The notes below the pieces were generated by a model. The model worked only from the letters and a program-made list of their open reading frames with translations. It was not told the origin of the DNA and searched no databases. Positions 1 through 64,000 of a DNA stretch of 64,000 nucleotides are shown in pieces (positions within the stretch are counted from its first letter, which is position 1; every line of letters begins with the position of its first letter). Source of the DNA: Gemmatimonadota bacterium. GTDB lineage: Bacteria > Gemmatimonadota > Gemmatimonadetes > Longimicrobiales > Gaopeijiaceae. Location: the NCBI GenBank assembly GCA_030428885.1, contig JAUIEJ010000001.1, positions 1 to 64,000 on the forward strand. The letters are read 5' to 3'. The position numbers were made by a program, and so were the translations under genes.

Positions 1-291
1 GGCGTCGGGACCCACGCCGTCGTGGGCGCCCGTGACCCGGATGAGGGCGGTCTCCACCTCGGGGCGGGGGGACGGGGACTCCAGCTGGGACTCCAGCGCC
101 GACAGGGCCCGGGCCTCGGCCTCGTCGTCGAGCCCGAAGGTCACGGCGACGCCGTACGAAAAGGTGGCCACCCACCCCCCGTCGTCCACGGGCGTGAGAA
201 GGGGCCGACCCGAGCCGGGTCGGCGTCCTTCGGGGCCGACGGGACGGAGGCGAGCGGCCAGGTGGTGGGCCCGAGCGGAGAGGGTGCGCAT
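1..291 (-). CDS. Partial RMD1/DUF155 (YagE-like) family protein, N-terminal part only
   Basis: The frame opens at an ATG (291-289) and stays open for 97 codons through the left edge, so only the N-terminus is visible. A basic, proline-rich leader is followed near residues 41-53 by a hydrophobic strand reading WVATFSYGVAVTFGL and then acidic residues. This resembles the opening strand of the RMD1/DUF155 domain, which typically has a YGVVV-like core. Family members are poorly characterised; the yeast relatives are mitochondrial. It lies 14 bases after the pterin dehydratase stop on the same strand, suggesting one transcript. The assignment rests on one short motif and is tentative. Confidence 0.55.
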   Translation of the reverse strand, partial: MRTLSARAHHLAARLRPVGPEGRRPGSGRPLLTPVDDGGWVATFSYGVAVTFGLDDEAEARALSALESQLESPSPRPEVETALIRVTGAHDGVGPDA

Positions 292-305
292 GGGAAGAGG
301 GTTGC

Positions 306-590
306 TCAACGATTGGAAGTGGCGAAGTCGATCTGCTCCGCCAGGGCCGTGTCCTTGTCGGTGATGCCCCCGGCATCGTGGGTCGACAGGCCGATGCGCA
401 CCCGGTCGTAGCGGACGTCGATGTCGGGATGGTGGTCGGCTTCGTCGGCCAGGGTGGCCACCCGGTTCACGAAGACGATGCTGTCGCGAAACGACGAAAA
501 AGTGTAGGTCCGGGTCAGGGTGTCGCCGTCGCGGGACCACCCGGTGCGTCCGGCGATCCAGTCGTCGATGGAGGCGTCGTTCAGCTTCAT
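306..590 (-). CDS. phhB: Pterin-4-alpha-carbinolamine dehydratase
   Basis: A 94-residue protein matching the usual ~95-110 residues of PhhB/DCoH. It dehydrates 4a-hydroxytetrahydropterin during recycling of the tetrahydropterin cofactor of aromatic amino acid hydroxylases. The diagnostic segment is visible: a region around FVNRVATLADEADHHPDI carries the paired histidines plus Pro-Asp of the active site, followed by the beta strand with VRIGLSTHDAGGIT and a final helix with D-x-x-LA. The ATG at 590 was chosen because the frame upstream is arginine-rich and unlike the family. It is transcribed leftward, with the RMD1-like gene following after a 14-base gap. Confidence 0.9.
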   Translation of the reverse strand: MKLNDASIDDWIAGRTGWSRDGDTLTRTYTFSSFRDSIVFVNRVATLADEADHHPDIDVRYDRVRIGLSTHDAGGITDKDTALAEQIDFATSNR

Positions 591-700
591 GGGGCGTCGG
601 GTCCGTTGAGAGGGACGGGTCGAACGGGCAAGAACCCCGCAGCCCTGCGTCCGATCCGTGGAGCGAGCCCCCCGCCGTCGTCGGCGACGCCCGTGAGGTG

Positions 701-728
701 TTGACACGCCTCGGCCCCCGGGTAGATT
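701..728 (+). promoter_or_regulatory. Promoter of the tRNA-Glu/tRNA-Val unit
   Basis: A perfect TTGACA (701-706), a 16-base spacer and TAGATT (723-728) lie 30 bases upstream of the first tRNA base, the spacing expected for a strong sigma70-type stable RNA promoter. Confidence 0.7.
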
Positions 729-758
729 TGGGGTCCCTCCGATTTCGGAGGTCTGGAC

Positions 759-831
759 GCCCCCATCGTCTAGTGGCCTAGGATATCGCGTTCTCAGCGC
801 GGAGACCGGGGTTCGAGTCCCCGTGGGGGTA
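759..831 (+). tRNA. tRNA-Glu (anticodon CTC)
   Basis: A 73-base cloverleaf. The acceptor stem GCCCCCA/TGGGGGT leaves an A discriminator. The anticodon stem TCGCG/CGCGG encloses the loop TTCTCAG, giving anticodon CTC (793-795). The T arm CCGGG-GTTCGAGT-CCCGT region is standard. The D-arm sequence TCGTCTAGTGGCCTAGGA is characteristic of bacterial tRNA-Glu. CCA is not encoded. Confidence 0.95.
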
Positions 832-834
832 TTG

Positions 835-870
835 GGAGCCGCGCCCGCCGCATCGGCGCGGCGCGGCTCC
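835..870 (+). other. Inter-tRNA stem-loop
   Basis: GGAGCCGCGC (835-844) pairs perfectly with GCGCGGCTCC (861-870) between the two tRNAs. There is no T-tract, so this looks like a processing or spacer hairpin in a shared precursor rather than a terminator. Confidence 0.5.
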
Positions 871-876
871 GTGTTC

Positions 877-949
877 GGTCGCTTAGCTCAGCTGGTAGAG
901 CGCTACGTTCACATCGTAGATGTCGCAGGTTCGAGTCCTGCAGCGACCA
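877..949 (+). tRNA. tRNA-Val (anticodon CAC)
   Basis: A 73-base cloverleaf. The acceptor stem is GGTCGCT/AGCGACC with an A discriminator. The D arm begins TAGCTCAGCTGGTAGAGC. The anticodon stem CTACG/CGTAG holds the loop TTCACAT, so the anticodon is CAC (910-912). The T loop is GTTCGAGT. CCA is not encoded. It follows tRNA-Glu by 45 bases, probably in the same transcript, and is closed by a strong terminator. Confidence 0.95.
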
Positions 950-971
950 CTGCCCGGTCACGGGCCCTGGA

Positions 972-1006
972 AGCGCCCCGGCGGATCGTTCGCCGGGGCG
1001 CTTTTT
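972..1006 (+). terminator. Intrinsic terminator of the tRNA unit
   Basis: A perfect 12-bp stem AGCGCCCCGGCG/CGCCGGGGCGCT with a 7-base loop is followed immediately by a run of five T. This is the clearest intrinsic terminator in the window. Confidence 0.9.
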
Positions 1007-1028
1007 CGTTTGTGGGCGATCGCCGTCC

Positions 1029-1087
1029 TTGACACGACCGGGGGTGTGCTAGAATACTAGCATCCAATTGTGTTGGTTTTCTAACAC
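1029..1087 (+). promoter_or_regulatory. Promoter and candidate BlaI-type operators of the blaI-M56 pair
   Basis: TTGACA (1029-1034) is followed by a -10 candidate TAGAAT (1050-1055, 15-base spacer) or AATACT (1053-1058, 18-base spacer). The -10 sits inside the perfect inverted repeat TGCTAG-AATA-CTAGCA (1047-1062). A second inverted repeat, GTGTT...AACAC (1070-1074 and 1083-1087), lies just before the start codon. Two dyads over a promoter directly upstream of a BlaI-family gene fit autorepression; binding itself is inferred. Confidence 0.6.
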
Positions 1088-1096
1088 CCCAGGATC

Positions 1097-1495
1097 ATGA
1101 CGACGCCCGACGCCCCCCTCAGCCACGAACTCAGTCGCCGTGAACGGCAGATCATGGACGTGATCTACCGGGAGGGGCGGGCCACGGCCGCCGAGGTCCG
1201 GGCGGGTCTGGTGGATCCGCCCAGTTACTCGGCGGTGCGGGCCCACCTGCGGACCCTCGAGGAGAAGGGGCACCTGCGCCACGAGGAAGACGGGCCCCGG
1301 TACGTGTACCACCCCGTGACGCCCCGGACCGAGGCTACCACGTCGGCGCTCCGTCGGGTGCTGCGGACGTTCTTCGACGACTCCACCGAGAAGGCCGTGG
1401 CGGCCCTCCTGGACCTGGGCGCCGGAGAGTTGGGAGACGACGAGCTGACACGGTTGTCCGCGATGATCGAACAGGCGAGGAGGGAGGGACGATGA
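1097..1495 (+). CDS. BlaI/MecI/CopY-family transcriptional repressor
   Basis: A 132-residue winged-helix protein. The N-terminal segment LSRRERQIMDVIYREGRATAAEV and the recognition region around SYSAVRAHLRTLEEKGHL are the classic BlaI/MecI fold. These repressors dimerise through the C-terminal helices, here roughly residues 70-130, and bind palindromes in promoters. The partner is usually an M56 membrane sensor-protease encoded next to it, which relieves repression by proteolysis. Exactly that arrangement occurs here: the stop overlaps the start of the M56 gene in ATGA, indicating translational coupling. In this phylum such pairs are numerous and are not necessarily linked to beta-lactams. 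Dyads in the upstream promoter are the likely binding sites. Confidence 0.92.
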   Translation: MTTPDAPLSHELSRRERQIMDVIYREGRATAAEVRAGLVDPPSYSAVRAHLRTLEEKGHLRHEEDGPRYVYHPVTPRTEATTSALRRVLRTFFDDSTEKAVAALLDLGAGELGDDELTRLSAMIEQARREGR

Positions 1496-4029
1496 CGATG
1501 CCGGAGATGGCACCCGTTCTGGACACGGCTCTGAGGGCGACGCTGCTCCTGACGGTGGCGGCGGCCACCGTTTTGGGACTGCGACACCGATCCGCCGCCC
1601 TGAGGGCGCGCGTGTGGATCCTGGCCCTGGGCGGCCTCCTGGCCCTTCCCGTCCTGCAGGCCGCGGTCCCGGCGCTGGAGCTCCCCTCGGGATGGCGGAT
1701 GCCCGCCCTCCCCACGGCTTCGCCCGCGCCGGCCCCCGCGGCGGCACCGCTGCCCGGTCCGACTCCCGATCCGGCCGTGGCCCCGGCCCCGGCCCCGACC
1801 CCCGCGCCCGCTGCGGAACCGCCCCCCCGCGTCCCGCGGGCCGTTCCGGCGGCAGTCGCGCCCTTCGACGCTCCGCCGACGTCGGTGTCGCCGTCCCGGG
1901 CCGCGGACCCGACGGTCCCGGCGCTTCCGCTGTTGTGGGTGTGGCTGATCGGCGCCGCGGTCCTCCTGGGCCGCACCGTGGTGGGGCATCTCGGTGCCGC
2001 GGTGCGCTCGGCTCGGGCGCGGACGGTGGCGGAGCCCCGGATCCGGGTCCTGGCGCACCGCGCCGCCACGGCGGTGGGGGCCCACCATCTTCCCCGTCTG
2101 GCCTGGTCCCCCGACGCGCCCGTGCCCATGACCACGGGGGTGGTCCACAACACGGTTCTGCTCCCCCTGGACGCACGGGACTGGAGCGACGATCGCCTGC
2201 TCCACGTCCTTCTGCACGAGTTGGCCCACGTGGCCCGGCGCGACACCCTCCAGGGCATCGTGGCCGACGCGGCCCGGGCCCTCCACTGGCCCAATCCCCT
2301 GGCGTGGCTCGCGGCGGCCCGCTTCCGCCAGGAGCGGGAACGGGCCTGCGACGATCGGGTGTTGGAAGCGGGCTGTCGCCCGTCGGACTACGCCGGTCAC
2401 CTCCTGGGGGTCGCCGCGGGCCTGGGCGAGGACTGGCGTCCCGCGGCGGGAGCGGTGCCCATGGCTCGGCCCAGCGAACTTCCGGGCCGCATCCGGGCGA
2501 TCCTCCACCCCGGCCTCCGCCGGGGCCGCCTCGGTCTGGGCGGCGAAACGGCGACCCTGGTGGCGGCCCTGGCCGTGGCCGGCGCCGTGGCCGCCGCCGC
2601 TCCCGCTCCGGCCGACGCATCGCCGCCCGTGCTTCCGGATCCGTCGACCCCCCTGGCCCCGCGGCTGCCGGGGGTCGCCGCCGCACCGGAGTCCCCCGAC
2701 CCCATGCCCCATCCCGCCGCCCCGAGCCTGCCCTCGGCCCTGTGCAGCTCCGACGGCGACGGCCGGCGCAGCACCAGCGTGGACTCGGATCGCCGGCGGA
2801 CCCGGATCGAGTGGGAGGTGGGGGACTGCCGCGTGGACATCGAACTGCGGGGAGACATCCTTTTCGGGGACGACGACCGCAGCATCGTCTCCATGGCCGA
2901 CGGCGCCCGTCTCGAGGTGGAGGAAGACGATGGCGGCGCAACCCGTTGGCTGCGCCTCGACGGCACCGGCGTCGGCGAGTTCACGGCCCGCTACCGGGTG
3001 GACGGCGACGACCGGCCCTTCGAACCTGAGGGGCGTCGGTGGCTGGCCGACATCCTCCCCGATCTCTTCCGCCAGACCACCCTGGACGCCGAGAACCGCG
3101 TGGATCGGCTCCTGGCCCGGGGCGGGGTGGACGGGGTCCTGGCCGAGATCGGTCGAATGACGTCGGATCACGTCATCGGGACGTACTTCGCCCTTCTCGC
3201 CTCCCGGGAGAGCCTGTCGGTGGACCAGACCCGCCGGGTGCTGGACATCGCCATGGAGCGGGTGGAATCGGACCACTACCGGTACGAGATCCTGAAGGGC
3301 GTGCTGGAGGTCCGGGGCCTCCCCGAGTCCCTGAGGGCAACGTACCTCGCCGCCACGGCCGACATCGAGTCCGATCACTACAAGGCCGAGGCCCTCACGG
3401 GCGCCCTGGCCGCGGCGGATCTGGACCCGGCGACGCTGGAGGGTGTGTTGGCCACGGCGGCGGCCGACATCGAGTCCGACCACTACCTGGCCGAGATCCT
3501 GGCGGGCCTCGTCGATGAGGCCCCCCTCTCCACGGAGGCCCGCGGCGCCTTTCTGCGGGCCCTGGAACGCGTGGAGTCGGACCACTACCGGAGCGCCATC
3601 CTCGAGGCGTTTCTCGACGCCGCACCGCTGTCGACCGACGAGGTCGCCGACGTGCTGGAACTCAGCCGCCTCGTGGAGTCGGACCACTACAAGGCCGAGC
3701 TTCTCCAGCGGGTGGCTCGGGACTACGCCCTGGACGGGCCCGCGCGAGCGGCGTTCCTCCGCTCCGCCGCCCGCATGGAGTCGGATCACTACGTGGGCCA
3801 GACCGCATTGGCCCTCATGAACCACGACGAGGTGGCCCCGGCGGAGGTGGATCTGGTCCTGGACCTGGCCGCGGGGGTGGAATCCGATCACGAGCGGGCC
3901 GAGATCCTCGTGGCCGTGGTGCGGGTCGGCGCCCTGTCCGAGGAGGCCCGTCCGCGCTTCCTGGAGCTGGCCCGGGCCATGGGGAGCCGGCACTACCGGG
4001 ATCTGGTTCTGGCGACCGTGGCCCGATAG
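1492..4029 (+). CDS. M56-family membrane metallopeptidase (BlaR1-like) with ESDHY repeat domain
   Basis: 845 residues. The N-terminal third has three likely membrane helices (near residues 8-30, 40-62 and 145-165), with a long Pro/Ala linker between the second and third. The zinc motif HELAH starts at residue 242, followed downstream by a conserved RFRQERERACDDRVL region typical of M56. Another hydrophobic helix near 350-365 precedes a Pro-rich stretch. A putative extracytoplasmic beta-rich domain (about 415-520) is followed by some 290 residues of helical repeats built on V/I-ESDHY. BlaR1 proteins carry a penicillin-binding sensor domain in this position; none is seen here, so the ligand is unknown. 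It probably senses an envelope signal and cleaves the co-encoded repressor. Confidence 0.88.
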   Translation: MTMPEMAPVLDTALRATLLLTVAAATVLGLRHRSAALRARVWILALGGLLALPVLQAAVPALELPSGWRMPALPTASPAPAPAAAPLPGPTPDPAVAPAPAPTPAPAAEPPPRVPRAVPAAVAPFDAPPTSVSPSRAADPTVPALPLLWVWLIGAAVLLGRTVVGHLGAAVRSARARTVAEPRIRVLAHRAATAVGAHHLPRLAWSPDAPVPMTTGVVHNTVLLPLDARDWSDDRLLHVLLHELAHVARRDTLQGIVADAARALHWPNPLAWLAAARFRQERERACDDRVLEAGCRPSDYAGHLLGVAAGLGEDWRPAAGAVPMARPSELPGRIRAILHPGLRRGRLGLGGETATLVAALAVAGAVAAAAPAPADASPPVLPDPSTPLAPRLPGVAAAPESPDPMPHPAAPSLPSALCSSDGDGRRSTSVDSDRRRTRIEWEVGDCRVDIELRGDILFGDDDRSIVSMADGARLEVEEDDGGATRWLRLDGTGVGEFTARYRVDGDDRPFEPEGRRWLADILPDLFRQTTLDAENRVDRLLARGGVDGVLAEIGRMTSDHVIGTYFALLASRESLSVDQTRRVLDIAMERVESDHYRYEILKGVLEVRGLPESLRATYLAATADIESDHYKAEALTGALAAADLDPATLEGVLATAAADIESDHYLAEILAGLVDEAPLSTEARGAFLRALERVESDHYRSAILEAFLDAAPLSTDEVADVLELSRLVESDHYKAELLQRVARDYALDGPARAAFLRSAARMESDHYVGQTALALMNHDEVAPAEVDLVLDLAAGVESDHERAEILVAVVRVGALSEEARPRFLELARAMGSRHYRDLVLATVAR
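3157..4026 (+). repeat. Array of about nine ESDHY-type protein repeats within the M56 gene
   Basis: In-frame repeats of about 33-37 residues recur through the 3' part of the gene. Seven carry an intact ESDH core (for example VESDHYRYEIL, IESDHYKAEAL, VESDHYKAELL). One degenerate copy opens the array (MTSDHV) and one closes it (MGSRHY). The pattern of short amphipathic helices suggests a HEAT/armadillo-like solenoid; the invariant Ser-Asp-His is not explained by solenoid packing alone. Confidence 0.8.
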
Positions 4030-4037
4030 GAGGGAGT

Positions 4038-4077
4038 TCGGGGACTCCGGACGGGTTCGCCGACCCGGAGTCCCCGA
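4038..4077. terminator. Bidirectional terminator between convergent genes
   Basis: A perfect 13-bp stem, TCGGGGACTCCGG/CCGGAGTCCCCGA, with a 14-base loop lies between the stop codons of the M56 gene and the DUF2911 gene. Confidence 0.75.
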
Positions 4078-4084
4078 GGATCCG

Positions 4085-4681
4085 TCAGTGGTTCATGCCC
4101 GCCACGTGCACGGGAATCTCCACGCGGGTGTTCTCCCACTCCAGGACGATGTGGCCCATGCCCTCGCCGTGGGACGCCCAGGCGAACGTCAGGGTCTCCA
4201 CGAAGTCGTCGGTGGCCGCAACGGACCGGGTGAAGCTCCCCACGTCCTCGGCGCGGACCTCGGCGCTGATGGGGATCCCCCACCGCTCCACGACGCCGTT
4301 CACCACGATCTCCCATTCGTCTTCGCCGGGAATCGTGTAGAGGGAGTATGAACCGGGCTCCACGGCCACGTCGCCGATGGTGGCGGCGAAGGGAATGTGG
4401 ATGGCCGTGGCCTCGTTGGCTCCGGTGCGCCAGGGCTCGCCGAAGGGCACCAGGCCGCCCATGACCGTCCGGTCGTTGGCCGAGGGCGCTCCGTAGCAGA
4501 GGGTGGCCTCGTGGTCGCCCATGGTGATGGCCACGACGCCCAGGGGGCTCGGACGCTCGGCGGCCTCGGCGGCCGTGGCTCCCCGGAGGAAGCAGGCGTC
4601 GACGTTCTGGGCCTGGAGGGCGCCGGGGAGCAGGGTGAGGGCCGCGGCGACGGCCGCGGCGAACGTGGTCTTCGAGTGCAT
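4085..4681 (-). CDS. DUF2911 domain secreted protein
   Basis: 198 residues, opening with a signal peptide (KTTFAAAVAAALTLLPGALQAQ, cleavage after AQA/AQ). The rest matches DUF2911: a GVVAITMGDHEATLCYGAP strand, the family hallmark around GEPWRTGANEATAIHI, then EPGSYSLYTIPGEDEWEIVVN and a WGIPI segment. The function of the family is unknown; it is a common periplasmic or outer-surface protein in Gemmatimonadota and Bacteroidota. It is transcribed away from bchJ, so the 178-base gap between them is a shared divergent control region. Confidence 0.88.
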   Translation of the reverse strand: MHSKTTFAAAVAAALTLLPGALQAQNVDACFLRGATAAEAAERPSPLGVVAITMGDHEATLCYGAPSANDRTVMGGLVPFGEPWRTGANEATAIHIPFAATIGDVAVEPGSYSLYTIPGEDEWEIVVNGVVERWGIPISAEVRAEDVGSFTRSVAATDDFVETLTFAWASHGEGMGHIVLEWENTRVEIPVHVAGMNH

Positions 4682-4777
4682 GGGATCCAGGGTGCTGGGG
4701 AGGTGGATGCAGAAAGGGTCTCTCGGATACCCGAGGGGGACGCGGGAGTTCGCTTCCGGTGGGCCTCGTGGGACGAG

Positions 4778-4820
4778 TGTCCAGAATGCTTGACAACGGA
4801 AGTGTCAAGAAGTATGTACG
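4778..4820 (+). promoter_or_regulatory. Promoter of the bchJ operon with PpsR/CrtJ-type operators
   Basis: A near-ideal promoter is present: TTGACA (4790-4795), 17 bases, TATGTA (4813-4818). The -35 is overlapped by TGT-N12-ACA (TGT at 4778-4780, ACA at 4793-4795), exactly the PpsR/CrtJ consensus. A second near-match, TGT-N12-ACG (4803-4820), covers the -10 with its centre 25 bases downstream. CTTGACA...TGTCAAG (4789-4809) also forms an inverted repeat. Two such sites bracketing -35 and -10 are how PpsR represses bch promoters in proteobacteria. Binding is inferred, and no ppsR gene is in the window. Confidence 0.7.
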
Positions 4821-4859
4821 GTACGACGGACCCTCCCGTCCCCTCGTCCGGGGTGAAGC

Positions 4860-5573
4860 ATGCATGTGGTGATGGACTCGGCGTCCCGTGCCTCGCGGCA
4901 CGGGGCAGTTTCCGCGACTTCGGCGGCGCCGGGCGGACGCGAAGACACGTCTCGCGTCGGACCCAACACCTTGATTCAGACCCTCGCCGTCGTCCGCGAT
5001 CGCCGCGGGCCCGGGTGGGCGCAGTACGTCTCGTCCCACGCGCGACTGCCCGATCCGCTGCCGCGGACCATGGTCGACGAGCGGGCGTTCGGAGCGCTGG
5101 TGACCCAACTCGTGTCCGAGTTCGGAGTCGACCAGGCCGAAGAGTACCTGTCCGAAGCCGGAGCCCGCACGGGGGAGTACGTCCTCCGCAACCGGATCCC
5201 CCGGCCGGTCCGCGCCGTGCTCCCCCGGCTGCCCCGCTCCCTCGCCCTCCGGGCCCTGCTCCGGGCCGTGGGCGCCCACTCCTGGACATTCGCCGGGAGC
5301 GCCGGGTTCGAGTCTCGCGTCCGCCCCGAGGGGGGCGAGTTCACCCTCACACCGTCGTTCGTCTGCGCCACGGCCGCCGCTGATCGCCCCATGGGAAGCT
5401 ACTACGCCCGGGCCATGGAGGTGCTGGTCCGAGCCCTGGTGGCCCCCCACGCACGCGTGGCCGAGCAGGCCTGCATCGCCACCGGGAGCCCGTGTTGTCG
5501 GTTCTCCATCGTGTTGGCGCCCTCCCGAACCCCGCTGGTCGAGCCCCTGGAGGCTTCATGCGCATTGTCCTGA
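4860..5573 (+). CDS. bchJ: BchJ, V4R-domain bacteriochlorophyll synthesis protein
   Basis: 237 residues. About 55 leader residues are followed by a region homologous to BchJ, including [16 protein letters not shown], a [14 protein letters not shown] stretch and a C-terminal V4R (4-vinyl reductase) domain ending in [18 protein letters not shown] with its paired cysteines. BchJ was named as the 8-vinyl reductase of (bacterio)chlorophyll synthesis; later work on BciA and related enzymes suggests it may instead bind or deliver the tetrapyrrole. The 3' end overlaps bchE by 16 bases, as bchE and bchJ are neighbours in purple bacteria. The start could also be Met5 (4872). Confidence 0.85.
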
Positions 5574-7456
5574 TCCACCCGAACTACCACTCCGGCGGCG
5601 CCGAGATCGCGGGGAACTGGCCCCCTGCGTGGGTGGCCTATCTGACGGGTGCCCTCAAGCAGGCCGGCTACAGCGACGTGACGTTCATCGACGCCATGAC
5701 CAACCACCTGGAGGACGACGCCCTGCGCGCCGCCCTGGCCGAGGTGGAGCGTCCCGACGTCATCGGGTGCACGTGCATCACGCCCAGCATCTACAAGGCC
5801 CAGGAGACCCTGAAGATCGCCCGGGAGATCCACCCCGACGCCGTGACGATCCTGGGCGGGACCCACGCCACCTTCATGTACGGCCAGGTGCTCACCGAGG
5901 CACCGTGGATCGACCTGATCGTCCGCGGCGAGGGCGAGGAGATCCTGGTCAACGTGGTGCAGGCCGTGGAAGCGGGTCGTCTCGAGCAGGATCGCCGGGC
6001 GATCCGCGGCATCGCGTTCCGCGACGGCGACGAGGTCGTGGCCACGCCGGCCCAGCCGCCCATCCAGGACCTGAACACCCTCGCCCCCGACTGGGGAATC
6101 CTGGAGTGGGACAAGTACATCTACATTCCCACCAACCAGCGGGTGGCGATTCCCAACTACGCCCGGGGATGTCCCTTCACCTGCTCGTTCTGCTCCCAGT
6201 GGAAGTTCTGGCGCACGTATCGCACGCGCGATCCGAAGGCCTTCGTGGACGAGATCGAGACCCTGGTGAAGGAGCACGACGTGGGCTTCTTCATCCTGGC
6301 CGACGAGGAACCCACCATCAATCGCGAGAAGTTCATCGCCCTGTGCGAGGAACTCATCGAGCGGGACCTGGGCGTGCACTGGGGCATCAACACGCGGGTG
6401 ACGGACATTCTCCGCGACGAGGACGTGCTGCCCCTCTACCGGAAGGCGGGACTGATCCACGTGTCGCTGGGCACCGAGGCTTCGGCCCAGCTCAACCTGG
6501 AGCGATTCCGGAAGGAGACCACCATCGCCCAGAACAAGAAAGCGATCCAGCTCCTGAAGCAGCACGGGATCGTGGCCGAGGCCCAGTTCATCATCGGCAT
6601 GGAGAACGAGACCGCCGAGACCATCGAGGACACCTTCCGGTGGGCCATGGACTGGGGCGCCGACATGGTGAACTGGAACATGTACACGCCCTGGCCCTTC
6701 TCCGACCTCTTCGAGGATCTGGGCGACAAAGTGGAGGTGCGGGACTACGCCCGGTACAACTTCGTCACCCCCATCATGAAGCCCGAGTCCATGACCCGGG
6801 GCGAGGTCCTGGCCGGGGTCATGAAGAACTACCGGCGGTTCTACATGCGGAAGAGCTTCCTCAGCTACCCGTGGATCAAGGACCGGTACAAGAGGAAGTA
6901 CATGATGGGCTGTCTGAAGGCCTTCCTGAAGTCGAGCTTCGAGCGGCGGTTCTACGACCTGGGCCGGGTGGGCTTCGTGGGCCAGAAGAACGTCGACTTC
7001 AAGTTCGACGCCTCGAAGGTGCTCTCGGCCGAGGAACTGGCCGACGCCGAGAAGCGCCGGCCCAAGGTGGGCAGCATGTACCACAAGAAGCCGGCCGCGA
7101 ACGGCGCGTCCAACGGCGCATCGGCGGCCGGCGTGTCGGCGTGCGGCGGAGGGCCGGCCACCGGCACCTCCCTGCCCCTGGTCAACGGCACCGGGCGCGT
7201 CGAGGCGGAGGCCAACGGCACGGGCGGGCACCGCCCCAACGGCGCCGACCTGAACCGGGTCACGGTCCAGATGGACCGCCATGCGGCTCCGGCGCCCCGC
7301 AACCGGGTGGCCGAGGCCGTGGACGAGTTCGATCCGGTGCAACTCCTGGGCGAAGACCGCATCGACGAATTCCTGGATCCCCGGGGATTCGCCCGTCAGC
7401 GCGCCCGGGCCAAGCGGCAGTCGGCGCTGCTCCACACCATGGACGACGGCGAATGA
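5558..7456 (+). CDS. bchE: BchE, oxygen-independent Mg-protoporphyrin IX monomethyl ester cyclase
   Basis: 632 residues. BchE is a B12- and [4Fe-4S]-dependent radical SAM enzyme that forms the fifth (isocyclic) ring of (bacterio)chlorophyll using water rather than O2. The N-terminus [20 protein letters not shown] is nearly invariant in BchE and separates it from other B12-radical SAM proteins. The cobalamin-binding Rossmann region spans about 1-140. The cluster motif CPFTCSFC has C205, C209 and C212, followed by [16 protein letters not shown] family block [13 protein letters not shown] lies near residue 430. The last ~120 residues are an Asn/Gly/Ala-rich extension beyond the usual length. hemN follows with an ATGA overlap. 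Confidence 0.93.
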
Positions 7457-8886
7457 TCCTGCCCGTGGCCGGACGGCCCGGCGTCGGACCTCCGTCCGGG
7501 GGCGCCGACCTGGATCGGGACGAGCTCTTCGCGCGCATGGAGCGGCATACCACCACGCTCCCGCGCTACACCAGCTACCCCACCGTGCCCTTCTGGGACT
7601 CCGGGTTCGGCGAGGCCGACTACGTGGAGGCCCTGGACGAGGCCGGGACGACGCCCGAACGGCCCCTGTCGGTCTACGTCCACCTGCCGTTCTGCGGCAA
7701 GCGCTGCTACTACTGCGGCTGCAACGCGGTGGCGGGGCATCGCACCGAGACGGTGGACCGGTACCTGGAGCGGCTGTCGTGGGAGATCGAGGGCGTCGTA
7801 GACCGCATCGGCGCGCACCGATCGGTCACCCAGCTCCACTGGGGCGGCGGGACGCCGAACTTCCTCACCGACGAACAGACGGTGCGGCTCTTCGGGATGC
7901 TGGCCCGGGCGTTCCACCTCGAGGCCGACGCCGAGATCAGCATCGAGATGGACCCCCGGGTCGCCACGCCGTCCCAGCCGCCGTTGCTCAAGGCGCTGGG
8001 CTTCAACCGCCTCAGCATGGGCGTCCAGGACTTCGACGCCCGGGTGCAGGCGGCCATCGGCCGCATCCAACCCGAGTCCGACACGGTGTCGCTCCTGGAC
8101 GGGGCTCGGGCCGCCGGGTTCGAGAGCGTCAATTTCGACCTGGTGTACGGCCTGCCCTACCAGACCCCCGAGAGCTTCGGGCGCACGCTCCGGCGCGTGG
8201 TGGAGCTGGCCCCCGACCGGGTGGCCACCTTCAGCTACGCCCACCTGCCCCATCTGCGCCGGATCCAGCAGGCCGTGGACGCCACGGGGCTCCCCGAGCC
8301 CCGGGCCAAGCTCGAGCTGTTCCTCGACACCGTCGATGCCTTCGAGGCCGCCGGCTACCAGTGGATCGGCTTCGACCACTTCGCCCATCCCGACGACGAG
8401 TTGTCGGTGGCGGCCCGGGAGCGGCGGCTGCTGCGCAATTTCATGGGCTACACGACCCATGCCGCACCCGACCAGGTGGCCTTCGGCATGAGCGGAATCG
8501 GTTGCATCGCCGGGCGGTTCGTGCAGAACGACGCGGGTCTCAAGAGCTGGGAGGAGTCCCTCGAAGCCGGCCACTTCCCCGTGGTGCGGGGACATCGGCT
8601 GAGTGACGACGACCGCCTGCGGTCCCACGTGATCCAGCATCTGATGTGCAACCTCGAGCTCCCCGACGATCTCACGGTGGATTCGTTCGGCGGCACGCTC
8701 CAGGAGCTTCTCGGCCCCGACCTCCCGGGCCTCGAGCCCTACGTGGACGAGGGCTTCCTCCACCGCACGTCCCGGGGATGGGAGGTCACCACCACGGGCC
8801 GATTCTTCCTGCGCAACGTGGCGTCGACCTTCGATCCGTACCTGGTTCGGGCCGCCGAGCGACCCATGTTCTCCAGCACCGTATAG
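7453..8886 (+). CDS. hemN: Oxygen-independent coproporphyrinogen III oxidase (HemN)
   Basis: 477 residues, close to the 450-480 of true HemN. This radical SAM enzyme decarboxylates coproporphyrinogen III to protoporphyrinogen IX without O2. The N-terminal [11 protein letters not shown] motif is the HemN-specific tip. The cluster cysteines are C81, C85 and C88 followed by C90 ([10 protein letters not shown]), the HemN rather than HemW pattern. Further blocks are [39 protein letters not shown] and a C-terminal HemN domain with [13 protein letters not shown]. It starts inside the bchE stop (ATGA) and is followed 16 bases later by the protoporphyrinogen oxidase gene, so it feeds this tetrapyrrole operon. 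Confidence 0.95.
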
Positions 8887-8902
8887 GACTCCGGGAGGAC
8901 CC

Positions 8903-10339
8903 ATGTCGAGCCGCCGCGACGTCGTCGTCATCGGGGCCGGAATCGCCGGCCTGGCCTGCGCCCACCGCCTGCACCGGGAGGGGGTCGACGTCGAGGTGAT
9001 CGAGGGGGGCGACCGGGTGGGGGGATCGCTCCGGAGCGAGCGCATCGACGGCCACGTCGTGGACCTGGGTCCCCAGACCGTCATGAGCCGCGACCCCGAA
9101 CTCTTCGGGCAGCTCACCGAACTCGGACTCGACGACGCCCTGACCGTGGCGGGGAGCGGGGGCAAGAAGCGGTTCATCGTGGTCGACGGTCGACCTGTGG
9201 CGCTCCCCGGCGGTCCCGTGAGCCTGCTCACGACCCGGTCTCTCACCTGGCGCGGAAAGCTCCGACTCCTCAAGGAGCCCCTGGCCCCTCCGGGGCCGGG
9301 CGGCGACGAGAGTGCGGACGCCTTCGTGCGCCGGCGCCTGGGTCCCGAGGTGGCGGAGCGCATGCTCGACCCCTTCGTCAGCGGGGTGCATGCGGGCGAT
9401 CCCGACACCCTCTCCATGCGGGCTGCCTTTCCGTCCCTTCTCGAGGCGGAGCGGGCCCACGGGAGCCTGGCCCGGTGGGCCCTCGACCGCTTCCACGAAG
9501 GGATCCGCCAGAGGAAGCGCGCCAAGGCCGAAGGTCGACCGTCGCCGAAACGGGGGCGCACGCCGTCCAGGTTGTTCAGTTTCTCCGAGGGTCTGGAGAT
9601 GTGGCCCCGGGCCCTGGCCCGGGCCCTGGGGTCGGACCGGGTCCGCACCGGGACCCGGGCCACCATGATCCAGCCCGGAGCCCAGGGGGGATGGGTCGTG
9701 GGGGTGGGCAACGACGTGATCACCGCCGAGTCGGTGGTCCTGGCCGTGCCGGCGCCGGCGGCGGCGGAACTGGTCGACGGCATCTCCACCGGTGGCGCCC
9801 GGGTGCTCCGGGACGTGCCCTACAGCCCGGTGACCACGGTCCATCTCACCTACCCCCGGAACGCGGTGCCCCATCGCCTCGACGGATTCGGCATGCTGAT
9901 CCCGTCCAGGGAACGGCGTCCGGTGCTGGGCATTCTGTGGATCAGCTCGCTCTTCCCCGGGCGGGCGTCCAGCGACGTGGTCCAGACGACGTCGTTCGTG
10001 GGCGGCGCGCGGTTCCCCGAGCTGGCGGGTCTGCCCGAGTCGGAACTGGTGGACCTGGTCCACGGCGAACACGCCCGGATCCTGGGCGCCGCCGCCGAGC
10101 CCGGGCTCCGATACGTGGCGCGCTGGACCCACGCGATTCCCCGCATGGAGTTCGGCCACGTGGATCGGCTGGCCACCCTCGAGCGCATGGAGCGGCTCAA
10201 TCCGGGCATCCACCTGGCGGGAAGCTACGCGGGCAGCGGTCCTTCGGTGCCGGCGTGTTGGGCCCGGGGTCGCGGGGTGGCGGAGCGGATTCTCGAAACC
10301 CGCGCGGCGCCCACTACTCGGCGAGAAACGCCTCGATAG
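8903..10339 (+). CDS. hemY: Protoporphyrinogen oxidase, FAD-dependent HemY type
   Basis: 478 residues. It oxidises protoporphyrinogen IX to protoporphyrin IX, the last common step before the haem/chlorophyll branch. The FAD-binding dinucleotide fold opens with VVVIGAGIAGLACAHRL (GAGIAG at residues 11-16), then the acidic ribose-binding Glu and the GG doublet RVGGSLRSE. The C-terminus closes the flavin site with IHLAGSYAGSGPSVPACW. A ribosome binding site (GGGAGG) precedes the ATG by a few bases. HemY uses O2 whereas HemN and BchE do not, which points to microoxic operation. Its 3' end overlaps the convergent hydrolase gene by 26 bases. Confidence 0.9.
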   Translation: MSSRRDVVVIGAGIAGLACAHRLHREGVDVEVIEGGDRVGGSLRSERIDGHVVDLGPQTVMSRDPELFGQLTELGLDDALTVAGSGGKKRFIVVDGRPVALPGGPVSLLTTRSLTWRGKLRLLKEPLAPPGPGGDESADAFVRRRLGPEVAERMLDPFVSGVHAGDPDTLSMRAAFPSLLEAERAHGSLARWALDRFHEGIRQRKRAKAEGRPSPKRGRTPSRLFSFSEGLEMWPRALARALGSDRVRTGTRATMIQPGAQGGWVVGVGNDVITAESVVLAVPAPAAAELVDGISTGGARVLRDVPYSPVTTVHLTYPRNAVPHRLDGFGMLIPSRERRPVLGILWISSLFPGRASSDVVQTTSFVGGARFPELAGLPESELVDLVHGEHARILGAAAEPGLRYVARWTHAIPRMEFGHVDRLATLERMERLNPGIHLAGSYAGSGPSVPACWARGRGVAERILETRAAPTTRRETPR

Positions 10340-11174
10340 CTTCGGCGATCTCTCCCGGGGCGTCCTCCTGGATGAAGTGCTTCGCCTCGAGGCGGCACAC
10401 CGTCACGTCGTCGAAGACGGCGCGAAACCGGTCCATGGTGGAGGGGGGAAAGAGGGGGTCCCGGGTGCCCCAGGTCAGGAGCAGGGGGACGTCGGAGAGG
10501 TGGGCGGCCACGTCGTCTTCCAGATCCGAGAACCACGCCCGGGCGGCGGTGACCTGCCGGGGGAACTCGGCCACGCCCTCCCGTCCCAGCGCTTCCGACT
10601 GGGCTCCCCGATACTGGGCCAGGACCTCGGGAGCCAGGGGGTGGAGCACGCCCAGGGGCATGAGCCGGTCCACGAAGAGGTTGTGGCTCCGGAGCAGCGA
10701 CTGGGCCGGGGCGCTGCCCATGACGTATCCGAAGGCGTTCATGGCCCGGCCCCGTGCCGGCCAGAACCAGGTGTTGCCCATGACCAGCGCCCGGATCCGA
10801 GGCCGCTCGTCCACGGCGACCCGCAGGCCGATGGGGCCGCCCCAGTCCTGCCCCATGACCGTGAGGCCCTGGAGGTCGAGATGCCGGATCAGGTCGCCCA
10901 CGACCCCCGCGTGCTCGCCGGGGGTGTAGCCGTAGTTCGACGGCCGTGCCGACAGCCCGAACCCGGGCAGGTCCGGGGCGATGCAGCGGAACCGCTTCCT
11001 GAGGCGAATGACGATGCCCCGGTAGAGGAAGCTCCAGGTGGGGTTGCCGTGGAGAAAGAGGATCGGCGGCCCCTCCCCTTCGTCCAGGTAGTGGATCGAT
11101 CCGGTGTCGTGGTCGAACCAGTGGCGCTCGAAGGGATAGAGCGAGGCGTCGGGCACGAAGGGGTCTTCGAACAC
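10314..11174 (-). CDS. Alpha/beta hydrolase, haloalkane dehalogenase-like
   Basis: 286 residues from the GTG at 11174, five bases after the cupin stop; an ATG at 11270 would add 32 residues that look out of frame with the family. The oxyanion/halide segment FLHGNPTWSFLYRG, nucleophile elbow GQDWGGP (Asp nucleophile followed by Trp), acid region WGTRDPLFPP and catalytic His in AKHFIQEDAPG are those of haloalkane dehalogenases. Asn and Trp of these motifs are the usual halide ligands. The physiological substrate cannot be inferred; many members act on other esters or epoxides. It is the last gene of a run with a cupin protein and an aconitase-family enzyme. Confidence 0.85.
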   Translation of the reverse strand: MFEDPFVPDASLYPFERHWFDHDTGSIHYLDEGEGPPILFLHGNPTWSFLYRGIVIRLRKRFRCIAPDLPGFGLSARPSNYGYTPGEHAGVVGDLIRHLDLQGLTVMGQDWGGPIGLRVAVDERPRIRALVMGNTWFWPARGRAMNAFGYVMGSAPAQSLLRSHNLFVDRLMPLGVLHPLAPEVLAQYRGAQSEALGREGVAEFPRQVTAARAWFSDLEDDVAAHLSDVPLLLTWGTRDPLFPPSTMDRFRAVFDDVTVCRLEAKHFIQEDAPGEIAEAIEAFLAE

Positions 11175-11179
11175 CGCCG

Positions 11180-11557
11180 CTACAGCCGGGGCAGGTCGCG
11201 CACGGTGCGTGCCGACGCGGCGTCGCCGGTATTCAGGGTGCCCGCCGGCTCGAAGAGGACGATGTGGCACTCGGCGTCGGCCACGGGGCGGTGTCGCACG
11301 CCCCGGGGCACCACGCAGAAATCGCCCTCGCCCATCTCCCGCACGCCGTCTTCGAATTCCAGGCGCATGCGCCCCTTCACCACGTAGAAGGCTTCGTCCT
11401 CGTGGGCGTGGGCGTGCCAGTCGAAGGCCCCCTCGATGCGGGCGAGTTTGACGTGCTGCCCGTTGAGTTCGGCGGCCAGATGGGGCCGCCAGTGCCCGTC
11501 GACCCGGGCGAACGCGTCCGGCAGGTTCAGCACCCGGGGCGGGGACACGGAGTTCAC
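11180..11557 (-). CDS. Single-domain cupin protein
   Basis: 125 residues. A conserved cupin_2 barrel is evident: the first metal-binding motif GAFDWHAHAHEDEAFYVVKG contains the two His and the Glu, and the second, GDFCVVPRGVRHRPVA, the last His. Such small cupins bind Fe or Mn and act as isomerases, dioxygenases or sensors; nothing here fixes the reaction. The GTG start at 11557 overlaps the stop of the aconitase gene in GTGA, indicating coupled translation. Confidence 0.85.
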   Translation of the reverse strand: MNSVSPPRVLNLPDAFARVDGHWRPHLAAELNGQHVKLARIEGAFDWHAHAHEDEAFYVVKGRMRLEFEDGVREMGEGDFCVVPRGVRHRPVADAECHIVLFEPAGTLNTGDAASARTVRDLPRL

Positions 11558-13641
11558 ACCGTGGCCAGTCGACGCGACGCCACGGGTTCCAGGGGGCGGC
11601 CCGGCTCCCACGAGGTCACGTACCCCGCCACGGCGCTGGCCGCCACCGAGTAGGGCGACACCAGGTAGAGCTGTCCCGGGCCCGAGCGGCCGGGGAAGTT
11701 CCGGTTCTGGGAGCTGACGCTCACCTGGTCGGCGTCCCGGGTCACTCCCGGGCCGGCGTTGATGCAGGCCCCACAGCCCGGTTCGATGAAGGTGGCGCCC
11801 ATGCGCTCGAAGAGCTCCAGGTAGCCTTGCGCCCGGCAGTACTCCCGGACCTCGATGGAGCCGCACTGGATGAAACACTCCACGTCGGGGTGGACCTTGA
11901 GTCCCTGGGCATGGGCATCCCGGAAGACCCGGGCGTACATGTCCATGTCCTCCTTCTTGCCCGCCGTGCACGATCCGGCGTAGGCGATCTCGATCCGGAC
12001 GGGGGACTCTTCCAGTTCCCGCACCAGCACGCCGTTGCCCGGATCCCCGGGAAGGGCGGCCATGGGCTCCACCGACGAGGCGTCGATCTCGATGACCTTC
12101 ACGTAGTCGGCTCCGGGGTCGGACTGCATGCCCGCCACCAGGGCCTCGGCCCGGCTCCGGTCCATGCCCCGTTCGTCCACCAGGTAGTCCACGGTCTTCT
12201 CGTCGGCGGCGACGATCCCCGTGAAGGCGCCCACCTCGGCGGCCATGTTGGTCATGGTGGCGCGCTCGTCCACCGAGAGCGCTTCCACGGCGGGCCCGGC
12301 GTACTCGATGATCTGGCCGATGGCGTGGCCGTCCCGGATGTAGGGGTGCCGGAGGATCTCCAGCATGTAGTCCTTGGCCGTGACGTTGTCCCGGGGGGTG
12401 CCCGAGATCACCACCTTGAAGCTCTTCGGCACCCGGGCCCGGACGTCCCGGGTGATCCACGAGTTGAAGATGGCCGTGGTACCCACCCCGAAGGCCACGC
12501 ACCCGATGGCGCCGGCGTGGGGCGTGTGGGAGTCCGACCCGATGATGAGCATCCCGGGCTCGGCATACTCCTCCAGGATCTTGGAGTGGCAGATGGCCTC
12601 CGACCCCATGACGTGGCCCTTCTGTTCGCCGTAGAGGGTGATGCCCTGGCGCTCGGCGAACTCCCGCTGCTTGACCTCGAGCTGGTTGGCCACGTCCAGC
12701 AGCCCCTGCTCGATGCGCTCCTGGCTCATGGCCTTGTGCAGGAACGTGAGGTGGTCCCGGAAGAAGAGCACCGAGTCCGGGTCCGACACCCGACCGTCGG
12801 ACCCCACCTTCTGCTCGAAGAAGATGGCGCTCATGGGCGTGACGTACTCGTGGCTGAAGCGCACGTCGGTGCGGAAGAACCCGGCCTCCCCGGGTTCCAC
12901 CCACCCCACGCCCACGGCGTCGGTGGCGGCGTCCACCACCCAGTGACGGGCGAAGATCTTCTCGGCCACGGTCATGGGGCGGTCGCCGGCCTCGGGCGCC
13001 GCCGACGCCGGGGCCGGCAGGGTCACCTTGCCCTGGAGACGGGCCACGTTGAACTCGAAGAGACCGCCGTACTCGATGATCTGACGGGTGATCTCGTCCT
13101 TCCCGTCGGTGAACACCGAGAGGGGAATGTCCTCGCCGCTCCGGATCCGCTCGATCACGCCGAAGTCGGTGGTGGTGAGCATGCCCAGGTTCTGGCAGTT
13201 CTCGTTGTAGATCCGCTCGATGCTCTCGCCCACCACCACCTGGATTCCCGCCATGAGCTCGGCGTAGGGCGACTGCTCCCGGCTGCTCCCCTTGCCCCGG
13301 CGCTTGCCCGCCACGGAGCAGACGAAGCCGCCGTTCTTCACCGACCCCCGGGTCACGGGGGACTCGGCCTCGCCCGTGTCCGGGTTCCGGGCCCGGAGTC
13401 CCAGGTAGGGAAACTCGCCCAGGGTCTCGTCGAAGAAGTAGCAGATGTAGGCCGGGGTGATCTCGTCGGTGGAGATCTGATCCCTCAGCCGCGTCCGCAA
13501 CGCATCGGTGAGTTCGAGATCACGACCCTCGTCGAGCTGGGCCCGCATGAGCTCGGCGTCGTCCACGAGGAAGAGGATGCGCCCGTCGAAGCGGAGCGTA
13601 TCGGGGCGTTTCGCGACGGGGCGCCGGGTCAGGTCGTCCAT
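11554..13641 (-). CDS. Aconitase-superfamily hydro-lyase with N-terminal swivel domain
   Basis: 695 residues from the ATG at 13641; 23 further upstream residues look non-homologous. The swivel domain comes first (about 1-200: STDEITPAYICYFFDETLG, then GSVKNGGFVCSVAGKRRGKGSSREQSPY). The [4Fe-4S] catalytic domains follow (GSDSHTPHAGAIGCVAFGVG), with cluster cysteines in GSCTAGKK and GCGACINAGPG. Swivel-before-catalytic order is that of aconitase B, but the AcnB HEAT-like N-terminus is missing. The substrate may be citrate/aconitate, isopropylmalate-like or another 2-hydroxyacid. The cupin and hydrolase genes follow in tight coupling. The divergent neighbour leaves a 182-base shared promoter region. 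Confidence 0.85.
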   Translation of the reverse strand: MDDLTRRPVAKRPDTLRFDGRILFLVDDAELMRAQLDEGRDLELTDALRTRLRDQISTDEITPAYICYFFDETLGEFPYLGLRARNPDTGEAESPVTRGSVKNGGFVCSVAGKRRGKGSSREQSPYAELMAGIQVVVGESIERIYNENCQNLGMLTTTDFGVIERIRSGEDIPLSVFTDGKDEITRQIIEYGGLFEFNVARLQGKVTLPAPASAAPEAGDRPMTVAEKIFARHWVVDAATDAVGVGWVEPGEAGFFRTDVRFSHEYVTPMSAIFFEQKVGSDGRVSDPDSVLFFRDHLTFLHKAMSQERIEQGLLDVANQLEVKQREFAERQGITLYGEQKGHVMGSEAICHSKILEEYAEPGMLIIGSDSHTPHAGAIGCVAFGVGTTAIFNSWITRDVRARVPKSFKVVISGTPRDNVTAKDYMLEILRHPYIRDGHAIGQIIEYAGPAVEALSVDERATMTNMAAEVGAFTGIVAADEKTVDYLVDERGMDRSRAEALVAGMQSDPGADYVKVIEIDASSVEPMAALPGDPGNGVLVRELEESPVRIEIAYAGSCTAGKKEDMDMYARVFRDAHAQGLKVHPDVECFIQCGSIEVREYCRAQGYLELFERMGATFIEPGCGACINAGPGVTRDADQVSVSSQNRNFPGRSGPGQLYLVSPYSVAASAVAGYVTSWEPGRPLEPVASRRLATV

Positions 13642-13823
13642 GGGCAGGGCGGGTGCGACGGGAACGAAGGGGGGATCCGAAAGATGCGAGATCGGCGCCG
13701 GGCGGCACAAGGAAGCGGCCCCGCGGCCCGGACGGGCAACCCGGAGGCGCGGGGGCCGCGTCCCACGTCGGCGAAGGGGCGTCGGAGGGGCCGACGCCTC
13801 GACTCGAATCGAAGGAGGCGACC

Positions 13824-15101
13824 GTGGGCGTTCATCGGCGGGTGGCGGGGGCGGGATGGATCATGCTTCTGGTGGCGGCGGTCCCGGTCGGGGGTCAGGA
13901 GCTTCCGGCTCGGGATCGGGTGCTGGAGCCCGAGATCGACGACCTGTACACGGTGGGGTCGTTCGACGGCGAGCTCTGGGAGACCTTCGGCACCGTGACC
14001 CAGGTGGCCTTCGACGGCGCGGGCAACCTGTACGTCCTGGATCGCGACAACCACCGGGTCGTGGTGGTGGACCCGGCGGGCCGGTTTCTCCGGGAATTCG
14101 GCCAGGAAGGGGAGGGACCCGGCGAGTGGCGGTCCCCCGGCTCCATGGCCGTCCTGAGCGACGGCCGCGTCGTCCTCGCCGATGCGGGTCACCGGGCCTA
14201 CCAGATCTACGGGCCCGACGGCGCCTACGAGCGCTCCGTGCCGTTCGAGCAGACCGGGGGCGTGGTGATCATGGGACGGCTCTGGCCCGCCCCCGACGAT
14301 GCGTCCCTGCTCACGGCCATGGCGGGCACGGTGCGCATCTCCATCTCGGCGGGAACCGGGGCCGACATGCCCCAGGGGCGGCCGATCCGGCGCATCGACC
14401 TCGCCGACGGCTCCACAGAACTGATCTACGATGCCTGGCGGCCGCCGGCCGAGGAGGGGGCGACCCCCCGGATCCGGACCGAGGGCGGCGCCATCTCGTT
14501 TTCGGCCCTGGGTTCGGGCCCTCGGATCTTCGAGCCCGCCCTCCTCGTGGGGGTCCTCCCCGACGGTGGCGTGGCCGTGGTGGACTCCAGCACCTACATC
14601 GTGAAGATCGTGGGGCCCGACGGGCGGGTACGTCGTCGGGTGACCCGGCCCTCCATGCGTCCCGTCGAGGTGACGCCGCGGATCGAGGAACGGGAGCGTC
14701 AGCGTCGCATCGAAGAGGTCGAGACGGGGGAGGGACCCCAGATGCGCATGGTGCTGCGGGGCGCCGGTGGGCAGGACATGTCGCCGTCGGCGGAGCAGAT
14801 GCGCCAGATGCAGGTCGATCGGATCCGGGAGCAGGGCTTCTATCCCGAGATTCCCGCCATCGCCGCCCTCGGGGCCGCCCCCACGGGCACCCTGTGGATT
14901 CGCCGGGATTCGGACGAGCGGCCGGTGCCCGGACCGGTGGACCTGGTGGGAGCCGACGGCGCCTACCTGGGGACGCTGGCGTCCGGTACGCTTCCGATCC
15001 CCGCGGCGTTCGGGCCCGACGGGTTGGTGGCGTTCATCGCCCGGGACGAATACGACGTTCCCTCGGTCCGGGTGTCCCGATTGCCCGAAGCGATCCGCTG
15101 A
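13824..15101 (+). CDS. Secreted six-bladed beta-propeller (NHL/6-bladed) protein
   Basis: 425 residues from a GTG preceded by GAAGGAGG at a good distance. A signal peptide (VAGAGWIMLLVAAVPVGGQ) is followed by NHL-type blades, for example FGTVTQVAFDGAGNLYVLDRDNHRVVVVD and SMAVLSDGRVVLADAGHRAYQIY. The second half has further propeller strands interrupted by a charged helical segment (about residues 280-335, rich in Arg, Glu and Met). Such 6-bladed propeller proteins are abundant in this phylum and of unknown function, presumably periplasmic binding scaffolds. It ends just before a strong hairpin terminator. Confidence 0.8.
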   Translation: MGVHRRVAGAGWIMLLVAAVPVGGQELPARDRVLEPEIDDLYTVGSFDGELWETFGTVTQVAFDGAGNLYVLDRDNHRVVVVDPAGRFLREFGQEGEGPGEWRSPGSMAVLSDGRVVLADAGHRAYQIYGPDGAYERSVPFEQTGGVVIMGRLWPAPDDASLLTAMAGTVRISISAGTGADMPQGRPIRRIDLADGSTELIYDAWRPPAEEGATPRIRTEGGAISFSALGSGPRIFEPALLVGVLPDGGVAVVDSSTYIVKIVGPDGRVRRRVTRPSMRPVEVTPRIEERERQRRIEEVETGEGPQMRMVLRGAGGQDMSPSAEQMRQMQVDRIREQGFYPEIPAIAALGAAPTGTLWIRRDSDERPVPGPVDLVGADGAYLGTLASGTLPIPAAFGPDGLVAFIARDEYDVPSVRVSRLPEAIR

Positions 15102-15109
15102 GGCTCTCG

Positions 15110-15142
15110 CACGGCCCCCGGACGGGAGTTCCGGGGGCCGTG
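15110..15142 (+). terminator. Terminator after the beta-propeller gene
   Basis: A perfect 12-bp stem CACGGCCCCCGG/CCGGGGGCCGTG with a 9-base loop begins 8 bases after the stop codon. No T-tract follows. Confidence 0.7.
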
Positions 15143-15286
15143 TCACACCTGCGGGGACTTCCACGTACTCCTGGGGCGACGACGCGGGGTCCGGACCGGT
15201 GCGTTCCTTGACGGCGGGTGCCCCGCGCCCCCAATTCCTCCGTTCTCGTTCCGACGTAGTGCCGGAGTCCATGGTAAGGAGATCAC

Positions 15287-16669
15287 GTGGCTGATCCCAT
15301 CGACATCGAAGTCCAGAAGCACGGCGCCGACTCCATTCAGAGGGAGCTCTTCGGCACACGGCTGGGGTTCATCCTGGCGGCGGTGGGAAGCGCCGTCGGG
15401 TTGGGCAACATGTGGCGCTTTCCCTATCGGGTGGCCGAGGGCGGAGGTGCGGCGTTCGTCACCCTCTACGTCCTCCTCACCCTGATGCTCGGCATCCCCC
15501 TGATGCTGTGCGAATTTTCGGTGGGACGGCGCACCCGACTGTCGCCCATCGGCGCCATGCGGCGGGAGGGGGGCGGCGCCTGGCCCCTGGTGGGATTCCT
15601 GGGCGTGCTCACGGGCTTCCTGATCCTGTCGTACTACTCGGTGATCGCCGGGTGGGTGGTGCGGTACGGCATCGAGGGCATTCTCCAGGGCTTCGCCGCC
15701 GATCCCGGCGCCCACTTCAACGAGATCACCACGGGCTTCGCCCCGATTCTCTACCACATCGCCTTCATGGTGGTGACCATCACCATCGTGAGCGTGGGGG
15801 TGGAGAAGGGCATCGAGAAGGCCTCGCTGATCCTCATGCCGGTGCTGTTCACCATCGTCATCGGGCTGGCGGTGTGGGCGGCCACCCTGGTGGGCTCGGG
15901 AGAGGGGTACGCCTTCTACCTGGCACCATCGTTCGAGGAACTCCTCAATCCCACGACCCTGGCCGAGGCCGGGGGACAGGCGTTCTTCTCGTTGAGTCTG
16001 GGCATGGGCGCCATGCTCACCTTCGCGTCGTACCTCTCGCGGCATGAAAACCTGAACCGCGAAGCCACCACCATCGCCTTCTCCGACTTCGGCGTCGCCT
16101 TCACGGCGGGGCTCGTGGTCTTCCCGGTCATCGCGGCCCTGGGGCTCCAGAGCCAGGTGAGTGCCAGCACGGTGGGCGCCCTCTTCATCGCCCTCCCCGG
16201 GGCCTTCGTGGAGATGGGCACCGTGGGCCGGGTCGTGGGCATCGCCTTCTTCTTCGCCCTCACGGTGGGGGCGGTGACGTCGGCCGTGTCGCTGCTGGAG
16301 GTGGTGACGGCGTCCATGATCGACGAGTTCAAGATCACCCGCCGGCCCGCGGCCATCGGCGCCGGGGTGCTGATCCTGCTGGTGGGCCTCATCCCGGCGA
16401 CGTCTCTCGACGCCCTGGGCGTCATCGACTCCATCACCGAGTGGTTCCTCGCCGTGGGTGCGCTCTGCATGACGTTGTTCGTCGGATGGCGCATGCGGGA
16501 CCCGGTCTCGGAGATGCTCGACGGCGGGTCGGGATTCTTCGCCGCCGTGGTGCCCACCATGATGATCTTCGTGAAGTTCGTCATGCCGCCCATCATCGCC
16601 TTCGTGGTGTTCTGGTCGGGGCGCAACGCGTTCAACACGCTCCTCACCACCTTCGGCGGCGGCGGCTGA
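15287..16669 (+). CDS. Sodium-dependent neurotransmitter:sodium symporter (NSS/SNF) family transporter
   Basis: 460 residues, the size of prokaryotic LeuT-like carriers. The first membrane segment has the family hallmark AAVGSAVGLGNMWRFPY, which lines the Na+ and substrate sites. A further ten or so hydrophobic segments follow, including the NSS feature FFSLSLGMGAMLTFASYL in helix 6-7. These carriers import amino acids or related amines with Na+. The start is a GTG preceded by AAGGAG. The gene is flanked by terminators on both sides and appears to be its own transcription unit. The substrate cannot be told from sequence by eye. Confidence 0.92.
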   Translation: MADPIDIEVQKHGADSIQRELFGTRLGFILAAVGSAVGLGNMWRFPYRVAEGGGAAFVTLYVLLTLMLGIPLMLCEFSVGRRTRLSPIGAMRREGGGAWPLVGFLGVLTGFLILSYYSVIAGWVVRYGIEGILQGFAADPGAHFNEITTGFAPILYHIAFMVVTITIVSVGVEKGIEKASLILMPVLFTIVIGLAVWAATLVGSGEGYAFYLAPSFEELLNPTTLAEAGGQAFFSLSLGMGAMLTFASYLSRHENLNREATTIAFSDFGVAFTAGLVVFPVIAALGLQSQVSASTVGALFIALPGAFVEMGTVGRVVGIAFFFALTVGAVTSAVSLLEVVTASMIDEFKITRRPAAIGAGVLILLVGLIPATSLDALGVIDSITEWFLAVGALCMTLFVGWRMRDPVSEMLDGGSGFFAAVVPTMMIFVKFVMPPIIAFVVFWSGRNAFNTLLTTFGGGG

Positions 16670-16702
16670 GTTCCGCCCCGCCGGCGCACGGGGTCCCGGG
16701 AG

Positions 16703-16740
16703 GGGCCGGCTCTCCCCCGGGGGGCCGGCCCTTCGTCGTT
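16703..16740 (+). terminator. Putative terminator after the NSS transporter gene
   Basis: GGGCCGGC (16703-16710) pairs with GCCGGCCC (16724-16731) around a 13-base loop, followed by a T-rich stretch (TTCGTCGTTTT). Confidence 0.55.
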
Positions 16741-16799
16741 TTCGAGCCGGCCGAGCCGTGGGGGCACTCGGCCCGGGGGTTCGGGGGTATGGTGCCTTC

Positions 16800-17885
16800 A
16801 TGGAAGCGACCCCACCCGGGAGGACGAGCGTGTTCGGACGGTTGAATGGGCGGCGGCGGGGATGGGCCGCCGCGGTGGTGATGGCCCTGGCGGCCTGCGG
16901 AGGCGACGCCGATCCCGGGGCCGGGGACGGCAGCCCGGATCCCGAGGCCGGTGCGGCGTTGCGGGTGGCCCTCCTCACCTCGGGCCCGGTGAGCGACGCC
17001 GGGTGGTACGCCGGAGCCTACGAGGGACTGCTCCTCATCGGGGACTCCCTGGGGGCCGAGGTCAGCCATCAACAGACCCGCACGCCCACCGAGTTCGACG
17101 AGGCGTTCCTCGCCTACGGGGCCGAGGGGTACGACCTGGTCTTCGCCCACGGCTTCGAGTACCAGGACGCCGCCATGCGGGCGGGCCCCCGCTTTCCCGA
17201 CATGACCATCGTGGTGAGCGGCGGTGGTCGGGTGGGCGACAACGTGGCCCCCCTGATCTTCACCCTGGAAGAGGCGAGCTACCTGGCGGGAATGGCCGCC
17301 GGCGGCGTCACCCGGAGCGGGGTCGTGGGCATGGTGGGCGGCGTGGAGATCCCGCCGGTCCAGGGCACCTTCCGCGCCTTCGAGGCGGGGGTGCGAGCCG
17401 TGCGGCCCGACGCCACGATCCTCGAGGCGTTCATCGGGAACTGGGACGACGTGGCGGCAGCCAAGGAGGCGGCGGTGGCCCAGATCGGGCGGGGCGCCGA
17501 CGTCCTGATCCACAACACCGATGCGGCGTCGTTCGGCGTGTTCCAGGCGGCCCGCGAGGCCACCGAGGGCGGTGCCGAGACCTGGGTCCTGGGCATGAAC
17601 CGGGACCAGAACGACATCGCCCCGGACGTGACCCTGGGCAGTGCGGTGATCCGGATCCCCGAGGCCTTCCTCGAGGTGGCCCGACGCCTCCTGGCCGGCG
17701 ATCTGGGCGGGGCGCCGGTCTACGAGGGCACGTCCGAGGACGTGGTGGACTTCGTGGCCAACCCCGCCACCGAGGCCCGCTACCCCGACGGGCTGCTCCA
17801 GCGCATCCGAGCCGCCGGCGACTCCATCCGGGCCGGAACGCTGGAGGTGCCCCGGGTGCCCTTCGTGGACGGGGAGACGGGCTGA
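16800..17885 (+). CDS. BMP-family ABC transporter substrate-binding lipoprotein
   Basis: 361 residues from the ATG at 16800. A basic N-terminus (GRLNGRRRGW) and hydrophobic core end in the lipobox LAAC-G, giving a membrane-anchored lipoprotein. The mature part starts RVALLTSGPVSDAGWYAGAYEGL, the usual opening of basic membrane protein (BmpA/PnrA-like) binding proteins, and contains ADVLIHNTDAASFGVFQAA and the WVLGMNRDQND region. PnrA-type proteins bind purine nucleosides, while others bind autoinducer-2 or thiamine derivatives. It leads a four-gene importer operon with an ATPase and two permeases, all overlapping. Confidence 0.92.
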   Translation: MEATPPGRTSVFGRLNGRRRGWAAAVVMALAACGGDADPGAGDGSPDPEAGAALRVALLTSGPVSDAGWYAGAYEGLLLIGDSLGAEVSHQQTRTPTEFDEAFLAYGAEGYDLVFAHGFEYQDAAMRAGPRFPDMTIVVSGGGRVGDNVAPLIFTLEEASYLAGMAAGGVTRSGVVGMVGGVEIPPVQGTFRAFEAGVRAVRPDATILEAFIGNWDDVAAAKEAAVAQIGRGADVLIHNTDAASFGVFQAAREATEGGAETWVLGMNRDQNDIAPDVTLGSAVIRIPEAFLEVARRLLAGDLGGAPVYEGTSEDVVDFVANPATEARYPDGLLQRIRAAGDSIRAGTLEVPRVPFVDGETG

Positions 17886-19375
17886 CCACCGGGCACGTCC
17901 CGGGCCCCGACGCTCCCCGGGTCTCGATCCGGGGACTGTCGAAACGCTACGGGTCCGTCGTGGCGCTGGACGACGCCCGACTCGACGCGTGGGCGGGGGA
18001 AGTGCATGCGGTGCTTGGAGAGAATGGGGCCGGGAAGACCACCCTGCTCTCGGCCCTGGCCGGCCTGGTCCACCCCGACCAGGGCACCCTCCGGATCGAC
18101 GGCCGTGAGGTGCGCCTCACCACCCCCCGCCGGGCGTGGCACGAAGGAATCGGCATGGTGCACCAGCACTTCGCCCTGGTCGACGCCATGACGGTGCTGG
18201 ACAACCTGGCGCTGGGCCGGCGGCGGGGTGGAGGCTTCCGTCTCGATCGACCGGGCCTCGCCCGGGAAGCGCGGGAGTTGGGACTCCGCGTGGGCCTGGA
18301 CGTGCCCCTGGACGCCCCCGTGGGGTCGCTGGGCGTGGGGGAGCGCCAGCGGGTCGAGATTCTGAAGGTGCTGCTCCGGGACCCGTCGGTGCTGGTCCTG
18401 GACGAACCCACCGCGGTGCTCGCCCCCGCCGAGGTCGACGGCCTGCTGGAACTGATCCGGCGCCTCGCCCTCGAGGGTCGGGCCGTGCTCCTGGTGGCCC
18501 ACAAGCTCGACGAGGTGTTGGCCGTGGCCCACCGGGTCACCGTGCTCCGCCGTGGCCGCACCGTCCTGGAGGCACCCCGGGAGGAGGTGGACGAAGGGAT
18601 CCTGGCCCGGGCCATGGTGGGGGCCGAGCCCGAGCCTCTGGCACGCCGTCCCGGGCCCCCGTCGGACCGACCTCCCGTGGTGCGCTTGCGGGGGGTGCGG
18701 GTGGGTCAACGCCTTCGGGGCGTCGACCTGGAGGTGCGCGCCGGTGAGATCGTGGGGATCGCCGGGGTCGAGGGGAACGGGCAGCGGGAGCTGGCCCGGG
18801 TGCTGGCGGGGCGACGGGATCCACACGAGGGGTCGGTCCATGGGCCCGACGATCCGGCCTTCATTCCCCAGGATCGTCGCCGGGAGGGGCTGGTGGAGGG
18901 CTTCTCCCTGACGGAAAACCTGGCCCTGGGCCTCCACGACGACCCGACGTGGCGCCGGGGCCCGTGGCTGCGATGGTCGGCCCTGCGGGCGCGTACGGCC
19001 GACGTCATGGACACCTTCGGGATTCGGGCCCAGGGGCCCCGGGCCCGGGCCTCGAGCCTGTCGGGGGGCAACCAGCAGCGGCTCGTGGTGGCCCGGGAAC
19101 TCCAGGGGCGCCCCCGGCTCATCGTGGCCGAGAATCCCACCCGGGGGCTCGACGTCGCCGGAGCCGCCTTCGTCCATCGCACCCTTCTGGACCGGGTGGC
19201 GGGCGACGATCCCGCTGCCGTGGTTCTCCTGTCCACCGACCTCGACGAGGTGCTGGCTCTCGCCGACCGGGTGCTTGTAGTGGTGCGGGGACGGCTGCAC
19301 CCCGTGCCCCCGGAGCGGCAGACCCGGGAGGGCGTGGGCGCCCTCATGCTGTCCGGTGGGGGAGTCGGCCCGTGA
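17882..19375 (+). CDS. BMP-type importer ATPase with two ABC domains
   Basis: About 497 residues. The first ABC domain has Walker A GENGAGKTT, signature SLGVGERQR and Walker B VLVLDEPTAVL. The second has a Lys-less Walker A (GVEGNGQRE), signature SLSGGNQQR and a degenerate Walker B (IVAENPTRG). The asymmetry is normal for the RbsA/NupA class. No ATG, GTG or TTG precedes the first conserved strand in frame: the only fitting codon is CTG at 17882, overlapping the lipoprotein stop as CTGA. Starting at the next GTG would remove the first beta strand. It energises the two permeases that follow. Confidence 0.9.
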   Translation: MTTGHVPGPDAPRVSIRGLSKRYGSVVALDDARLDAWAGEVHAVLGENGAGKTTLLSALAGLVHPDQGTLRIDGREVRLTTPRRAWHEGIGMVHQHFALVDAMTVLDNLALGRRRGGGFRLDRPGLAREARELGLRVGLDVPLDAPVGSLGVGERQRVEILKVLLRDPSVLVLDEPTAVLAPAEVDGLLELIRRLALEGRAVLLVAHKLDEVLAVAHRVTVLRRGRTVLEAPREEVDEGILARAMVGAEPEPLARRPGPPSDRPPVVRLRGVRVGQRLRGVDLEVRAGEIVGIAGVEGNGQRELARVLAGRRDPHEGSVHGPDDPAFIPQDRRREGLVEGFSLTENLALGLHDDPTWRRGPWLRWSALRARTADVMDTFGIRAQGPRARASSLSGGNQQRLVVARELQGRPRLIVAENPTRGLDVAGAAFVHRTLLDRVAGDDPAAVVLLSTDLDEVLALADRVLVVVRGRLHPVPPERQTREGVGALMLSGGGVGP

Positions 19376-20415
19376 GCGGCCGCGCTCTTCCCCTGGTCTC
19401 GGCTCTGGCGGCCCTGGCCCTCACCCTGGCCCTGGCGGCCGCGGCCCTGGCCCTGGGCGGCTACCCTCCGGGCGAGGCCTTCGGGGCCCTGCTCCGCGGC
19501 GCCCTGGGATCGCCCCAGGCGGTGGTGTCCATCACCCTGGTGCGCACCGTGCCGCTCCTTCTCACGGGGTTGGCCGTGGCCCTGGCGTTCCGGGCCGGCG
19601 TCTGGAACATCGGTGCCGAAGGCCAGCTCTATGCCGGGGCCGTGGCTGCCGTCTGGGTGGGACTCCACGCCGGGGCCCTCCCGGGTTGGCTTGCCGTGCC
19701 GGCGGTCCTCACGGCTTCGGTGACGGCCGGGGCCGCCTGGGCCGCCGTTCCGGCTCTGATGAAGCTCCGCCTGGGCGTGGGTGAGGTCATCACCACCCTC
19801 CTCCTCAACTTCGTGGCCATCGACCTCGCCGCCTGGTTGGTCCACGGTCCCCTCCAGGAGCCCCGGGGGGTGTTTCCCCAGACCGAGTCCATCGCCGAAG
19901 CCGCCCGGCTTCCCCTGCTGATTCCCGACTCCCGGCTCCACGCCGGGTTCGCCGTGGCGGTGGTCCTCGCCGCCGTGCTCGCCCTCCTCCTCCGGTACTC
20001 CCGCGTGGGGTTCTCCGTCCGTGCCGTGGGCGCGTCGCCGCCGGCGGCCCGGTCGGCGGGGCGCATGCCCGTGGGTCGGGTGGTGGCCGGGGCCTTCCTG
20101 GTGAGCGGGGCCCTGGCCGGGCTCGCCGGCGGGGTGGAGGTGGCCGGGGTCACCTACGCCCTGTACGAAAACCTCTCGCCGGGCCACGGCTACACGGCCA
20201 TCGCCGTGGCTCTCCTGGCCGGGCTCCACCCGGTGGGCGTGGTGGGCACGGCCGTTCTCTTCGGCGTCCTGGAGGGCGGCGCGTCGGCCATGCAGCGTTC
20301 GGCGGGGGTGCCGGCGGCGTGGGTCGACGGCATCCAGGCGCTGGTGATCCTCAGCGTCCTGGTCGTGGACCGGGTGGCCCGCCGGATCCTCGTGGCGAGG
20401 GGGGGGCGTGGCTGA
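19372..20415 (+). CDS. BMP-type importer permease, first subunit
   Basis: 347 residues from a GTG that overlaps the ATPase stop (GTGA). It belongs to the branched-chain/ribose permease fold (BPD_transp_2): a run of 9-10 hydrophobic segments with the conserved AFRAGVWNIGAEGQLYAGA loop after helix 2 and RYSRVGFSVRAVGASPPAARSAG towards the C-terminus, which contacts the ATPase. It pairs with the next gene as a heterodimeric channel for nucleosides or similar solutes. Confidence 0.92.
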   Translation: MSGRALPLVSALAALALTLALAAAALALGGYPPGEAFGALLRGALGSPQAVVSITLVRTVPLLLTGLAVALAFRAGVWNIGAEGQLYAGAVAAVWVGLHAGALPGWLAVPAVLTASVTAGAAWAAVPALMKLRLGVGEVITTLLLNFVAIDLAAWLVHGPLQEPRGVFPQTESIAEAARLPLLIPDSRLHAGFAVAVVLAAVLALLLRYSRVGFSVRAVGASPPAARSAGRMPVGRVVAGAFLVSGALAGLAGGVEVAGVTYALYENLSPGHGYTAIAVALLAGLHPVGVVGTAVLFGVLEGGASAMQRSAGVPAAWVDGIQALVILSVLVVDRVARRILVARGGRG

Positions 20416-21340
20416 CGCCGCCGTGCTCACGGCCTTCCTGGAGGCGTCGGTCCGCCTGGGCGTTCCCCTGGCGCTGGCGGCGCTGGGCGAGACCCTGTCG
20501 GAGCGGTCCGGGGTCATCAACATCGGCCTGGAGGGGTCCATCATCGCCGGCGCCCTGGGCGGCGCCCTGGGCGCCCTGGCCACGGGGTCGGCGGGGGTGG
20601 GGGTCGTGGCGGGCGCCGCCGCGGGATTGGCGGTGGCGCTGGTCTTCGCCCTCTTCGTGGTCCTCCTGAACACCGACCAGATCATCACGGGCACCGCCGT
20701 CACCCTGGCGGGCCTGGGCTTCACCGCCGTGGTCTACCAGTCCCGGTTCGGCACCACCGGCACGGCCCTCACCCTCCCCACCCTGGACCCGTGGCCCGTG
20801 CCCCTCCTGGCCGACCTTCCGGGGGTGGGCACCGCCCTCTTCGCCCAGGCCCCCACCACCTATCTGGCCTACCTCCTGGCGCCTCTCCTCTGGTGGCTCC
20901 TCTTCCGCACCGAGTGGGGCCTGGAGATCCGGGCGGCGGGCGAAGACCCCGATGCCGCCGCGGCGGCCGGAGTGCGGGTGCGGACCCTCCGGGTGGTGAC
21001 CTGCCTGGCGGCCGGAGCCCTGGCGGGAGTGGCCGGCGCCCATCTGGCCCTGGCCCACACCGGCACGTTCTCCGAAGGCATGAGCGCGGGGAAGGGATTC
21101 ATCGCCATCGCCGTGGTGGTGTTGGGCCGATGGAATCCCCTGCTGGTGCTGATGGCGGCCCTCTTCTTCGGTGCGGCCTCGGCCCTCCAGTTCGCGCTCC
21201 AGACTCTGGGGTTCGACGTCGGCTACCAGCTCTTCCTGGCCTTCCCCTATGTGCTCACCCTCCTGGCGCTGGCCGGGTGGGTCGGTCGAGCGCGAGCCCC
21301 GGCGGCGCTGGCATTACCCTGGCCCCGCGACGGGGCATGA
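20408..21340 (+). CDS. BMP-type importer permease, second subunit
   Basis: 310 residues; the GTG start lies 8 bases inside the preceding permease gene. It has the same fold as its neighbour, with ERSGVINIGLEGSIIAGAL after the first helices and the ATPase-contact segment EWGLEIRAAGEDPDAAAAAGV. About nine hydrophobic helices are visible. It completes the importer operon. The 144 bases that follow before the next gene show no clear terminator. Confidence 0.92.
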   Translation: MADAAVLTAFLEASVRLGVPLALAALGETLSERSGVINIGLEGSIIAGALGGALGALATGSAGVGVVAGAAAGLAVALVFALFVVLLNTDQIITGTAVTLAGLGFTAVVYQSRFGTTGTALTLPTLDPWPVPLLADLPGVGTALFAQAPTTYLAYLLAPLLWWLLFRTEWGLEIRAAGEDPDAAAAAGVRVRTLRVVTCLAAGALAGVAGAHLALAHTGTFSEGMSAGKGFIAIAVVVLGRWNPLLVLMAALFFGAASALQFALQTLGFDVGYQLFLAFPYVLTLLALAGWVGRARAPAALALPWPRDGA

Positions 21341-21484
21341 CCTCATACTGGCCCCGGGCCGCAACCCTCCGGCGGCTCGGTGCATCAGACTCAGAGGCAG
21401 GGTGACATCAGGAGGCCGACGGCGACGGGCGCCGCCGGATCGAATCGATGGGGGGGCCGCGGCCCCGACGGAGCGAGGTGGAGC

Positions 21485-22081
21485 ATGGGACGCTTGGGAA
21501 CCGACGTAGTGGCGCTGGCGTGCATCGCCGGCGGAGCGCTGGTGGGAGCGGGAGTGAGTGCGGGAGTCATGGCCCGGGCCGACGGGGCCCGACACGAGGT
21601 CCACGTCTCGTGCGCCACCTCCACCTCCCACGTGGTGATCCGCATGGGCGAGGGAGACACCTCCAAGGACAACGTCCGGGTGATCTCGTCCCGTCCCTGC
21701 GGCACGGCGGTGCAGGTCGACGTGAAGGAGCTCCAGGAGCGGGTCGAGGTGGCCCGGGTGCGCATGGAGCGGGCCCGTCGGTCGGCCGAGGTGGCCCGGG
21801 TCCAGGCCGACGAGGTCCAGGTCCGGGCGGAGCGGCTCCGGGCCTCCATGGACGAGATGCGATTCCCCAGTGACGAGGTCCGGGCCGCCGCCGATGCGGC
21901 ACGAGAGGCCGCCACCACGGCCCGTCTCCAGGCCATGGAGCGCCAGCTCGCCGCCGCCGCCGAGCGGTTGCGTGAGGTGGGGGCCGACGATGCCGCCCTG
22001 AAGGAAGCCCTGGACCGGCTCCGGGCGGAGCAGGAGCGGGTGGTCCGCATCACCGTTCCGGACCCGGGCGGCAACCACTGA
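21485..22081 (+). CDS. Membrane-anchored coiled-coil protein of unknown function
   Basis: 198 residues from the ATG preceded by a GAGGTGGAG ribosome binding region. A single hydrophobic segment (VVALACIAGGALVGAGVSAGVMA, residues 7-29) acts as signal anchor. A short domain with cysteines (VSCATSTSHVVIRMGEGD, SSRPCGTAVQV) follows. From about residue 80 to 190 it is a charged heptad helix rich in Glu, Arg and Ala (for example QERVEVARVRMERARRSAEVARVQADEV), probably a long coiled coil. I do not recognise a family. It is followed by a strong bidirectional terminator. Confidence 0.7.
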   Translation: MGRLGTDVVALACIAGGALVGAGVSAGVMARADGARHEVHVSCATSTSHVVIRMGEGDTSKDNVRVISSRPCGTAVQVDVKELQERVEVARVRMERARRSAEVARVQADEVQVRAERLRASMDEMRFPSDEVRAAADAAREAATTARLQAMERQLAAAAERLREVGADDAALKEALDRLRAEQERVVRITVPDPGGNH

Positions 22082-22104
22082 GGCCGTTCTCGATCCGGGA
22101 ACGC

Positions 22105-22143
22105 CCGCGCCCCGGGCGGCTGTCGTGGCCGCCCGGGGCGCGG
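22105..22143. terminator. Strong bidirectional terminator
   Basis: A perfect 16-bp stem, CCGCGCCCCGGGCGGC and its complement, with a 7-base loop TGTCGTG sits between convergent genes. Confidence 0.85.
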
Positions 22144-22159
22144 TGCGTCCGGAGGTGGC

Positions 22160-22948
22160 TCAGCGCGGCTCGTCGGCCCGGTAGATGGTGAACGTGGCCC
22201 CTGCCGGATCGGCCACGAGGGCCAGGCGGCCCACGGGAATGGTCAGGGGAGCCACGGGCACCGACCCCCCGAGGTCCCGGGCTCGGGCCGCCACCGCATC
22301 CACGTCGTCCACCGCGAAGTAGACGTCCCAGTGGGGGGGCACCGCGTCGGGCACCTCCGGCGGCATGGCCATGATGCCCGCCACCCGTTCGCCGCCCACC
22401 ATGGCCATCTCGTAGGTGCCCCGCCCACCGGTGTCGATGGTGCGGAACTGCCAGCCCAGCAGTTCGGCGAAGAAGTCCCGGGCCGCGTCGGGGTCCCGGG
22501 TCAACAACTCGTTCCACGTCATGCATCCCGGCGCATGGAATCGCTCCGCACCCACGTGCGTGCCGGCCTGCCACAGCGATACGGAACCGCCCGACGGGTC
22601 CTGGATCATGGACATGCGCCCCGAGTCCACCACGTCCATGGGCGGCAGGGGCACGGCCCCGCCCAGGGCCTCGACCCGGGCCACCACGGCGTCCACGTCG
22701 TCCACCAGGACGTACGAGACCCACCGACTCGGCACCCCCTGGGCCTTCATGCCCGGCGACATGGGCACCAGCCCGGCGACCCGGTCGCCGCCCAGGGTGA
22801 AGAGGGTGTAGTCCGACGCCGGATGGTCCGGGAGGGAGGCCGGCTCCCACCCGAACAGCCCGGCGTAGAACGCCTTGGACGCGTCCAGGTCCGGGCTCAC
22901 AAGGTCGGTCCAGGTGAAGGTCCCGGGGGAGGGGGCGGAGGGGGTCAT
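22160..22948 (-). CDS. Two-domain VOC (glyoxalase/bleomycin resistance) family protein
   Basis: 262 residues made of two tandem VOC modules. Each opens with a metal-site strand and a FYAGLFGWE or FFAELLGWQ signature (residues about 12-40 and 140-165) and ends with a GG-x-V...DP-G-G/A-x-F/V-SLW or TIY segment. Fused VOC pairs of this PhnB/COG3324 kind are common hypothetical proteins and may bind small metabolites or metal. The start overlaps the stop of the M14 peptidase gene as ATGA. A paralogue with the same architecture lies about 4.3 kb further on (27263-28042). Confidence 0.88.
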   Translation of the reverse strand: MTPSAPSPGTFTWTDLVSPDLDASKAFYAGLFGWEPASLPDHPASDYTLFTLGGDRVAGLVPMSPGMKAQGVPSRWVSYVLVDDVDAVVARVEALGGAVPLPPMDVVDSGRMSMIQDPSGGSVSLWQAGTHVGAERFHAPGCMTWNELLTRDPDAARDFFAELLGWQFRTIDTGGRGTYEMAMVGGERVAGIMAMPPEVPDAVPPHWDVYFAVDDVDAVAARARDLGGSVPVAPLTIPVGRLALVADPAGATFTIYRADEPR

Positions 22949-24750
22949 GGTGCCCCCCCGCCCAGTCCCACCGGCGCGCTTCGCACCGTTCCCGCCTTGT
23001 CGCTTGCCGCCACAACCCGGATCGTGGCGCCGGCCCCCGTGGCCCGGACCCGCCAGGTGGCCATGGCCGCCGCCGGCGCCACCCCGGGCAGGAAGGGCCC
23101 GGTCCCCGCCAGGTGTCCCACATTCACCCGGGCCGCCCCGGGGCCGTCCACCAGTTCCGCGCCGTCCAGCTCGAGGGTCAGGTAGACGGGGCGCACCACC
23201 GGATCCGACACGGGTCCGCCGTCCCGACCCGGAGTCCCCACGGCTCCTCGCCCCGTGAGGCTCGTGGGCTGGAAGCCCGTGTTCGTCACCCGGGCCTCCA
23301 CCACGTACACGTCGCCCTCCCGGCGCACCACGGGCGCCTCCAGGGCCAGACGGGGCGCCTGTTCCGCCAGGTACAGAATCCATGGCAACTGGGGCGCCGT
23401 CTCCTCTTCCAGATGCTCCCGGGGCGGATTCTGGCCCCAGAAGCGGGTCTTCCACCCGCCCACCTCCACGGGCCCCAGGGTGGGGTGATCCAGGGGCGTC
23501 CACTCCACGAAGTAGCGGCCGCCGAGCTCCTCGTCGTCGTAGCGGAGTTCCTCGGCTTCGGTGATCTCGCCGTCGCCGTCGTAGTCCGTCACCCACATTT
23601 CGGGCCCCGGCGAGTACTCGGGCACCCATCCGATGACGCCCTGATCCCAGTACCCCCAACTGATGAGGGTACCGTAGCGATGTTCGGTGGGGTGGGTGGC
23701 CGACGGACGCACGGGGCGCCCGGTGGTGCGCGTGTACTCGGCTCCCAGATGCTCGATGAGGGCCAGGTCGTCGGTGGGAAAGAGGCTCGGCGCCGACGCC
23801 GAGGGCAGGCGGTAGACGAACCCTCCCGAGGTGTGGCCGTGAACGATGCCCGTGATGTTGGGGTGGTCCTGGATGAAGCGGACCGCGGCGTAGGTCTCGG
23901 GCTCCGACAGCGGAAACTCGCCGGCGCCGGGCTGGAGGTGCTCTCGCTCCCAGTTGCGGGGGTAGTTGCGGTTGAGGTCCAGGCCTCCGATGCCGTCTTC
24001 GTTGATGCGCCCGTCGCCGTCGTCGTCCACTCCCTCGCCCACGGTGGAATACCGCCTGGCTCCCGCCGGAACCGCGCCGTCGTCGGGCACCCGCACCAGG
24101 ATCCGATCGTCGTCGGGATCGGCATACCACGGCCCCTCGGCGTCGGGCACCCGCATGATGGTGATCCAGCCGTCGCCGTTCAGGTCCTGGGGCGGGTCGT
24201 CGTCGGGGACTCCGTCGTCGTCGTCGTCCACCGGATGCACCGAACTCCGGAGGGGAATGTCCTCGCGGAGCACCAGGTCCGAGCCGTCGGGGTTGAACTT
24301 GGGACGGATGTAGAACACCCCCGTGTCCAGGAGCCGGGTCACCTGGGGGTCGCGTCCGTACCCGGTGAGGAGGTGGGCCAGAAGGTGGGTGGCCACCGCC
24401 GATCCCGTGAGTTCGGCGGCGTGGAGTCCCCCGTCGACGTAGAGGGCGGGCTTCTCGTGGGCGGGCCCCGTGGCCTGCTGGGTGAGGGTCGCCACCATGA
24501 GAGGCGCCCCCAGATAGCTGCGGCCGATCTCCTCGATGGTGATCAGGTCGGGGTAGAGCGCCGTGTACTCCAGCAGGATCTGGTTCGTCTCCGCCGCCGT
24601 GTAGTAGCGGTTCAGATCGATGCGCCCGTCGGCGTCGACCAGGGAGACGGCCTGGGCCGAGACGGGGATCGCCACGGCCAGGAGGAGGAACGAAACGGTG
24701 AGGTGACGACGGCGCACGGGGGACTCCGGAAGGGAGGGATTCGTGGCCAT
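22945..24750 (-). CDS. Secreted M14 zinc carboxypeptidase with acidic EF-hand-like insert
   Basis: 601 residues with a signal peptide (SFLLLAVAIPVSAQA). The M14 catalytic domain begins RIDLNRYYTAAETNQILLEYTALYPDLITIEEIGRS. Zinc ligands are His and Glu of GGLHAAE and His of GIVHGH. Between them lies an unusual acidic insert with several Ca-binding-like loops (DDDDDGVPDDD, DLNGDGWIT, DDDGDGRINEDG) and a further DYDGDGEITEAEE near residue 390. The C-terminal ~150 residues look like an Ig-like or CARDB-type beta domain. It probably trims extracellular peptides and may need calcium for stability. Confidence 0.88.
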   Translation of the reverse strand: MATNPSLPESPVRRRHLTVSFLLLAVAIPVSAQAVSLVDADGRIDLNRYYTAAETNQILLEYTALYPDLITIEEIGRSYLGAPLMVATLTQQATGPAHEKPALYVDGGLHAAELTGSAVATHLLAHLLTGYGRDPQVTRLLDTGVFYIRPKFNPDGSDLVLREDIPLRSSVHPVDDDDDGVPDDDPPQDLNGDGWITIMRVPDAEGPWYADPDDDRILVRVPDDGAVPAGARRYSTVGEGVDDDGDGRINEDGIGGLDLNRNYPRNWEREHLQPGAGEFPLSEPETYAAVRFIQDHPNITGIVHGHTSGGFVYRLPSASAPSLFPTDDLALIEHLGAEYTRTTGRPVRPSATHPTEHRYGTLISWGYWDQGVIGWVPEYSPGPEMWVTDYDGDGEITEAEELRYDDEELGGRYFVEWTPLDHPTLGPVEVGGWKTRFWGQNPPREHLEEETAPQLPWILYLAEQAPRLALEAPVVRREGDVYVVEARVTNTGFQPTSLTGRGAVGTPGRDGGPVSDPVVRPVYLTLELDGAELVDGPGAARVNVGHLAGTGPFLPGVAPAAAMATWRVRATGAGATIRVVAASDKAGTVRSAPVGLGGGAP

Positions 24751-24806
24751 GGTCCGATGCCGGAGGCCGGGAGGCAAGGGCCGCCGACGCGGCCGTGGCC
24801 GGTTCG

Positions 24807-24822
24807 GGCGACGATCGTCGCC
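24807..24822. promoter_or_regulatory. 16-bp perfect palindrome in a divergent promoter region
   Basis: GGCGACGATCGTCGCC is self-complementary across all 16 bases and lies midway between the divergent starts of the M14 peptidase gene and a small secreted protein gene. Possible operator; chance occurrence in GC-rich DNA cannot be excluded. Confidence 0.35.
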
Positions 24823-24868
24823 ACGGTCGGTGGACCCACTCCTGCTTCCCACCTCTCGGAGTACGAAC

Positions 24869-25312
24869 GTGTCACGCATGCGCTCGGGCCTCGCCGCCCT
24901 CGCCGGAATCCTCGCCGTGGCGGCCTTCGCGCCCATCACCGCCGCGGCCCAGCCCGTCACCCTCCGCATGGAGTTGGCGGTGGACGCGACCCGCTCCAAC
25001 GGCCAGATCGTCTTCGACGGGATCCTGCGGACCGTGCAGGGATTGCCCCAGCAGCAGGACTGGGCGCCGGCCGTCGGCCGCCGGTTCTCCATCACCGTCC
25101 AGGAGGCGGCCATGCCTACCGGCGGCATCGCCCAGGCCCTCTCCGGGCTCCAGAAGGGGGGCGCGCTGGAGATCGACGGCGGGTGCCGCCAGTTGCTCCA
25201 GGGGCGGTTCCGGGGACTGACCGTACCGGGCAATCCCCGCCTCACCTTCCAGGCCGCCGACACCCGCATCGCGCCGACGCGGCGTCCCGCCCCCGATCCC
25301 TACCGGTGCTGA
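24869..25312 (+). CDS. Small secreted protein of unknown function
   Basis: 147 residues from the GTG at 24869, which has a weak CGGAG upstream; an ATG three codons later is the alternative. A signal peptide (LAALAGILAVAAFAPITAAAQ) is followed by a compact domain of about 125 residues with segments such as RMELAVDATRSNGQIVFDGIL and RFSITVQEAAMPTGG. One Cys pair (GGCRQLL and the terminal YRC) could form a disulfide. I recognise no family. It runs convergently into the SSS symporter gene with only 16 bases between stops. Confidence 0.65.
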   Translation: MSRMRSGLAALAGILAVAAFAPITAAAQPVTLRMELAVDATRSNGQIVFDGILRTVQGLPQQQDWAPAVGRRFSITVQEAAMPTGGIAQALSGLQKGGALEIDGGCRQLLQGRFRGLTVPGNPRLTFQAADTRIAPTRRPAPDPYRC

Positions 25313-25328
25313 ACGCGAGGGGCCGGCG

Positions 25329-27017
25329 TCAGGCCCCGGCCGCCTCGCTTCCCCCCGTGAGCATGCTCACCGTGGTCCCCACCACCAGCACCACGACGGC
25401 GCCGATGACGTTGTGCCACAGGAACGCGATGTGGGACTGGAAGAAGGTGAAGTAGGCCACCGAGCCCATGCCGCAGAGCAGGCCGATGCCCGATCCCCAG
25501 CCGTTGGTGCGGGGCACCATGGCCAGAAGGAAGACGCCCAGGATCGAGCCGTAGAAGAACGACCCGAAGCGGTTCACCACCTCGATGAGAGACCCCAGGG
25601 TGGCCGCGAACGTCGCCACCACGCAGGCGAACGCGCCCCAGAACAGCGTGGCCACCTTCGACACGTTGAGATAGTGGGCGTCGGTGGCCTCGGGGCGCAC
25701 CCAACGGCGGTAGAAGTCGATGATGGTGGTGGTGGAGAGGGAGTTCAGCTCCGACGAGATCGACGACATGGCCGCGGCCATGATGGCGGCGATGAAGATG
25801 CCCGACAGTCCGATGGGCAGCTCGTTCAGGGCGAAGCGCGGAATGATGTAGTTCACGTCGCGACTCGATTCCCCCGTGACCGTTTCGGCCATGGCCAGGG
25901 CCTCGCCCCGGATCTCCTGCACCTGGGCTTCCCGCTCCAGGAACGTGCCCATGGCCGCGTCGGCCTCGGCGGCCTGGCCCGCGTCCCTCAGTCGGGTCAC
26001 TTCCAGGGCCACCGCCTCCCGCTCGCTGAAGGCCTGCCCGTAGCGGGACTCCAGCTCGGCGTAGGCCGCCGGATCGGAGTCCCGTACCTGCGCCTCGTGA
26101 TCCGGATTGAAGAGCAGGGGCGGGGTGACGAAGAGGTAGTAGACGAAGACGAGCACGCCCACCAGGAGCACCAACCCCTGCAGGGGGATCTTCCAGTAGG
26201 CGCTCATGAGGAGCGAGCTGCGGGCCTCGTCCACGTTCCGGGCCGCCAGATACCGCTGCACCTGGCTCTGGTCCGTACCGAAGTACGAGAGCATGAGGAA
26301 CGTGCCCCCGAGAATGCCCGACCAGAAGGTGTACTGCTCGGTGAGGGTGAACGAGAAGTCGAAGATCTGGAGCCGCCCCGTGGAGCCGGCGATGCGGAGC
26401 GCCTCGTCGGGGCTCACGGGCATCTGGGCGAAGAGCACGAACAGGATGCCGATGAGGGCCAGGATGATGAGGATCATCTGCTTCACGTCGGCCCAGGTCA
26501 CCGCCTGGATCCCGCCCAACATGGTGTAGGCCACCGTGGGCACGCCGATGACGGCCACCGACCACACCAGGGGCCAGCCGAAAATGGCCGAGAACACGAC
26601 GCCCGGCGCCGCCAGGATCGTCCCCACCGACATGCCCCGGGACAGCAGGAAGAGGAAGCTGGTGGCCGAGCGAGTGCCCGGGCCGAAGCGCCGTTCCAGG
26701 TATTCGTAGGCCGTGTAGACCTTGGCGCCGTGGAGGAACGGCACCAGGGTCACGCCCAGGATCACCATGGCCAGGGGCAGTCCGAAGTAGAACTGCACGA
26801 AGCGCATGCCGTCGGTGGCGCCCTGCCCCGTGGTGCCGATCATGGTCACGGCCGAGAGCTGGGTGGCCATGACCGACAGGCCCAACGCCCACCACGGCAG
26901 CGACCGGTTGGCCAGGAAGTAGCCCTCGATCTTGTCGGTGCCCTTCGATCGCCGCACGCCGTCCACCAGCACGTACCCGATGTAGCCCACCACGATGAGC
27001 CAGTTGATGGGATGCAT
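25329..27017 (-). CDS. Sodium:solute symporter (SSS family)
   Basis: 562 residues with about 13-14 hydrophobic helices. The first helices read INWLIVVGYIGYVLVDGVRRSKG and an SLPWWALGLSVMATQLSAVTMIG block typical of SSS; the GGIQAVTWADVKQ segment is the family fingerprint, and SSISSELNSLSTTTIIDFYRRW near residue 420 forms the second Na+ site region. A long hydrophilic loop with coiled-coil character (about 300-365) interrupts the helices, as in SSS proteins of Bacteroidota and Gemmatimonadota. The substrate is unknown. Its ATG overlaps the stop of a 53-residue membrane protein by one base (TGATG). Confidence 0.92.
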   Translation of the reverse strand: MHPINWLIVVGYIGYVLVDGVRRSKGTDKIEGYFLANRSLPWWALGLSVMATQLSAVTMIGTTGQGATDGMRFVQFYFGLPLAMVILGVTLVPFLHGAKVYTAYEYLERRFGPGTRSATSFLFLLSRGMSVGTILAAPGVVFSAIFGWPLVWSVAVIGVPTVAYTMLGGIQAVTWADVKQMILIILALIGILFVLFAQMPVSPDEALRIAGSTGRLQIFDFSFTLTEQYTFWSGILGGTFLMLSYFGTDQSQVQRYLAARNVDEARSSLLMSAYWKIPLQGLVLLVGVLVFVYYLFVTPPLLFNPDHEAQVRDSDPAAYAELESRYGQAFSEREAVALEVTRLRDAGQAAEADAAMGTFLEREAQVQEIRGEALAMAETVTGESSRDVNYIIPRFALNELPIGLSGIFIAAIMAAAMSSISSELNSLSTTTIIDFYRRWVRPEATDAHYLNVSKVATLFWGAFACVVATFAATLGSLIEVVNRFGSFFYGSILGVFLLAMVPRTNGWGSGIGLLCGMGSVAYFTFFQSHIAFLWHNVIGAVVVLVVGTTVSMLTGGSEAAGA

Positions 27018-27178
27018 CAGAGGCCGTACCGGGACTGGAGGAGCCAGAGCACCGCGAGGGCCACGGCCTGCACCGCGAAGACCCGGATCAGGGTGCGGTG
27101 GAACCGGGCGCGGGACGCCGCCGGATCGACGGAAGCCGGGCCCGAGGAGGGTTCGGGATGTTCGGGAGGGATCGACAT
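27017..27178 (-). CDS. Small single-helix membrane protein coupled to the SSS symporter
   Basis: A 53-residue open frame starting at ATG 27178, with GTGGAG upstream. It has a Pro/Ser-rich N-terminus, a basic stretch (SRARFHRTLIR) and one membrane helix (VFAVQAVALAVLWLLQ), ending YGL. Its TGA shares one base with the symporter ATG, so translation is probably coupled. By analogy with small subunits encoded ahead of some SSS and TRAP carriers it may assist assembly or stability; this is inference. No family recognised. Confidence 0.65.
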   Translation of the reverse strand: MSIPPEHPEPSSGPASVDPAASRARFHRTLIRVFAVQAVALAVLWLLQSRYGL

Positions 27179-27262
27179 GGCGTTCGAAACTCCACGGGGG
27201 GCGGGGTTCGCGCAACCGAGTGCGCGGCCCCGCCCCCCGGGGTCATTCGCGGGTCGCGAGGC

Positions 27263-28042
27263 TCAGCTCGCGGCGAACTCGTGGAGCGCGAACGCCGCGC
27301 CCTGGGGATCCATGCACACGCAGATGCGGTCGCCTCCGGGCACCTCCATGGGGCCGGCCATGACCTGACCGCCCTCGCCCTTCACCGTCTCCACCGCCCC
27401 GTCGAGATCGGCGGTGTTGACGTAGTAGAGCCACGCCGACACCGGCATCTCGGGCGTCTTGGTCATCATGCCTCCGTCGTCCATGGGGGCCCCGGGACGC
27501 CGGAAGAGCTGGTAGATGCCCGCCTCGCCCATGTCCATGGCCACGCCCTTCTCCCACCCGAAGAGGTCGGAGTAGAAGGCAAAGGCCTTCTCGTAGTCGC
27601 CGCTCATGAGCTCGTGCCAGGACATCTCGCCGGGACTCGGCCGCCCTCCCTCGGGCATGTCGCCGGCCGGCGTGAAGGGGCAGAACACCGCGCCGAACGG
27701 ATCGGCGAGCACGGCGAAGCGGCCCACCGTGGGGATGTCCTGGGGCGGCACGATGACGTTCCCCCCGAGCTCCTGCGCCCGGGCCACCGTGGCGTCGACG
27801 TCGGGGGTGGTGATGTAGGCGAGCCAGTGGGGCGGCGCTCCCTGGGCCTGGGCCTCGGGGGGGAGGGGCATGAGGCCCCCGATGGGGGTCTCTCCGGCGG
27901 TCCACATGTCGTAGGGGTCCTGGGCGCCCTCGAAGGGGGTCAGGGTCCACCCCACCACCTTGCCGTAGAAGTCCTTCGCCCCGTCGGTGTCGGTGGTCAT
28001 GAGGTCGTACCAGACGTGACGGCCCTTCTGCACTTCGCTCAT
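27263..28042 (-). CDS. Two-domain VOC family protein
   Basis: 259 residues with two VOC modules. Each begins with a hydrophobic strand then FYGKVVGWTLTPF or FYSDLFGWEKGVAM, and ends with a DP-x-GA-x-F segment (ADPFGAVFCPF, MDPQGAAFALH). It resembles the VOC protein at 22160-22948 in architecture and probably arose from the same ancestor. The C-terminal domain contains an unusual Met-rich stretch (MDDGGMMTKTPEM). Related proteins are described as hydroxylase-associated or unknown; no reaction can be given. Confidence 0.88.
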   Translation of the reverse strand: MSEVQKGRHVWYDLMTTDTDGAKDFYGKVVGWTLTPFEGAQDPYDMWTAGETPIGGLMPLPPEAQAQGAPPHWLAYITTPDVDATVARAQELGGNVIVPPQDIPTVGRFAVLADPFGAVFCPFTPAGDMPEGGRPSPGEMSWHELMSGDYEKAFAFYSDLFGWEKGVAMDMGEAGIYQLFRRPGAPMDDGGMMTKTPEMPVSAWLYYVNTADLDGAVETVKGEGGQVMAGPMEVPGGDRICVCMDPQGAAFALHEFAAS

Positions 28043-28128
28043 CCTCGTCCTCCCAGTCGTCGGTTCACGTGTGGTGCGCAGACCCCGCGTTGGGTCGCGC
28101 CGTGCAGGGGTTCGGCCCCCCGCGGGCC

Positions 28129-28149
28129 CGGCTCCTCCTGCCGGAGCCG
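28129..28149 (-). terminator. Small hairpin after the DinB gene
   Basis: CGGCTCC/GGAGCCG with a 7-base loop abuts the DinB stop codon. Short and without a T-tract on the minus strand, so weak. Confidence 0.4.
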
Positions 28150-28647
28150 TCAGCTTCCCGGCTGCTTGAACACCCCGTCCTTGCCGGCCACCCTCCGGGC
28201 CAGGGCGAGCTGGCCGCTGTGGTAGGCCTGATGGAACGCCAGGAGCGCCAGCAGACCTCCGAGGGTGGTGGTGCCGCCGAAGGGGTGGGGCAGTCCGTCC
28301 CGGGCCAGATCGGCGTCCGAGAGTCGGGCTACCGTGTCCAGACAGCGCTCCTTCGAGGCAAGAAACGCACCCCGCAGGGCCCCGAAGTCGAAGGCCTCGT
28401 CGGGCGAGAGCACCGGGTCGTTCCAGTTCCGGTCGAGCCCGGGGTCGGTCCACACCGGCTCGGCGCCCACGAGGGCCATCATCTGGTTCTGCACGTTGGT
28501 CAGGTGTCCCAGGATCCAGTTGGCGCAATTGCCTCCGGTGGTGGGACTGGCCAGGGACTCCTCCTGGGTCAGATCCCCGGTGTGGGCCTCCACCGAGCCG
28601 TACACCAGGTCGAACTGGGCACGCAGCATCTCCGTCGTCGTCGTCAT
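28150..28647 (-). CDS. DinB/YfiT-type four-helix metalloprotein
   Basis: 165 residues, the usual DinB length. The first helix MLRAQFDLVYGSVEAHTGDL is followed by NWILGHLTNVQNQMMALVG, whose His is the first metal ligand. The last helix LLALLAFHQAYHSGQLALARRV holds the H-x3-H pair. DinB-fold proteins bind divalent metals and include bacillithiol- or mycothiol-dependent transferases; the thiol partner here is unknown. The start overlaps the stop of the MarR gene (ATGA), so it probably belongs to the MarR regulon. Confidence 0.88.
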   Translation of the reverse strand: MTTTTEMLRAQFDLVYGSVEAHTGDLTQEESLASPTTGGNCANWILGHLTNVQNQMMALVGAEPVWTDPGLDRNWNDPVLSPDEAFDFGALRGAFLASKERCLDTVARLSDADLARDGLPHPFGGTTTLGGLLALLAFHQAYHSGQLALARRVAGKDGVFKQPGS

Positions 28648-29111
28648 TCGTCTTCGCTCCGTTCGAGATCCACTCGTGTGAAGTCGGCGATGGCCCGCAT
28701 CACCGCCTGGAAGCCCGCCAGATCCCGGGCGTCGATGCGCCGATAGATGCCCTCTTCCATCCACTCCAGCCGCTCCCGGAGCTCGGTGGCGATCCGGCTT
28801 CCCTCGGGCGTCGTGGAGACGAGCACCGAACGGCGGTCGTCGGGATTGGGACTCCGGGCCACCAGTCCCCGCGCCTCGAGGCGATCGAGCATGCTCGTGA
28901 GGGTCGACGGCTTGTGGCCGAAGACCCGGGTCAGCCGGGAGATGGGGCAGGGGCCGTAGAGCGTCGTGTACGAGAGCAGGTGGCCTTCGCCGGGCTCCAC
29001 CCCCCGGGACCGGGAGTCGGCCTCCATGTACTCGCCGAGCTGGCGCGTGGCCTTGTGCAGCGGCGAGACGAACTGGAGCGGCTTCGGTCGTTCGGTTCCG
29101 GATGCGGACAT
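28644..29111 (-). CDS. MarR-family transcriptional regulator
   Basis: 155 residues from the ATG at 29111. The winged helix is clear: PISRLTRVFGHKPSTLTSMLDRLEARGLVARSPNPDDRRSVLV contains the recognition helix and the conserved D-x-R-S/A wing motif. MarR proteins are dimeric repressors that lose DNA affinity on binding phenolic or oxidant ligands. It leads a two-gene unit with the DinB protein. A dyad TCGGAAA-N6-TTTCGGA lies just upstream of its start and is the likely operator; the divergent exporter operon could be a second target. Confidence 0.92.
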   Translation of the reverse strand: MSASGTERPKPLQFVSPLHKATRQLGEYMEADSRSRGVEPGEGHLLSYTTLYGPCPISRLTRVFGHKPSTLTSMLDRLEARGLVARSPNPDDRRSVLVSTTPEGSRIATELRERLEWMEEGIYRRIDARDLAGFQAVMRAIADFTRVDLERSEDE

Positions 29112-29123
29112 GAAACTACGATA

Positions 29124-29143
29124 TCGGAAAGAACGATTTCGGA
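29124..29143. promoter_or_regulatory. Candidate MarR operator
   Basis: The imperfect palindrome TCgGAAA-GAACGA-TTTCgGA (6 of 7 arm positions symmetric) begins 12 bases upstream of the MarR start codon. The size and position fit MarR autoregulation. Confidence 0.5.
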
Positions 29144-29189
29144 CAATACGAACTCGCAACGCTTTCGTACCGAGGGTTGTACAGGTCTC

Positions 29190-29216
29190 CTAACACCTCC
29201 AGGTGTCAGGCGTTAG
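29190..29216. promoter_or_regulatory. Nested inverted repeat upstream of the export operon
   Basis: ACACCT-CC-AGGTGT (29193-29206) is a perfect 6-bp-arm dyad, enclosed by CTAAC (29190-29194) and GTTAG (29212-29216). It lies about 110 bases before the exporter start in the intergenic region shared with the MarR gene. A regulatory role is inferred. Confidence 0.4.
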
Positions 29217-29327
29217 GGCGCCCGCCCCCACGGAACCTCGGGTTCGGGACCGGCGTAGTCGGTGGCCTCCGTCGCGCCGACGGTTCGGGCCGGGCCTGCT
29301 CCCCTCACTGCTCCACGGGCGACGCAC

Positions 29328-31079
29328 ATGGCGACCAACGCATTCCGTACCACCTCGGGGGCGGGACTCAGTCCCGGCCCCGCCGCCGCCGCAGAGGTCC
29401 ACGCCGGACCCCCACCGCTGCGGCGCCTCTACGCGCTCCTGCTGCCCGAGCGGCAGGACATCTTCACGGTGCTCCTCTTCGCCGTCCTGGCGGGGGTGCT
29501 CTACCTCGCCACGCCCCTGGCCGTGGACGCCCTGGTCAACAGCCTCACCTTCGGCGCGGCGGAGGGGGTCTACGTCCAGGCCCTGGTCATCCTGGCCCTC
29601 GGGCTGTTCGGCTTCCTCTGTCTCCTGGGCCTGGTCAAAGCCGCCCAGTACTGGGTGACGGAGCTGATCCAGCAGCGCATGTTCGTGCGCCTCACGGCCG
29701 ACCTCGCCTACCGGCTGCCCCGGGTGCGCATGGAGGCGCTGGATCAGAAGCTCGGACCCGACCTGGTCAACCGGTTCTTCGACGTGGTCACCGTGCAGAA
29801 GTCGGCGGCCCTCCTCCTCCTGGACGGGGTGAACCTGGTCCTCGGGGCGGCCATCGGCCTGGTGATCCTCGGGTTCTACCACCCCTTCCTCCTGGTCTTC
29901 GACCTCCTGCTCCTGGCCTACCTCGCCGTGATCCCCCTCACCCTGGGGCGCGGGGCGGTGGAGAGCGCCATCGAGGAGTCCTACGCGAAGCACGCCGTGG
30001 CTTCGTGGCTCGAGCAGGTCGCCATGTTTCCCTACGTCTTCAAGATGGACGGGGCCCCCCGCCTCGCCTGCGACCGGGCCAATGCCCTGGCCGAGACCTA
30101 TCTCGACACGCGGAAGCGGCACTGGCGGATCGTCTTCCGGCAGATCGTGGCGTTTCTCAGCCTCCAGGCCGCGGCCTCGGCGGCGCTCCTGGGGCTGGGG
30201 GGCCTGCTGGTGCTCGAGGCCGAGCTCACCCTGGGGCAGTTGGTGGCCGCCGAGATCATCGTTTCGGCCATCGTGGCCAATCTGGCCTCTCTCGGGAAGC
30301 ACGCCGAGGCGTTCTACGACGCCCTCGCCGCCGTGGACAAGATCGGCTACGTGGTGGATCTGCCCGTGGAGCGGGAGGGCGGCGATGCGGCCTCGGAGGG
30401 GGCGGGCGCCGGGGCCGAGGTGGAGGTGAGCGACCTGGGCTTCGGCTACGATCCGGCCCGGCCCGTTCTCCAGGGGGTCTCCCTGCGCCTCGAGCCGGGA
30501 GAGCGAGTGGCCCTGGTGGGTGCGGCGGGATACGGCACGTCGACGCTCATGGACATCCTCATGGGGATCCGACCGCCCCAGGAGGGCACGATCCGGGTGG
30601 ACGGCATCGACGTCCGGGACTGGGACCTCCCCGAACTGCGGCGCACCGCGGTCCTGGTGCGCGGGCAGGACCTGGTGGAGACCACGATCTTCGAAAACGT
30701 GCGCTTCGGCCGGGAGTACATCTCCCGCCAGGACGTGCAACAGGCGCTGGAGGGCGTGGGACTCCTCCAGGACATCATGCGCCTGCCGGCGGGCCTCGAC
30801 ACCCCGCTCATGGTGGGGGGACGGCCGCTGTCGTCGTCCCAGCGGAGCCGCCTGATCCTGGCCCGGGCCATCGCGGGCCGGCCCCGCCTCCTGCTTCTGG
30901 ACGAGAACCTGGAGAACCTGGAGCCCCAGACCTTCTCCGAGCTCACGGACTTCGTCTTCGACCGCGACCACGCGTGGACCCTGGTGGTGGCCACCCGGGA
31001 CGTGGACGTGCTCCAGCGCTGCGACCGCAGCATCGACATGGCGAGCTTCGGACCCATGCGGACGGGAGTCACGGGATGA
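29328..31079 (+). CDS. ABC exporter half-transporter with degenerate nucleotide-binding domain
   Basis: 583 residues. Residues 1-330 form an exporter-type membrane domain with about six helices; no N-terminal peptidase domain is seen. The ATP-binding domain (about 365-583) has lost several catalytic elements. Walker A reads GAAGYGTST with Thr404 in place of the Lys; the signature is LSSSQ (501-505) rather than LSGGQ; the H-loop segment reads LVVATRDV without the His. Walker B LLLLDEN (Asp525, Glu526) and a Q-loop Gln remain. The reading frame is intact and conserved in pattern, so this is not a decaying gene by appearance. It heads an operon with HlyD- and TolC-type partners, implying export across both membranes. 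Confidence 0.85.
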   Translation: MATNAFRTTSGAGLSPGPAAAAEVHAGPPPLRRLYALLLPERQDIFTVLLFAVLAGVLYLATPLAVDALVNSLTFGAAEGVYVQALVILALGLFGFLCLLGLVKAAQYWVTELIQQRMFVRLTADLAYRLPRVRMEALDQKLGPDLVNRFFDVVTVQKSAALLLLDGVNLVLGAAIGLVILGFYHPFLLVFDLLLLAYLAVIPLTLGRGAVESAIEESYAKHAVASWLEQVAMFPYVFKMDGAPRLACDRANALAETYLDTRKRHWRIVFRQIVAFLSLQAAASAALLGLGGLLVLEAELTLGQLVAAEIIVSAIVANLASLGKHAEAFYDALAAVDKIGYVVDLPVEREGGDAASEGAGAGAEVEVSDLGFGYDPARPVLQGVSLRLEPGERVALVGAAGYGTSTLMDILMGIRPPQEGTIRVDGIDVRDWDLPELRRTAVLVRGQDLVETTIFENVRFGREYISRQDVQQALEGVGLLQDIMRLPAGLDTPLMVGGRPLSSSQRSRLILARAIAGRPRLLLLDENLENLEPQTFSELTDFVFDRDHAWTLVVATRDVDVLQRCDRSIDMASFGPMRTGVTG

Positions 31080-32401
31080 GCACGCACCGCAATCGGGCCG
31101 CCGAGGCCCTGCCCATGCTCGACCACCGGGCCGACTTCCCCAGCATGGACCGGGTGCAATCGCCCCCCATCGTCCGGAAGTTCGGGCGCATCGCCGCCGT
31201 GGTGTTCGTGTCGTACGTGCTGCTGATCCTCGTCCTCCCCTGGCAACAGTTCGTCCGGGGGTCGGGACGGGTCGTGGCCTTCGATCCCCTGGAGCGCCCC
31301 CAGGTCCTGGAAGCGCCCCTCTCGGGCCGTCTCGTGGTCTCCAACGTGGTGGAGGGCCAGCGGGTGGCGGCGGGCGACGTGCTCTTCGAGATGGCCGACA
31401 ACGACCCCGAGCTCCGGGCCAATCTCGAGACCCAGCGGGTCGCCGCCGAGGCGAGGCTGGAGGCCGCCGCCCGGACGCTGTCCGGCCTGCGCTCCCAGCT
31501 CGCCCAGAAGCGGGAGGCCCTGCCCGAGGCCGTGGCCGCCGCCGAGCAGAAGCTCGACGCGGCGCGCTTCGCCGCCCGCACCGCCGCGCTCCAGTTCGAG
31601 CGGATCCAGGGGTTGTACGACAATCCTCTGGGCGGATTGGTGTCCCAGCGGGAGCTGGAGCTCGCCACCCTGGAGCGCGACCGCACGGCGGCGTCGCTGG
31701 CCCAGGCCGAGGCCGAGCGGCGCAAGGCGGAGCTCGATGGGCAGGCCGATCTGGAGAGCACCCGCGCTTCGGTGGAAAAGGCCCGGGGCGACTCGGCGTC
31801 GGCGGCCCAGTCCCTCGCCTCCATCCGGAGCCGGGTCAACGAGACCGAGCGCCTCCGGGTGGTGGCCCCTCGCGACGGCATCATCTCGGGAATCGCGGCC
31901 ACCGAGGGCACGTTCCTGAGCGCCGGAAAGGCGCTGGCGACCCTGGTGCCCGATACGGAGAACCGCACGGTCGAGCTCTGGCTGGACGGCAACGACGTGC
32001 CCCTGGTCCACGCCCGGGAGCTGAACCCCGATGGGTCGGTGGCCCAGGAGGGTAGTCTCGTGCGACTCCAGTTCGAGGGGTGGCCTGCCGTGCAGTTCGT
32101 GGGATGGCCCTCGGTGGCCCGGGGGACCTTCGGCGGCGAGGTCGCCCTCATCGACCCCAGCGACGACGGAACGGGGCGGTTTCGCGTGCTCGTGATTCCC
32201 AAGCCCGACGTGGTGAACGACGGCCGCGACATCGTGCCGTGGCCCGGACCCCGGTGGCTGCGCCAGGGCGCCCAGGTCAACGGGTGGGTGCTCCTCAATC
32301 GGGTGCCCCTCTGGTACGAGATCTGGCGTCAGTTGAACGGTTTTCCCCCGGCCCTCACCGAGGCCCCGGCGGGGTCGTATCCCGCCGCGGGGTCGAAATG
32401 A
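31076..32401 (+). CDS. HlyD-family periplasmic adaptor subunit
   Basis: 441 residues, ATGA-coupled to the ABC gene. A short cytoplasmic N-terminus is followed by one membrane helix (RIAAVVFVSYVLLILVLPW, about 38-57). The biotinyl-lipoyl half-motifs come next (LEAPLSGRLVVSNVVEGQRVAAGDVLFEM), then about 150 residues of coiled coil (AAAEQKLDAARFAARTAALQFERIQ onwards), the second lipoyl half (RVVAPRDGIISGIAATEGTFLSAG) and a C-terminal beta-barrel/membrane-proximal region. It links the inner-membrane ABC protein to the outer-membrane channel encoded next. Confidence 0.9.
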   Translation: MSTHRNRAAEALPMLDHRADFPSMDRVQSPPIVRKFGRIAAVVFVSYVLLILVLPWQQFVRGSGRVVAFDPLERPQVLEAPLSGRLVVSNVVEGQRVAAGDVLFEMADNDPELRANLETQRVAAEARLEAAARTLSGLRSQLAQKREALPEAVAAAEQKLDAARFAARTAALQFERIQGLYDNPLGGLVSQRELELATLERDRTAASLAQAEAERRKAELDGQADLESTRASVEKARGDSASAAQSLASIRSRVNETERLRVVAPRDGIISGIAATEGTFLSAGKALATLVPDTENRTVELWLDGNDVPLVHARELNPDGSVAQEGSLVRLQFEGWPAVQFVGWPSVARGTFGGEVALIDPSDDGTGRFRVLVIPKPDVVNDGRDIVPWPGPRWLRQGAQVNGWVLLNRVPLWYEIWRQLNGFPPALTEAPAGSYPAAGSK

Positions 32402-33804
32402 GCCGGGCGGCGTGGATCGGCGCGGCCGCAGGCGTCTGCCTGGCATGGTCGGGACCGGGGGCGGCCCAGGCGCCCGGGCCCCTGGACCTCGAGCGGGTCC
32501 TGACCTCGGTGGAGGCGGCCTATCCGCCGCTCCTGGCCGCCCGGATCGAGCGGGACCTGGCCGACGGGCGCCTGAGGGCCGCCCGGGGGGTCTACGACCT
32601 CGAGGTCTTCGCCAAGCTCAAGGCCACCCCCGACGGCTACTACGAGTACTCCACGGTGGAAGCCGGGGCCGAGCAGTTCCTGGGCTTGTGGGGCGCCGCC
32701 CTCTACGGCGGATACCGCCTCACCGGGGGCGAAGACCTTCCGGACTACTACCCCCAACGGACCCAGGGCGACGGGGAGGCCACGGTGGGACTCCGCCTGC
32801 CCCTGCTGAAGGGCGGGGCCATCGACGAGGAGCGGGCCCAGGTGGCCCGGGCCGAGATCGGCGCCCGGGCGGCCGATCCGGTGGTGGAGCGGCAGCGCCT
32901 CGATTTCGTCCGGGCCGGGACCGTGGCCTGGGCGCGATGGGTGGCGGCGGGCCGGAAGCTCGCCGTGTCCCGGGAGCTGCTGCGCCTCGCCCGGGACCGG
33001 GCGGCGGCCCTGGAGGAACAGGTGGCCGGGGGACTTCGGGCCGACATCGTCCTGGTGGACAATCGGCGCCTGGTGGTGGACCGGGAGATCGGGGTGCTGG
33101 ACGCCGAACGGGCGTTCCGCGGGGCCGCCCTGGCGCTCTCGCTCCTCTACCGCGGCCCCGACGGCACCCCGGTGGTCCCCGGCGAGGACCAGCTTCCCGT
33201 CGATTCCCTCGGTCCGTCGTCGGTTCCCGGGGCTGTGGACCCGGAGGGGGCCGTGGAGGCGGCGCTGGCCCGGCGCCCCGAGTTGACCCTCCTGGCCCTG
33301 AAGGCCGAATCGGCCGAGGTCGATGCGGCGCTGGCCCGCAACGGACTTCTGCCCCAGGTCCACGCCAGCGTGGAGGCCGGGCGGAACTTCGGCGAGGAGC
33401 GGTACGCCGACCGATCGGCGACGGAGCTCCGGCTGGGGGTCGAGGTGAAGCTCCCCGTCCAGCGGCGGGAGGCGGGGGGCAAGACCCTCCAGGCCGAGGC
33501 CGGTCTCGACCGGCTCTACCGGGAACTGGCCTTCGCCCGGGAGACCATCGCCGCCGAGGTGCGGGACGCGGCGACGGCCCTGGAGGCGGCCGTGGCCCGG
33601 ATGGACCGCGCCGCCCTCAACGTGGAGCTGGCGCTGGAACTGCAGGCGGCCGAGCAAGCCCTCTTCCAGGCGGGTTCGTCGGATCTGCTGGCCCTCCAGC
33701 TCCGGGAGCAGGCGGCCTTCGACGCCCGGATGAAGGCCGTGGATGCCTGGCTCGACGCCTGGAGCGCGTGGGCCGACTGGCAGGCCGCGGTGGCCGGGCC
33801 CTGA
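32398..33804 (+). CDS. TolC-family outer membrane efflux protein
   Basis: 468 residues, ATGA-coupled to the adaptor gene. A signal peptide (AWIGAAAGVCLAWSGPGAAQA) precedes the two OEP repeats: long helical hairpins such as QVARAEIGARAADPVVERQRLDFVRAGTVAW and a second set from LARRPELTLLALKAESAEVDAALARNGLLPQV, with short beta strands that insert in the outer membrane (YEYSTVEAGAEQFLGLWGAALYGGYRL). It supplies the exit duct of this tripartite exporter. Confidence 0.9.
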   Translation: MSRAAWIGAAAGVCLAWSGPGAAQAPGPLDLERVLTSVEAAYPPLLAARIERDLADGRLRAARGVYDLEVFAKLKATPDGYYEYSTVEAGAEQFLGLWGAALYGGYRLTGGEDLPDYYPQRTQGDGEATVGLRLPLLKGGAIDEERAQVARAEIGARAADPVVERQRLDFVRAGTVAWARWVAAGRKLAVSRELLRLARDRAAALEEQVAGGLRADIVLVDNRRLVVDREIGVLDAERAFRGAALALSLLYRGPDGTPVVPGEDQLPVDSLGPSSVPGAVDPEGAVEAALARRPELTLLALKAESAEVDAALARNGLLPQVHASVEAGRNFGEERYADRSATELRLGVEVKLPVQRREAGGKTLQAEAGLDRLYRELAFARETIAAEVRDAATALEAAVARMDRAALNVELALELQAAEQALFQAGSSDLLALQLREQAAFDARMKAVDAWLDAWSAWADWQAAVAGP

Positions 33805-33846
33805 GCTCCCGCACGAAACCTCTCCCCGTGCCGTTCCGTCCTGGAT

Positions 33847-33863
33847 GTCGTACACTGTACGAC
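33847..33863. promoter_or_regulatory. Candidate PadR operator
   Basis: GTCGTACA-C-TGTACGAC is a perfect inverted repeat with 8-bp arms and a one-base centre, 21 bases before the start of the ADOP permease gene whose operon includes padR. TGTAC-type dyads are typical PadR targets. Confidence 0.65.
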
Positions 33864-33883
33864 AACCCCGAACGGTCCCGCTC

Positions 33884-36508
33884 ATGGCGCCCTCCGAACC
33901 CGATCCGATCCTCCCCTCGCCCCGCCGGCTGGCCCGGGCCCTCCTGCGCTGGGCGTGGGGCCGCGACGCCGACGCCATGGCCGGTGATCTGGCCGAGAGT
34001 CTGGCCGACCGCCGCCGCCGGGGCGCCTCGGCGTGGACGGTGTGGGTTCGAGGATGGTGGGAGGTGGGGGCGGCGGTGTTTCACGCCGTAGGCGGGCCCC
34101 GGCCGCGGCGTGGGGGTGGAGGGGTGCGGCCGGGCGTCGCCCTGCGCCTCGGGCTCCGGGGGTTGCGGCGGGACGCGGGCACGTCGGCCGCCGCCGCCGG
34201 AATCCTGGCCCTGGGTCTGGCCTCGGCGGCCACCTTCTTCGCCATCCTCCACGGACTCACCCGCCCACTCCCGGTGCCCGAGGGGAACCGCGTGGTCCGG
34301 ATCGACGTGGTGCAGCCCACCCGGGACGGGCGCGCCCTCCCCGTCACCGGCGCCGATCTCCAGGCCTGGGCCGACGTTCCGGCGCTGGCCGGGGTCGGGG
34401 GTGTGCGCACGTTCCCCGCCGTGTTGCGGGACCCCGGGGTCGTGGTGGTCCGGGTGGGTGCGGCGGCCCTCACTCCCGAGGCCTTGGCGTTGCTCGAGGT
34501 CGATCCCGTGGCGGGACGGGTCCCCGCCGGTCCCGACGCCGAAGGCGTGGTGCTGGTGGACGCCGGAGCGGTACCGGTCTTCTGGGGCGACTCGGTCGCT
34601 CCCGCCGACGTCCTGGGCCGGGTGGTGGAGGTCGACGGTCGTGCCGGAACCCTGGCCGCCGTTCTCCCCGAGGGATTCGGCTTCCCCTTCGGGCAGGGGG
34701 TGTGGGTGGTGGAGCGTCCCGCCGACCACCCGGACGCCCCCTACGACGCCGTGGCCCGCTTGGGCGACGGCGTGGCCCGGGAGGCTGCCGCCGCCCAGCT
34801 CCAGGCCCGATGGGGCGGGCGGGACGGAGCGCGGGACGCCGACCTCACCGGGGGCGTGGTCACGGTGAAGGGCTTCACCGAGGACCGGGGCGAAGGGGGC
34901 GAGATGGTGCTCTTCCTGGGACTCGTCCTGGTGGGCGTGGCCCTCCTGGTCATCGCCTGCGCCAACGTGGCCAACCTCCTCCTGGTCCGGGCCACGGAGC
35001 GGGTCCGCATCCTGGCGGTTCAGGCGGCCCTGGGGGCGGGGCGAGCTCAGCTCGCCCTTCAGCTCCTCCTGGAGTCCCTGGTGTTGGCCGCAGTCGGGGG
35101 GGCCGTGGGACTCCTCCTCGCCGCGGGGCTCGCCGGGTGGGTGGAGGCCACCATGGGTCCCGAGAACTTCGGCTACTACTGGATCCGGGTGGCGGTGGAC
35201 CTTCCGGTGGTGGCCTTCACCGGAGGACTCGTCCTGGGCGCCGCACTTCTGGCGGGTCTGGTTCCGGTGGTCCGGGTGTGGCGCACCGACGTCCACGGCG
35301 TTCTGAAGGCCGACGGCGGCGGCGCCCCGGGAAGCCGGGGCCGGTGGGGCGGCGTCTTCGTGGCCGGGCAGCTCGCCCTTTCCTGCGCCGCCCTGGTGGC
35401 CGCGGGGCTCACCACACGGTCCATGGCCGCGGCCCGGGACTTCGGGCGCGACCTCCCGGGAGAGGAGGTCGTCCTGGCGTGGGTCGATCTCGACGCCGAC
35501 ACCCCCGAGGCCCGGCGCGGCGCCCTGGCCGAGGTCCGGGACGCTGTCCGGGTCGTCGACGGCGCCCGGGTGGCCACGGTGGCCGCGGGTGCCCCGGGCT
35601 ACCGGGAGGTCTCTGGACGGGTGGAACTGGACGACGTCGCGACCGATCCCGACGCCCCCCTCGACTTCACCCTGGCCAACGGCGTAGACGCGGCCTACTT
35701 CGCCCTCTTCGACCTGGAGCTCCGCCAGGGGCGGCTCCTCGACGGAGGCGACGACAGCGGGTCCGACCCCGTGGCGGTGGTGAACGACGCCTTCGTGGCC
35801 CGCTTCTGGCCCACCGGGTCTCCCCTGGGCCGACGGGTCCACATGCCGGCGGTGGACTCCACCGCCTGGTTCCGGGTCGTGGGCGTGGTGGAAACGGCCG
35901 AGCTGGGCGACGGTCCCCGCATGCGGGAGGACCGGGTCTACCTGCCCCTGGCTCGCCTCGATCCCCCCACCGTCCACGTCCTGGCCCGGGCCGCCGACGG
36001 AGACGGCGCCGCCCTGGCCGGGGCAGTGCGCCGCGCGTTGGCCACGGGGGCGCCCGACCGCCCCGTGGCCGACGTCCGCACCCTCGCCTCGGGGCACGCC
36101 TTCATGACCCGAGCCCAGGGCACCTTCAGTACCCTGGCCGCCGCCGGCGGAGGGGCGGGGCTGCTGGTGGCCGTGGTGGGCCTGTACGCCCTCCTGGCGT
36201 TCCGCGTGCGCCAACGCCGCCGGGAACTCGGGGTTCGGAAGGCCCTCGGGGCCGACGGTCCGAGACTGATCCGGGAGGTGCTCTGGGTCGCCCTCCGTCA
36301 GATCGGGCCCGCGGTGGTGGCGGGGCTGGCCCTGGCCTGGCTGGCGGCCCCCCTCCTGGGCGCGATTCTCCTGGGGGGCGACCCCCGGTCCCCCCTCGTC
36401 TTCGCCGGCGTGGCCCTGGTGTTCACCGCCAGTGGTCTCGCCGCCGCCCTCGCCCCGGCCCTGCGAGCCGGGCGGGTGGAGCCGGCGTCGGTGCTCCGGA
36501 GCGAATAG
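33884..36508 (+). CDS. ADOP-type (MacB-like) ABC transporter permease
   Basis: 874 residues. The N-terminal ~85 residues form the ADOP-specific cytoplasmic lead (RALLRWAWGRDADAMAGDLAESLADRRRRG). Two FtsX/MacB units follow, each with periplasmic MacB_PCD-like domains and three to four helices: helix near 105-125, a cluster near 335-450 (LVIACANVANLLLVRATERVRILAVQAALGAGRAQLALQLLLESL) and the final cluster after 750 (RVRQRRRELGVRKALGADGPRLI). This family is amplified in Acidobacteriota and Gemmatimonadota; its substrates are unknown and no ATPase is co-encoded. padR follows two bases after the stop. Confidence 0.9.
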   Translation: MAPSEPDPILPSPRRLARALLRWAWGRDADAMAGDLAESLADRRRRGASAWTVWVRGWWEVGAAVFHAVGGPRPRRGGGGVRPGVALRLGLRGLRRDAGTSAAAAGILALGLASAATFFAILHGLTRPLPVPEGNRVVRIDVVQPTRDGRALPVTGADLQAWADVPALAGVGGVRTFPAVLRDPGVVVVRVGAAALTPEALALLEVDPVAGRVPAGPDAEGVVLVDAGAVPVFWGDSVAPADVLGRVVEVDGRAGTLAAVLPEGFGFPFGQGVWVVERPADHPDAPYDAVARLGDGVAREAAAAQLQARWGGRDGARDADLTGGVVTVKGFTEDRGEGGEMVLFLGLVLVGVALLVIACANVANLLLVRATERVRILAVQAALGAGRAQLALQLLLESLVLAAVGGAVGLLLAAGLAGWVEATMGPENFGYYWIRVAVDLPVVAFTGGLVLGAALLAGLVPVVRVWRTDVHGVLKADGGGAPGSRGRWGGVFVAGQLALSCAALVAAGLTTRSMAAARDFGRDLPGEEVVLAWVDLDADTPEARRGALAEVRDAVRVVDGARVATVAAGAPGYREVSGRVELDDVATDPDAPLDFTLANGVDAAYFALFDLELRQGRLLDGGDDSGSDPVAVVNDAFVARFWPTGSPLGRRVHMPAVDSTAWFRVVGVVETAELGDGPRMREDRVYLPLARLDPPTVHVLARAADGDGAALAGAVRRALATGAPDRPVADVRTLASGHAFMTRAQGTFSTLAAAGGGAGLLVAVVGLYALLAFRVRQRRRELGVRKALGADGPRLIREVLWVALRQIGPAVVAGLALAWLAAPLLGAILLGGDPRSPLVFAGVALVFTASGLAAALAPALRAGRVEPASVLRSE

Positions 36509-36510
36509 CC

Positions 36511-36843
36511 ATGGGGAGAGCCGAAGCCCTGGGGGAGTTCGAGCATCTGGTGCTCCTGGCGATTCTGCGTCTCGGGCCGGGCACCTACGGAGTCCCCATT
36601 CGCGACGAGATCGAGAACCGGGCCGGCCGCGACGTCACCCTGGGGGCCGTCTACTCCACCCTGCGCCGCCTGGAGGCCAAGGGCTGGATCGAGACCTGGA
36701 TGAGCGAGCCCGAACCGGTGCCCGGGGGCCGTTCACGCAAGGAGGTGCGCCTCACGCCCGAGGGGAGCCGGATCCTCCGGAGCGCCCACGCGCGCCTGGG
36801 ACGTATGGCCGAAGGACTCGACGAGGCCCTGGGTCGGGGCTGA
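36511..36843 (+). CDS. PadR-family transcriptional regulator
   Basis: 110 residues. The winged helix LGEFEHLVLLAILRLGPGTYGVPIRDEIENRAGRDVTLGAVYSTLRRLEAKGWI is the standard PadR domain; the short C-terminus puts it in subfamily 2. It is encoded immediately after an ADOP permease and most likely represses that operon through the GTCGTACA dyad upstream of the permease gene. PadR proteins respond to small hydrophobic compounds. A second permease-PadR pair lies at 57-60 kb, with the gene order reversed. Confidence 0.92.
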   Translation: MGRAEALGEFEHLVLLAILRLGPGTYGVPIRDEIENRAGRDVTLGAVYSTLRRLEAKGWIETWMSEPEPVPGGRSRKEVRLTPEGSRILRSAHARLGRMAEGLDEALGRG

Positions 36844-36851
36844 CCCGGTTT

Positions 36852-39311
36852 CTATTTGTCCCGAGGAGCCCAGAACAACTGGAGATCCGACACGTCGATG
36901 TCGTTCTTCTCCAGCCCCACCTTCATGGGCTCGATCTGGTCGGCGGCGTCCTTCCACTTCGCCCAGATGGCCTCGAGGTCGTCGGCCAGTTCGTCTTCCA
37001 GCTCCCGCACGTCCTCCTGCTCGCCCGCCAGCTTCTCCTCGGCGCTGCGACGCCGTTCCTCGGTGCGGCGGGTCTGGGAGCGGCGGGAGGCGATGGACGA
37101 CAGACCCCGGGTACTCCGGCGACCCCCGAGGAACATCCCCACCAGGGCCCCCGCCCCCGAGACGAGTTCCTGCTGACGGCGCGACGAGACGTCCACCTCC
37201 AGCTCCCGCAGCCGCCGCTCGGCCCGTTCCACCTGGTCCCGGGCGGTGTCGATCTTGGACTCGTAGCGGTCCCGGAGGGTCGCCGCCTCGGCGTCGGCGG
37301 CCTCCTCGGCCGCCTGGAGGCAGCGGGCGGCGAAGGCCTCCTTCGACTCTCCGGGGCGGGAGTAGAGCTTGAGCTCCGGATTGTGGAGCAGGGTGAGTTC
37401 CAGGGTGGCGTGGATCCGATCCCGCAGGTCCCGCTCCACTTCGTTGAAGAACGACTTCCGGTCCAGGGGCGCCTCGGGAATGGCGTACCGGGCCCCGTCG
37501 GGGGCGGCGTCGCGGAAGTCCCGGGGGTCGTGGTCCACCGCCTCCATGGCCTCGGGCCGCACCACGGCGCCCAGGGGCGGAGCGAAGACGAGCTCCCATT
37601 CCACCTCGTGGCGCAGGTCGGCCTTCGTTTCGTCGAAGAGCATGCGCACCCGTCCGGCCAGGCCCGCCTCGAGGCGTCCCGAGCTGCCCCCGAGACCGAG
37701 CTTCCTGGCCCACGGCGCCGCGGGGTCGAGCCAACTCACTCGCACCCCCTCCGCCACCTCGGGCATGAGGGGCGATTCGTCGTCGGCCAGGGCGGGCGCC
37801 GACCCCGCCGGAGGAGCGCCCACCGAGACCGGGGGCACGCCGGGCCCGGCCACGACCCCGGGGGCCGTCGCCGCCGCACCGGCGACCCCCGTCCCCCCGG
37901 TCGCCGCGACCCCCGCCCCCTCCGCCGCGATGGTCTCGGGCGGGAGGGCGGCCAGTTCCGCCCGGGTCACCGGGCCCCGGAGGTACGACATGGCCCACCG
38001 GGTCGTGAACAACTCGGGCTGGGGACTCCGGGTCCGCTTCAATACGAATTGGCGTTTACCCAGGCCGCCCAGGCGGGCGTCCCACGCCTTCACGTCGACG
38101 CTCCCGTCGGCCGAGCGCAGCGCTTCGATGACCCGGGCCTTGTCCCGTTCCGTCTGGAGGCGACCCACCATCCACGTTCCCGCGTTGGACATGAGCTTGT
38201 AATCCATGTCCACGGGATTCTGGGTCGACACCACCAGGCCGAGCCCGTGGGCCCGGGCCTGCTTGAAGAGGGTCAGGAGCGGCGTCTTCGACGGGGGATT
38301 GGCCGTGGGCGGGGCGAAGCCGAAGAGCTCGTCGATGTAGATCATGGCCCGGAGGTCCGACGTGCCGGGTTGGGCCCGCATCCAACTGATGGCCCGGGAC
38401 AGCAGCAGGGTCACCACGAAGATGCGCTCGGGCTCCGAGAGGTGGGCCAGTTGCACCACGCTGGCCCGGGGACGGCCGTCGGGAGCCCACAGCAGGCGCT
38501 CCACGTCCAGGGGGTCGCCCGTGCGCCACGCGGCGAACGACGGCGACGCCACCAACCCGTTCAACCGCAGGGCCAGCTTCATCCGGGCCGCCGGGGGCAC
38601 GAAGGTGTCCACGTCGAACACCCCGAGCTTCCGGAACGGCGGCGTCTGGATGCCCCCGATCAGCCCCTCCAGCGATAGCGTCTCCCCCCGGCTCCACCCC
38701 TGCTCGATGAGGGTGGCCAGGAGAATGTGCTCCGGCGTGGTCAGGGGATCGGACTCGATGTCGGCCAGGGTCAGGAGCCCCGACGCCAGCGACTCCGCCG
38801 CCTCCCGGATCGTCTCGGGGTCGGCCCCCGCCGGCGCCTGGAGGTCGCCCACCAGATTCAGCGGCGCGCCGGCGGTGGATCCGGGCGTGTACACCCGGAG
38901 CGAGACGCCGTCCCTCAGCGCCCGGATCCGTTCGCCGTCCAGCCCCCACGACGCCAGCCCCTTCGACCACGTCGCCGCCGTGGAGGCCGCCAGCTCGCCC
39001 CGACTCACCCCCTCGCGCCGGGCCTCGGCCTCGTCCACCCACGGCTCGAAGTCCCCGGGGGCCAGATCGGGAAAGAGCAGGGCCAGGTTGGCCAGGTCGC
39101 CCTTGGGGTCGAGGATCAGGGCCGGGCGCCCCGACGCCAGCACCTCCTCCAGAAGCACGATTCCCAGCCCCGTCTTCCCCGAGCCGGTCATGCCCACGAT
39201 CACGCCGTGGGTCGTGAACGACTCGGGCGAGAGGGCCAGGGGCCCATCGGTCCGCTCGCCCGAGGCCGGGTCGAGGACGCCGCCGAGGTGGAAATCGCCG
39301 GAGGAGGTCAT
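36852..39311 (-). CDS. HerA/DUF87-like ATPase with C-terminal coiled coil
   Basis: 819 residues. Residues 1-380 form a HerA/FtsK-type P-loop domain: Walker A GMTGSGKTGLG (about 38-48), a DPKGDLANL motif that is a hallmark of DUF853/HerA-like proteins, Walker B AMIYIDELFGF, and the sensor-like LGLVVSTQNPVDMDYK. A Gly/Ala/Pro-rich linker (about 450-520) precedes a second globular region, then a long charged coiled coil (about 645-740) broken by a glycine-rich GAGALVGMFLGGRRS segment that could be membrane-active. HerA-like enzymes pump or remodel DNA; this variant is conserved but unassigned. It lies five bases from the S9 peptidase gene. Confidence 0.82.
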   Translation of the reverse strand: MTSSGDFHLGGVLDPASGERTDGPLALSPESFTTHGVIVGMTGSGKTGLGIVLLEEVLASGRPALILDPKGDLANLALLFPDLAPGDFEPWVDEAEARREGVSRGELAASTAATWSKGLASWGLDGERIRALRDGVSLRVYTPGSTAGAPLNLVGDLQAPAGADPETIREAAESLASGLLTLADIESDPLTTPEHILLATLIEQGWSRGETLSLEGLIGGIQTPPFRKLGVFDVDTFVPPAARMKLALRLNGLVASPSFAAWRTGDPLDVERLLWAPDGRPRASVVQLAHLSEPERIFVVTLLLSRAISWMRAQPGTSDLRAMIYIDELFGFAPPTANPPSKTPLLTLFKQARAHGLGLVVSTQNPVDMDYKLMSNAGTWMVGRLQTERDKARVIEALRSADGSVDVKAWDARLGGLGKRQFVLKRTRSPQPELFTTRWAMSYLRGPVTRAELAALPPETIAAEGAGVAATGGTGVAGAAATAPGVVAGPGVPPVSVGAPPAGSAPALADDESPLMPEVAEGVRVSWLDPAAPWARKLGLGGSSGRLEAGLAGRVRMLFDETKADLRHEVEWELVFAPPLGAVVRPEAMEAVDHDPRDFRDAAPDGARYAIPEAPLDRKSFFNEVERDLRDRIHATLELTLLHNPELKLYSRPGESKEAFAARCLQAAEEAADAEAATLRDRYESKIDTARDQVERAERRLRELEVDVSSRRQQELVSGAGALVGMFLGGRRSTRGLSSIASRRSQTRRTEERRRSAEEKLAGEQEDVRELEDELADDLEAIWAKWKDAADQIEPMKVGLEKNDIDVSDLQLFWAPRDK

Positions 39312-39315
39312 GGGG

Positions 39316-41742
39316 CTACATGCCCCCGGGCACGGGCTCGGCGCAGAACCCGCCGTCGGCGGTGCATTCCGGTGCCGAGATGGTGCGCTCGAAGAGTTCG
39401 AAGATGCGCCGGTACTCGTCGGTCCACGACGACGGCTCCACGAACCCGTGGTTCTCCACCGGATACACGGCCATCTCCCAGTTCTCCTTGCCCAGTTCGA
39501 TGAGGCGCTGGGCGAGCCGCACCACGTCGGAGAAGTGCACGTTGGTGTCCACCATGCCGTGGGGGATCAGCAGATGCTGGTCCGGGCCGAAGCCCTCGGC
39601 GAAGTAGATGGGCGACGACCGGCGGTACGCCTCCTCGTCGTCCTGGGGCTGGTTCAGGATGTTGCTGGTGTAGCCGTGGTTGTAGTGGGCCCAGTCGGTG
39701 ACCGACCGCAGGGCCGCACCGGCCTTGAAGGTGTCGTCGGCGGTGAAGAGGGCCATGAGGGTGATGAATCCGCCGTACGATCCGCCGTAGATGCCGATGC
39801 GGTCGGCGTCGATGCCCTCGTTGGCCACGAGCCAGCGGGCGCCGTCGACCTGGTCGCTCAGGTCCTTCCCGCCCATCCAGCGGTAGATGGCGGTCCGCCA
39901 GTCCCGGCCGTATCCCGCCGAGCCCCGGTAGTCGATGTCCAGCACCGTGTAGCCCTGGGACGCCAGGAGGTGGTGGAACATGTACTCCCGGTAGTAGGTG
40001 CTCCAGTAGTTGTGGACGTTGTGGAGGTAGCCCGCGCCGTGGACGAAGATCACGGCGCCGCCGTTGGCCGGGGCTCCGAAGTCGGCGGGCCGGTAGATCC
40101 GCGCCGGCACCTGGACGCCGTCCTCGGCCGGGAAGCGGACGATCTCCGGGCGCTTCCAGTCGTAGGCGAGCCAATTCTCGGTCGGGGACTCCGTGATCTG
40201 CTCCAGCTCCGCACCGGCCTCGGCGTCGCCGAGGAACAACTCCGGCGGGCGGTTCGCCACCGAGTGCACCCACGCCACCCGCTCCCCGTCGGGCGAGAGG
40301 GACGCATCCCAACTGCCGTCGCCTTCGGTGAGGTAGTCGATGGCCCCTCCGTCGAAGTCGAGCCAACCCACGTGCTGGTTGAAGGGCGAGCCCTCGTTGG
40401 TGGTCACCAGGAAGCGGTCCTCCCCGTGGGGAATCTCGGCGCCCAGCATCTCCCACTCGCCCGACGTGAGGGCCCGCTTGTTCGACCCGTCGGCCTCCAC
40501 CAGGTAGAGGTGGGCGTAGCCCGTCTCCTCGCTGGCGTACCAGACCGTGTTCGTGCCGGGCAGCCAGCCCCGGCACCCGAATCCGCACGGCCCGCCGACC
40601 CACGCCTCGTCCTGGAGCTGATCCACCAGGGTCATGTCGCCCGTGGCCGCTTCCAGCACGTACAGGAACCACTCCTTGCTGTCCTCGGTGCGGCTCCAGA
40701 TCAGCGCGTGGGTCCCGGCGTCGTTCCACCCCGCGGCGAATCCGTCGGCGGTGGATTCCACGCCCTCGGGGGCCAGGTCGAGCCAGGTCGTCTCACCGGT
40801 TCCCGGGTTCAGGAGTCCCAGCCGGCTCGAACCCTGGGCGTCGCCCACCTTGGTGCGGACGTTCAGGGGCTCGGTGTAGCCCGACTCGGTCACCCAATCG
40901 GGCACCATGGTCTGCTCCGTGCCCGAGGCCGGACGTGCCGTGCTCACCACCACCCAATCGCCGTCGGGCGAGGCGCTCAGCCCGCCGAGGCGCTCGCCGT
41001 TGGGGATGTAGAGGGGCTGGGGCTCGGTGGCGGCGATGGAGTCCCGCCGGGCTTCGGCCTCCCGGCGGGCCTCGGCCTGCCGTCGGATGTGCTCGAAGAG
41101 CTCCTCCTGCTGGTCCAGGAGGAACTGGCGCTGGTCGGTGGGATCGGCGCCGTCCCGGGGTCCGGCCCCCGACCGGATGTCGGTGATCTGACGCACGGCC
41201 CCGTCGGCCAGGTTCATGCGGAAGAGGTTGTCGCCCTCCCGGTAGATGATGGCCGACTCGTCGGAGGTGAATTGGGGGGCCACCTCGCCGGCCCGGGTCT
41301 CGGTGAGCCGGCGCACCGACCGGGAGCGCCGGTCCACGAGGTAGAGGTCACCGCCGAAGCCCGACACCCGCCAACGGCCGTCGTCGCTCAGGTCGCCCCC
41401 GGCCCGGAAGATGGCCGACTCCTCGTCGGTGGCGTCGTCCACCCGCTCCGGGGTGCCGCCGTCGGCCGACACCCGCCACAACTCCCGGTTGTCGTCCCAC
41501 GCCCCCCCGCCGGGGCGCCAGCGGAAGTAGAGCCATTCGCCGTCGTCGGTCCACGACAGCCCCGCCGGCGCCTCACCCAGGTGTTCCGGGCCCCGCATGA
41601 TGTTGCGGATGGTGAGCTCGAAGGGGTTGTCGCGGGCGGGCACCGGCTCGAAATCGGCCACCTGGGCCGAGACCGGTGCGGCCAGCGCCGCGAGGGCCAC
41701 GGCCAGGGCCGGAACGGCGGGGCGAACGAACGAACGGTTCAT
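39316..41742 (-). CDS. Secreted S9 family prolyl oligopeptidase (DPP IV-like)
   Basis: 808 residues from the ATG at 41742, giving a signal peptide (RPAVPALAVALAALAAPVSAQ). A beta-propeller of WD/PD40-type strands (for example DDGEWLYFRWRPGGG, SPDGDWVVVSTARP, SPDGERVAWVHSV) covers residues 50-530. The catalytic alpha/beta-hydrolase domain follows, with nucleophile Ser in GIYGGSYGGFITL, Asp in PHGMVDTNVHFSD and His in VENHGFVEP. It cleaves short peptides, often after proline, in the periplasm or outside. A charged QEELFEHIRRQAEARREAEA helix near residue 225 is an insertion in the propeller. Confidence 0.92.
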   Translation of the reverse strand: MNRSFVRPAVPALAVALAALAAPVSAQVADFEPVPARDNPFELTIRNIMRGPEHLGEAPAGLSWTDDGEWLYFRWRPGGGAWDDNRELWRVSADGGTPERVDDATDEESAIFRAGGDLSDDGRWRVSGFGGDLYLVDRRSRSVRRLTETRAGEVAPQFTSDESAIIYREGDNLFRMNLADGAVRQITDIRSGAGPRDGADPTDQRQFLLDQQEELFEHIRRQAEARREAEARRDSIAATEPQPLYIPNGERLGGLSASPDGDWVVVSTARPASGTEQTMVPDWVTESGYTEPLNVRTKVGDAQGSSRLGLLNPGTGETTWLDLAPEGVESTADGFAAGWNDAGTHALIWSRTEDSKEWFLYVLEAATGDMTLVDQLQDEAWVGGPCGFGCRGWLPGTNTVWYASEETGYAHLYLVEADGSNKRALTSGEWEMLGAEIPHGEDRFLVTTNEGSPFNQHVGWLDFDGGAIDYLTEGDGSWDASLSPDGERVAWVHSVANRPPELFLGDAEAGAELEQITESPTENWLAYDWKRPEIVRFPAEDGVQVPARIYRPADFGAPANGGAVIFVHGAGYLHNVHNYWSTYYREYMFHHLLASQGYTVLDIDYRGSAGYGRDWRTAIYRWMGGKDLSDQVDGARWLVANEGIDADRIGIYGGSYGGFITLMALFTADDTFKAGAALRSVTDWAHYNHGYTSNILNQPQDDEEAYRRSSPIYFAEGFGPDQHLLIPHGMVDTNVHFSDVVRLAQRLIELGKENWEMAVYPVENHGFVEPSSWTDEYRRIFELFERTISAPECTADGGFCAEPVPGGM

Positions 41743-41788
41743 CGGGGACTCCTGTAGGTCGGATCGATCCAAGAAGAAGAGCACGCCT

Positions 41789-42874
41789 TCAATCTCCGAA
41801 GGACACGCCGAGTCGGCGGGCCGTTCGCATGACGTCGCTGTCGGGGGGTACGGTCTTGATGTGGGCCACGGCGTCGGCCAGGGGCACGGCCTTCACCTCG
41901 GGGGGATCGAGAGACACCATGCAGCCGAAGTGTCCCTCCTCGATCAACTGGACGGCGGCGGCGCCGAAGCGCAGGGCCAGGATCTTGTCGTAGGCGGTGG
42001 GTTCGCCCCCGCGCTGCAGGTGCCCCAGGACCAGCGACCGGGTCTCGTGGCCCGTGCGCTCGCCGATCTCGCCGGCCAGGATCTCGGCGATGCCCCCGAG
42101 ACGGGCCACCCGCCCGGCTCCGGCGCCTTCCTTGTAGACCTCGCCGCCGCCGAGGGGCCGGGCGCCTTCGGCCACCACCACGATGCAGAAGCCCCGGTCG
42201 CCCACGTACCGGGAGTTCACCTTGGCACACACCTTCTCGATGTCGTAGGGCACCTCGGGAAGCAGGATCACGTCGGCCGTGCCCCCGAGGCCGGCGAAGA
42301 GGGCGATCCAGCCGGCGTGGCGTCCCATGACCTCCACCACCATGGTGCGGCGATGGGACTCGGCGGTGGAATGGAGCCGTCCGATGGCGTCGGTGGCGGT
42401 CTGGACCGCGGTGTGGAATCCGAAGGTGACGGCGGTGGACGCCAGATCGTTGTCGATGGTCTTGGGTACGCCCACCACCTTCAGCCCCTTCTCCGACAGT
42501 TCCCGGGCGATGGTGAGGGATCCGTCGCCCCCCACCGCCACCAGCACGTCGAAGCCCCACTCCTCGAAGGCCTCCAGGAGTTCGCCGGAGCGATCCACCT
42601 CCACCATGGACCCGTCGGGTTGGGGCTGGGCCCAGCGGAGGGGGTTGCCCCGGTTGGTGGTGCCCAGGATCGTCCCGCCCAGGTGGGTGATGCCCCGCAC
42701 CGCCTTCCGGGTGAGGGGCACGATTCCGTCGGGGACCTCACCCAGGAGTCCCTCGTATCCCTGGCGGATTCCGAACACCTCCCACCCCAGTTCGAGAGAC
42801 GAGAGGGTGACCGCCCGGATGACGGCGTTGAGACCCGGAGCGTCGCCGCCTCCGGTGTTGATGGCGATGCGCAT
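41789..42874 (-). CDS. pfkA: 6-phosphofructokinase (PfkA superfamily, group III-like)
   Basis: 361 residues. It phosphorylates fructose 6-phosphate to fructose 1,6-bisphosphate in glycolysis. The N-terminal NTGGGDAPGLNAVIR is the nucleotide-binding loop; VAVGGDGSLTIA keeps the glycine that permits ATP, while PKTIDND has the lysine typical of PPi-dependent and group III enzymes. The substrate-binding MGRHAGWIAL and the catalytic Asp of TIDND are present. This mixed GGDGS/PKTIDND pattern matches actinobacterial-type ATP enzymes with limited allostery. It follows the MBL hydrolase gene by 37 bases. Confidence 0.93.
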   Translation of the reverse strand: MRIAINTGGGDAPGLNAVIRAVTLSSLELGWEVFGIRQGYEGLLGEVPDGIVPLTRKAVRGITHLGGTILGTTNRGNPLRWAQPQPDGSMVEVDRSGELLEAFEEWGFDVLVAVGGDGSLTIARELSEKGLKVVGVPKTIDNDLASTAVTFGFHTAVQTATDAIGRLHSTAESHRRTMVVEVMGRHAGWIALFAGLGGTADVILLPEVPYDIEKVCAKVNSRYVGDRGFCIVVVAEGARPLGGGEVYKEGAGAGRVARLGGIAEILAGEIGERTGHETRSLVLGHLQRGGEPTAYDKILALRFGAAAVQLIEEGHFGCMVSLDPPEVKAVPLADAVAHIKTVPPDSDVMRTARRLGVSFGD

Positions 42875-42911
42875 GAAGGGAGACGGGTGAAAGGTCGGAA
42901 AGGAGGGGCGC

Positions 42912-43829
<918 letters not shown>

Positions 43830-43943
43830 GCCGGGTCAATATCCCCCCGCCCCCGCCCCTGCGGCAACGCGCGCCTCTCTTTCCCCCCTTCCCGGCGTCC
43901 ATCTACATTGCGGAAGCCTCCGTTTCCTCCGCCCGCAGACGCC

Positions 43944-44786
43944 GTGTTCGACCCGCCCCACACTCCCGCCGACGCCCGTTCCGGGGCGTCCGACGCCGAC
44001 GACGTCCTGGACCCCGCCGATCTGGCGCCCAGCACCGACGACGTGGATCCCACGGATCCGGCGCCCGTCGACCCCGTGATGGATCCGGACGATCTGGCCC
44101 CCAGCGTCGGAGCCATGGGCCGACGGCTGATCCAGGCGATGTTGCCCGCCTCCGTCCCCGGCGCCCCGGGCTTCGACATCGCCGCCGGCACCACCCTGGA
44201 GGACGCGGGCCGGGCCAACACCGTGTGGGACACGTTGCCTCTGGGCGACGGCCGCACCGCCTTCGTGGCGCTGGAAGTGAAGGCCGCGGGCGATCCTCCG
44301 GCCCACATCCTGGGCATGGCACGGGCGGCCCTCCGCGCCGCCGCCGACGGGCGCCCCCTGGCCGAGCTCATGGCCCGGGTGAACCACGCCCTGGCCAGCG
44401 CCCACACCGACGGCCTGGAGCAGTTCGTGGACTGCGCCGTGGTGGTGCCGGGAGACGGGTCGGTGGAGTGGAGCTGCGCCGGCCGGGTGCCCGCGGGGGT
44501 GCTGGGGCGCGACGGGAGCTTCCAGTCTCTGGGGTCCCACGGCCCCCCTCTGGGCATGCTCGAGGGCTTCCGCTACGGAACCGAGGAGGCCGCCATGGTG
44601 TCTGGCTCTTCCCTGCTGGTCCTGGCCGGCGGTTCGGCGGGCCTCTTCCGGGGCGCCGCCGACCTCGTGGCCGAGGTCCAGGAAAAGACGGCCGGAGAGA
44701 TCGTGGGCATCGTGCACCGGGCGGTGCGCCGGGCCCACGGCGACCTCCCCCGGGAGGTGTCCGTGCTGTTCCTGCGGAAGCATTGA
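43944..44786 (+). CDS. Degenerate PP2C/SpoIIE-type phosphatase-like protein
   Basis: 280 residues from a GTG. An Asp/Pro-rich leader (about 1-52: repeated DPxDLAPS units) precedes a domain with the outline of SpoIIE/RsbU phosphatases: IQAMLPASVPGAPGFDIAAGTTL, then WDTLPLGDGRTAFVALEVKAAG, FVDCAVVVPGDGSVEWSCAGRVPAGVL and LLVLAGGSAGLFRGA. Metal-binding acidic residues expected at the D-x-x-GHG and TDG positions are replaced (EVKAAGD and AGG), so catalysis is doubtful and it may be a sensing or binding partner. It precedes the DUF59/paa genes by 13 bases. Confidence 0.65.
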   Translation: MFDPPHTPADARSGASDADDVLDPADLAPSTDDVDPTDPAPVDPVMDPDDLAPSVGAMGRRLIQAMLPASVPGAPGFDIAAGTTLEDAGRANTVWDTLPLGDGRTAFVALEVKAAGDPPAHILGMARAALRAAADGRPLAELMARVNHALASAHTDGLEQFVDCAVVVPGDGSVEWSCAGRVPAGVLGRDGSFQSLGSHGPPLGMLEGFRYGTEEAAMVSGSSLLVLAGGSAGLFRGAADLVAEVQEKTAGEIVGIVHRAVRRAHGDLPREVSVLFLRKH

Positions 44787-44799
44787 AACCGGAGGCCCC

Positions 44800-45105
44800 G
44801 TGGCCGTGACCGAGAAGGACGTCCGGAAAGCCCTCAAGACCGTCAAGGATCCCGAGCTCAACATCGACCTCGTGACCCTGGGCCTGGTGTACGACATCGA
44901 CGTCGACGAGGCGTCGTCGTCGGTCCAGGCCACCATCTCCCTCACCTCGCCCATGTGTCCCGTGGCCGAGCAGATCGTGGCCGATGCCCGTACGGCGATT
45001 CTCGCCGTGGAGGGCGTCGACGACGCCGAGGTTCAACTCACCTTCAATCCGCCGTGGACGCCGGAGCGCATCAGCCCGCTGATCCGCTCGTCCCTCGGCC
45101 TCTGA
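44800..45105 (+). CDS. DUF59/MIP18-family metal-sulfur cluster assembly protein
   Basis: 101 residues from a GTG with CCGGAGG upstream. The DUF59 fold is plain: EKDVRKALKTVKDPELNIDLVTLGLVYDIDVDE, then TISLTSPMCPVAEQIVADA with the conserved Cys, and TFNPPWTPERIS. SufT- and PaaD-like proteins of this kind help mature Fe-S or diiron centres. A second DUF59 protein is encoded two genes later inside the phenylacetate-type operon, so this copy may be the general (SufT-like) factor or a paralogue tuned to the same oxygenase. Confidence 0.9.
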   Translation: MAVTEKDVRKALKTVKDPELNIDLVTLGLVYDIDVDEASSSVQATISLTSPMCPVAEQIVADARTAILAVEGVDDAEVQLTFNPPWTPERISPLIRSSLGL

Positions 45106-45128
45106 TCCCCCACCTGGAGTCCCCTTTC

Positions 45129-46082
45129 ATGCCGCCGTTCACCGACGATGAACTGAAGGCGAAGGTCCACGACGGCTACATCGTCGAGTCCGTCGAGGAG
45201 ATGACCGAGGGCTACCGCAAGTCTCTGGTGGTTCAGCTCACGGTGCAGGCCGACACCGAGCTCATGAGCGCCCCGGCCTACTGGATGGCCGCGCGCCACG
45301 CGCCGTCGACCAACACCCAGGTGAGCGCCCACGCCATCATCCAGGACGAACTCGCCCACGCCAACATCGCGTATCGGCTGCTGGAGGATCTGGGCGTGTC
45401 GAAGGAGCGCCTCGTCTACGGGCGGGAGCCCCACGAATTCAAGCACCCCTACGGCTTCGATCAGCCCCTGGACAACTGGGCCGAACTCGTGGTGGCCAAC
45501 GGGTTCTTCGATCGCGCCGGCATCACCCTCCTCAGCGACGTCTACAACAACACGTCGTACGGCCCCCTGAAGCGGGCCCTGGTGAAGGTCGACATGGAGG
45601 AGACCTTCCACCTGCGCCACGGCGAGGTGTGGATGCGGCGTCTGGCCAAGGCCGGCGGCGACGCCCGGGCCATGCTCCAGCGGGCGGTGGACTGGATGTT
45701 CCCCATGACCCTGGAGTGGTTCGGCCTCCCCGACGACATGAAGCGCCACTCGGGGCAGCTCGACTACAAGCTGAAGGGCCTCACCAACGACCAGCTCCGG
45801 CAGGTCTGGATGCAGTCCACCGTGCCCCTCTGCGAGTCGCTGGACCTCGACGTCCCGGCCCACTGGAACGAAGAGACCCAGTCCTTCGACCTCGACTACC
45901 CCTTCCCCTGCGAGTACGACGCCGAAGACAAGATCTGGGACTTCGCCGGCGGCGAGATCACCTGGGACCAGGTGTTCACCCGCTGGAAGGCCCGGGGTCC
46001 CATGAACGAGCGCTACGTGGAGTCGGTGCGCCGTTCCCGGGGCCAGGTTCAGAACTGGCTGGACTCGTCGAAGGCCGCGTGA
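45129..46082 (+). CDS. paaA: Phenylacetyl-CoA epoxidase catalytic subunit PaaA (1,2-epoxidase alpha)
   Basis: 317 residues, the PaaA size. PaaA carries the diiron centre that epoxidises the ring of phenylacetyl-CoA with O2. Diiron ligand motifs are visible in the ferritin-like bundle: an E in LTVQADTELMSAPAYW, IIQDELAHANIAYRLLEDLG (E-x2-H) and VDMEETFHLRHGEVWM (E-x2-H plus H). The C-terminal KIWDFAGGEITWDQVFTRWKARGPMNERYVE fits the family. paaD, paaB and paaC-like genes follow. Distant relatives act on other CoA or aromatic substrates, so the exact substrate is inferred. Confidence 0.88.
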   Translation: MPPFTDDELKAKVHDGYIVESVEEMTEGYRKSLVVQLTVQADTELMSAPAYWMAARHAPSTNTQVSAHAIIQDELAHANIAYRLLEDLGVSKERLVYGREPHEFKHPYGFDQPLDNWAELVVANGFFDRAGITLLSDVYNNTSYGPLKRALVKVDMEETFHLRHGEVWMRRLAKAGGDARAMLQRAVDWMFPMTLEWFGLPDDMKRHSGQLDYKLKGLTNDQLRQVWMQSTVPLCESLDLDVPAHWNEETQSFDLDYPFPCEYDAEDKIWDFAGGEITWDQVFTRWKARGPMNERYVESVRRSRGQVQNWLDSSKAA

Positions 46083-46084
46083 AG

Positions 46085-46492
46085 ATGCCGGTCCTGGACG
46101 TGGGGCTGCCGTCCCACGTCTCCGTCCACAAGAGCGGGGGTCGGGACCGCTGGTCCGAACCCCTGCCGTCGCCTCCGTCCGATGCCGCGGCGGCGGTATG
46201 GGACTGTCTCCGGGAGGTGCTGGACCCGGAGATTCCCGTGAGCCTGGTGGACCTGGGCCTGATCTACGCGGTGGAGTTCGACGAGGGCCTGGCCCGCATC
46301 GACCTCACCTTCACGGCCACCGCGTGCCCCTGCATGGAGTTCATCCGCGAAGACGTCACGGACCGCCTCGAGCAGGAATCGTGGGTTCGGGGCGTCGAAC
46401 TGCGGGAGGTGTGGGACCCCCCGTGGACCACCGACCGCATCACCGACCAGGGGCGGGCGCTGTTGCGCACCCTCGGCGTCGGTGTGGCATAG
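46085..46492 (+). CDS. paaD: PaaD N-terminal (DUF59) protein, cluster-assembly factor of the epoxidase
   Basis: 135 residues. A 35-residue leader precedes the DUF59 domain AAVWDCLREVLDPEIPVSLVDLGLIYAVEFDEG, the Cys-bearing TATACPCMEFI and the WDPPWTTDRIT block. Canonical PaaD (about 165 residues) continues into a zinc ribbon, but this protein stops after QGRALLRTLGVGVA. The missing ribbon is encoded separately three genes later (47542-47748). PaaD is needed for maturation of the epoxidase rather than catalysis. It begins two bases after the paaA stop. Confidence 0.82.
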   Translation: MPVLDVGLPSHVSVHKSGGRDRWSEPLPSPPSDAAAAVWDCLREVLDPEIPVSLVDLGLIYAVEFDEGLARIDLTFTATACPCMEFIREDVTDRLEQESWVRGVELREVWDPPWTTDRITDQGRALLRTLGVGVA

Positions 46493-46538
46493 ATCCGTCC
46501 CGACCCTCCTCTACCCGAAGATCCGAGACCCGCGCCTC

Positions 46539-46760
46539 ATGAAGGAATCGGTCTACGACGTGTTCGCCCGGAAAGACCGGGGGGACGCCCTGCAGCACAT
46601 CGGCTACATCGACGCGCCCGACGCCGAGCTCGCCCGGGTCTACGCCTGGAACACGTACAACGAGCAGAACTGGTTCGAGATGTGCATCGTGCCCCGGGCC
46701 CAGATCATCGCCGTGAATCGCACCGACGGCCCGTTCGCCCGGAAGGAGGCCGTGTCGTGA
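46539..46760 (+). CDS. paaB: Phenylacetyl-CoA epoxidase subunit PaaB
   Basis: 73 residues, shorter than the ~95 of enterobacterial PaaB. The core ESVYDVFARKDRGDALQHIGYIDAPDAELARVYAWNTYNEQNWFEMCIVPRAQIIAV matches PaaB, which bridges PaaAC heterodimers in the complex. The C-terminal extension of the E. coli protein is absent. An upstream in-frame ATG (46482) would add 19 unlike residues, so 46539 is preferred. It overlaps paaC by 4 bases. Confidence 0.85.
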   Translation: MKESVYDVFARKDRGDALQHIGYIDAPDAELARVYAWNTYNEQNWFEMCIVPRAQIIAVNRTDGPFARKEAVS

Positions 46761-47545
46761 GCGCCGCCGAATTGACCCCCGCCGACCTGGACGATCAGGG
46801 CCGCGCCGACCTGCGCCGCCTGATCCTGACCCTGGCCGACACGAAGCGGATGCTGGGCATCCGCTACTCCGACTGGCTCCTGGGCGCCCCCTCCATCGAG
46901 GCGGGCATCGCCGCGTCGGGCATGGCCCAGGACGAGTGGGGTCACGCCCGCCTCCTCTACGCCCTCCTGAAGGACCTCGGCGAGGACCCCATGCCCGTGG
47001 AGCACGATCGGGCGCCCGAGGCCTACGCCAGTTGCGACGCCCTGGACGCCGAGGCCGGCGACTGGGCCGACGTGGTGGCCTTCATGGCCGTGGTGGACGC
47101 CGCCCTCACCGTGCTGCTGGAGGGCTTCGCCGAGGGGGCGTACGGCCCCGCCGGCGCCCGGGCCGGCAAGATGATCGCCGAGGAGGGCTTCCACCGGGAC
47201 ATGGCCGCCGCCTGGACCCGGCGCCTGGCGGCGGGGTCGGCCGAAGCCCGGGCCCGCGTCGCCGCGGCCTGTGCCGCCGTGCTGCCCCGGACCCTGGCCT
47301 GGATGGCGGCCGACGACGCGGCGGCGACCCGCCTCGCCGACGCCGGCATCCTTCCCTCCGCCGACGCCCTGCTGGGGCGGTTCGCCGAGCTCCACGGGCC
47401 GGTGCTGGCGGCGGCCGGGGTCGATCTTCCGACCCCCGATCGCTCCGACTGGGACGCCGAGCGCGGGCGGGGCCCGGGCCACCCGGGCCTCGAGGCCGTG
47501 GAGCGGGCCCGGGGCGACCTCAATCGCGAGCTGTTCGTGGAATGA
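46757..47545 (+). CDS. paaC: Phenylacetyl-CoA epoxidase structural subunit PaaC
   Basis: 262 residues from a GTG within the paaB stop (GTGA). The ferritin-like PaaC fold is seen in LILTLADTKRMLGIRYSDWLLGAPSIEAGIAASGMAQDEWGHARLLYALLKDL and MIAEEGFHRDMAAAWTRRLA. PaaC is the non-catalytic partner of PaaA. No paaE (reductase), paaK (CoA ligase) or downstream paa genes are present in the window, so electron supply and the rest of the route must be encoded elsewhere. Confidence 0.88.
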   Translation: MSAAELTPADLDDQGRADLRRLILTLADTKRMLGIRYSDWLLGAPSIEAGIAASGMAQDEWGHARLLYALLKDLGEDPMPVEHDRAPEAYASCDALDAEAGDWADVVAFMAVVDAALTVLLEGFAEGAYGPAGARAGKMIAEEGFHRDMAAAWTRRLAAGSAEARARVAAACAAVLPRTLAWMAADDAAATRLADAGILPSADALLGRFAELHGPVLAAAGVDLPTPDRSDWDAERGRGPGHPGLEAVERARGDLNRELFVE

Positions 47546-47748
47546 GCCGGCTGCCCGAGTCGCCGCCCTGCCCCTTCTGCGAGGGGCGGGAGACCGAACT
47601 CTTCAACGCCTTCGGCGCCCACGCGTCGGTGTCGAGCTACTGGTGCCGGGACTGCCGCAGCCCCTTCGAACTGCTCAAGTGGGCGCCGGCGGAACGCTCC
47701 GGTCCCCGTCCCCACCGGGTGGAATCCCGGCCCGAGGGCACGGGGTGA
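47542..47748 (+). CDS. Stand-alone PaaD C-terminal zinc ribbon
   Basis: 68 residues, ATGA-coupled to paaC. It contains CPFCEGRETELFNAFGAHAS followed by YWCRDCRSPFELLKW. Both the C-x2-C pairs and the FG...Y-x-C-x2-C-x2-PF-x3-K spacing match the C-terminal zinc ribbon of canonical PaaD. Together with the DUF59 protein at 46085-46492 it would reconstitute a complete PaaD from two polypeptides. The last 18 residues are charged and probably unstructured. Confidence 0.8.
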   Translation: MSRLPESPPCPFCEGRETELFNAFGAHASVSSYWCRDCRSPFELLKWAPAERSGPRPHRVESRPEGTG

Positions 47749-48101
47749 GCGAGCGGCTGCGGGAGTTCCGGACCTTCCGGGAGCGCATGAACGCCCGGAT
47801 CCTCGAGGCGGGCAATCTCGAGATCAAGCGCTTCTTCGCCCTGGACACCCGGACCTACGAAGCCGGCGCCCTGGACGTGCGCACCAAGGAGCTCATGGGC
47901 CTGGCGGCGTCGACGGTGCTACGGTGCGACGACTGCATCACCTACCACGTGGTGCGCTGTAAGGAGGAGGGGGTCTCGGACGAAGAGATCTTCGAATGCC
48001 TCTCCGTGGCGCTGGTCGTGGGGGGCTCCATCACGATCCCCCACCTGCGGAGGGCCGTTGCCCTGCTGGACGAGCTGGCCGAAGGAGACGACCCCGTCTG
48101 A
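47745..48101 (+). CDS. Carboxymuconolactone decarboxylase/AhpD-fold protein
   Basis: 118 residues from a GTG that overlaps the previous stop (GTGA). The helical AhpD fold shows as LDVRTKELMGLAASTVLRCDDCITYHVVRCKEEGVSDEEIFE; the CDDC-x3-H motif is the redox-active Cys pair and proton relay of AhpD-like peroxidases, rather than the decarboxylase type. At the end of a diiron oxygenase operon it may protect against peroxide from uncoupled turnover; that role is inference. Confidence 0.87.
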   Translation: MSERLREFRTFRERMNARILEAGNLEIKRFFALDTRTYEAGALDVRTKELMGLAASTVLRCDDCITYHVVRCKEEGVSDEEIFECLSVALVVGGSITIPHLRRAVALLDELAEGDDPV

Positions 48102-48104
48102 GGC

Positions 48105-48680
48105 TCAGGCCTCGACGAGCTCCACCTCTTCCAGGAAGTCCTTGAGGGGATTGGCCACGGCCACGGCCCGCACCGTGACGGCGTGCCCCAGCTCGGCGTG
48201 GGTGCCGCCGTCGTCGCAGAGGTGGCGCACCACGGCCCGCCCAAGCATCTCGTCGCCCACCGCCGACGCCTGGTGGTACTCGTGGTACCGGGCGCCGACG
48301 CGCTGCTCGAAGAGGGGAAGCTGGGACCGGGGCGTCCCGTTACCCTCCATGTCCTCGAAGATGGCTCGGTGCATGGAGTCGAGGCCCTGGCGCAGCAGGT
48401 CGTCGGGGGCCCGGCCCACGAACGCGAGCTGGGTTCCCCGGGTATGGGCCCACATGAGGAAGATGAGGGCCTCCTCGGCGGCGTGGGCCACCGGGACCCC
48501 GTCCTCCGTGGGCACGCCCAGTTCCTCCAGGGGGACTTCGGCGTCGCCCTCGGCGATGAAGTCGGTGAAGTTTTCCCACACGAGTCGCGCCAGGGTGTCC
48601 CCCAGTTCATCGGGGGTCATGGTCCGAGGCGCGCTGAACTCGCTCGGGGCGTTGTCGGTATCCATCATATTCACGGTCAT
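48105..48680 (-). CDS. Hypothetical protein
   Basis: 191 residues from the ATG at 48680; a second ATG at 48668 is equally possible. No signal peptide or membrane helix is seen. It appears all-helical, with HAAEEALIFLMWAHTRGTQLAFVG and AIFEDMEGNGTPRSQLPLFEQRVGARYHEYHQA as the most structured parts. His and Glu residues are frequent but no metal motif is convincing. I do not recognise a family. It is convergent with the AhpD-like gene (three bases apart) and divergent from a lipoprotein gene. Confidence 0.65.
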   Translation of the reverse strand: MTVNMMDTDNAPSEFSAPRTMTPDELGDTLARLVWENFTDFIAEGDAEVPLEELGVPTEDGVPVAHAAEEALIFLMWAHTRGTQLAFVGRAPDDLLRQGLDSMHRAIFEDMEGNGTPRSQLPLFEQRVGARYHEYHQASAVGDEMLGRAVVRHLCDDGGTHAELGHAVTVRAVAVANPLKDFLEEVELVEA

Positions 48681-48796
48681 GTGACAATAGTGTCGATTTC
48701 GCTGGTGCAATTCCAACCCCCCCGTGAGGGGAGTCAAGCGTCGTGCGCGGCGGCCCCGGGATACGGGCCTTCGCCGGAACCCCGGAGTCTCCGTCC

Positions 48797-49504
48797 TTGA
48801 ACGTCCAACCGTTGCTTCGTCTCGCGGGCCCCATTCGGGGCGTGCGCTTCCCCATCGTTCTGGCGATGGCCCTCTCGGCCTGCGGCGGCGGGCCGGGTGA
48901 ACTCCCCGAGCCCCGCCCCCTGGTGATCCAGTCGGGTGCCCGGCTCATGGTGACCGACATGGTCCGGCAACGGGAGATCTACGACGAGGTGAATCACCTG
49001 CTCCAGGTCATCGCCCAGGACCCGTCGTTCCTCATCGACGCCCGGCCCGAGAGCCGGGACGTGTATCCCTGGGAGACGCTGGAGGTGGTGCCCGACACGG
49101 CCCGGGTCCAGTACCAGCGCACGGCGCCCGACCTCCGGGGCACCTACGAGATCTACGCCTTCCTGCACCTCATGCGGGACGAGGGTCGGGTCGAGGAGTT
49201 CCTCCCCGACGCCGTGGGGGCGAACGACTGGGAATACGAGCAGGCCGTCATGGAGAAGGTGGCCGACTCGTGGCTCCTGGGTCGGGCCGTGTTCGACCTG
49301 GCGCCCTACTTCCTCATGGACGAGGTCATCTACGCCTACGAGGCGGGGCTCCTGGACGCCCTGCTGCTGAACCGGCGCCCCGTGGAGTTCGCCGAGGCCC
49401 GGGAGGCGTGGCTGGCGGCCAATCCCGCCGCCGACCAGGAGTTCCGGACCTGGTACCGGGAGACCTTCGATCGGGAGCCCCCGGGGCCGCCCACCGACGG
49501 CTGA
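48797..49504 (+). CDS. Putative lipoprotein of unknown function
   Basis: 235 residues if translation starts at the TTG preceded by CGGAG at nine bases; GTG codons at 48743 and 48842 are alternatives without good ribosome binding sites. The N-terminus has basic residues, a short hydrophobic core and lipobox LSAC-G, so the mature protein is membrane-anchored. The rest is acidic and aromatic (IYAFLHLMRDEGRVEEFL, DEVIYAYEAGLLDALLLNRRPVEF), helical, and unlike any family I know. Confidence 0.65.
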   Translation: MNVQPLLRLAGPIRGVRFPIVLAMALSACGGGPGELPEPRPLVIQSGARLMVTDMVRQREIYDEVNHLLQVIAQDPSFLIDARPESRDVYPWETLEVVPDTARVQYQRTAPDLRGTYEIYAFLHLMRDEGRVEEFLPDAVGANDWEYEQAVMEKVADSWLLGRAVFDLAPYFLMDEVIYAYEAGLLDALLLNRRPVEFAEAREAWLAANPAADQEFRTWYRETFDREPPGPPTDG

Positions 49505-49534
49505 GGCGGGGCGGCCGCCGGGTCGCCCGTGACG

Positions 49535-49840
49535 TCAGTCCGCCGTGACCTCCCACTGCAGGCCGATGGGAGTGTCGTGGGGATCGCCCTCGGGGCGCAC
49601 CTGGACGTCGATGCGCCCGGTGCGGCGGATGCGCTCGTCCGACGGTCGGCCGCCGAACATGGGAAACCCCTCCACCCGGGCGGTGCGCTGCCGGCCGTCG
49701 GGGGCCACGGCGGTGAGGCGCGCCCCCTTGAGGCTCCTCACCGACGGCGGATCTCCCGTCTCCAGCCGAAGGCGGAGGATGCGGCCCGAATGGGGCCCGT
49801 CGAACGCATCGATCACGCGAAAGGTGGTGGGGCTGGGCAT
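49535..49840 (-). CDS. Small conserved-looking hypothetical protein
   Basis: 101 residues from the ATG at 49840. It reads as a compact beta protein: TTFRVIDAFDGPHSGRILRLRL, LKGARLTAVAPDGRQRTARVEGFPMFGG and GRIDVQVRPEG, ending IGLQWEV. It has no signal peptide. It is more protein-like than the opposite-strand upstream extension of the decarboxylase frame. Divergent from the PLP decarboxylase gene, with 72 bases between starts. Family unknown. Confidence 0.6.
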   Translation of the reverse strand: MPSPTTFRVIDAFDGPHSGRILRLRLETGDPPSVRSLKGARLTAVAPDGRQRTARVEGFPMFGGRPSDERIRRTGRIDVQVRPEGDPHDTPIGLQWEVTAD

Positions 49841-49912
49841 GGCGTCGATCCGGGGTTCATGCGAGGTTCTCGCCAAAGCTGGACCGCCACGGAGACGTCG
49901 TCAACGGACCTC

Positions 49913-51397
49913 ATGGAATCCCCCCCGTTCCCTCCGCAGACCTCCCCGAAACCGCCGGCCGACGCCGTGAACGCGCCCTCGTCGCTGGAGCTCGATCCCG
50001 ACGAGATGCGTCGACTCGGCTACGCCGTGGTGGACGCGGTGGTGGAGCGTGCTCGGGGACTCCGGGCCGACGTTCCGTGGCGGGGCGGAAACCGCCGGGA
50101 CCTCGAGCCCCTGCTCCGAGAGCCGTGCCCCGAAGATCCCGGTGATCCCGACGCCGCCATCGCCCGGGCCGTGACCGAGATCCTGCCCCGGGCGGGCCGC
50201 ATCGATCATCCGCGGTTCTTCGCCTTCGTCCCGTCCTCGCCCACCTGGGCCGCGGTGCTGGGCGACCTCCTGACCACGGGCTTCAACACCTTCCAGGGCA
50301 CCTGGCTGGAGTCGGCGGGGCCGAGCCAGATCGAACTGGTGGTCCTGGACTGGTTTCGGGAGTGGCTCGCCATGCCCGAGTCGGCCGGGGGGCTGTTCAC
50401 CAGCGGCGGATCGGCCGCCAACCTCTGCGCCGTGGTGGCGGCCCGGGAGGCCGCCGGCCACCCCGAGCGGCCCGTGCTCTACCTCTCGGATCAGAGCCAC
50501 AGTTCGGTGGAGCGGGCCGGTCGCATCGCCGGCTTCCGGGCCGACGCCTTCCGGCGCATCGCCTCCGACGACGGCTACCGCATGGACGCCGACGCCCTGG
50601 CCCGGGCCCTGGAGCGCGATCGGGCCGAGGGCCGGGTGCCCGTCCTGGTGGCGGCCAACGGCGGCGCCACCAACACCGGGGCCGTGGACCCCCTTCCCGT
50701 GCTGGCCGATCTCTGTGCCGAGCACGACACGTGGCTCCACGTGGACGCCGCCTACGGAGGCTTCGCCGTCCTCGACCCCCGGGGCGCGGCGGCGCTGGAG
50801 GGCATCGGCCGGGCCCACAGCGTGACCCTGGACCCCCACAAGTGGCTCTTCCAGCCCTACGAGACCGGGTGTCTCATGGTGCGGGATCCCGACGACCTGA
50901 CCCGGGCGTTCCGGGTCCTGCCCGAGTACCTCCAGGACATCGACCTGGGGTACGAACAGGTCAATTTCGCCGACCGGGGTCTGCAGCTCACCCGGGCGTT
51001 CCGGGCGCTGAAGGTGTGGATGGCCCTCCAGACCCACGGCCGCCGGGCCCACGCCGACGCCGTGGGCCGGGGCATCACCCTGGCCCACGAGGCCGAGGCC
51101 GCCCTGGCGGCCCACGCCGACGTGGAGATCCTGAGTCCGGCCTCCCTGGGCATCGTCTGCTTCCGGGTGCGGCCCGAGGGCGAGTGGTCGGAGGCCGATC
51201 TGGAGTCCCTCAACCGGGCCGTGCAGGACACGGTGGTGGACGAAGGCACGGCCATGATGTCGTCGACCCGGCTCCGGGAGCGGTACGCGCTCCGACTCTG
51301 CATCCTGAACTACCGCTCCACCGCCGCCGACGTCCGGGCGGTGGTGGAGCGCATCGTGGCCGTGGGCCGAGCCCTGGCCCCGGCGCGGCGAGGCTGA
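49913..51397 (+). CDS. PLP-dependent group II (aromatic-L-amino-acid type) decarboxylase
   Basis: 494 residues. It has the fold type I arrangement of aromatic amino acid decarboxylases: N-terminal swap helix and HPRFFAFVPSSPTWAAVLGDLL, FTSGGSAANLCAVVAAREA, the aldehyde-stacking and Asp region HVDAAYGGF, and the PLP lysine K310 in DPHKWLFQPYETG. These enzymes convert Trp, Tyr, Phe or Glu to amines; tyrosine-like and tryptophan-like substrates are plausible, but the specificity residues cannot be assigned by eye. A CPBP protease gene follows directly after the stop. Confidence 0.92.
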   Translation: MESPPFPPQTSPKPPADAVNAPSSLELDPDEMRRLGYAVVDAVVERARGLRADVPWRGGNRRDLEPLLREPCPEDPGDPDAAIARAVTEILPRAGRIDHPRFFAFVPSSPTWAAVLGDLLTTGFNTFQGTWLESAGPSQIELVVLDWFREWLAMPESAGGLFTSGGSAANLCAVVAAREAAGHPERPVLYLSDQSHSSVERAGRIAGFRADAFRRIASDDGYRMDADALARALERDRAEGRVPVLVAANGGATNTGAVDPLPVLADLCAEHDTWLHVDAAYGGFAVLDPRGAAALEGIGRAHSVTLDPHKWLFQPYETGCLMVRDPDDLTRAFRVLPEYLQDIDLGYEQVNFADRGLQLTRAFRALKVWMALQTHGRRAHADAVGRGITLAHEAEAALAAHADVEILSPASLGIVCFRVRPEGEWSEADLESLNRAVQDTVVDEGTAMMSSTRLRERYALRLCILNYRSTAADVRAVVERIVAVGRALAPARRG

Positions 51398-52216
51398 ATG
51401 CGCGACCGCGACGAACCCGATCGCGCGCCGCCGTCGGCGGCGTGGATGATCCACGCCGCCCTGGGCGCCATGGTGGTGACGGCCCTGGGCCTCCACCTCC
51501 GCCTCGGCGTGGGGCTGCCCCAGGCGTTCTACGCCGGCTTCCTGCTCTTCACCCTGCCGTTCCTCTCGGTGGCCCAGCTCGCCCTCATGGAGGGACAGGA
51601 GATCGACCGGCCCGGGGTGTACGCCGGCTCGGCCGTGACCCTGGTGGTGCTCACCTTCCTGGCCCTCATCGCCGGCGCCCTGGGACCGGGGCTCGAAGCC
51701 ATGGGACTGGCTCCCGGCGACCCCGCCACCCTGGCCCGGGAGACGGGCCTGCTTGCCGGGTACACCGCCGTCCTCATCCTGGCGTTCTGGGCCATCCGGA
51801 AGGGGGCGAAGATCGAGGAGAGCCCGCTCCTGGCCGGGCTCCTTCCCCGAAACGCCCACGAGCGACGACTCTTCGCGGGACTGGCGCTTCTCGCGGGGTT
51901 CGGCGAGGAGGTCGTCTTCCGGGGCTTTCTCCTGGCCGTGCTGATCCCGGCCTTCGGCGATCCGTGGACGGCCCTGGCCGTTTCGTCCCTGGCCTTCGGC
52001 GTGCTCCACGTCTACCAGGGGCCGTTCGGCATCGTCCGCACCGCCGGGCTGGGGGCGCTCCTGGGCGGCTCGGTGATCCTCTCCGGGAGCCTGTGGCCGG
52101 CGGTGGCGGTCCACATCGCCATCGACCTGGTGGGAGGCTTGCTCTACGGTCCTCGCACCATCCCGCCGCCGGCCCGAGGAGGCCGGAGCGGGTCGTCGGT
52201 GGATACCCGGGCGTAG
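51398..52216 (+). CDS. CPBP-family intramembrane glutamic protease/abortive-infection family protein
   Basis: 272 residues starting on the base after the decarboxylase stop. About seven membrane helices. The CPBP/Abi motifs are complete: EEVVFRG (E170, E171 and R) in motif 1, FGVLHVYQG (His) in motif 2 and the later AVHIAID (His). Homologues include Rce1-type CAAX proteases and bacteriocin self-immunity proteins; most bacterial members have no known substrate. A repeat-bearing intergenic region follows. Confidence 0.88.
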   Translation: MRDRDEPDRAPPSAAWMIHAALGAMVVTALGLHLRLGVGLPQAFYAGFLLFTLPFLSVAQLALMEGQEIDRPGVYAGSAVTLVVLTFLALIAGALGPGLEAMGLAPGDPATLARETGLLAGYTAVLILAFWAIRKGAKIEESPLLAGLLPRNAHERRLFAGLALLAGFGEEVVFRGFLLAVLIPAFGDPWTALAVSSLAFGVLHVYQGPFGIVRTAGLGALLGGSVILSGSLWPAVAVHIAIDLVGGLLYGPRTIPPPARGGRSGSSVDTRA

Positions 52217-52240
52217 GGCCGCTCGGTCCACGGCTCCATA

Positions 52241-52500
52241 CGCACTCCGCCCACGCACCCCCAGCTCCCGATGCGCACTCCGCCCGCGCACCCCCAACTC
52301 TCCACAACTCCGGAATCGCGGGAGTTCGGGTGGGTTGGAGACGCCCCGGCCGCACGAAGTCTCCCAACCCTTCCGGTCCCCGCCGGGTCTGGGTGGATTG
52401 GGGGCGCGGGAGCACCCCCAACCATCCACAACTCCGGAATCGCGGGAGTTCGGGTGGGTTGAGGCGCCCTGGCCGCACGCCGGGCCCCCGCCGCGGCGGT
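52241..52500. repeat. Intergenic repeat region (tandem and long direct repeats with dyads)
   Basis: The 398 bases between the CPBP gene and the next gene hold structured repeats. A 33-base unit beginning CGCACTCCGCCC occurs at 52241 and again, with changes, at 52274. A 37-base sequence is then repeated exactly at 52301-52337 and 52425-52461; each copy contains the dyad AACTCC-N9-GGAGTT and is followed by a similar stretch containing GGCCGCAC. CACCCCCAAC precedes both. No frame here looks coding. A dispersed intergenic element or small RNA is possible. Confidence 0.7.
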
Positions 52501-52521
52501 GGAACCTGAAAACCTTCAGCC

Positions 52522-52556
52522 CCCCCCGGGGTACGGGCCGATACTGACCCGGGGGG
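52522..52556. other. Hairpin upstream of the 52.6 kb gene
   Basis: CCCCCCGGGGT (52522-52532) faces ACCCGGGGGG (52547-52556), a GC stem with a 14-base loop and one bulge, 58 bases before the next start codon. It could terminate upstream transcription or form part of a leader. Confidence 0.45.
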
Positions 52557-52614
52557 ATCCTGGTTGCCGAAACGTCCTCCCCCCGCACACAGTAGGGATG
52601 GATGAGGTGCCGAC

Positions 52615-53037
52615 ATGATTCTCCACTGCAACTACGAAGAGCTTCAGGCCCTTCGCTCCGGGGCCGAAACGGTCCTGCGCGGCGACGGGCCCGAGGGCTT
52701 TGCGGTGGCGGCACCCCCTCGTTCCCGGGCTCGGGTCGAGGCGATCCTGCCCGCGCTCCGGGGCGACGTCTCCCTCTCGACGCTGGCCGAGCAGGAGGCC
52801 TGCGAAGACGCCGTCCGGACGATCCTGGCCGTGCAGAAGGCAGAGATGGACGCCGCGGTCGTGGCCACACACCCCGCGGCCGAGATCGCTGTGGCGGCAT
52901 ACTTCGACTACGCCCACACCCGTTCGGTGCTGGGGCGTCTCGAGGAGATGGGGCGTCACATGCGCGCCCTCATCGAGGTGGTCACCGGCGCTCCCGCCGA
53001 CGAACAGGCCGCCCTGACCTTCGCGTTCCCCGATTGA
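52615..53037 (+). CDS. Hypothetical protein, possible leading gene of an ECF operon
   Basis: 140 residues, no signal peptide. Helical, Ala/Glu-rich, with MILHCNYEELQALRSGAETVL at the start and AAEIAVAAYFDYAHTRSVLGRLEEMGRHMRALIEVVTG at the end. The conserved look of the ends suggests a real cytoplasmic protein, but I do not recognise it. The TPR, ECF sigma and anti-sigma genes follow at 40, 1 and 46 bases, so the four may be co-transcribed. Confidence 0.65.
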   Translation: MILHCNYEELQALRSGAETVLRGDGPEGFAVAAPPRSRARVEAILPALRGDVSLSTLAEQEACEDAVRTILAVQKAEMDAAVVATHPAAEIAVAAYFDYAHTRSVLGRLEEMGRHMRALIEVVTGAPADEQAALTFAFPD

Positions 53038-53077
53038 CCCGGGAACCGATCCGCCGCTCCCCGGCTTCACCCGGCAC

Positions 53078-53389
53078 ATGACCGACCGAACGGAGGCGCT
53101 GGCCCGCATGCTGGAGCGTCGCCCCGACGACGCCCGGTTGCGGTTCGGTCTGGCGCTGGAATACCTGAAGCAGGAGCGGTTCGACGAGGCCGTCGAGCAT
53201 CTGCATGCGTACCTGGCCGTGGCCGACGACGAAGGCAACGCCTGGGGTCGGCTGGGCGACGCCCTCCGCCGCCTCGGGCGCGACGACGAAGCCCGCAGGG
53301 CGTACGAACGAGGCATCGCCGCCGCCGAAGCCCACGGGCATCCGAGCATGGCCGAGGAGTTCCGAGAGGTCCTGGACGAATGGACGTGA
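53078..53389 (+). CDS. Small TPR protein
   Basis: 103 residues with about two and a half tetratricopeptide repeats: RLRFGLALEYLKQERFDEAVEHLHAYL and AWGRLGDALRRLGRDDEARRAYERGIAAAEAHG have the W/L-G-Y-A-P spacing of TPRs. Such a short unit probably acts as a protein-binding adaptor. Its stop is one base before the sigma factor start, implying a role in the same circuit. Confidence 0.85.
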   Translation: MTDRTEALARMLERRPDDARLRFGLALEYLKQERFDEAVEHLHAYLAVADDEGNAWGRLGDALRRLGRDDEARRAYERGIAAAEAHGHPSMAEEFREVLDEWT

Positions 53390-53390
53390 C

Positions 53391-53975
53391 GTGACCACCG
53401 ATTCCGCCCAGCGGGAGCGGGGCTTCCACGAGGAAGTCCTGCCCCACCTCGACGCGGTCTACCGGTTCGCCCTCCGGTTGTCGGGCGAAGCCGATGTCGC
53501 CGAGGATCTGGTCCAGGAGACCTTCCTGCGGGCCTGGCGGGCGTTCGATCAGTACGAACCGGGGACCCGGGCTCGGAGCTGGCTCTTCACCATCTGCCGC
53601 AACCTCTACCTGCGGCAGCGGGAGCGGGGCCGGCGCCACACCGAGATCGTGGAGAAGGAGGCGCCCCGGAGCGACGCGGTGATCAACCCGCTGTGGAGCG
53701 AGACCCGGGACACCGACCCCGAAGGACGCTTCTTCGCCAGCATCGTCGACGACGAGGTGCTCCGGGCCATCGACGCGTTGCCGGAGGAGTACCGCACCGC
53801 GGTGGTCCTCTCCGACCTCGAGGGCATGAACTACCAGGAGATCGGCGAGGTGCTCGACGTGCCCGTGGGCACGGTGAAGAGCCGCCTCTCCCGAGGCCGG
53901 CGCCGGCTCCAGAAGGTGCTGTACGACTACGCGGTGGAGATGGGCTACGTGGCGTCGGCCGAGGCCGCCCCATGA
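53391..53975 (+). CDS. ECF-type RNA polymerase sigma factor
   Basis: 194 residues from a GTG. Region 2 is EEVLPHLDAVYRFALRLSGEADVAEDLVQETFLRAWRAF with the DLVQETF motif; region 4 is LPEEYRTAVVLSDLEGMNYQEIGEVLDVPVGTVKSRLSRGRRRLQKVL, with the usual helix-turn-helix. The linker of about 60 residues is normal. Group and promoter specificity cannot be settled by eye. A zinc-type anti-sigma gene follows 46 bases downstream, the standard control partner. Confidence 0.93.
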   Translation: MTTDSAQRERGFHEEVLPHLDAVYRFALRLSGEADVAEDLVQETFLRAWRAFDQYEPGTRARSWLFTICRNLYLRQRERGRRHTEIVEKEAPRSDAVINPLWSETRDTDPEGRFFASIVDDEVLRAIDALPEEYRTAVVLSDLEGMNYQEIGEVLDVPVGTVKSRLSRGRRRLQKVLYDYAVEMGYVASAEAAP

Positions 53976-54021
53976 GGCACTGCACCGCACGGCGGCCCCG
54001 GGCGGGCCGGGAGGGAGCACG

Positions 54022-54357
54022 ATGCTGATCGATCGACTGAAGGGCTGGTTCGGCGGCGGGCGCAACGGGGGGGGGGACGGCGGAAGCGCCGACGGCCCCT
54101 GCCCCGATGACGGCCCCGAGATGATCTCCTGCCAGGACGCCCTGGCCCGGCTTCAGGAGTTCGTCGACGGCGAGCTCACCGATCTGACCCACGAGCAGGT
54201 GGAGAGCCACTTCGAGGTCTGTACCCGCTGCTACCCGCACCTGGCCATGGAGTCGTCCTTCAAGGAACGGGTCCATGCCGCCCTGGCCCGCCCCGAGGTC
54301 CCCGAGGGACTCCGTGGCCGGGTGCTGGAGATGCTGCGGGACGACCCCGGGGCGTAG
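54022..54357 (+). CDS. Soluble zinc-finger (ZAS) anti-sigma factor
   Basis: 111 residues. A Gly/Asp-rich leader precedes the ZAS domain: MISCQDALARLQEFVDGELTDLTHEQVESHFEVCTRCYPHLAMESSFKERV contains Cys37 and the H-x3-C-x2-C motif. No membrane helix is visible, so it is cytoplasmic, like RsrA/ChrR-type anti-sigmas that release sigma on thiol oxidation or other cues. It lies downstream of the ECF sigma gene with a GGGAGGGAG ribosome binding site. Confidence 0.87.
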   Translation: MLIDRLKGWFGGGRNGGGDGGSADGPCPDDGPEMISCQDALARLQEFVDGELTDLTHEQVESHFEVCTRCYPHLAMESSFKERVHAALARPEVPEGLRGRVLEMLRDDPGA

Positions 54358-54373
54358 GCGGCCGCCTCGGGCC

Positions 54374-54988
54374 TCACCGCGGTCCGCAGGGCACGTCCCC
54401 TCCGCGGCGCCGCTCCCAGGTGTACGAGCGACTCGGCGCCCACCGGCCGTCGGTCCAGGTCAGGCTCGCGCCGATGTGGGTGTCTTCGTCGGGCCAGGTC
54501 TCCTCGTGGCGGACCCGGGGCGTGGATCCGTCACTCCACCGGAAGTCCTGCTCCATGACGAGGGTGTCGCCCACGGGGGCGAGCCGGTGTCCCAAGCCGG
54601 CGCCCGCTCCGCTGGTGTGGGACTGGTAGACGAAGGCGCGACCCGCCGCCGCGTCCCACCCCTCGTGGAAGGTCCAGAAGACGGCCGAGGCGGCCCCGTC
54701 CGCGATGCTCCACAGGCACCCCGTGGCCGACAGGCCCCCGGGATCGGGCCAGAAGCGCACGCCGTAGGCGTCGGGGCCGCCCTCGCCGTCCGCCTCCCGG
54801 TAGTCGGCGTTGGACGCCCACCACCACGACCCGTCCCGGGTCATGCGTTGCAGGTGCGCCCGGTAGTCGTCGAGGCGGGCGGCGACCGCCGAATCGGGGG
54901 CGAGCTGGGCGGCCGCCGCGGGCCCCGGGGCCACCAGGACCAGGGCGACCACGACGACGGCCGTACGAACGAACGAGACAGCGGGCAT
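54374..54988 (-). CDS. Secreted hypothetical protein, probable target of the adjacent ECF factor
   Basis: 204 residues with a signal peptide (SFVRTAVVVVALVLVAPGPAAAAQ). The mature protein has repeated beta-type segments rich in Trp and Gly (DGSWWWASNADYREADGEGG, SAVFWTFHEGWDAAAGRAFVYQSHTSG, EQDFRWSDGSTPRVRHEETW), suggesting an antiparallel barrel such as a lipocalin/THAP4-like fold; this is a guess. Its promoter region is shared with the next operon and contains a symmetrical GTGCAACC pair. Confidence 0.65.
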   Translation of the reverse strand: MPAVSFVRTAVVVVALVLVAPGPAAAAQLAPDSAVAARLDDYRAHLQRMTRDGSWWWASNADYREADGEGGPDAYGVRFWPDPGGLSATGCLWSIADGAASAVFWTFHEGWDAAAGRAFVYQSHTSGAGAGLGHRLAPVGDTLVMEQDFRWSDGSTPRVRHEETWPDEDTHIGASLTWTDGRWAPSRSYTWERRRGGDVPCGPR

Positions 54989-55049
54989 GGACGGGCTCCC
55001 GTGAGGGTGGCGGTGAGGGTGCACACCTTCGTGGCGCCCGGCGGCGAAA

Positions 55050-55075
55050 GGTTGCACCCCGGGGCCCGTGCAACC
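55050..55075. promoter_or_regulatory. Symmetric GTGCAACC inverted repeat between divergent genes
   Basis: GGTTGCAC (55050-55057) and GTGCAACC (55068-55075) are perfect inverted copies separated by 10 bases. Each arm could serve as an ECF-type -35 element (AACC core) directed towards one of the two divergent genes, one of whose operons encodes an ECF sigma factor. Alternatively it is a dyad operator. Confidence 0.45.
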
Positions 55076-55139
55076 ATCGGGGGGGCGAACCGCACATCGA
55101 CGTGAGACCCTTCGTGCCCCCGAGCCCGTGAGCAGTCCC

Positions 55140-55856
55140 ATGAGCGTGCGATCCCTTCTCGCCGGCGCCGCCCTCGCCGGCGCGACCCTCGTGCCGGCGC
55201 CCGGGTCGGCCCTCCAGAGCTCCGACGCCGGCAGCAGCGAGCGCCCCCCGATCCTGGAACGGGAGCGGGAGATCGCCCTGGCCCGCAGCGCCGCCCCTCC
55301 GGAGATCTCGGCCGACGCCACGGTCCTTGCCCTGGTGCGGGACCGGGGATTCGAGGTGGCGGTGGAGGGCACCAACGGCGTGACGTGCCTGGTGAGCCGA
55401 TCCTGGCCCCGGGCCATCGAGCCCCATTGCTTCGATCGGGAGGGCTCGCGCACCATCCTCCCGGTGCACCTGCGGGAGGCCGAGCTGAAGGAGCAGGGCT
55501 GGACCAAGGACGCCATCCATGGCGACGTCGCCGAGGGATTCCGCACCGGGCGCTTCGTGCCCCCGTCGCGTCCCGCGGTGAGCTGGATGATGTCGGCCGC
55601 GCAGGATCTCTACAACGACGAGGGGGCCCACGTGGGCCCGTGGAAGCCCCATCTCATGATCTACCATCCGTACCTCACCCCCGAAGATCTGGGACTCGGG
55701 GCCGGCCCGCCCCCCGCCGACGGTCCCATGGTGGTGGATCCCGGCCGCCCCACGGCCAATCTCGTGATCGTCATGCCGGACTTCGTGCCGCTGGCCGGGG
55801 CAGGGGCGGAGGCCGGAGCCGACTCCCCCGACGTCCGACCCCCGGGAGCGCGGTGA
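55140..55856 (+). CDS. Secreted hypothetical protein of an ECF operon
   Basis: 238 residues from the ATG at 55140. A signal peptide (SLLAGAALAGATLVPAPGSALQ) is followed by a domain with EREREIALARSAAPPEISADATVLALVRDRGFEVAVEGTNGVTCLVSRSWP, a Met/Trp-containing middle (AVSWMMSAAQDLYNDEG) and LMIYHPYLTPEDLGLG. The C-terminus is Ala/Pro/Gly-rich. I do not recognise it. It overlaps the ECF sigma start (GTGA) and is presumably an output or sensor of that system. Confidence 0.7.
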   Translation: MSVRSLLAGAALAGATLVPAPGSALQSSDAGSSERPPILEREREIALARSAAPPEISADATVLALVRDRGFEVAVEGTNGVTCLVSRSWPRAIEPHCFDREGSRTILPVHLREAELKEQGWTKDAIHGDVAEGFRTGRFVPPSRPAVSWMMSAAQDLYNDEGAHVGPWKPHLMIYHPYLTPEDLGLGAGPPPADGPMVVDPGRPTANLVIVMPDFVPLAGAGAEAGADSPDVRPPGAR

Positions 55857-56407
55857 GCGGATCCGACGCCGACGGGCGCCTCATCGCCCGCTTCCTGGAA
55901 CGCCGCGACGAAGGGGCGTTCGACGCCCTCTACGACCGCCACACGCCACGGGTGTACGGCCTGGCGCTCCGTCTGGCCGGTGGCGCCGAGGCCGACGCCC
56001 GGGACCTGGTCCAGGAAACGTGGGTGCGGGCCGTGAACGGGCTCGGCCGGTTCCGGGGCGACGCCCGGTTGTCGTCGTGGCTCTGCGCCATCTGTACCAA
56101 CGTGTGGCGCGAGGGACTGCGGCGGACCCGCCGCGAAGTCGACCTGGAGGGAGCGCCCGAACCGGTGGCTCCCGGATCGCGCCTCGGCGCCCTTCCCCCC
56201 CACGAGCCCGTGGACGTGCGGCGGGCCCTGGACGGTCTGGCGCCGGGCTATCGGGCGGTGGTGGTGCTCTACGGCGTGTACGGCTTCAGCCACGCCGAGG
56301 TGGCCGACATGCTGGGGATTTCCGAGGGGACTTCGAAGAGCCAGTTGCTCCGGGGGCGTCGCGCGCTGCTGCGCGCCCTGAACGACGAGCAGGGAGACGA
56401 ATCATGA
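55853..56407 (+). CDS. ECF-type RNA polymerase sigma factor
   Basis: 184 residues. Region 2: RRDEGAFDALYDRHTPRVYGLALRLAGGAEADARDLVQETWVRAVNGLGRFRGDARLSSWLCAI; region 4: LDGLAPGYRAVVVLYGVYGFSHAEVADMLGISEGTSKSQLLRGRRALLRAL. There is no C-terminal extension of the ECF41/42 kind. Both ends overlap neighbours by 4 bases, so it is translated together with a secreted protein upstream and a membrane anti-sigma-like protein downstream. Confidence 0.93.
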   Translation: MSGSDADGRLIARFLERRDEGAFDALYDRHTPRVYGLALRLAGGAEADARDLVQETWVRAVNGLGRFRGDARLSSWLCAICTNVWREGLRRTRREVDLEGAPEPVAPGSRLGALPPHEPVDVRRALDGLAPGYRAVVVLYGVYGFSHAEVADMLGISEGTSKSQLLRGRRALLRALNDEQGDES

Positions 56408-57030
56408 CCGACCGAGAATCCGACATCCCGGGCCCCGATCCCACCGACGGGCTGGTGGCCGAGGTGGCGCCGCCCGCCGATCTCCGGGCCCAGGTGGTGG
56501 GGCGCCTCCACGCCGAGGGACTCCTCCCGGGCCTCGCGGGCCCGGGTCGGTCTCCGGGTGCGGGGGGGGCGGGGGCGACGCTGGCTCGGTGGGCCCTGAC
56601 GGCGGCGGCGGTGGTGGTGGGATTCCTGGGGGGCCGGGCCACCGCGTCTCCGGCGGCGGTGGACGGGGTCGGGGGGGCGCCGGCGCCGGCCGGGGCCCGG
56701 TGGGCCCTCTTCCTCTACGAGGACGGCCCCATGGCCATCGGCGACCGGAGCCTGGACGAGGTGGAAGGCGAATACGTGGCGTGGGCGCGGCAGGCCGCCG
56801 AGGCCGGCACCCTGGTGCTGGGCGAGAAGCTGGCCGAGGTGGAGTTCGTGCTGGACTCCGAGGCCCCGCCGCTGGAGCGGCCTCTGGGCGTGGGCGATCC
56901 CCCCGGCATCCTCACGGGCATGTTCGTGGTGGAGGCGCCGTCGCTGGAGGCGGCGGTGGAGGCGGCCCGCTCCACGCCCCACCGGGCCTTCGGCGGCACG
57001 GTGTTGATCCGGCCCATCGATCCCACCTGA
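56404..57030 (+). CDS. Putative membrane anti-sigma factor fused to a YCII domain
   Basis: 208 residues. A short cytoplasmic part (DGLVAEVAPPADLRAQVVGRLHAEGLL, resembling the juxtamembrane part of anti-sigma factors) precedes one membrane helix (LARWALTAAAVVVGFLGGRATA, about 59-80). The C-terminal ~110 residues match the YCII/DGPF-like fold: WALFLYEDGPMAIGDRSLDEVEGEYVAWARQAAEAGTLVLGEKLAEV and the FVVEAPSLEAAVEAA strand-helix. No H-x3-C-x2-C zinc motif is present. Position and overlap with the sigma gene support the anti-sigma role; the YCII part would lie outside the cytoplasm and is a candidate sensor. Confidence 0.7.
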   Translation: MTDRESDIPGPDPTDGLVAEVAPPADLRAQVVGRLHAEGLLPGLAGPGRSPGAGGAGATLARWALTAAAVVVGFLGGRATASPAAVDGVGGAPAPAGARWALFLYEDGPMAIGDRSLDEVEGEYVAWARQAAEAGTLVLGEKLAEVEFVLDSEAPPLERPLGVGDPPGILTGMFVVEAPSLEAAVEAARSTPHRAFGGTVLIRPIDPT

Positions 57031-57061
57031 GTCCTCCGGGGTCCGACGGCCGGCGCCCCGC

Positions 57062-59686
57062 TCACCCGTCGTGGCGCAGGGCCTCCACGGGCTGGATGGC
57101 CAGCGCCCGGCGGGCCGGCACCCAGCAGGCCAGGAGTCCGGCGGCGGCCGTGGCCGCCACCAGTCCGGGAAAGAGCCACCACGGCGCTTCGGGCACGGCG
57201 AAGACGAAGAGGCGCACCCGGGCCAGGGCCAGCCCCCCGGCGGCGCCCACGGCCGCACCCACCGCCAGGAGGAATCCCGACCGGCGGAGAATCGACGACA
57301 GGACGGTGCCCCGGGCCTCGCCCAGGGCCACCCGGATCCCGATCTCCCGGGTGCGGCGCGTCACCGACAGCGACACGATGGAATAGACGCCGGCCAGGGA
57401 GAGGAGGAGGGTCACCACGCCGATGCCCGTGAGCCCCGACGACAGGGTGGCCAGGGCGGCCCGGTTCTCCGCGCCTACGTCGCCCAGGCGCACCACGTCG
57501 GAGAGGCGGAGGTCGGGATCCAGATCGTAGACGGCCCGGCGCAGGACGCCGGCGAAGGCCAGGGGGTCGGCGTCGACCCGGAGCGCCAGCGCCGCGGTGC
57601 GCCGGGCGGCCAGGGGCACGTAGACGCCGCCGGCCTCGGCGGGCCCCGCCACCTCCATGACGTCGGGCACCACCCCCACGATGGTGCGCCACGGCGGGGC
57701 GTCGTCGCCGGGACCGTCGGATTCGGGAATGCGCCGCAGGCGACGCCCCACCACTTCGGAGGTGCCGAAGCGCGAGCGGGCGAAGGCCTCGGTGACCAGG
57801 GCCACCGGGAGGGCGTCGGCCCCCAGGTCGGTGGCTTCGAAGTCCCGTCCCGTCACGGGGGCCTGCTCCAGCGCCAGCAGGAGGCCCGGAGTGATGCCCA
57901 CCACCGGCGCCGCCGCCCGGGTGGGATCGCCCTCCACCTCGATGGGATCGGCCCACGGCGTGGTTCGGGGCAGATCGGAGGCGAAGCCCACCGCCCGCAC
58001 CTCGGGGTGTTCACCCAGGGTGCGCGCCAGGGCCGTCATGAGCCCGGCGAGGGAGTCGGGGGGAATGGCGTCGGAGGGGAGGGTGGTGGGGGAGGGGTCG
58101 AGGCCGAACCGGGCCGTGAGCACCTGGTCGTCGGGCAGTTCGAAGGCCGGGTCCACGTAGCGGCGGAACCCCTCGGCGAAGAGGGTGGCGCCCCCCAGGA
58201 GGGCCACCGACAACGCCACTTCGGCGGCGATCATGAGCCCCCCGAGTCGGCCGATGCGGGCCGAGCCCCGCCCGGCGCCCCGGAGGGCGTCGCCGGGGTC
58301 GGTCCGTGTCGCTCGGAGCGCCGGCACCACCGACGTCACGGCGGTGGCCAAGATCGCCACCGCCGCCACCGCCAGGGCGGTGTCGGGAGCGACGTGGAGG
58401 TCGACCCAGAAGGGCAGCTCGTCCAGCATCCGGTCGTAGAGGGCCAGGATGGCGCCGGCTCCCGCCAGACCCACCCCGGCGGCCAGCGCCCCCATGACCG
58501 CCGACTCGGCGAAGAGCTGTCCCACGATCCGCCCCCGGGACGCCCCCAGGGCCGTGCGTACGGCCAGTTCGGCGCCCCGGCGCGAGGTCCGGGCCATGAC
58601 CAGATTGCCCACGTTGGCGGCGATCACCACGAGCACGGCCACCAGCACGCTCATGAAGGCCACGATGCCCACGTGGATCTGGGGCGACACCATGAGCCGG
58701 GCGAGGGCCCGCACCTGGTACCGGAGGGGTTCGGCGCCCCGCCCCGGTGCCGAGATCTGGTCGGAGAGCTGCTGCAACTGGGTGCGGGCCGCCTCGGGGT
58801 CGGCGCCCTCGGCGAGGATGCCCACGAAGCGGCTGTCGGTGCCGTCCCGGAGGGAGACGGCGCCGTGGGTCGCCTCGTTCAGGGGCAGCCACAGCTCCCC
58901 TTCGGCGGGGTAGCCGGCGGCGTCGGGGAGCACTCCCACGATCTCGTGATCCGTGCCCGCCACGTCGAGAATCCGGCCCACCACGTCGGGGTCGCCCCCC
59001 AGGCGGCGGTTCCACAGGCTCTCCCGCACCACCACCACCGGAGCCGCTCCGGGCCGACCGTCGTCGGCCACCAGCAGGCGCCCCACCACGGGTCGGTAGG
59101 GCAGCCAGCGGAACGTGCCGGGCGTGACCCGGGCTCCGGCGACCCGCTCGATCTCCCCGCCGGGATGGACCACGTTGACCTCCACGGTCCGGGCCGCCCC
59201 GAGGTAGGCCAGCGCTGACGCCGACGCTCGGAACGCCTGCAGCCGCTCCAGGTCGGTGGCAGCCCGCCGCCCCGACTCGGCGGCGTACGATTCGATGTTC
59301 ACCCAGCGCTCGGGGTCGGGAAACGGGAGCTCACCATAGAGGCCCTGGCGGAACACGCTGTAGCCGCCGGCCACCAGGCCGATGCCCACCCCCAGCGCCA
59401 CCACCGACGTGAGGGTCATGACGGGCTGCTTGGCCAGGAGGCGCAGAGCCAGGCGGAGTTCCACCCGGGAAAGTCCCCCGGCCTGGGCCAGCCCCCGGGC
59501 GAGGCGGCCCGTTCCGTGGACGACCGCGAGTCCCATGCCCTCCAGCGTGGTCCAGAGCAGCGCCAGGGCCGCCCCTCGCCGTGCCCGGCGGCGCTGGTGC
59601 AGCTCCTGGAGGTCGCCCACCACGTCGTCCACCCGGTCGGGATCCAGCACCCGCTCCAGGAGGGCCGTGAGCCACCGGGGCGCCAT
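57062..59686 (-). CDS. ADOP-type (MacB-like) ABC transporter permease
   Basis: 874 residues from the ATG that shares one base with the padR stop (TGATG). The ADOP lead (LLERVLDPDRVDDVVGDLQELHQRRRARRGAALALLW) is followed by the first FtsX unit (RLLAKQPVMTLTSVVALGVGIGLVAGGYSVF), the periplasmic domain, the middle helix cluster (VVIAANVGNLVMARTSRRGAELAVRTALGASRGRIVGQLFAES) and the last (VTRRTREIGIRVALGEARGTVLSSILRRSGFLLAVG). It is the same length as the ADOP protein at 33884-36508 but clearly diverged from it. No ATPase gene is adjacent. Confidence 0.9.
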   Translation of the reverse strand: MAPRWLTALLERVLDPDRVDDVVGDLQELHQRRRARRGAALALLWTTLEGMGLAVVHGTGRLARGLAQAGGLSRVELRLALRLLAKQPVMTLTSVVALGVGIGLVAGGYSVFRQGLYGELPFPDPERWVNIESYAAESGRRAATDLERLQAFRASASALAYLGAARTVEVNVVHPGGEIERVAGARVTPGTFRWLPYRPVVGRLLVADDGRPGAAPVVVVRESLWNRRLGGDPDVVGRILDVAGTDHEIVGVLPDAAGYPAEGELWLPLNEATHGAVSLRDGTDSRFVGILAEGADPEAARTQLQQLSDQISAPGRGAEPLRYQVRALARLMVSPQIHVGIVAFMSVLVAVLVVIAANVGNLVMARTSRRGAELAVRTALGASRGRIVGQLFAESAVMGALAAGVGLAGAGAILALYDRMLDELPFWVDLHVAPDTALAVAAVAILATAVTSVVPALRATRTDPGDALRGAGRGSARIGRLGGLMIAAEVALSVALLGGATLFAEGFRRYVDPAFELPDDQVLTARFGLDPSPTTLPSDAIPPDSLAGLMTALARTLGEHPEVRAVGFASDLPRTTPWADPIEVEGDPTRAAAPVVGITPGLLLALEQAPVTGRDFEATDLGADALPVALVTEAFARSRFGTSEVVGRRLRRIPESDGPGDDAPPWRTIVGVVPDVMEVAGPAEAGGVYVPLAARRTAALALRVDADPLAFAGVLRRAVYDLDPDLRLSDVVRLGDVGAENRAALATLSSGLTGIGVVTLLLSLAGVYSIVSLSVTRRTREIGIRVALGEARGTVLSSILRRSGFLLAVGAAVGAAGGLALARVRLFVFAVPEAPWWLFPGLVAATAAAGLLACWVPARRALAIQPVEALRHDG

Positions 59687-60018
59687 CAGACCGTCCCCGG
59701 ATCGGTGGCCAGATCCTGCCACATGTTCTCCAGCGCCGAGCGGGACTCGTGCACCGCCGCCACGCCCTGGGGCTCCACCCGCACGTGGCGGCGCGCCTTG
59801 CCCCCCCGCTCCGGACGGGGATCCCCGAGCCAGGTGGTGATGTGGCCCTTCTCCTCCAGGCGACGGAGGGTGACGTACACGGCCGAGCGCCGGGCCGCGC
59901 GGCCCGTCCGGGCCTCGATGTCGTCGACGATGGCCAGGGCGTGGGCGTCCTCTTCTCCCAACCGCATCGCCGCCAACAATACCAGCAGCTCGAATTCTCC
60001 CAGCGTGTCCTTGCCCAT
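59686..60018 (-). CDS. PadR-family transcriptional regulator
   Basis: 110 residues, the same length as the PadR protein at 36.5 kb. The winged helix reads LGEFELLVLLAAMRLGEEDAHALAIVDDIEARTGRAARRSAVYVTLRRLEEKGHI. It precedes the ADOP permease gene in the same transcript, whereas the other pair has the reverse order. An inverted repeat GTCGTTAAAG-N11-CTTTAATGAC just upstream is the probable autoregulatory site. Confidence 0.92.
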   Translation of the reverse strand: MGKDTLGEFELLVLLAAMRLGEEDAHALAIVDDIEARTGRAARRSAVYVTLRRLEEKGHITTWLGDPRPERGGKARRHVRVEPQGVAAVHESRSALENMWQDLATDPGTV

Positions 60019-60041
60019 CGTCCCGTCCCGGTGCGGTGATC

Positions 60042-60072
60042 GTCGTTAAAGCAACAATGTCACTTTAATGAC
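60042..60072. promoter_or_regulatory. Candidate operator of the second PadR
   Basis: GTCGTTAAAG (60042-60051) and CTTTAATGAC (60063-60072) are 10-base inverted arms with one mismatch and an 11-base spacer, 24 bases upstream of padR. It is AT-rich against a GC-rich background and overlaps the end of the upstream serine hydrolase gene. Confidence 0.6.
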
Positions 60073-61192
60073 CGGAGGGGAAGGGCGAGGCTCCCCGGGC
60101 GGCCGCCACCACCTTCTCCCGGATCAGGGCGCCCAGGGCGTTGGCCTGCCGGGCCGATCGGTCGAAGTCGGCGCCCAGCCAATGGTGGGCCCCCACCACC
60201 ACCAGCTCCCGCGACGGCACCACCCACACGAACTGGCCGCCGAATCCCCACATGACCAGTGCCGGGGGACTCCCGGACTCGGTCCAGACCTGGTAGCCGT
60301 AGCCCCCGTCCCGCAGCACGTCCCCCACGGGCCCCAGCTCCACCCGGCGGGCGAACGCCTGCTCCATCCACGACGCCGGTACTACTTCGGTGGATCCGGA
60401 CCACCCCTCCTGGAGCACGAGTTGGCCCAGACGGGCGAGATCTCGAGCCCGGAGGGCGAAGCCCGCGGCCCCCGACGTCTGCCCGCCCGCCGTCTGCCAG
60501 GAGCGCGCGGTGATGCCCAGGGGCCCCAGGAGCCGCTCGTCGGCGTAGGTCTCCAGCGGTCGACCCGTGGCCATGGCCACGATGCGCCCCAGCAGGTGCG
60601 ACGTACCCGAGTTGTAGATGAAGGCCTCACCGGGTTCGGCCACCACGGGCAGATCGAACACGTAGCCCACCGGGCGTCCCGAGAGATACCACGGAATGAA
60701 GTCGTCGGCGTCGCTCCACCGCATGCCCGACGTCATGGTGAGGAGGTGATGCACCCGGATCGGGGCGTGGGCCGGTCGCAGGGAGTCGGCGGGGAACCAG
60801 TCCCCCAGGCCATCGTCCACGTCCAGCACGCCGTCGTCCACGGCGAGCCCCACCAGGAGTCCCGTGACCGTCTTGGTCACCGATCGCACGTCGAGGAGCG
60901 TCGCGGCGTCGGTCTCGTTGAAGTAGGCCTCCCGCACCATCCGCCCGTTCCGCACCACCAGGAGCGCCCGGAGGTTGGGCAGCCCGGCGGCCTCGTCGAA
61001 GGCCTGCTCCAGGAGGGCCTCGTCGAACCCCTCCGCCGCGGCCGAACTGCTCGCCCACGGCCGGGACAGATCCACCACCCCGTCGGGAGGCGACGATCCC
61101 GTGGGGGCGTCGTCGCAGGCGGCGGCCGCCACAACCCACAGCACCGCCAGGAGCCCCAGGGGCCGGAGCGGGCGTCGAGAGGTCGGGTCCAT
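60065..61192 (-). CDS. Class C beta-lactamase-like serine hydrolase, lipoprotein
   Basis: 375 residues. The signal (LRPLGLLAVLWVVAAAAC-D) is a lipoprotein type. The beta-lactamase/transpeptidase-like fold shows S-x2-K in RSVTKTVTG, Y-x-N in FIYNSGTSHLLG and the late strand with VMWGFGGQFVWVVPSRELVVVG. Such proteins are usually esterases or D-Ala peptidases rather than resistance enzymes. The stop codon lies within the PadR operator region, so transcription from this gene would read into padR unless terminated. Confidence 0.9.
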   Translation of the reverse strand: MDPTSRRPLRPLGLLAVLWVVAAAACDDAPTGSSPPDGVVDLSRPWASSSAAAEGFDEALLEQAFDEAAGLPNLRALLVVRNGRMVREAYFNETDAATLLDVRSVTKTVTGLLVGLAVDDGVLDVDDGLGDWFPADSLRPAHAPIRVHHLLTMTSGMRWSDADDFIPWYLSGRPVGYVFDLPVVAEPGEAFIYNSGTSHLLGRIVAMATGRPLETYADERLLGPLGITARSWQTAGGQTSGAAGFALRARDLARLGQLVLQEGWSGSTEVVPASWMEQAFARRVELGPVGDVLRDGGYGYQVWTESGSPPALVMWGFGGQFVWVVPSRELVVVGAHHWLGADFDRSARQANALGALIREKVVAAARGASPFPSGH

Positions 61193-61261
61193 AGCCCGAA
61201 CCGAACGCCCCCGCCCCGCCCCGGCAAGCCGCCGCCGACGGCCCGGAGTCCGCCCGGACGA

Positions 61262-62191
61262 TCAGGGCGCGGGCGACCCTCCCGAGCTCCCGGACGTCTG
61301 CGGCGGCTGCACCCGGTACCGTCGGCCCAGGGGATCCACCACCAGCACCCAGTCCCGGAAGAGGGCGGCCCCGGCGTTGCCCTGTTCGAACCGGTCCTGG
61401 AAGTGCACCGGCGGGCTCTCGATCCGAACCCCGCCCACCATGACACTCCCGGCGAGGCGACTCTCCAGGACCTCGAACGACGACGCCACGGAGCGAGCGG
61501 TGCCGGTGCTCAGGGGCTCGGCCAGCGAAACGGAATCGACCAGAGCCCGGGGCAGACCCAGCCCCCTGCCGCTCCCCGTGTCCAGGTCGGCCTCCACCAC
61601 CCGCCCCTCCACCTCCACCCGCACCCGGGGCAGTCCGTCGCCCGAGTCCAGGAACGGCAGCGACCCGTCGGTCTCGGTGAGGCCCCCGGGCGCCACGCCG
61701 AACGTCGCTCCCGGGAAGTCGAAGGTCATGACGTTTCCGGCGAAGGCCGGGGCCCCCAGGATGCCCCGAGCACCGTCCAGCTCGGCCCAGAAGTCCGGGG
61801 TGTCCAGGGAGATCAGGAGAAGGCCCGACAGCTCTCCGCCGCCCAGGGCGACGGCGGCCGGCCCCACCACCTCGGCCTCGGTGGCCCCGTCCCCCGACGG
61901 GTCGCCCACCCGGGCCCGACCCATGACGGGCAGCCCCACCTCGGCGGCCAGCGTCGCGTCCACCAGCGACCCCATGGCGCCGATGTCCACGATGAACCGG
62001 TAGGGGCCCCGGCCGTCGATGGTGACGTCGATGGTGGGGCGGCCGCCGGCGGTGGACATGGGCACCACCACGGCCCGGGCCAGGGGGCGCGCCTCCATGG
62101 CGGGGGCGGCCCGCCGCACCTGCTGCCCCGCCCCGGGCGTCGCACACGCCACGACCAGGGCCACCGCGAGCCCGCCGGCCCGGGGGCTCAT
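61262..62191 (-). CDS. Two-lobed retropepsin/clan AA aspartic protease-like secreted protein
   Basis: 309 residues with a signal peptide (GGLAVALVVACATPGAGQ), possibly lipidated at the Cys. Two aspartyl-protease-like lobes are seen. The first active-site loop reads FIVDIGAMGSLVDA, where DTG would be expected and Ile replaces Thr; the second, EADLDTGSGRGLGLP, has a normal DTG. Further family strands are GILGAPAF and NVMTFDFPG. These aspartyl-protease-like proteins with PDZ or without are common in Bacteroidota and Gemmatimonadota. ATGA overlap with the S41 protease gene implies joint expression. Confidence 0.82.
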   Translation of the reverse strand: MSPRAGGLAVALVVACATPGAGQQVRRAAPAMEARPLARAVVVPMSTAGGRPTIDVTIDGRGPYRFIVDIGAMGSLVDATLAAEVGLPVMGRARVGDPSGDGATEAEVVGPAAVALGGGELSGLLLISLDTPDFWAELDGARGILGAPAFAGNVMTFDFPGATFGVAPGGLTETDGSLPFLDSGDGLPRVRVEVEGRVVEADLDTGSGRGLGLPRALVDSVSLAEPLSTGTARSVASSFEVLESRLAGSVMVGGVRIESPPVHFQDRFEQGNAGAALFRDWVLVVDPLGRRYRVQPPQTSGSSGGSPAP

Positions 62192-63708
62192 GCCTCGCCT
62201 CCCCGGTCCGTCTCCTCCCACGCCCCGGACGGCAGGCGCACCCGGATTCGCGCCACGGTCCCGTCGGCGCCCCGGGCGAACTCGATCCGGGCCTCGGGCA
62301 CGGCCTCCAGGACGAAGGCGTCGTCGTCCACCGCCAGGAGCGGGAGGGCGGGGGCGTCGCCCACGTCGATGCGCTGCAGCATGAGCCGGTCGCCCTCCAC
62401 CCAGACCCGCCGGGACCCGTACGCGCCGGCGTAGTCCGCCAGGTCCGTGGCGTCGAGGGCGGGGCGGGAGAGGGCGGCGTAGAGGGCGCCGGCCTGGGCC
62501 AGCTCCTGCCGCCGCAGGGGGTCGTCGGTGCGGGCCGAGAGTTCCTCCATCGCCAGGGCGTGGGCCCGGGGCAGGGCGTCGGCCGACGCCGCCTCCACGT
62601 CGGGGGTCACGCCCGTGCCCTCGAAGTCGGCGTCGGTGCGGGGATCGAAGACCCGGGCGATGGGGAGCACCATGGAGAAGCCCCCGGGGAGCTCGGCCAC
62701 GGTGCTGCTGTGGCCCGCCCCGGCGGTGGCTTCGCCCACCCGCACCGCGCGACCCGTGGCGCCCAGACTGAACGCCATGTTCTCGGCCGCCGATCCCGAG
62801 CCTTCGTCCATGAGCACGTAGAGGGGCACGTCGGGGAGGCGCACCGGGGGGATGTCGGGCACCGTCCAGTACTCCCGCGTCACATCCTCTTCGGCGTAGA
62901 ACCGCGAGTAGAGGTGAACCGGATCGTCGCCGAAGAAGAAGCTGCTCAGGTACTGGTTCATGCCCTCGCCGCCTCCCGGGTTCCCACGGAGGTCGAGAAT
63001 GAACGCGTCCACGTCGGCCAGGAACGACATGGCGGCATCGGCGGCGGGGGCGGCCCACGGCATGATGGGAAACCGATCGAGGTCCAGGTACCCCACGTTG
63101 CCCGGCAGCACCTCGACTCGGCGCAGGTAGTGGTTCACCCGGCGTTCGGCGGCCACCTGGGCGGCCACGGGGGAATCCTCCAGCGGCGGGGGCTCCTCTC
63201 CGTCCGGGACCCGGAAGCTGGTGGGAAGCCCCGGGTCCAGGTGCGCCCGCCGCCGTGTTTCGGGGGACTCCGGAGTCGGCCCGCCTCCCCCGCCGACCAC
63301 GCGCCGCACGGCCCGGGTGGGTCCCCCCGCCAGCGGACCGGCCCCGGGAGCGGTGATGGCCAGGTGGAGGTCGTGGGCCACCTCGGCCAGATCCCGGGTC
63401 AGGGCCGTGGCGAAGGCGGTGGTGGTGGCGGCCTCGGGCCACCCGTCGCCCGACGCGCGGGCCCGGAGCAGGGCCGCCATGTCGGCGCCCACGTCGGGCT
63501 TCACGTACGACGCCTCCAGCAGGTCGGCCACGGCCCGGGCGACCTCGGCCTTGGCCTCCGCGTCCACCGGGCTGGGGGCCGCGGGGGCGGGACGGGTCCG
63601 CACCTGGACCTGCTGGGCGGCCAGGGCGGTGCGGGGGAGGAACGTCACGGCCATGGCCAGGCCCAGAGCCAGGGCCAGGGCGGATGTGCGGAAGGGCGTC
63701 GTCGTCAT
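62188..63708 (-). CDS. Secreted S41 family peptidase (tricorn/IRBP-like branch)
   Basis: 506 residues from the ATG at 63708, giving the signal SALALALGLAMAVTFLPRTALAAQ. An N-terminal helical domain (KAEVARAVADLLEASYVKPDVGADMAALL) precedes the protease core: NVGYLDLDRFPIMPW, DAFILDLRGNPGGGEGMNQYLSSFFF, catalytic Ser in DEGSGSAAENMAF and GEATAGAGHSS, then LPIARVFDPRTDADFEGTGVTPDVE. No PDZ domain is seen. The core follows the S41B (IRBP-like) pattern, without the S41A lysine. Probably cleaves periplasmic peptides. Confidence 0.9.
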   Translation of the reverse strand: MTTTPFRTSALALALGLAMAVTFLPRTALAAQQVQVRTRPAPAAPSPVDAEAKAEVARAVADLLEASYVKPDVGADMAALLRARASGDGWPEAATTTAFATALTRDLAEVAHDLHLAITAPGAGPLAGGPTRAVRRVVGGGGGPTPESPETRRRAHLDPGLPTSFRVPDGEEPPPLEDSPVAAQVAAERRVNHYLRRVEVLPGNVGYLDLDRFPIMPWAAPAADAAMSFLADVDAFILDLRGNPGGGEGMNQYLSSFFFGDDPVHLYSRFYAEEDVTREYWTVPDIPPVRLPDVPLYVLMDEGSGSAAENMAFSLGATGRAVRVGEATAGAGHSSTVAELPGGFSMVLPIARVFDPRTDADFEGTGVTPDVEAASADALPRAHALAMEELSARTDDPLRRQELAQAGALYAALSRPALDATDLADYAGAYGSRRVWVEGDRLMLQRIDVGDAPALPLLAVDDDAFVLEAVPEARIEFARGADGTVARIRVRLPSGAWEETDRGGEA

Positions 63709-63883
63709 CGTCGTCGTCGTTGGGGAGATGGGCCTCGACATCCCCACGACAGCCGTCGACCGGGCGACGTGAAGTCCGGGCCTCGGGGCAACGGCCCGCC
63801 CGCGCCGCCGCGTCGCAGGCGAGACCCCGACGTTCTTCACGTTCTCCGGGGTCGTGCTGTCCAGAGTGGGGAGGCCATACCCC

Positions 63884-64000
63884 GTGCACGACGACGCCAC
63901 ACTGATCGAGCGCGCCCGGTCGGGAGACCGGGACGCGTTCGGGATCCTGGCGCGCCGCCATTTCGGCGGCGTGTGGGCGGTGGCGTGGGCCGTCCTGGGT
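63884..64000 (+). CDS. Partial ECF-type sigma factor, N-terminus only
   Basis: 39 codons from a GTG to the right edge. ATLIERARSGDRDAFGILARRHFGGVWAVAWAVLG matches the start of sigma region 2 in ECF factors (x-x-x-R-A-x-x-GD-x-x-AF-x-x-L). It diverges from the S41 protease gene across a 175-base control region. Only the first part of region 2 is visible. Confidence 0.75.
   Translation, partial: MHDDATLIERARSGDRDAFGILARRHFGGVWAVAWAVLG

Follow-up and report, generated by a model that had tools for sequence, protein, structure and literature searches.

The region upstream of bchJ in this genome raises the question of whether Gemmatimonadota, whose photosynthesis goes back to horizontal transfer from purple bacteria, took over the purple-bacterial control circuit along with the enzymes. 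According to the literature, this transfer is presumed not to have included a regulatory circuit (PMC12817894). A preliminary description of the window (the whole stretch of DNA analysed here, 64 kb) had read PpsR/CrtJ-type operators in the bchJ promoter and had taken them to mean that the regulatory logic is shared with purple bacteria. The operator pair lies in a 178-bp intergenic region 5' of bchJ–bchE–hemN–hemG, and the matches of bchJ, bchE, hemN, and the protoporphyrinogen oxidase gene were all above the curated cut-offs. The features of the window are the following.

4085-4681, minus strand: divergent DUF2911 gene sharing the intergenic region (PF11138, 126.5 bits), found in the same place in the related genome G003 (synteny)
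4778-4795, plus strand: upper predicted PpsR/CrtJ operator, TGTCCAGAATGCTTGACA, a perfect TGT-N12-ACA whose right half, TTGACA, is the -35
4790-4818, plus strand: presumed promoter TTGACA-N17-TATGTA by direct reading, with the -35 at 4790-4795 and the -10 at 4813-4818
4796-4802, no strand: operator gap ACGGAAG, 7 bp (8 bp in five related promoters)
4803-4820, plus strand: lower predicted PpsR/CrtJ operator, TGTCAAGAAGTATGTACG, a TGT-N12-ACG with one mismatch that covers the presumed -10
4860-5573, plus strand: bchJ, encoding a V4R-domain protein annotated as 4-vinyl reductase (TIGR02019, 152.9 bits, cut-off 74.3), start codon ATG at 4860
5561-7456, plus strand: bchE, encoding the anaerobic (B12/radical SAM) Mg-protoporphyrin monomethyl ester cyclase (TIGR02026, 795.6 bits, cut-off 481)
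7453-8886, plus strand: hemN, encoding oxygen-independent coproporphyrinogen III oxidase (TIGR00538, 490.7 bits)
8903-10339, plus strand: gene for a hemG/hemY-type protoporphyrinogen oxidase (TIGR00562, 263.9 bits)

Elsewhere in the window, the palindromes TGCTAG-AATA-CTAGCA and TGTTGGTTTTCTAACA (1045-1086) lie just 5' of a BlaI/MecI-type repressor gene (1097-1495). This gene is accompanied by an M56 (BlaR1-like) peptidase gene, and the palindromes are possibly its operators. The M56 peptidase protein (1492-4029) contains a long C-terminal repeat stretch around the motif ESDHY.

The sequence and coordinates given in the preliminary description, a TGT-N12-ACA over the -35 and a TGT-N12-ACG over the -10, were correct, and direct reading placed the centres of TGTCCAGAATGCTTGACA and TGTCAAGAAGTATGTACG 25 bp apart, as described. 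The two sites thus form a closely spaced TGT-N12-ACA pair (about 8 bp in the known type), here with a gap of 7 bp and one perfect site. Single TGT-N12-ACA matches occurred four times in the 64-kb window compared with 3.3 expected, which is chance level, and a lone match was therefore dropped as evidence. When the 178-bp intergenic region was shuffled, a pair of equal quality at gaps of 6–9 bp appeared in 5 of 20,000 shuffles. Genome-wide (5.39 Mb), the bchJ pair was the sole pair at a gap of 7 or 8 bp with no more than one mismatch. We also scanned 223,932 positions with a scoring matrix trained on 28 sites, exclusively from other genomes (training mean, 22.8 bits). TGTCCAGAATGCTTGACA ranked first at 25.3 bits and TGTCAAGAAGTATGTACG second at 19.8 bits, followed by a third match at 13.3 bits; with the same matrix, no equal pair was found in 6 Mb of Markov-random sequence. 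The pair pattern is partly unspecific on a genome-wide scale, as G029, in which neither PpsR nor bchJ was matched, gave nine matches. These nine gap-8 pairs of a single-contig genome resemble TGTCATGAGAAGTTTACA and apparently represent a different repeated operator-like motif.

The pair overlaps both TTGACA and TATGTA before bchJ. The promoter had been called near-ideal, which holds for the -35 (TTGACA, 6/6) and the spacing of 17 bp, but the -10 is weak: TATGTA agrees with TATAAT at just 3/6 positions and lacks the final T. A consensus scan of the bchJ promoter found no sigma-70-type promoter at the scan threshold, and the presumed transcription start at 4825 is an assumption. The closest promoter, that of Longimicrobiales IP29b_bin.11 (G003), reads TTGACA-N18-TATTTA; the single base fewer here makes both the operator gap and the promoter spacer shorter. 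The bchJ leader (4824-4860, ACGGACCCTCCCGTCCCC...GGGGTGAAG) is kept in G003 and could form a candidate hairpin masking the ribosome-binding site.

Conservation of the palindrome upstream of bchJ, which the preliminary description had named as a check on its reading, was found in related genomes. Five relatives have bchJ orthologues above the cut-off. Matches of BchE identify G003 and G005 as Longimicrobiales, and the window, assigned to the same genus by kinship, most likely belongs there as well. The pair is located directly 5' of bchJ where bchJ heads the operon (G003; PL25a_bin.64 of Longimicrobiales, G005; and G052) and 5' of bchE where bchE does (G013 and G047). The gap is 8 bp in all five related promoters versus 7 bp here, and the outer half sites are kept in all six. 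A first alignment in which the G003 sites seemed collapsed or overlapping was in the wrong register and was discarded; they form a pair with the canonical 8-bp gap and two mismatches, CGTATCGAGGTGTTGACA-atgcttga-CGTCAAGTAGTATTTACA.

In 515 kb from eight related PpsR-bearing genomes, 15 pairs (no more than one mismatch) were found at a gap of 8 bp and at most one at each other gap from 0 to 60 bp. The photosynthesis clusters of the relatives were mapped with reference proteins of Sulfitobacter guttiformis, and the mapped gap-8 pairs in phototrophic relatives precede bchC, bchG, or bchE/bchJ. Upstream of bchC in one relative (L091, G052:C9, 7566-7635), three PpsR-like sites stand in a row at 8-bp spacing. 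In named genomes of other groups, gaps of 6, 7, and 8 bp were enriched 5' of bchE (4, 5, and 7 pairs, respectively), and the coding control gave none. The gap-7 pairs before bchE belong to Methyloversatilis, a Chromatiaceae MAG, Piscinibacter, Ideonella, and a Steroidobacteraceae MAG. No pairs were found in the bchE loci of Chloroflexota and Heliobacterium, as expected of lineages that are not known to have PpsR.

These data bear on two other readings of the sites. TGT-N12-ACA has only six fixed bases, and the chance-level frequency of single sites in the window would fit a fortuitous match; however, conservation, genome-wide uniqueness, matrix ranking, shuffles, the gap-8 excess in relatives, and the enrichment before bchE elsewhere all contradict it, leaving it a negligible probability. 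Across the -35 and spacer, the sites also form an inverted repeat with perfect 7-bp arms, CTTGACA-N7-TGTCAAG, which might be the operator of a different dimeric repressor. Such a repeat arises automatically from two adjacent PpsR sites, though, and the outer half sites, dispensable for it, are kept in all six promoters, while equal double sites precede bchC and bchG. We consider this reading very unlikely. Judged from sequence, it is quite probable, the mechanism as a whole included, that the two sites are real tandem PpsR/CrtJ-type operators in the bchJ–bchE–hemN–hemG promoter.

The preliminary description had further predicted a PpsR gene in this genome, and one is present: a single protein scored above the PpsR-CrtJ cut-off (TIGR02040, 408 bits, cut-off 275). 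It has the PAS domains and C-terminal Fis-type HTH of the family, is 43% identical to PpsR of Thiodictyon, and is similar to solved PpsR structures. Together with the conserved pair, this gene supports the proposal of PpsR/CrtJ-type operators and a logic shared with purple bacteria. It belongs to a ppaA(aerR)–ppsR–bphP operon at C8:135299-139860, in which a PpaA/AerR-like gene, whose protein sequence has ExHxxG, lies directly 5' of ppsR.

C8:137469-138812: ppsR, 447 aa, with PAS_4, PAS_8, and a Fis-type HTH_8
C8:135299-137476: bphP, downstream of ppsR and overlapping it by 8 bp, with PAS_2-GAF-PHY-PAS

The product of bphP is thus a ppsR-adjacent bacteriophytochrome, kinase-less (no HisKA) and with the biliverdin-cysteine motif CEHEQIHIPGSIQPHG. 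The 447-aa PpsR has no cysteine at all, so the redox-active HTH cysteine, a feature of the Rhodobacter type only and missing from wild-type PpsR2 proteins, is absent; none of nine Gemmatimonadota PpsR copies has a cysteine in the HTH. Besides a cluster-encoded ppsR, G003 carries a matching ppaA–ppsR–bphP block (contig C329), from which we conclude that the PpsR described here matches the PpsR2-BphP arrangement. In the recognition helix, this copy is unlike the cluster-encoded ones (SRQGLYTKLSRY versus SRQSLYTKLKRY). The C329 ppsR of G003 is the only syntenic counterpart of the PpsR described here; in this second G003 ppsR (L107, G003:C329, 2923-4143), the open frame ends before the HTH, a frameshift or an assembly error, and the adjoining bphP looks intact. 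In an uncultured Rhodospirillales (L192), ppsR–bphP is located about 1.7 kb downstream of bchE, and its PpsR is 44% identical to the one here.

We infer that PpsR binds to the two sites and represses the operon in response to a signal. The -35 coincides with the right half of the upper site, and the -10 falls within that of the lower site, so PpsR on both sites would cover -35 and -10 and exclude RNA polymerase. In this genome, the binder would be the cysteine-free PpsR of the ppaA(aerR)–ppsR–bphP operon. Judging by the PpsR2-BphP1 pairs of Rhodopseudomonas and Bradyrhizobium, and by the PpsR2-phytochrome arrangement and the lack of cysteine here, repression would more likely be lifted by light (via the phytochrome) and/or the B12-binding PpaA/AerR than by a thiol redox switch. 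A Rhodobacter-type mechanism, with repression in oxygen through a PpsR cysteine thiol switch, would suit the Rhodobacter geometry of the operators (PMC5362033) and an operon that forms the anaerobic branch (BchE and HemN). However, the PpsR here has no cysteine, the HTH is cysteine-free in all nine Gemmatimonadota copies, and Gemmatimonas phototrophica shows no oxygen effect on its cluster (PMC11406998), which makes this mechanism improbable.

Several points count against the proposed repression by PpsR. The gap is 7 bp compared with 8 bp in the related promoters, the lower site ends in ACG, and in Rubrivivax the affinity and cooperativity of PpsR change with spacing (PMC4452267). The PpsR is a PpsR2-type copy with a different recognition helix, and its syntenic counterpart in G003 has no HTH in the open frame. 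In addition, G. phototrophica has ppsR yet hardly regulates its cluster (PMC11406998).

No photosynthesis gene cluster was found within 40 kb on either side of ppsR. In the assembly (5.39 Mb, 95.4% complete), reaction-centre genes (PF00124) gave no match, and none of 17 bch/puf/puh/acsF markers was detected, just generic methyltransferases being matched, whereas the identical 17-marker query gave 18–22 matches per genome in G003, G005, and G013. Genes for Mg-chelatase H and chlorophyllide reductase were likewise not found in this 95%-complete assembly. The PpsR2-phytochrome operon and bchJ–bchE–hemN–hemG thus coexist with an assembly that lacks reaction-centre, Mg-chelatase H, and chlorophyllide reductase genes. 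The flank of the G003 cluster is syntenic with C2:260777-278681 here, an internal contiguous stretch with no cluster; between this flank and the clusters of other genera, no synteny was found. BchE is 82% identical to that of G005 both here and in G003, and BchJ 39% in both; being as close to G005 as the proteins of the phototrophic G003, they argue against a long-standing loss of the cluster. In view of the 95.4% completeness and the missing flank synteny with clusters of other genera, the cluster is likely unassembled or recently lost.

These observations raise the possibility that the operators once worked in an ancestor that was phototrophic and have since fallen out of use or into decay, the cluster and its cluster-encoded PpsR having been lost. 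The absence of PF00124 and of all 17 markers against 18–22 matches in each of the three relatives, the mapping of the G003 flank to a contiguous stretch without a cluster, and the mismatched lower site with its gap one base shorter are in line with such a relic. On the other hand, both sites score like those of phototrophs (25.3 and 19.8 bits; training mean, 22.8), BchE and BchJ change no faster than in the phototrophic G003, a PpsR with its HTH is retained, and the cluster may sit in the 5% of the genome that the assembly lacks. A relic is therefore possible but doubtful. In an organism without a cluster, the PpsR2-BphP-PpaA light/B12 switch might have been repurposed for stand-alone bchJ–bchE–hemN–hemG, i.e. 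for porphyrin/heme metabolism, which we regard as unlikely.

The preferred reading, tandem PpsR/CrtJ-type operators over the bchJ promoter, has close parallels in purple bacteria. At bchC of Rhodobacter capsulatus, the sites are located at -47 to -30 and -21 to -4 (PMC5362033); here they lie at -47 to -30 and -22 to -5, assuming a transcription start at 4825. In both promoters, two palindromes cover the -35 and -10 at near-equal distances from the (presumed) start, and in R. capsulatus a CrtJ ChIP peak is found before bchE, too (PMC5362033). The promoters differ in the gap (7 bp here versus 8 bp) and in the ACG of the lower site, and CrtJ has redox cysteines, whereas the PpsR here has none. 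Closely paired sites, including natural TGT-N12-ACG sites, are also known from pucB and crtI of Rubrivivax, where spacing affects redox dependence (PMC4452267); unlike here, the gaps are 9 and 8 bp and PpsR has an HTH cysteine.

With regard to the regulator, the closest known system is PpsR2-BphP1 of Rhodopseudomonas palustris and Bradyrhizobium, which likewise combines a PpsR without redox cysteine and a kinase-less PAS-GAF-PHY-PAS bacteriophytochrome; in wild R. palustris strains, PpsR2 lacks the redox cysteine as well, and far-red light, acting through BphP1, is its sole signal (PMC6899989). Here, by contrast, ppaA/aerR belongs to the same operon as the two genes, and the Longimicrobiales genome that carries it has no photosynthesis gene cluster in its assembly.

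The operator type and the regulator are already known, but the phylum is one from which the circuit was believed to be missing. Double operators of fixed spacing recur in eight related genomes, at bchC, bchG, and bchE/bchJ. They indicate that operators and repressor were kept together after the transfer, which suggests that the phylum took over the purple-bacterial control circuit along with the enzymes. The predicted regulon is at odds with the published view that Gemmatimonadota did not acquire regulation of this kind, and it is well defined in Longimicrobiales and relatives and open to testing. G. phototrophica, of the same phylum, likewise has ppsR and ppaA, but its cluster contains only one PpsR site and shows little regulation (PMC11406998), whereas Longimicrobiales and relatives have double sites at bchC, bchG, and bchE/bchJ. 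The two lineages thus offer a natural comparison between one that kept the circuit and one in which its effect was largely lost.
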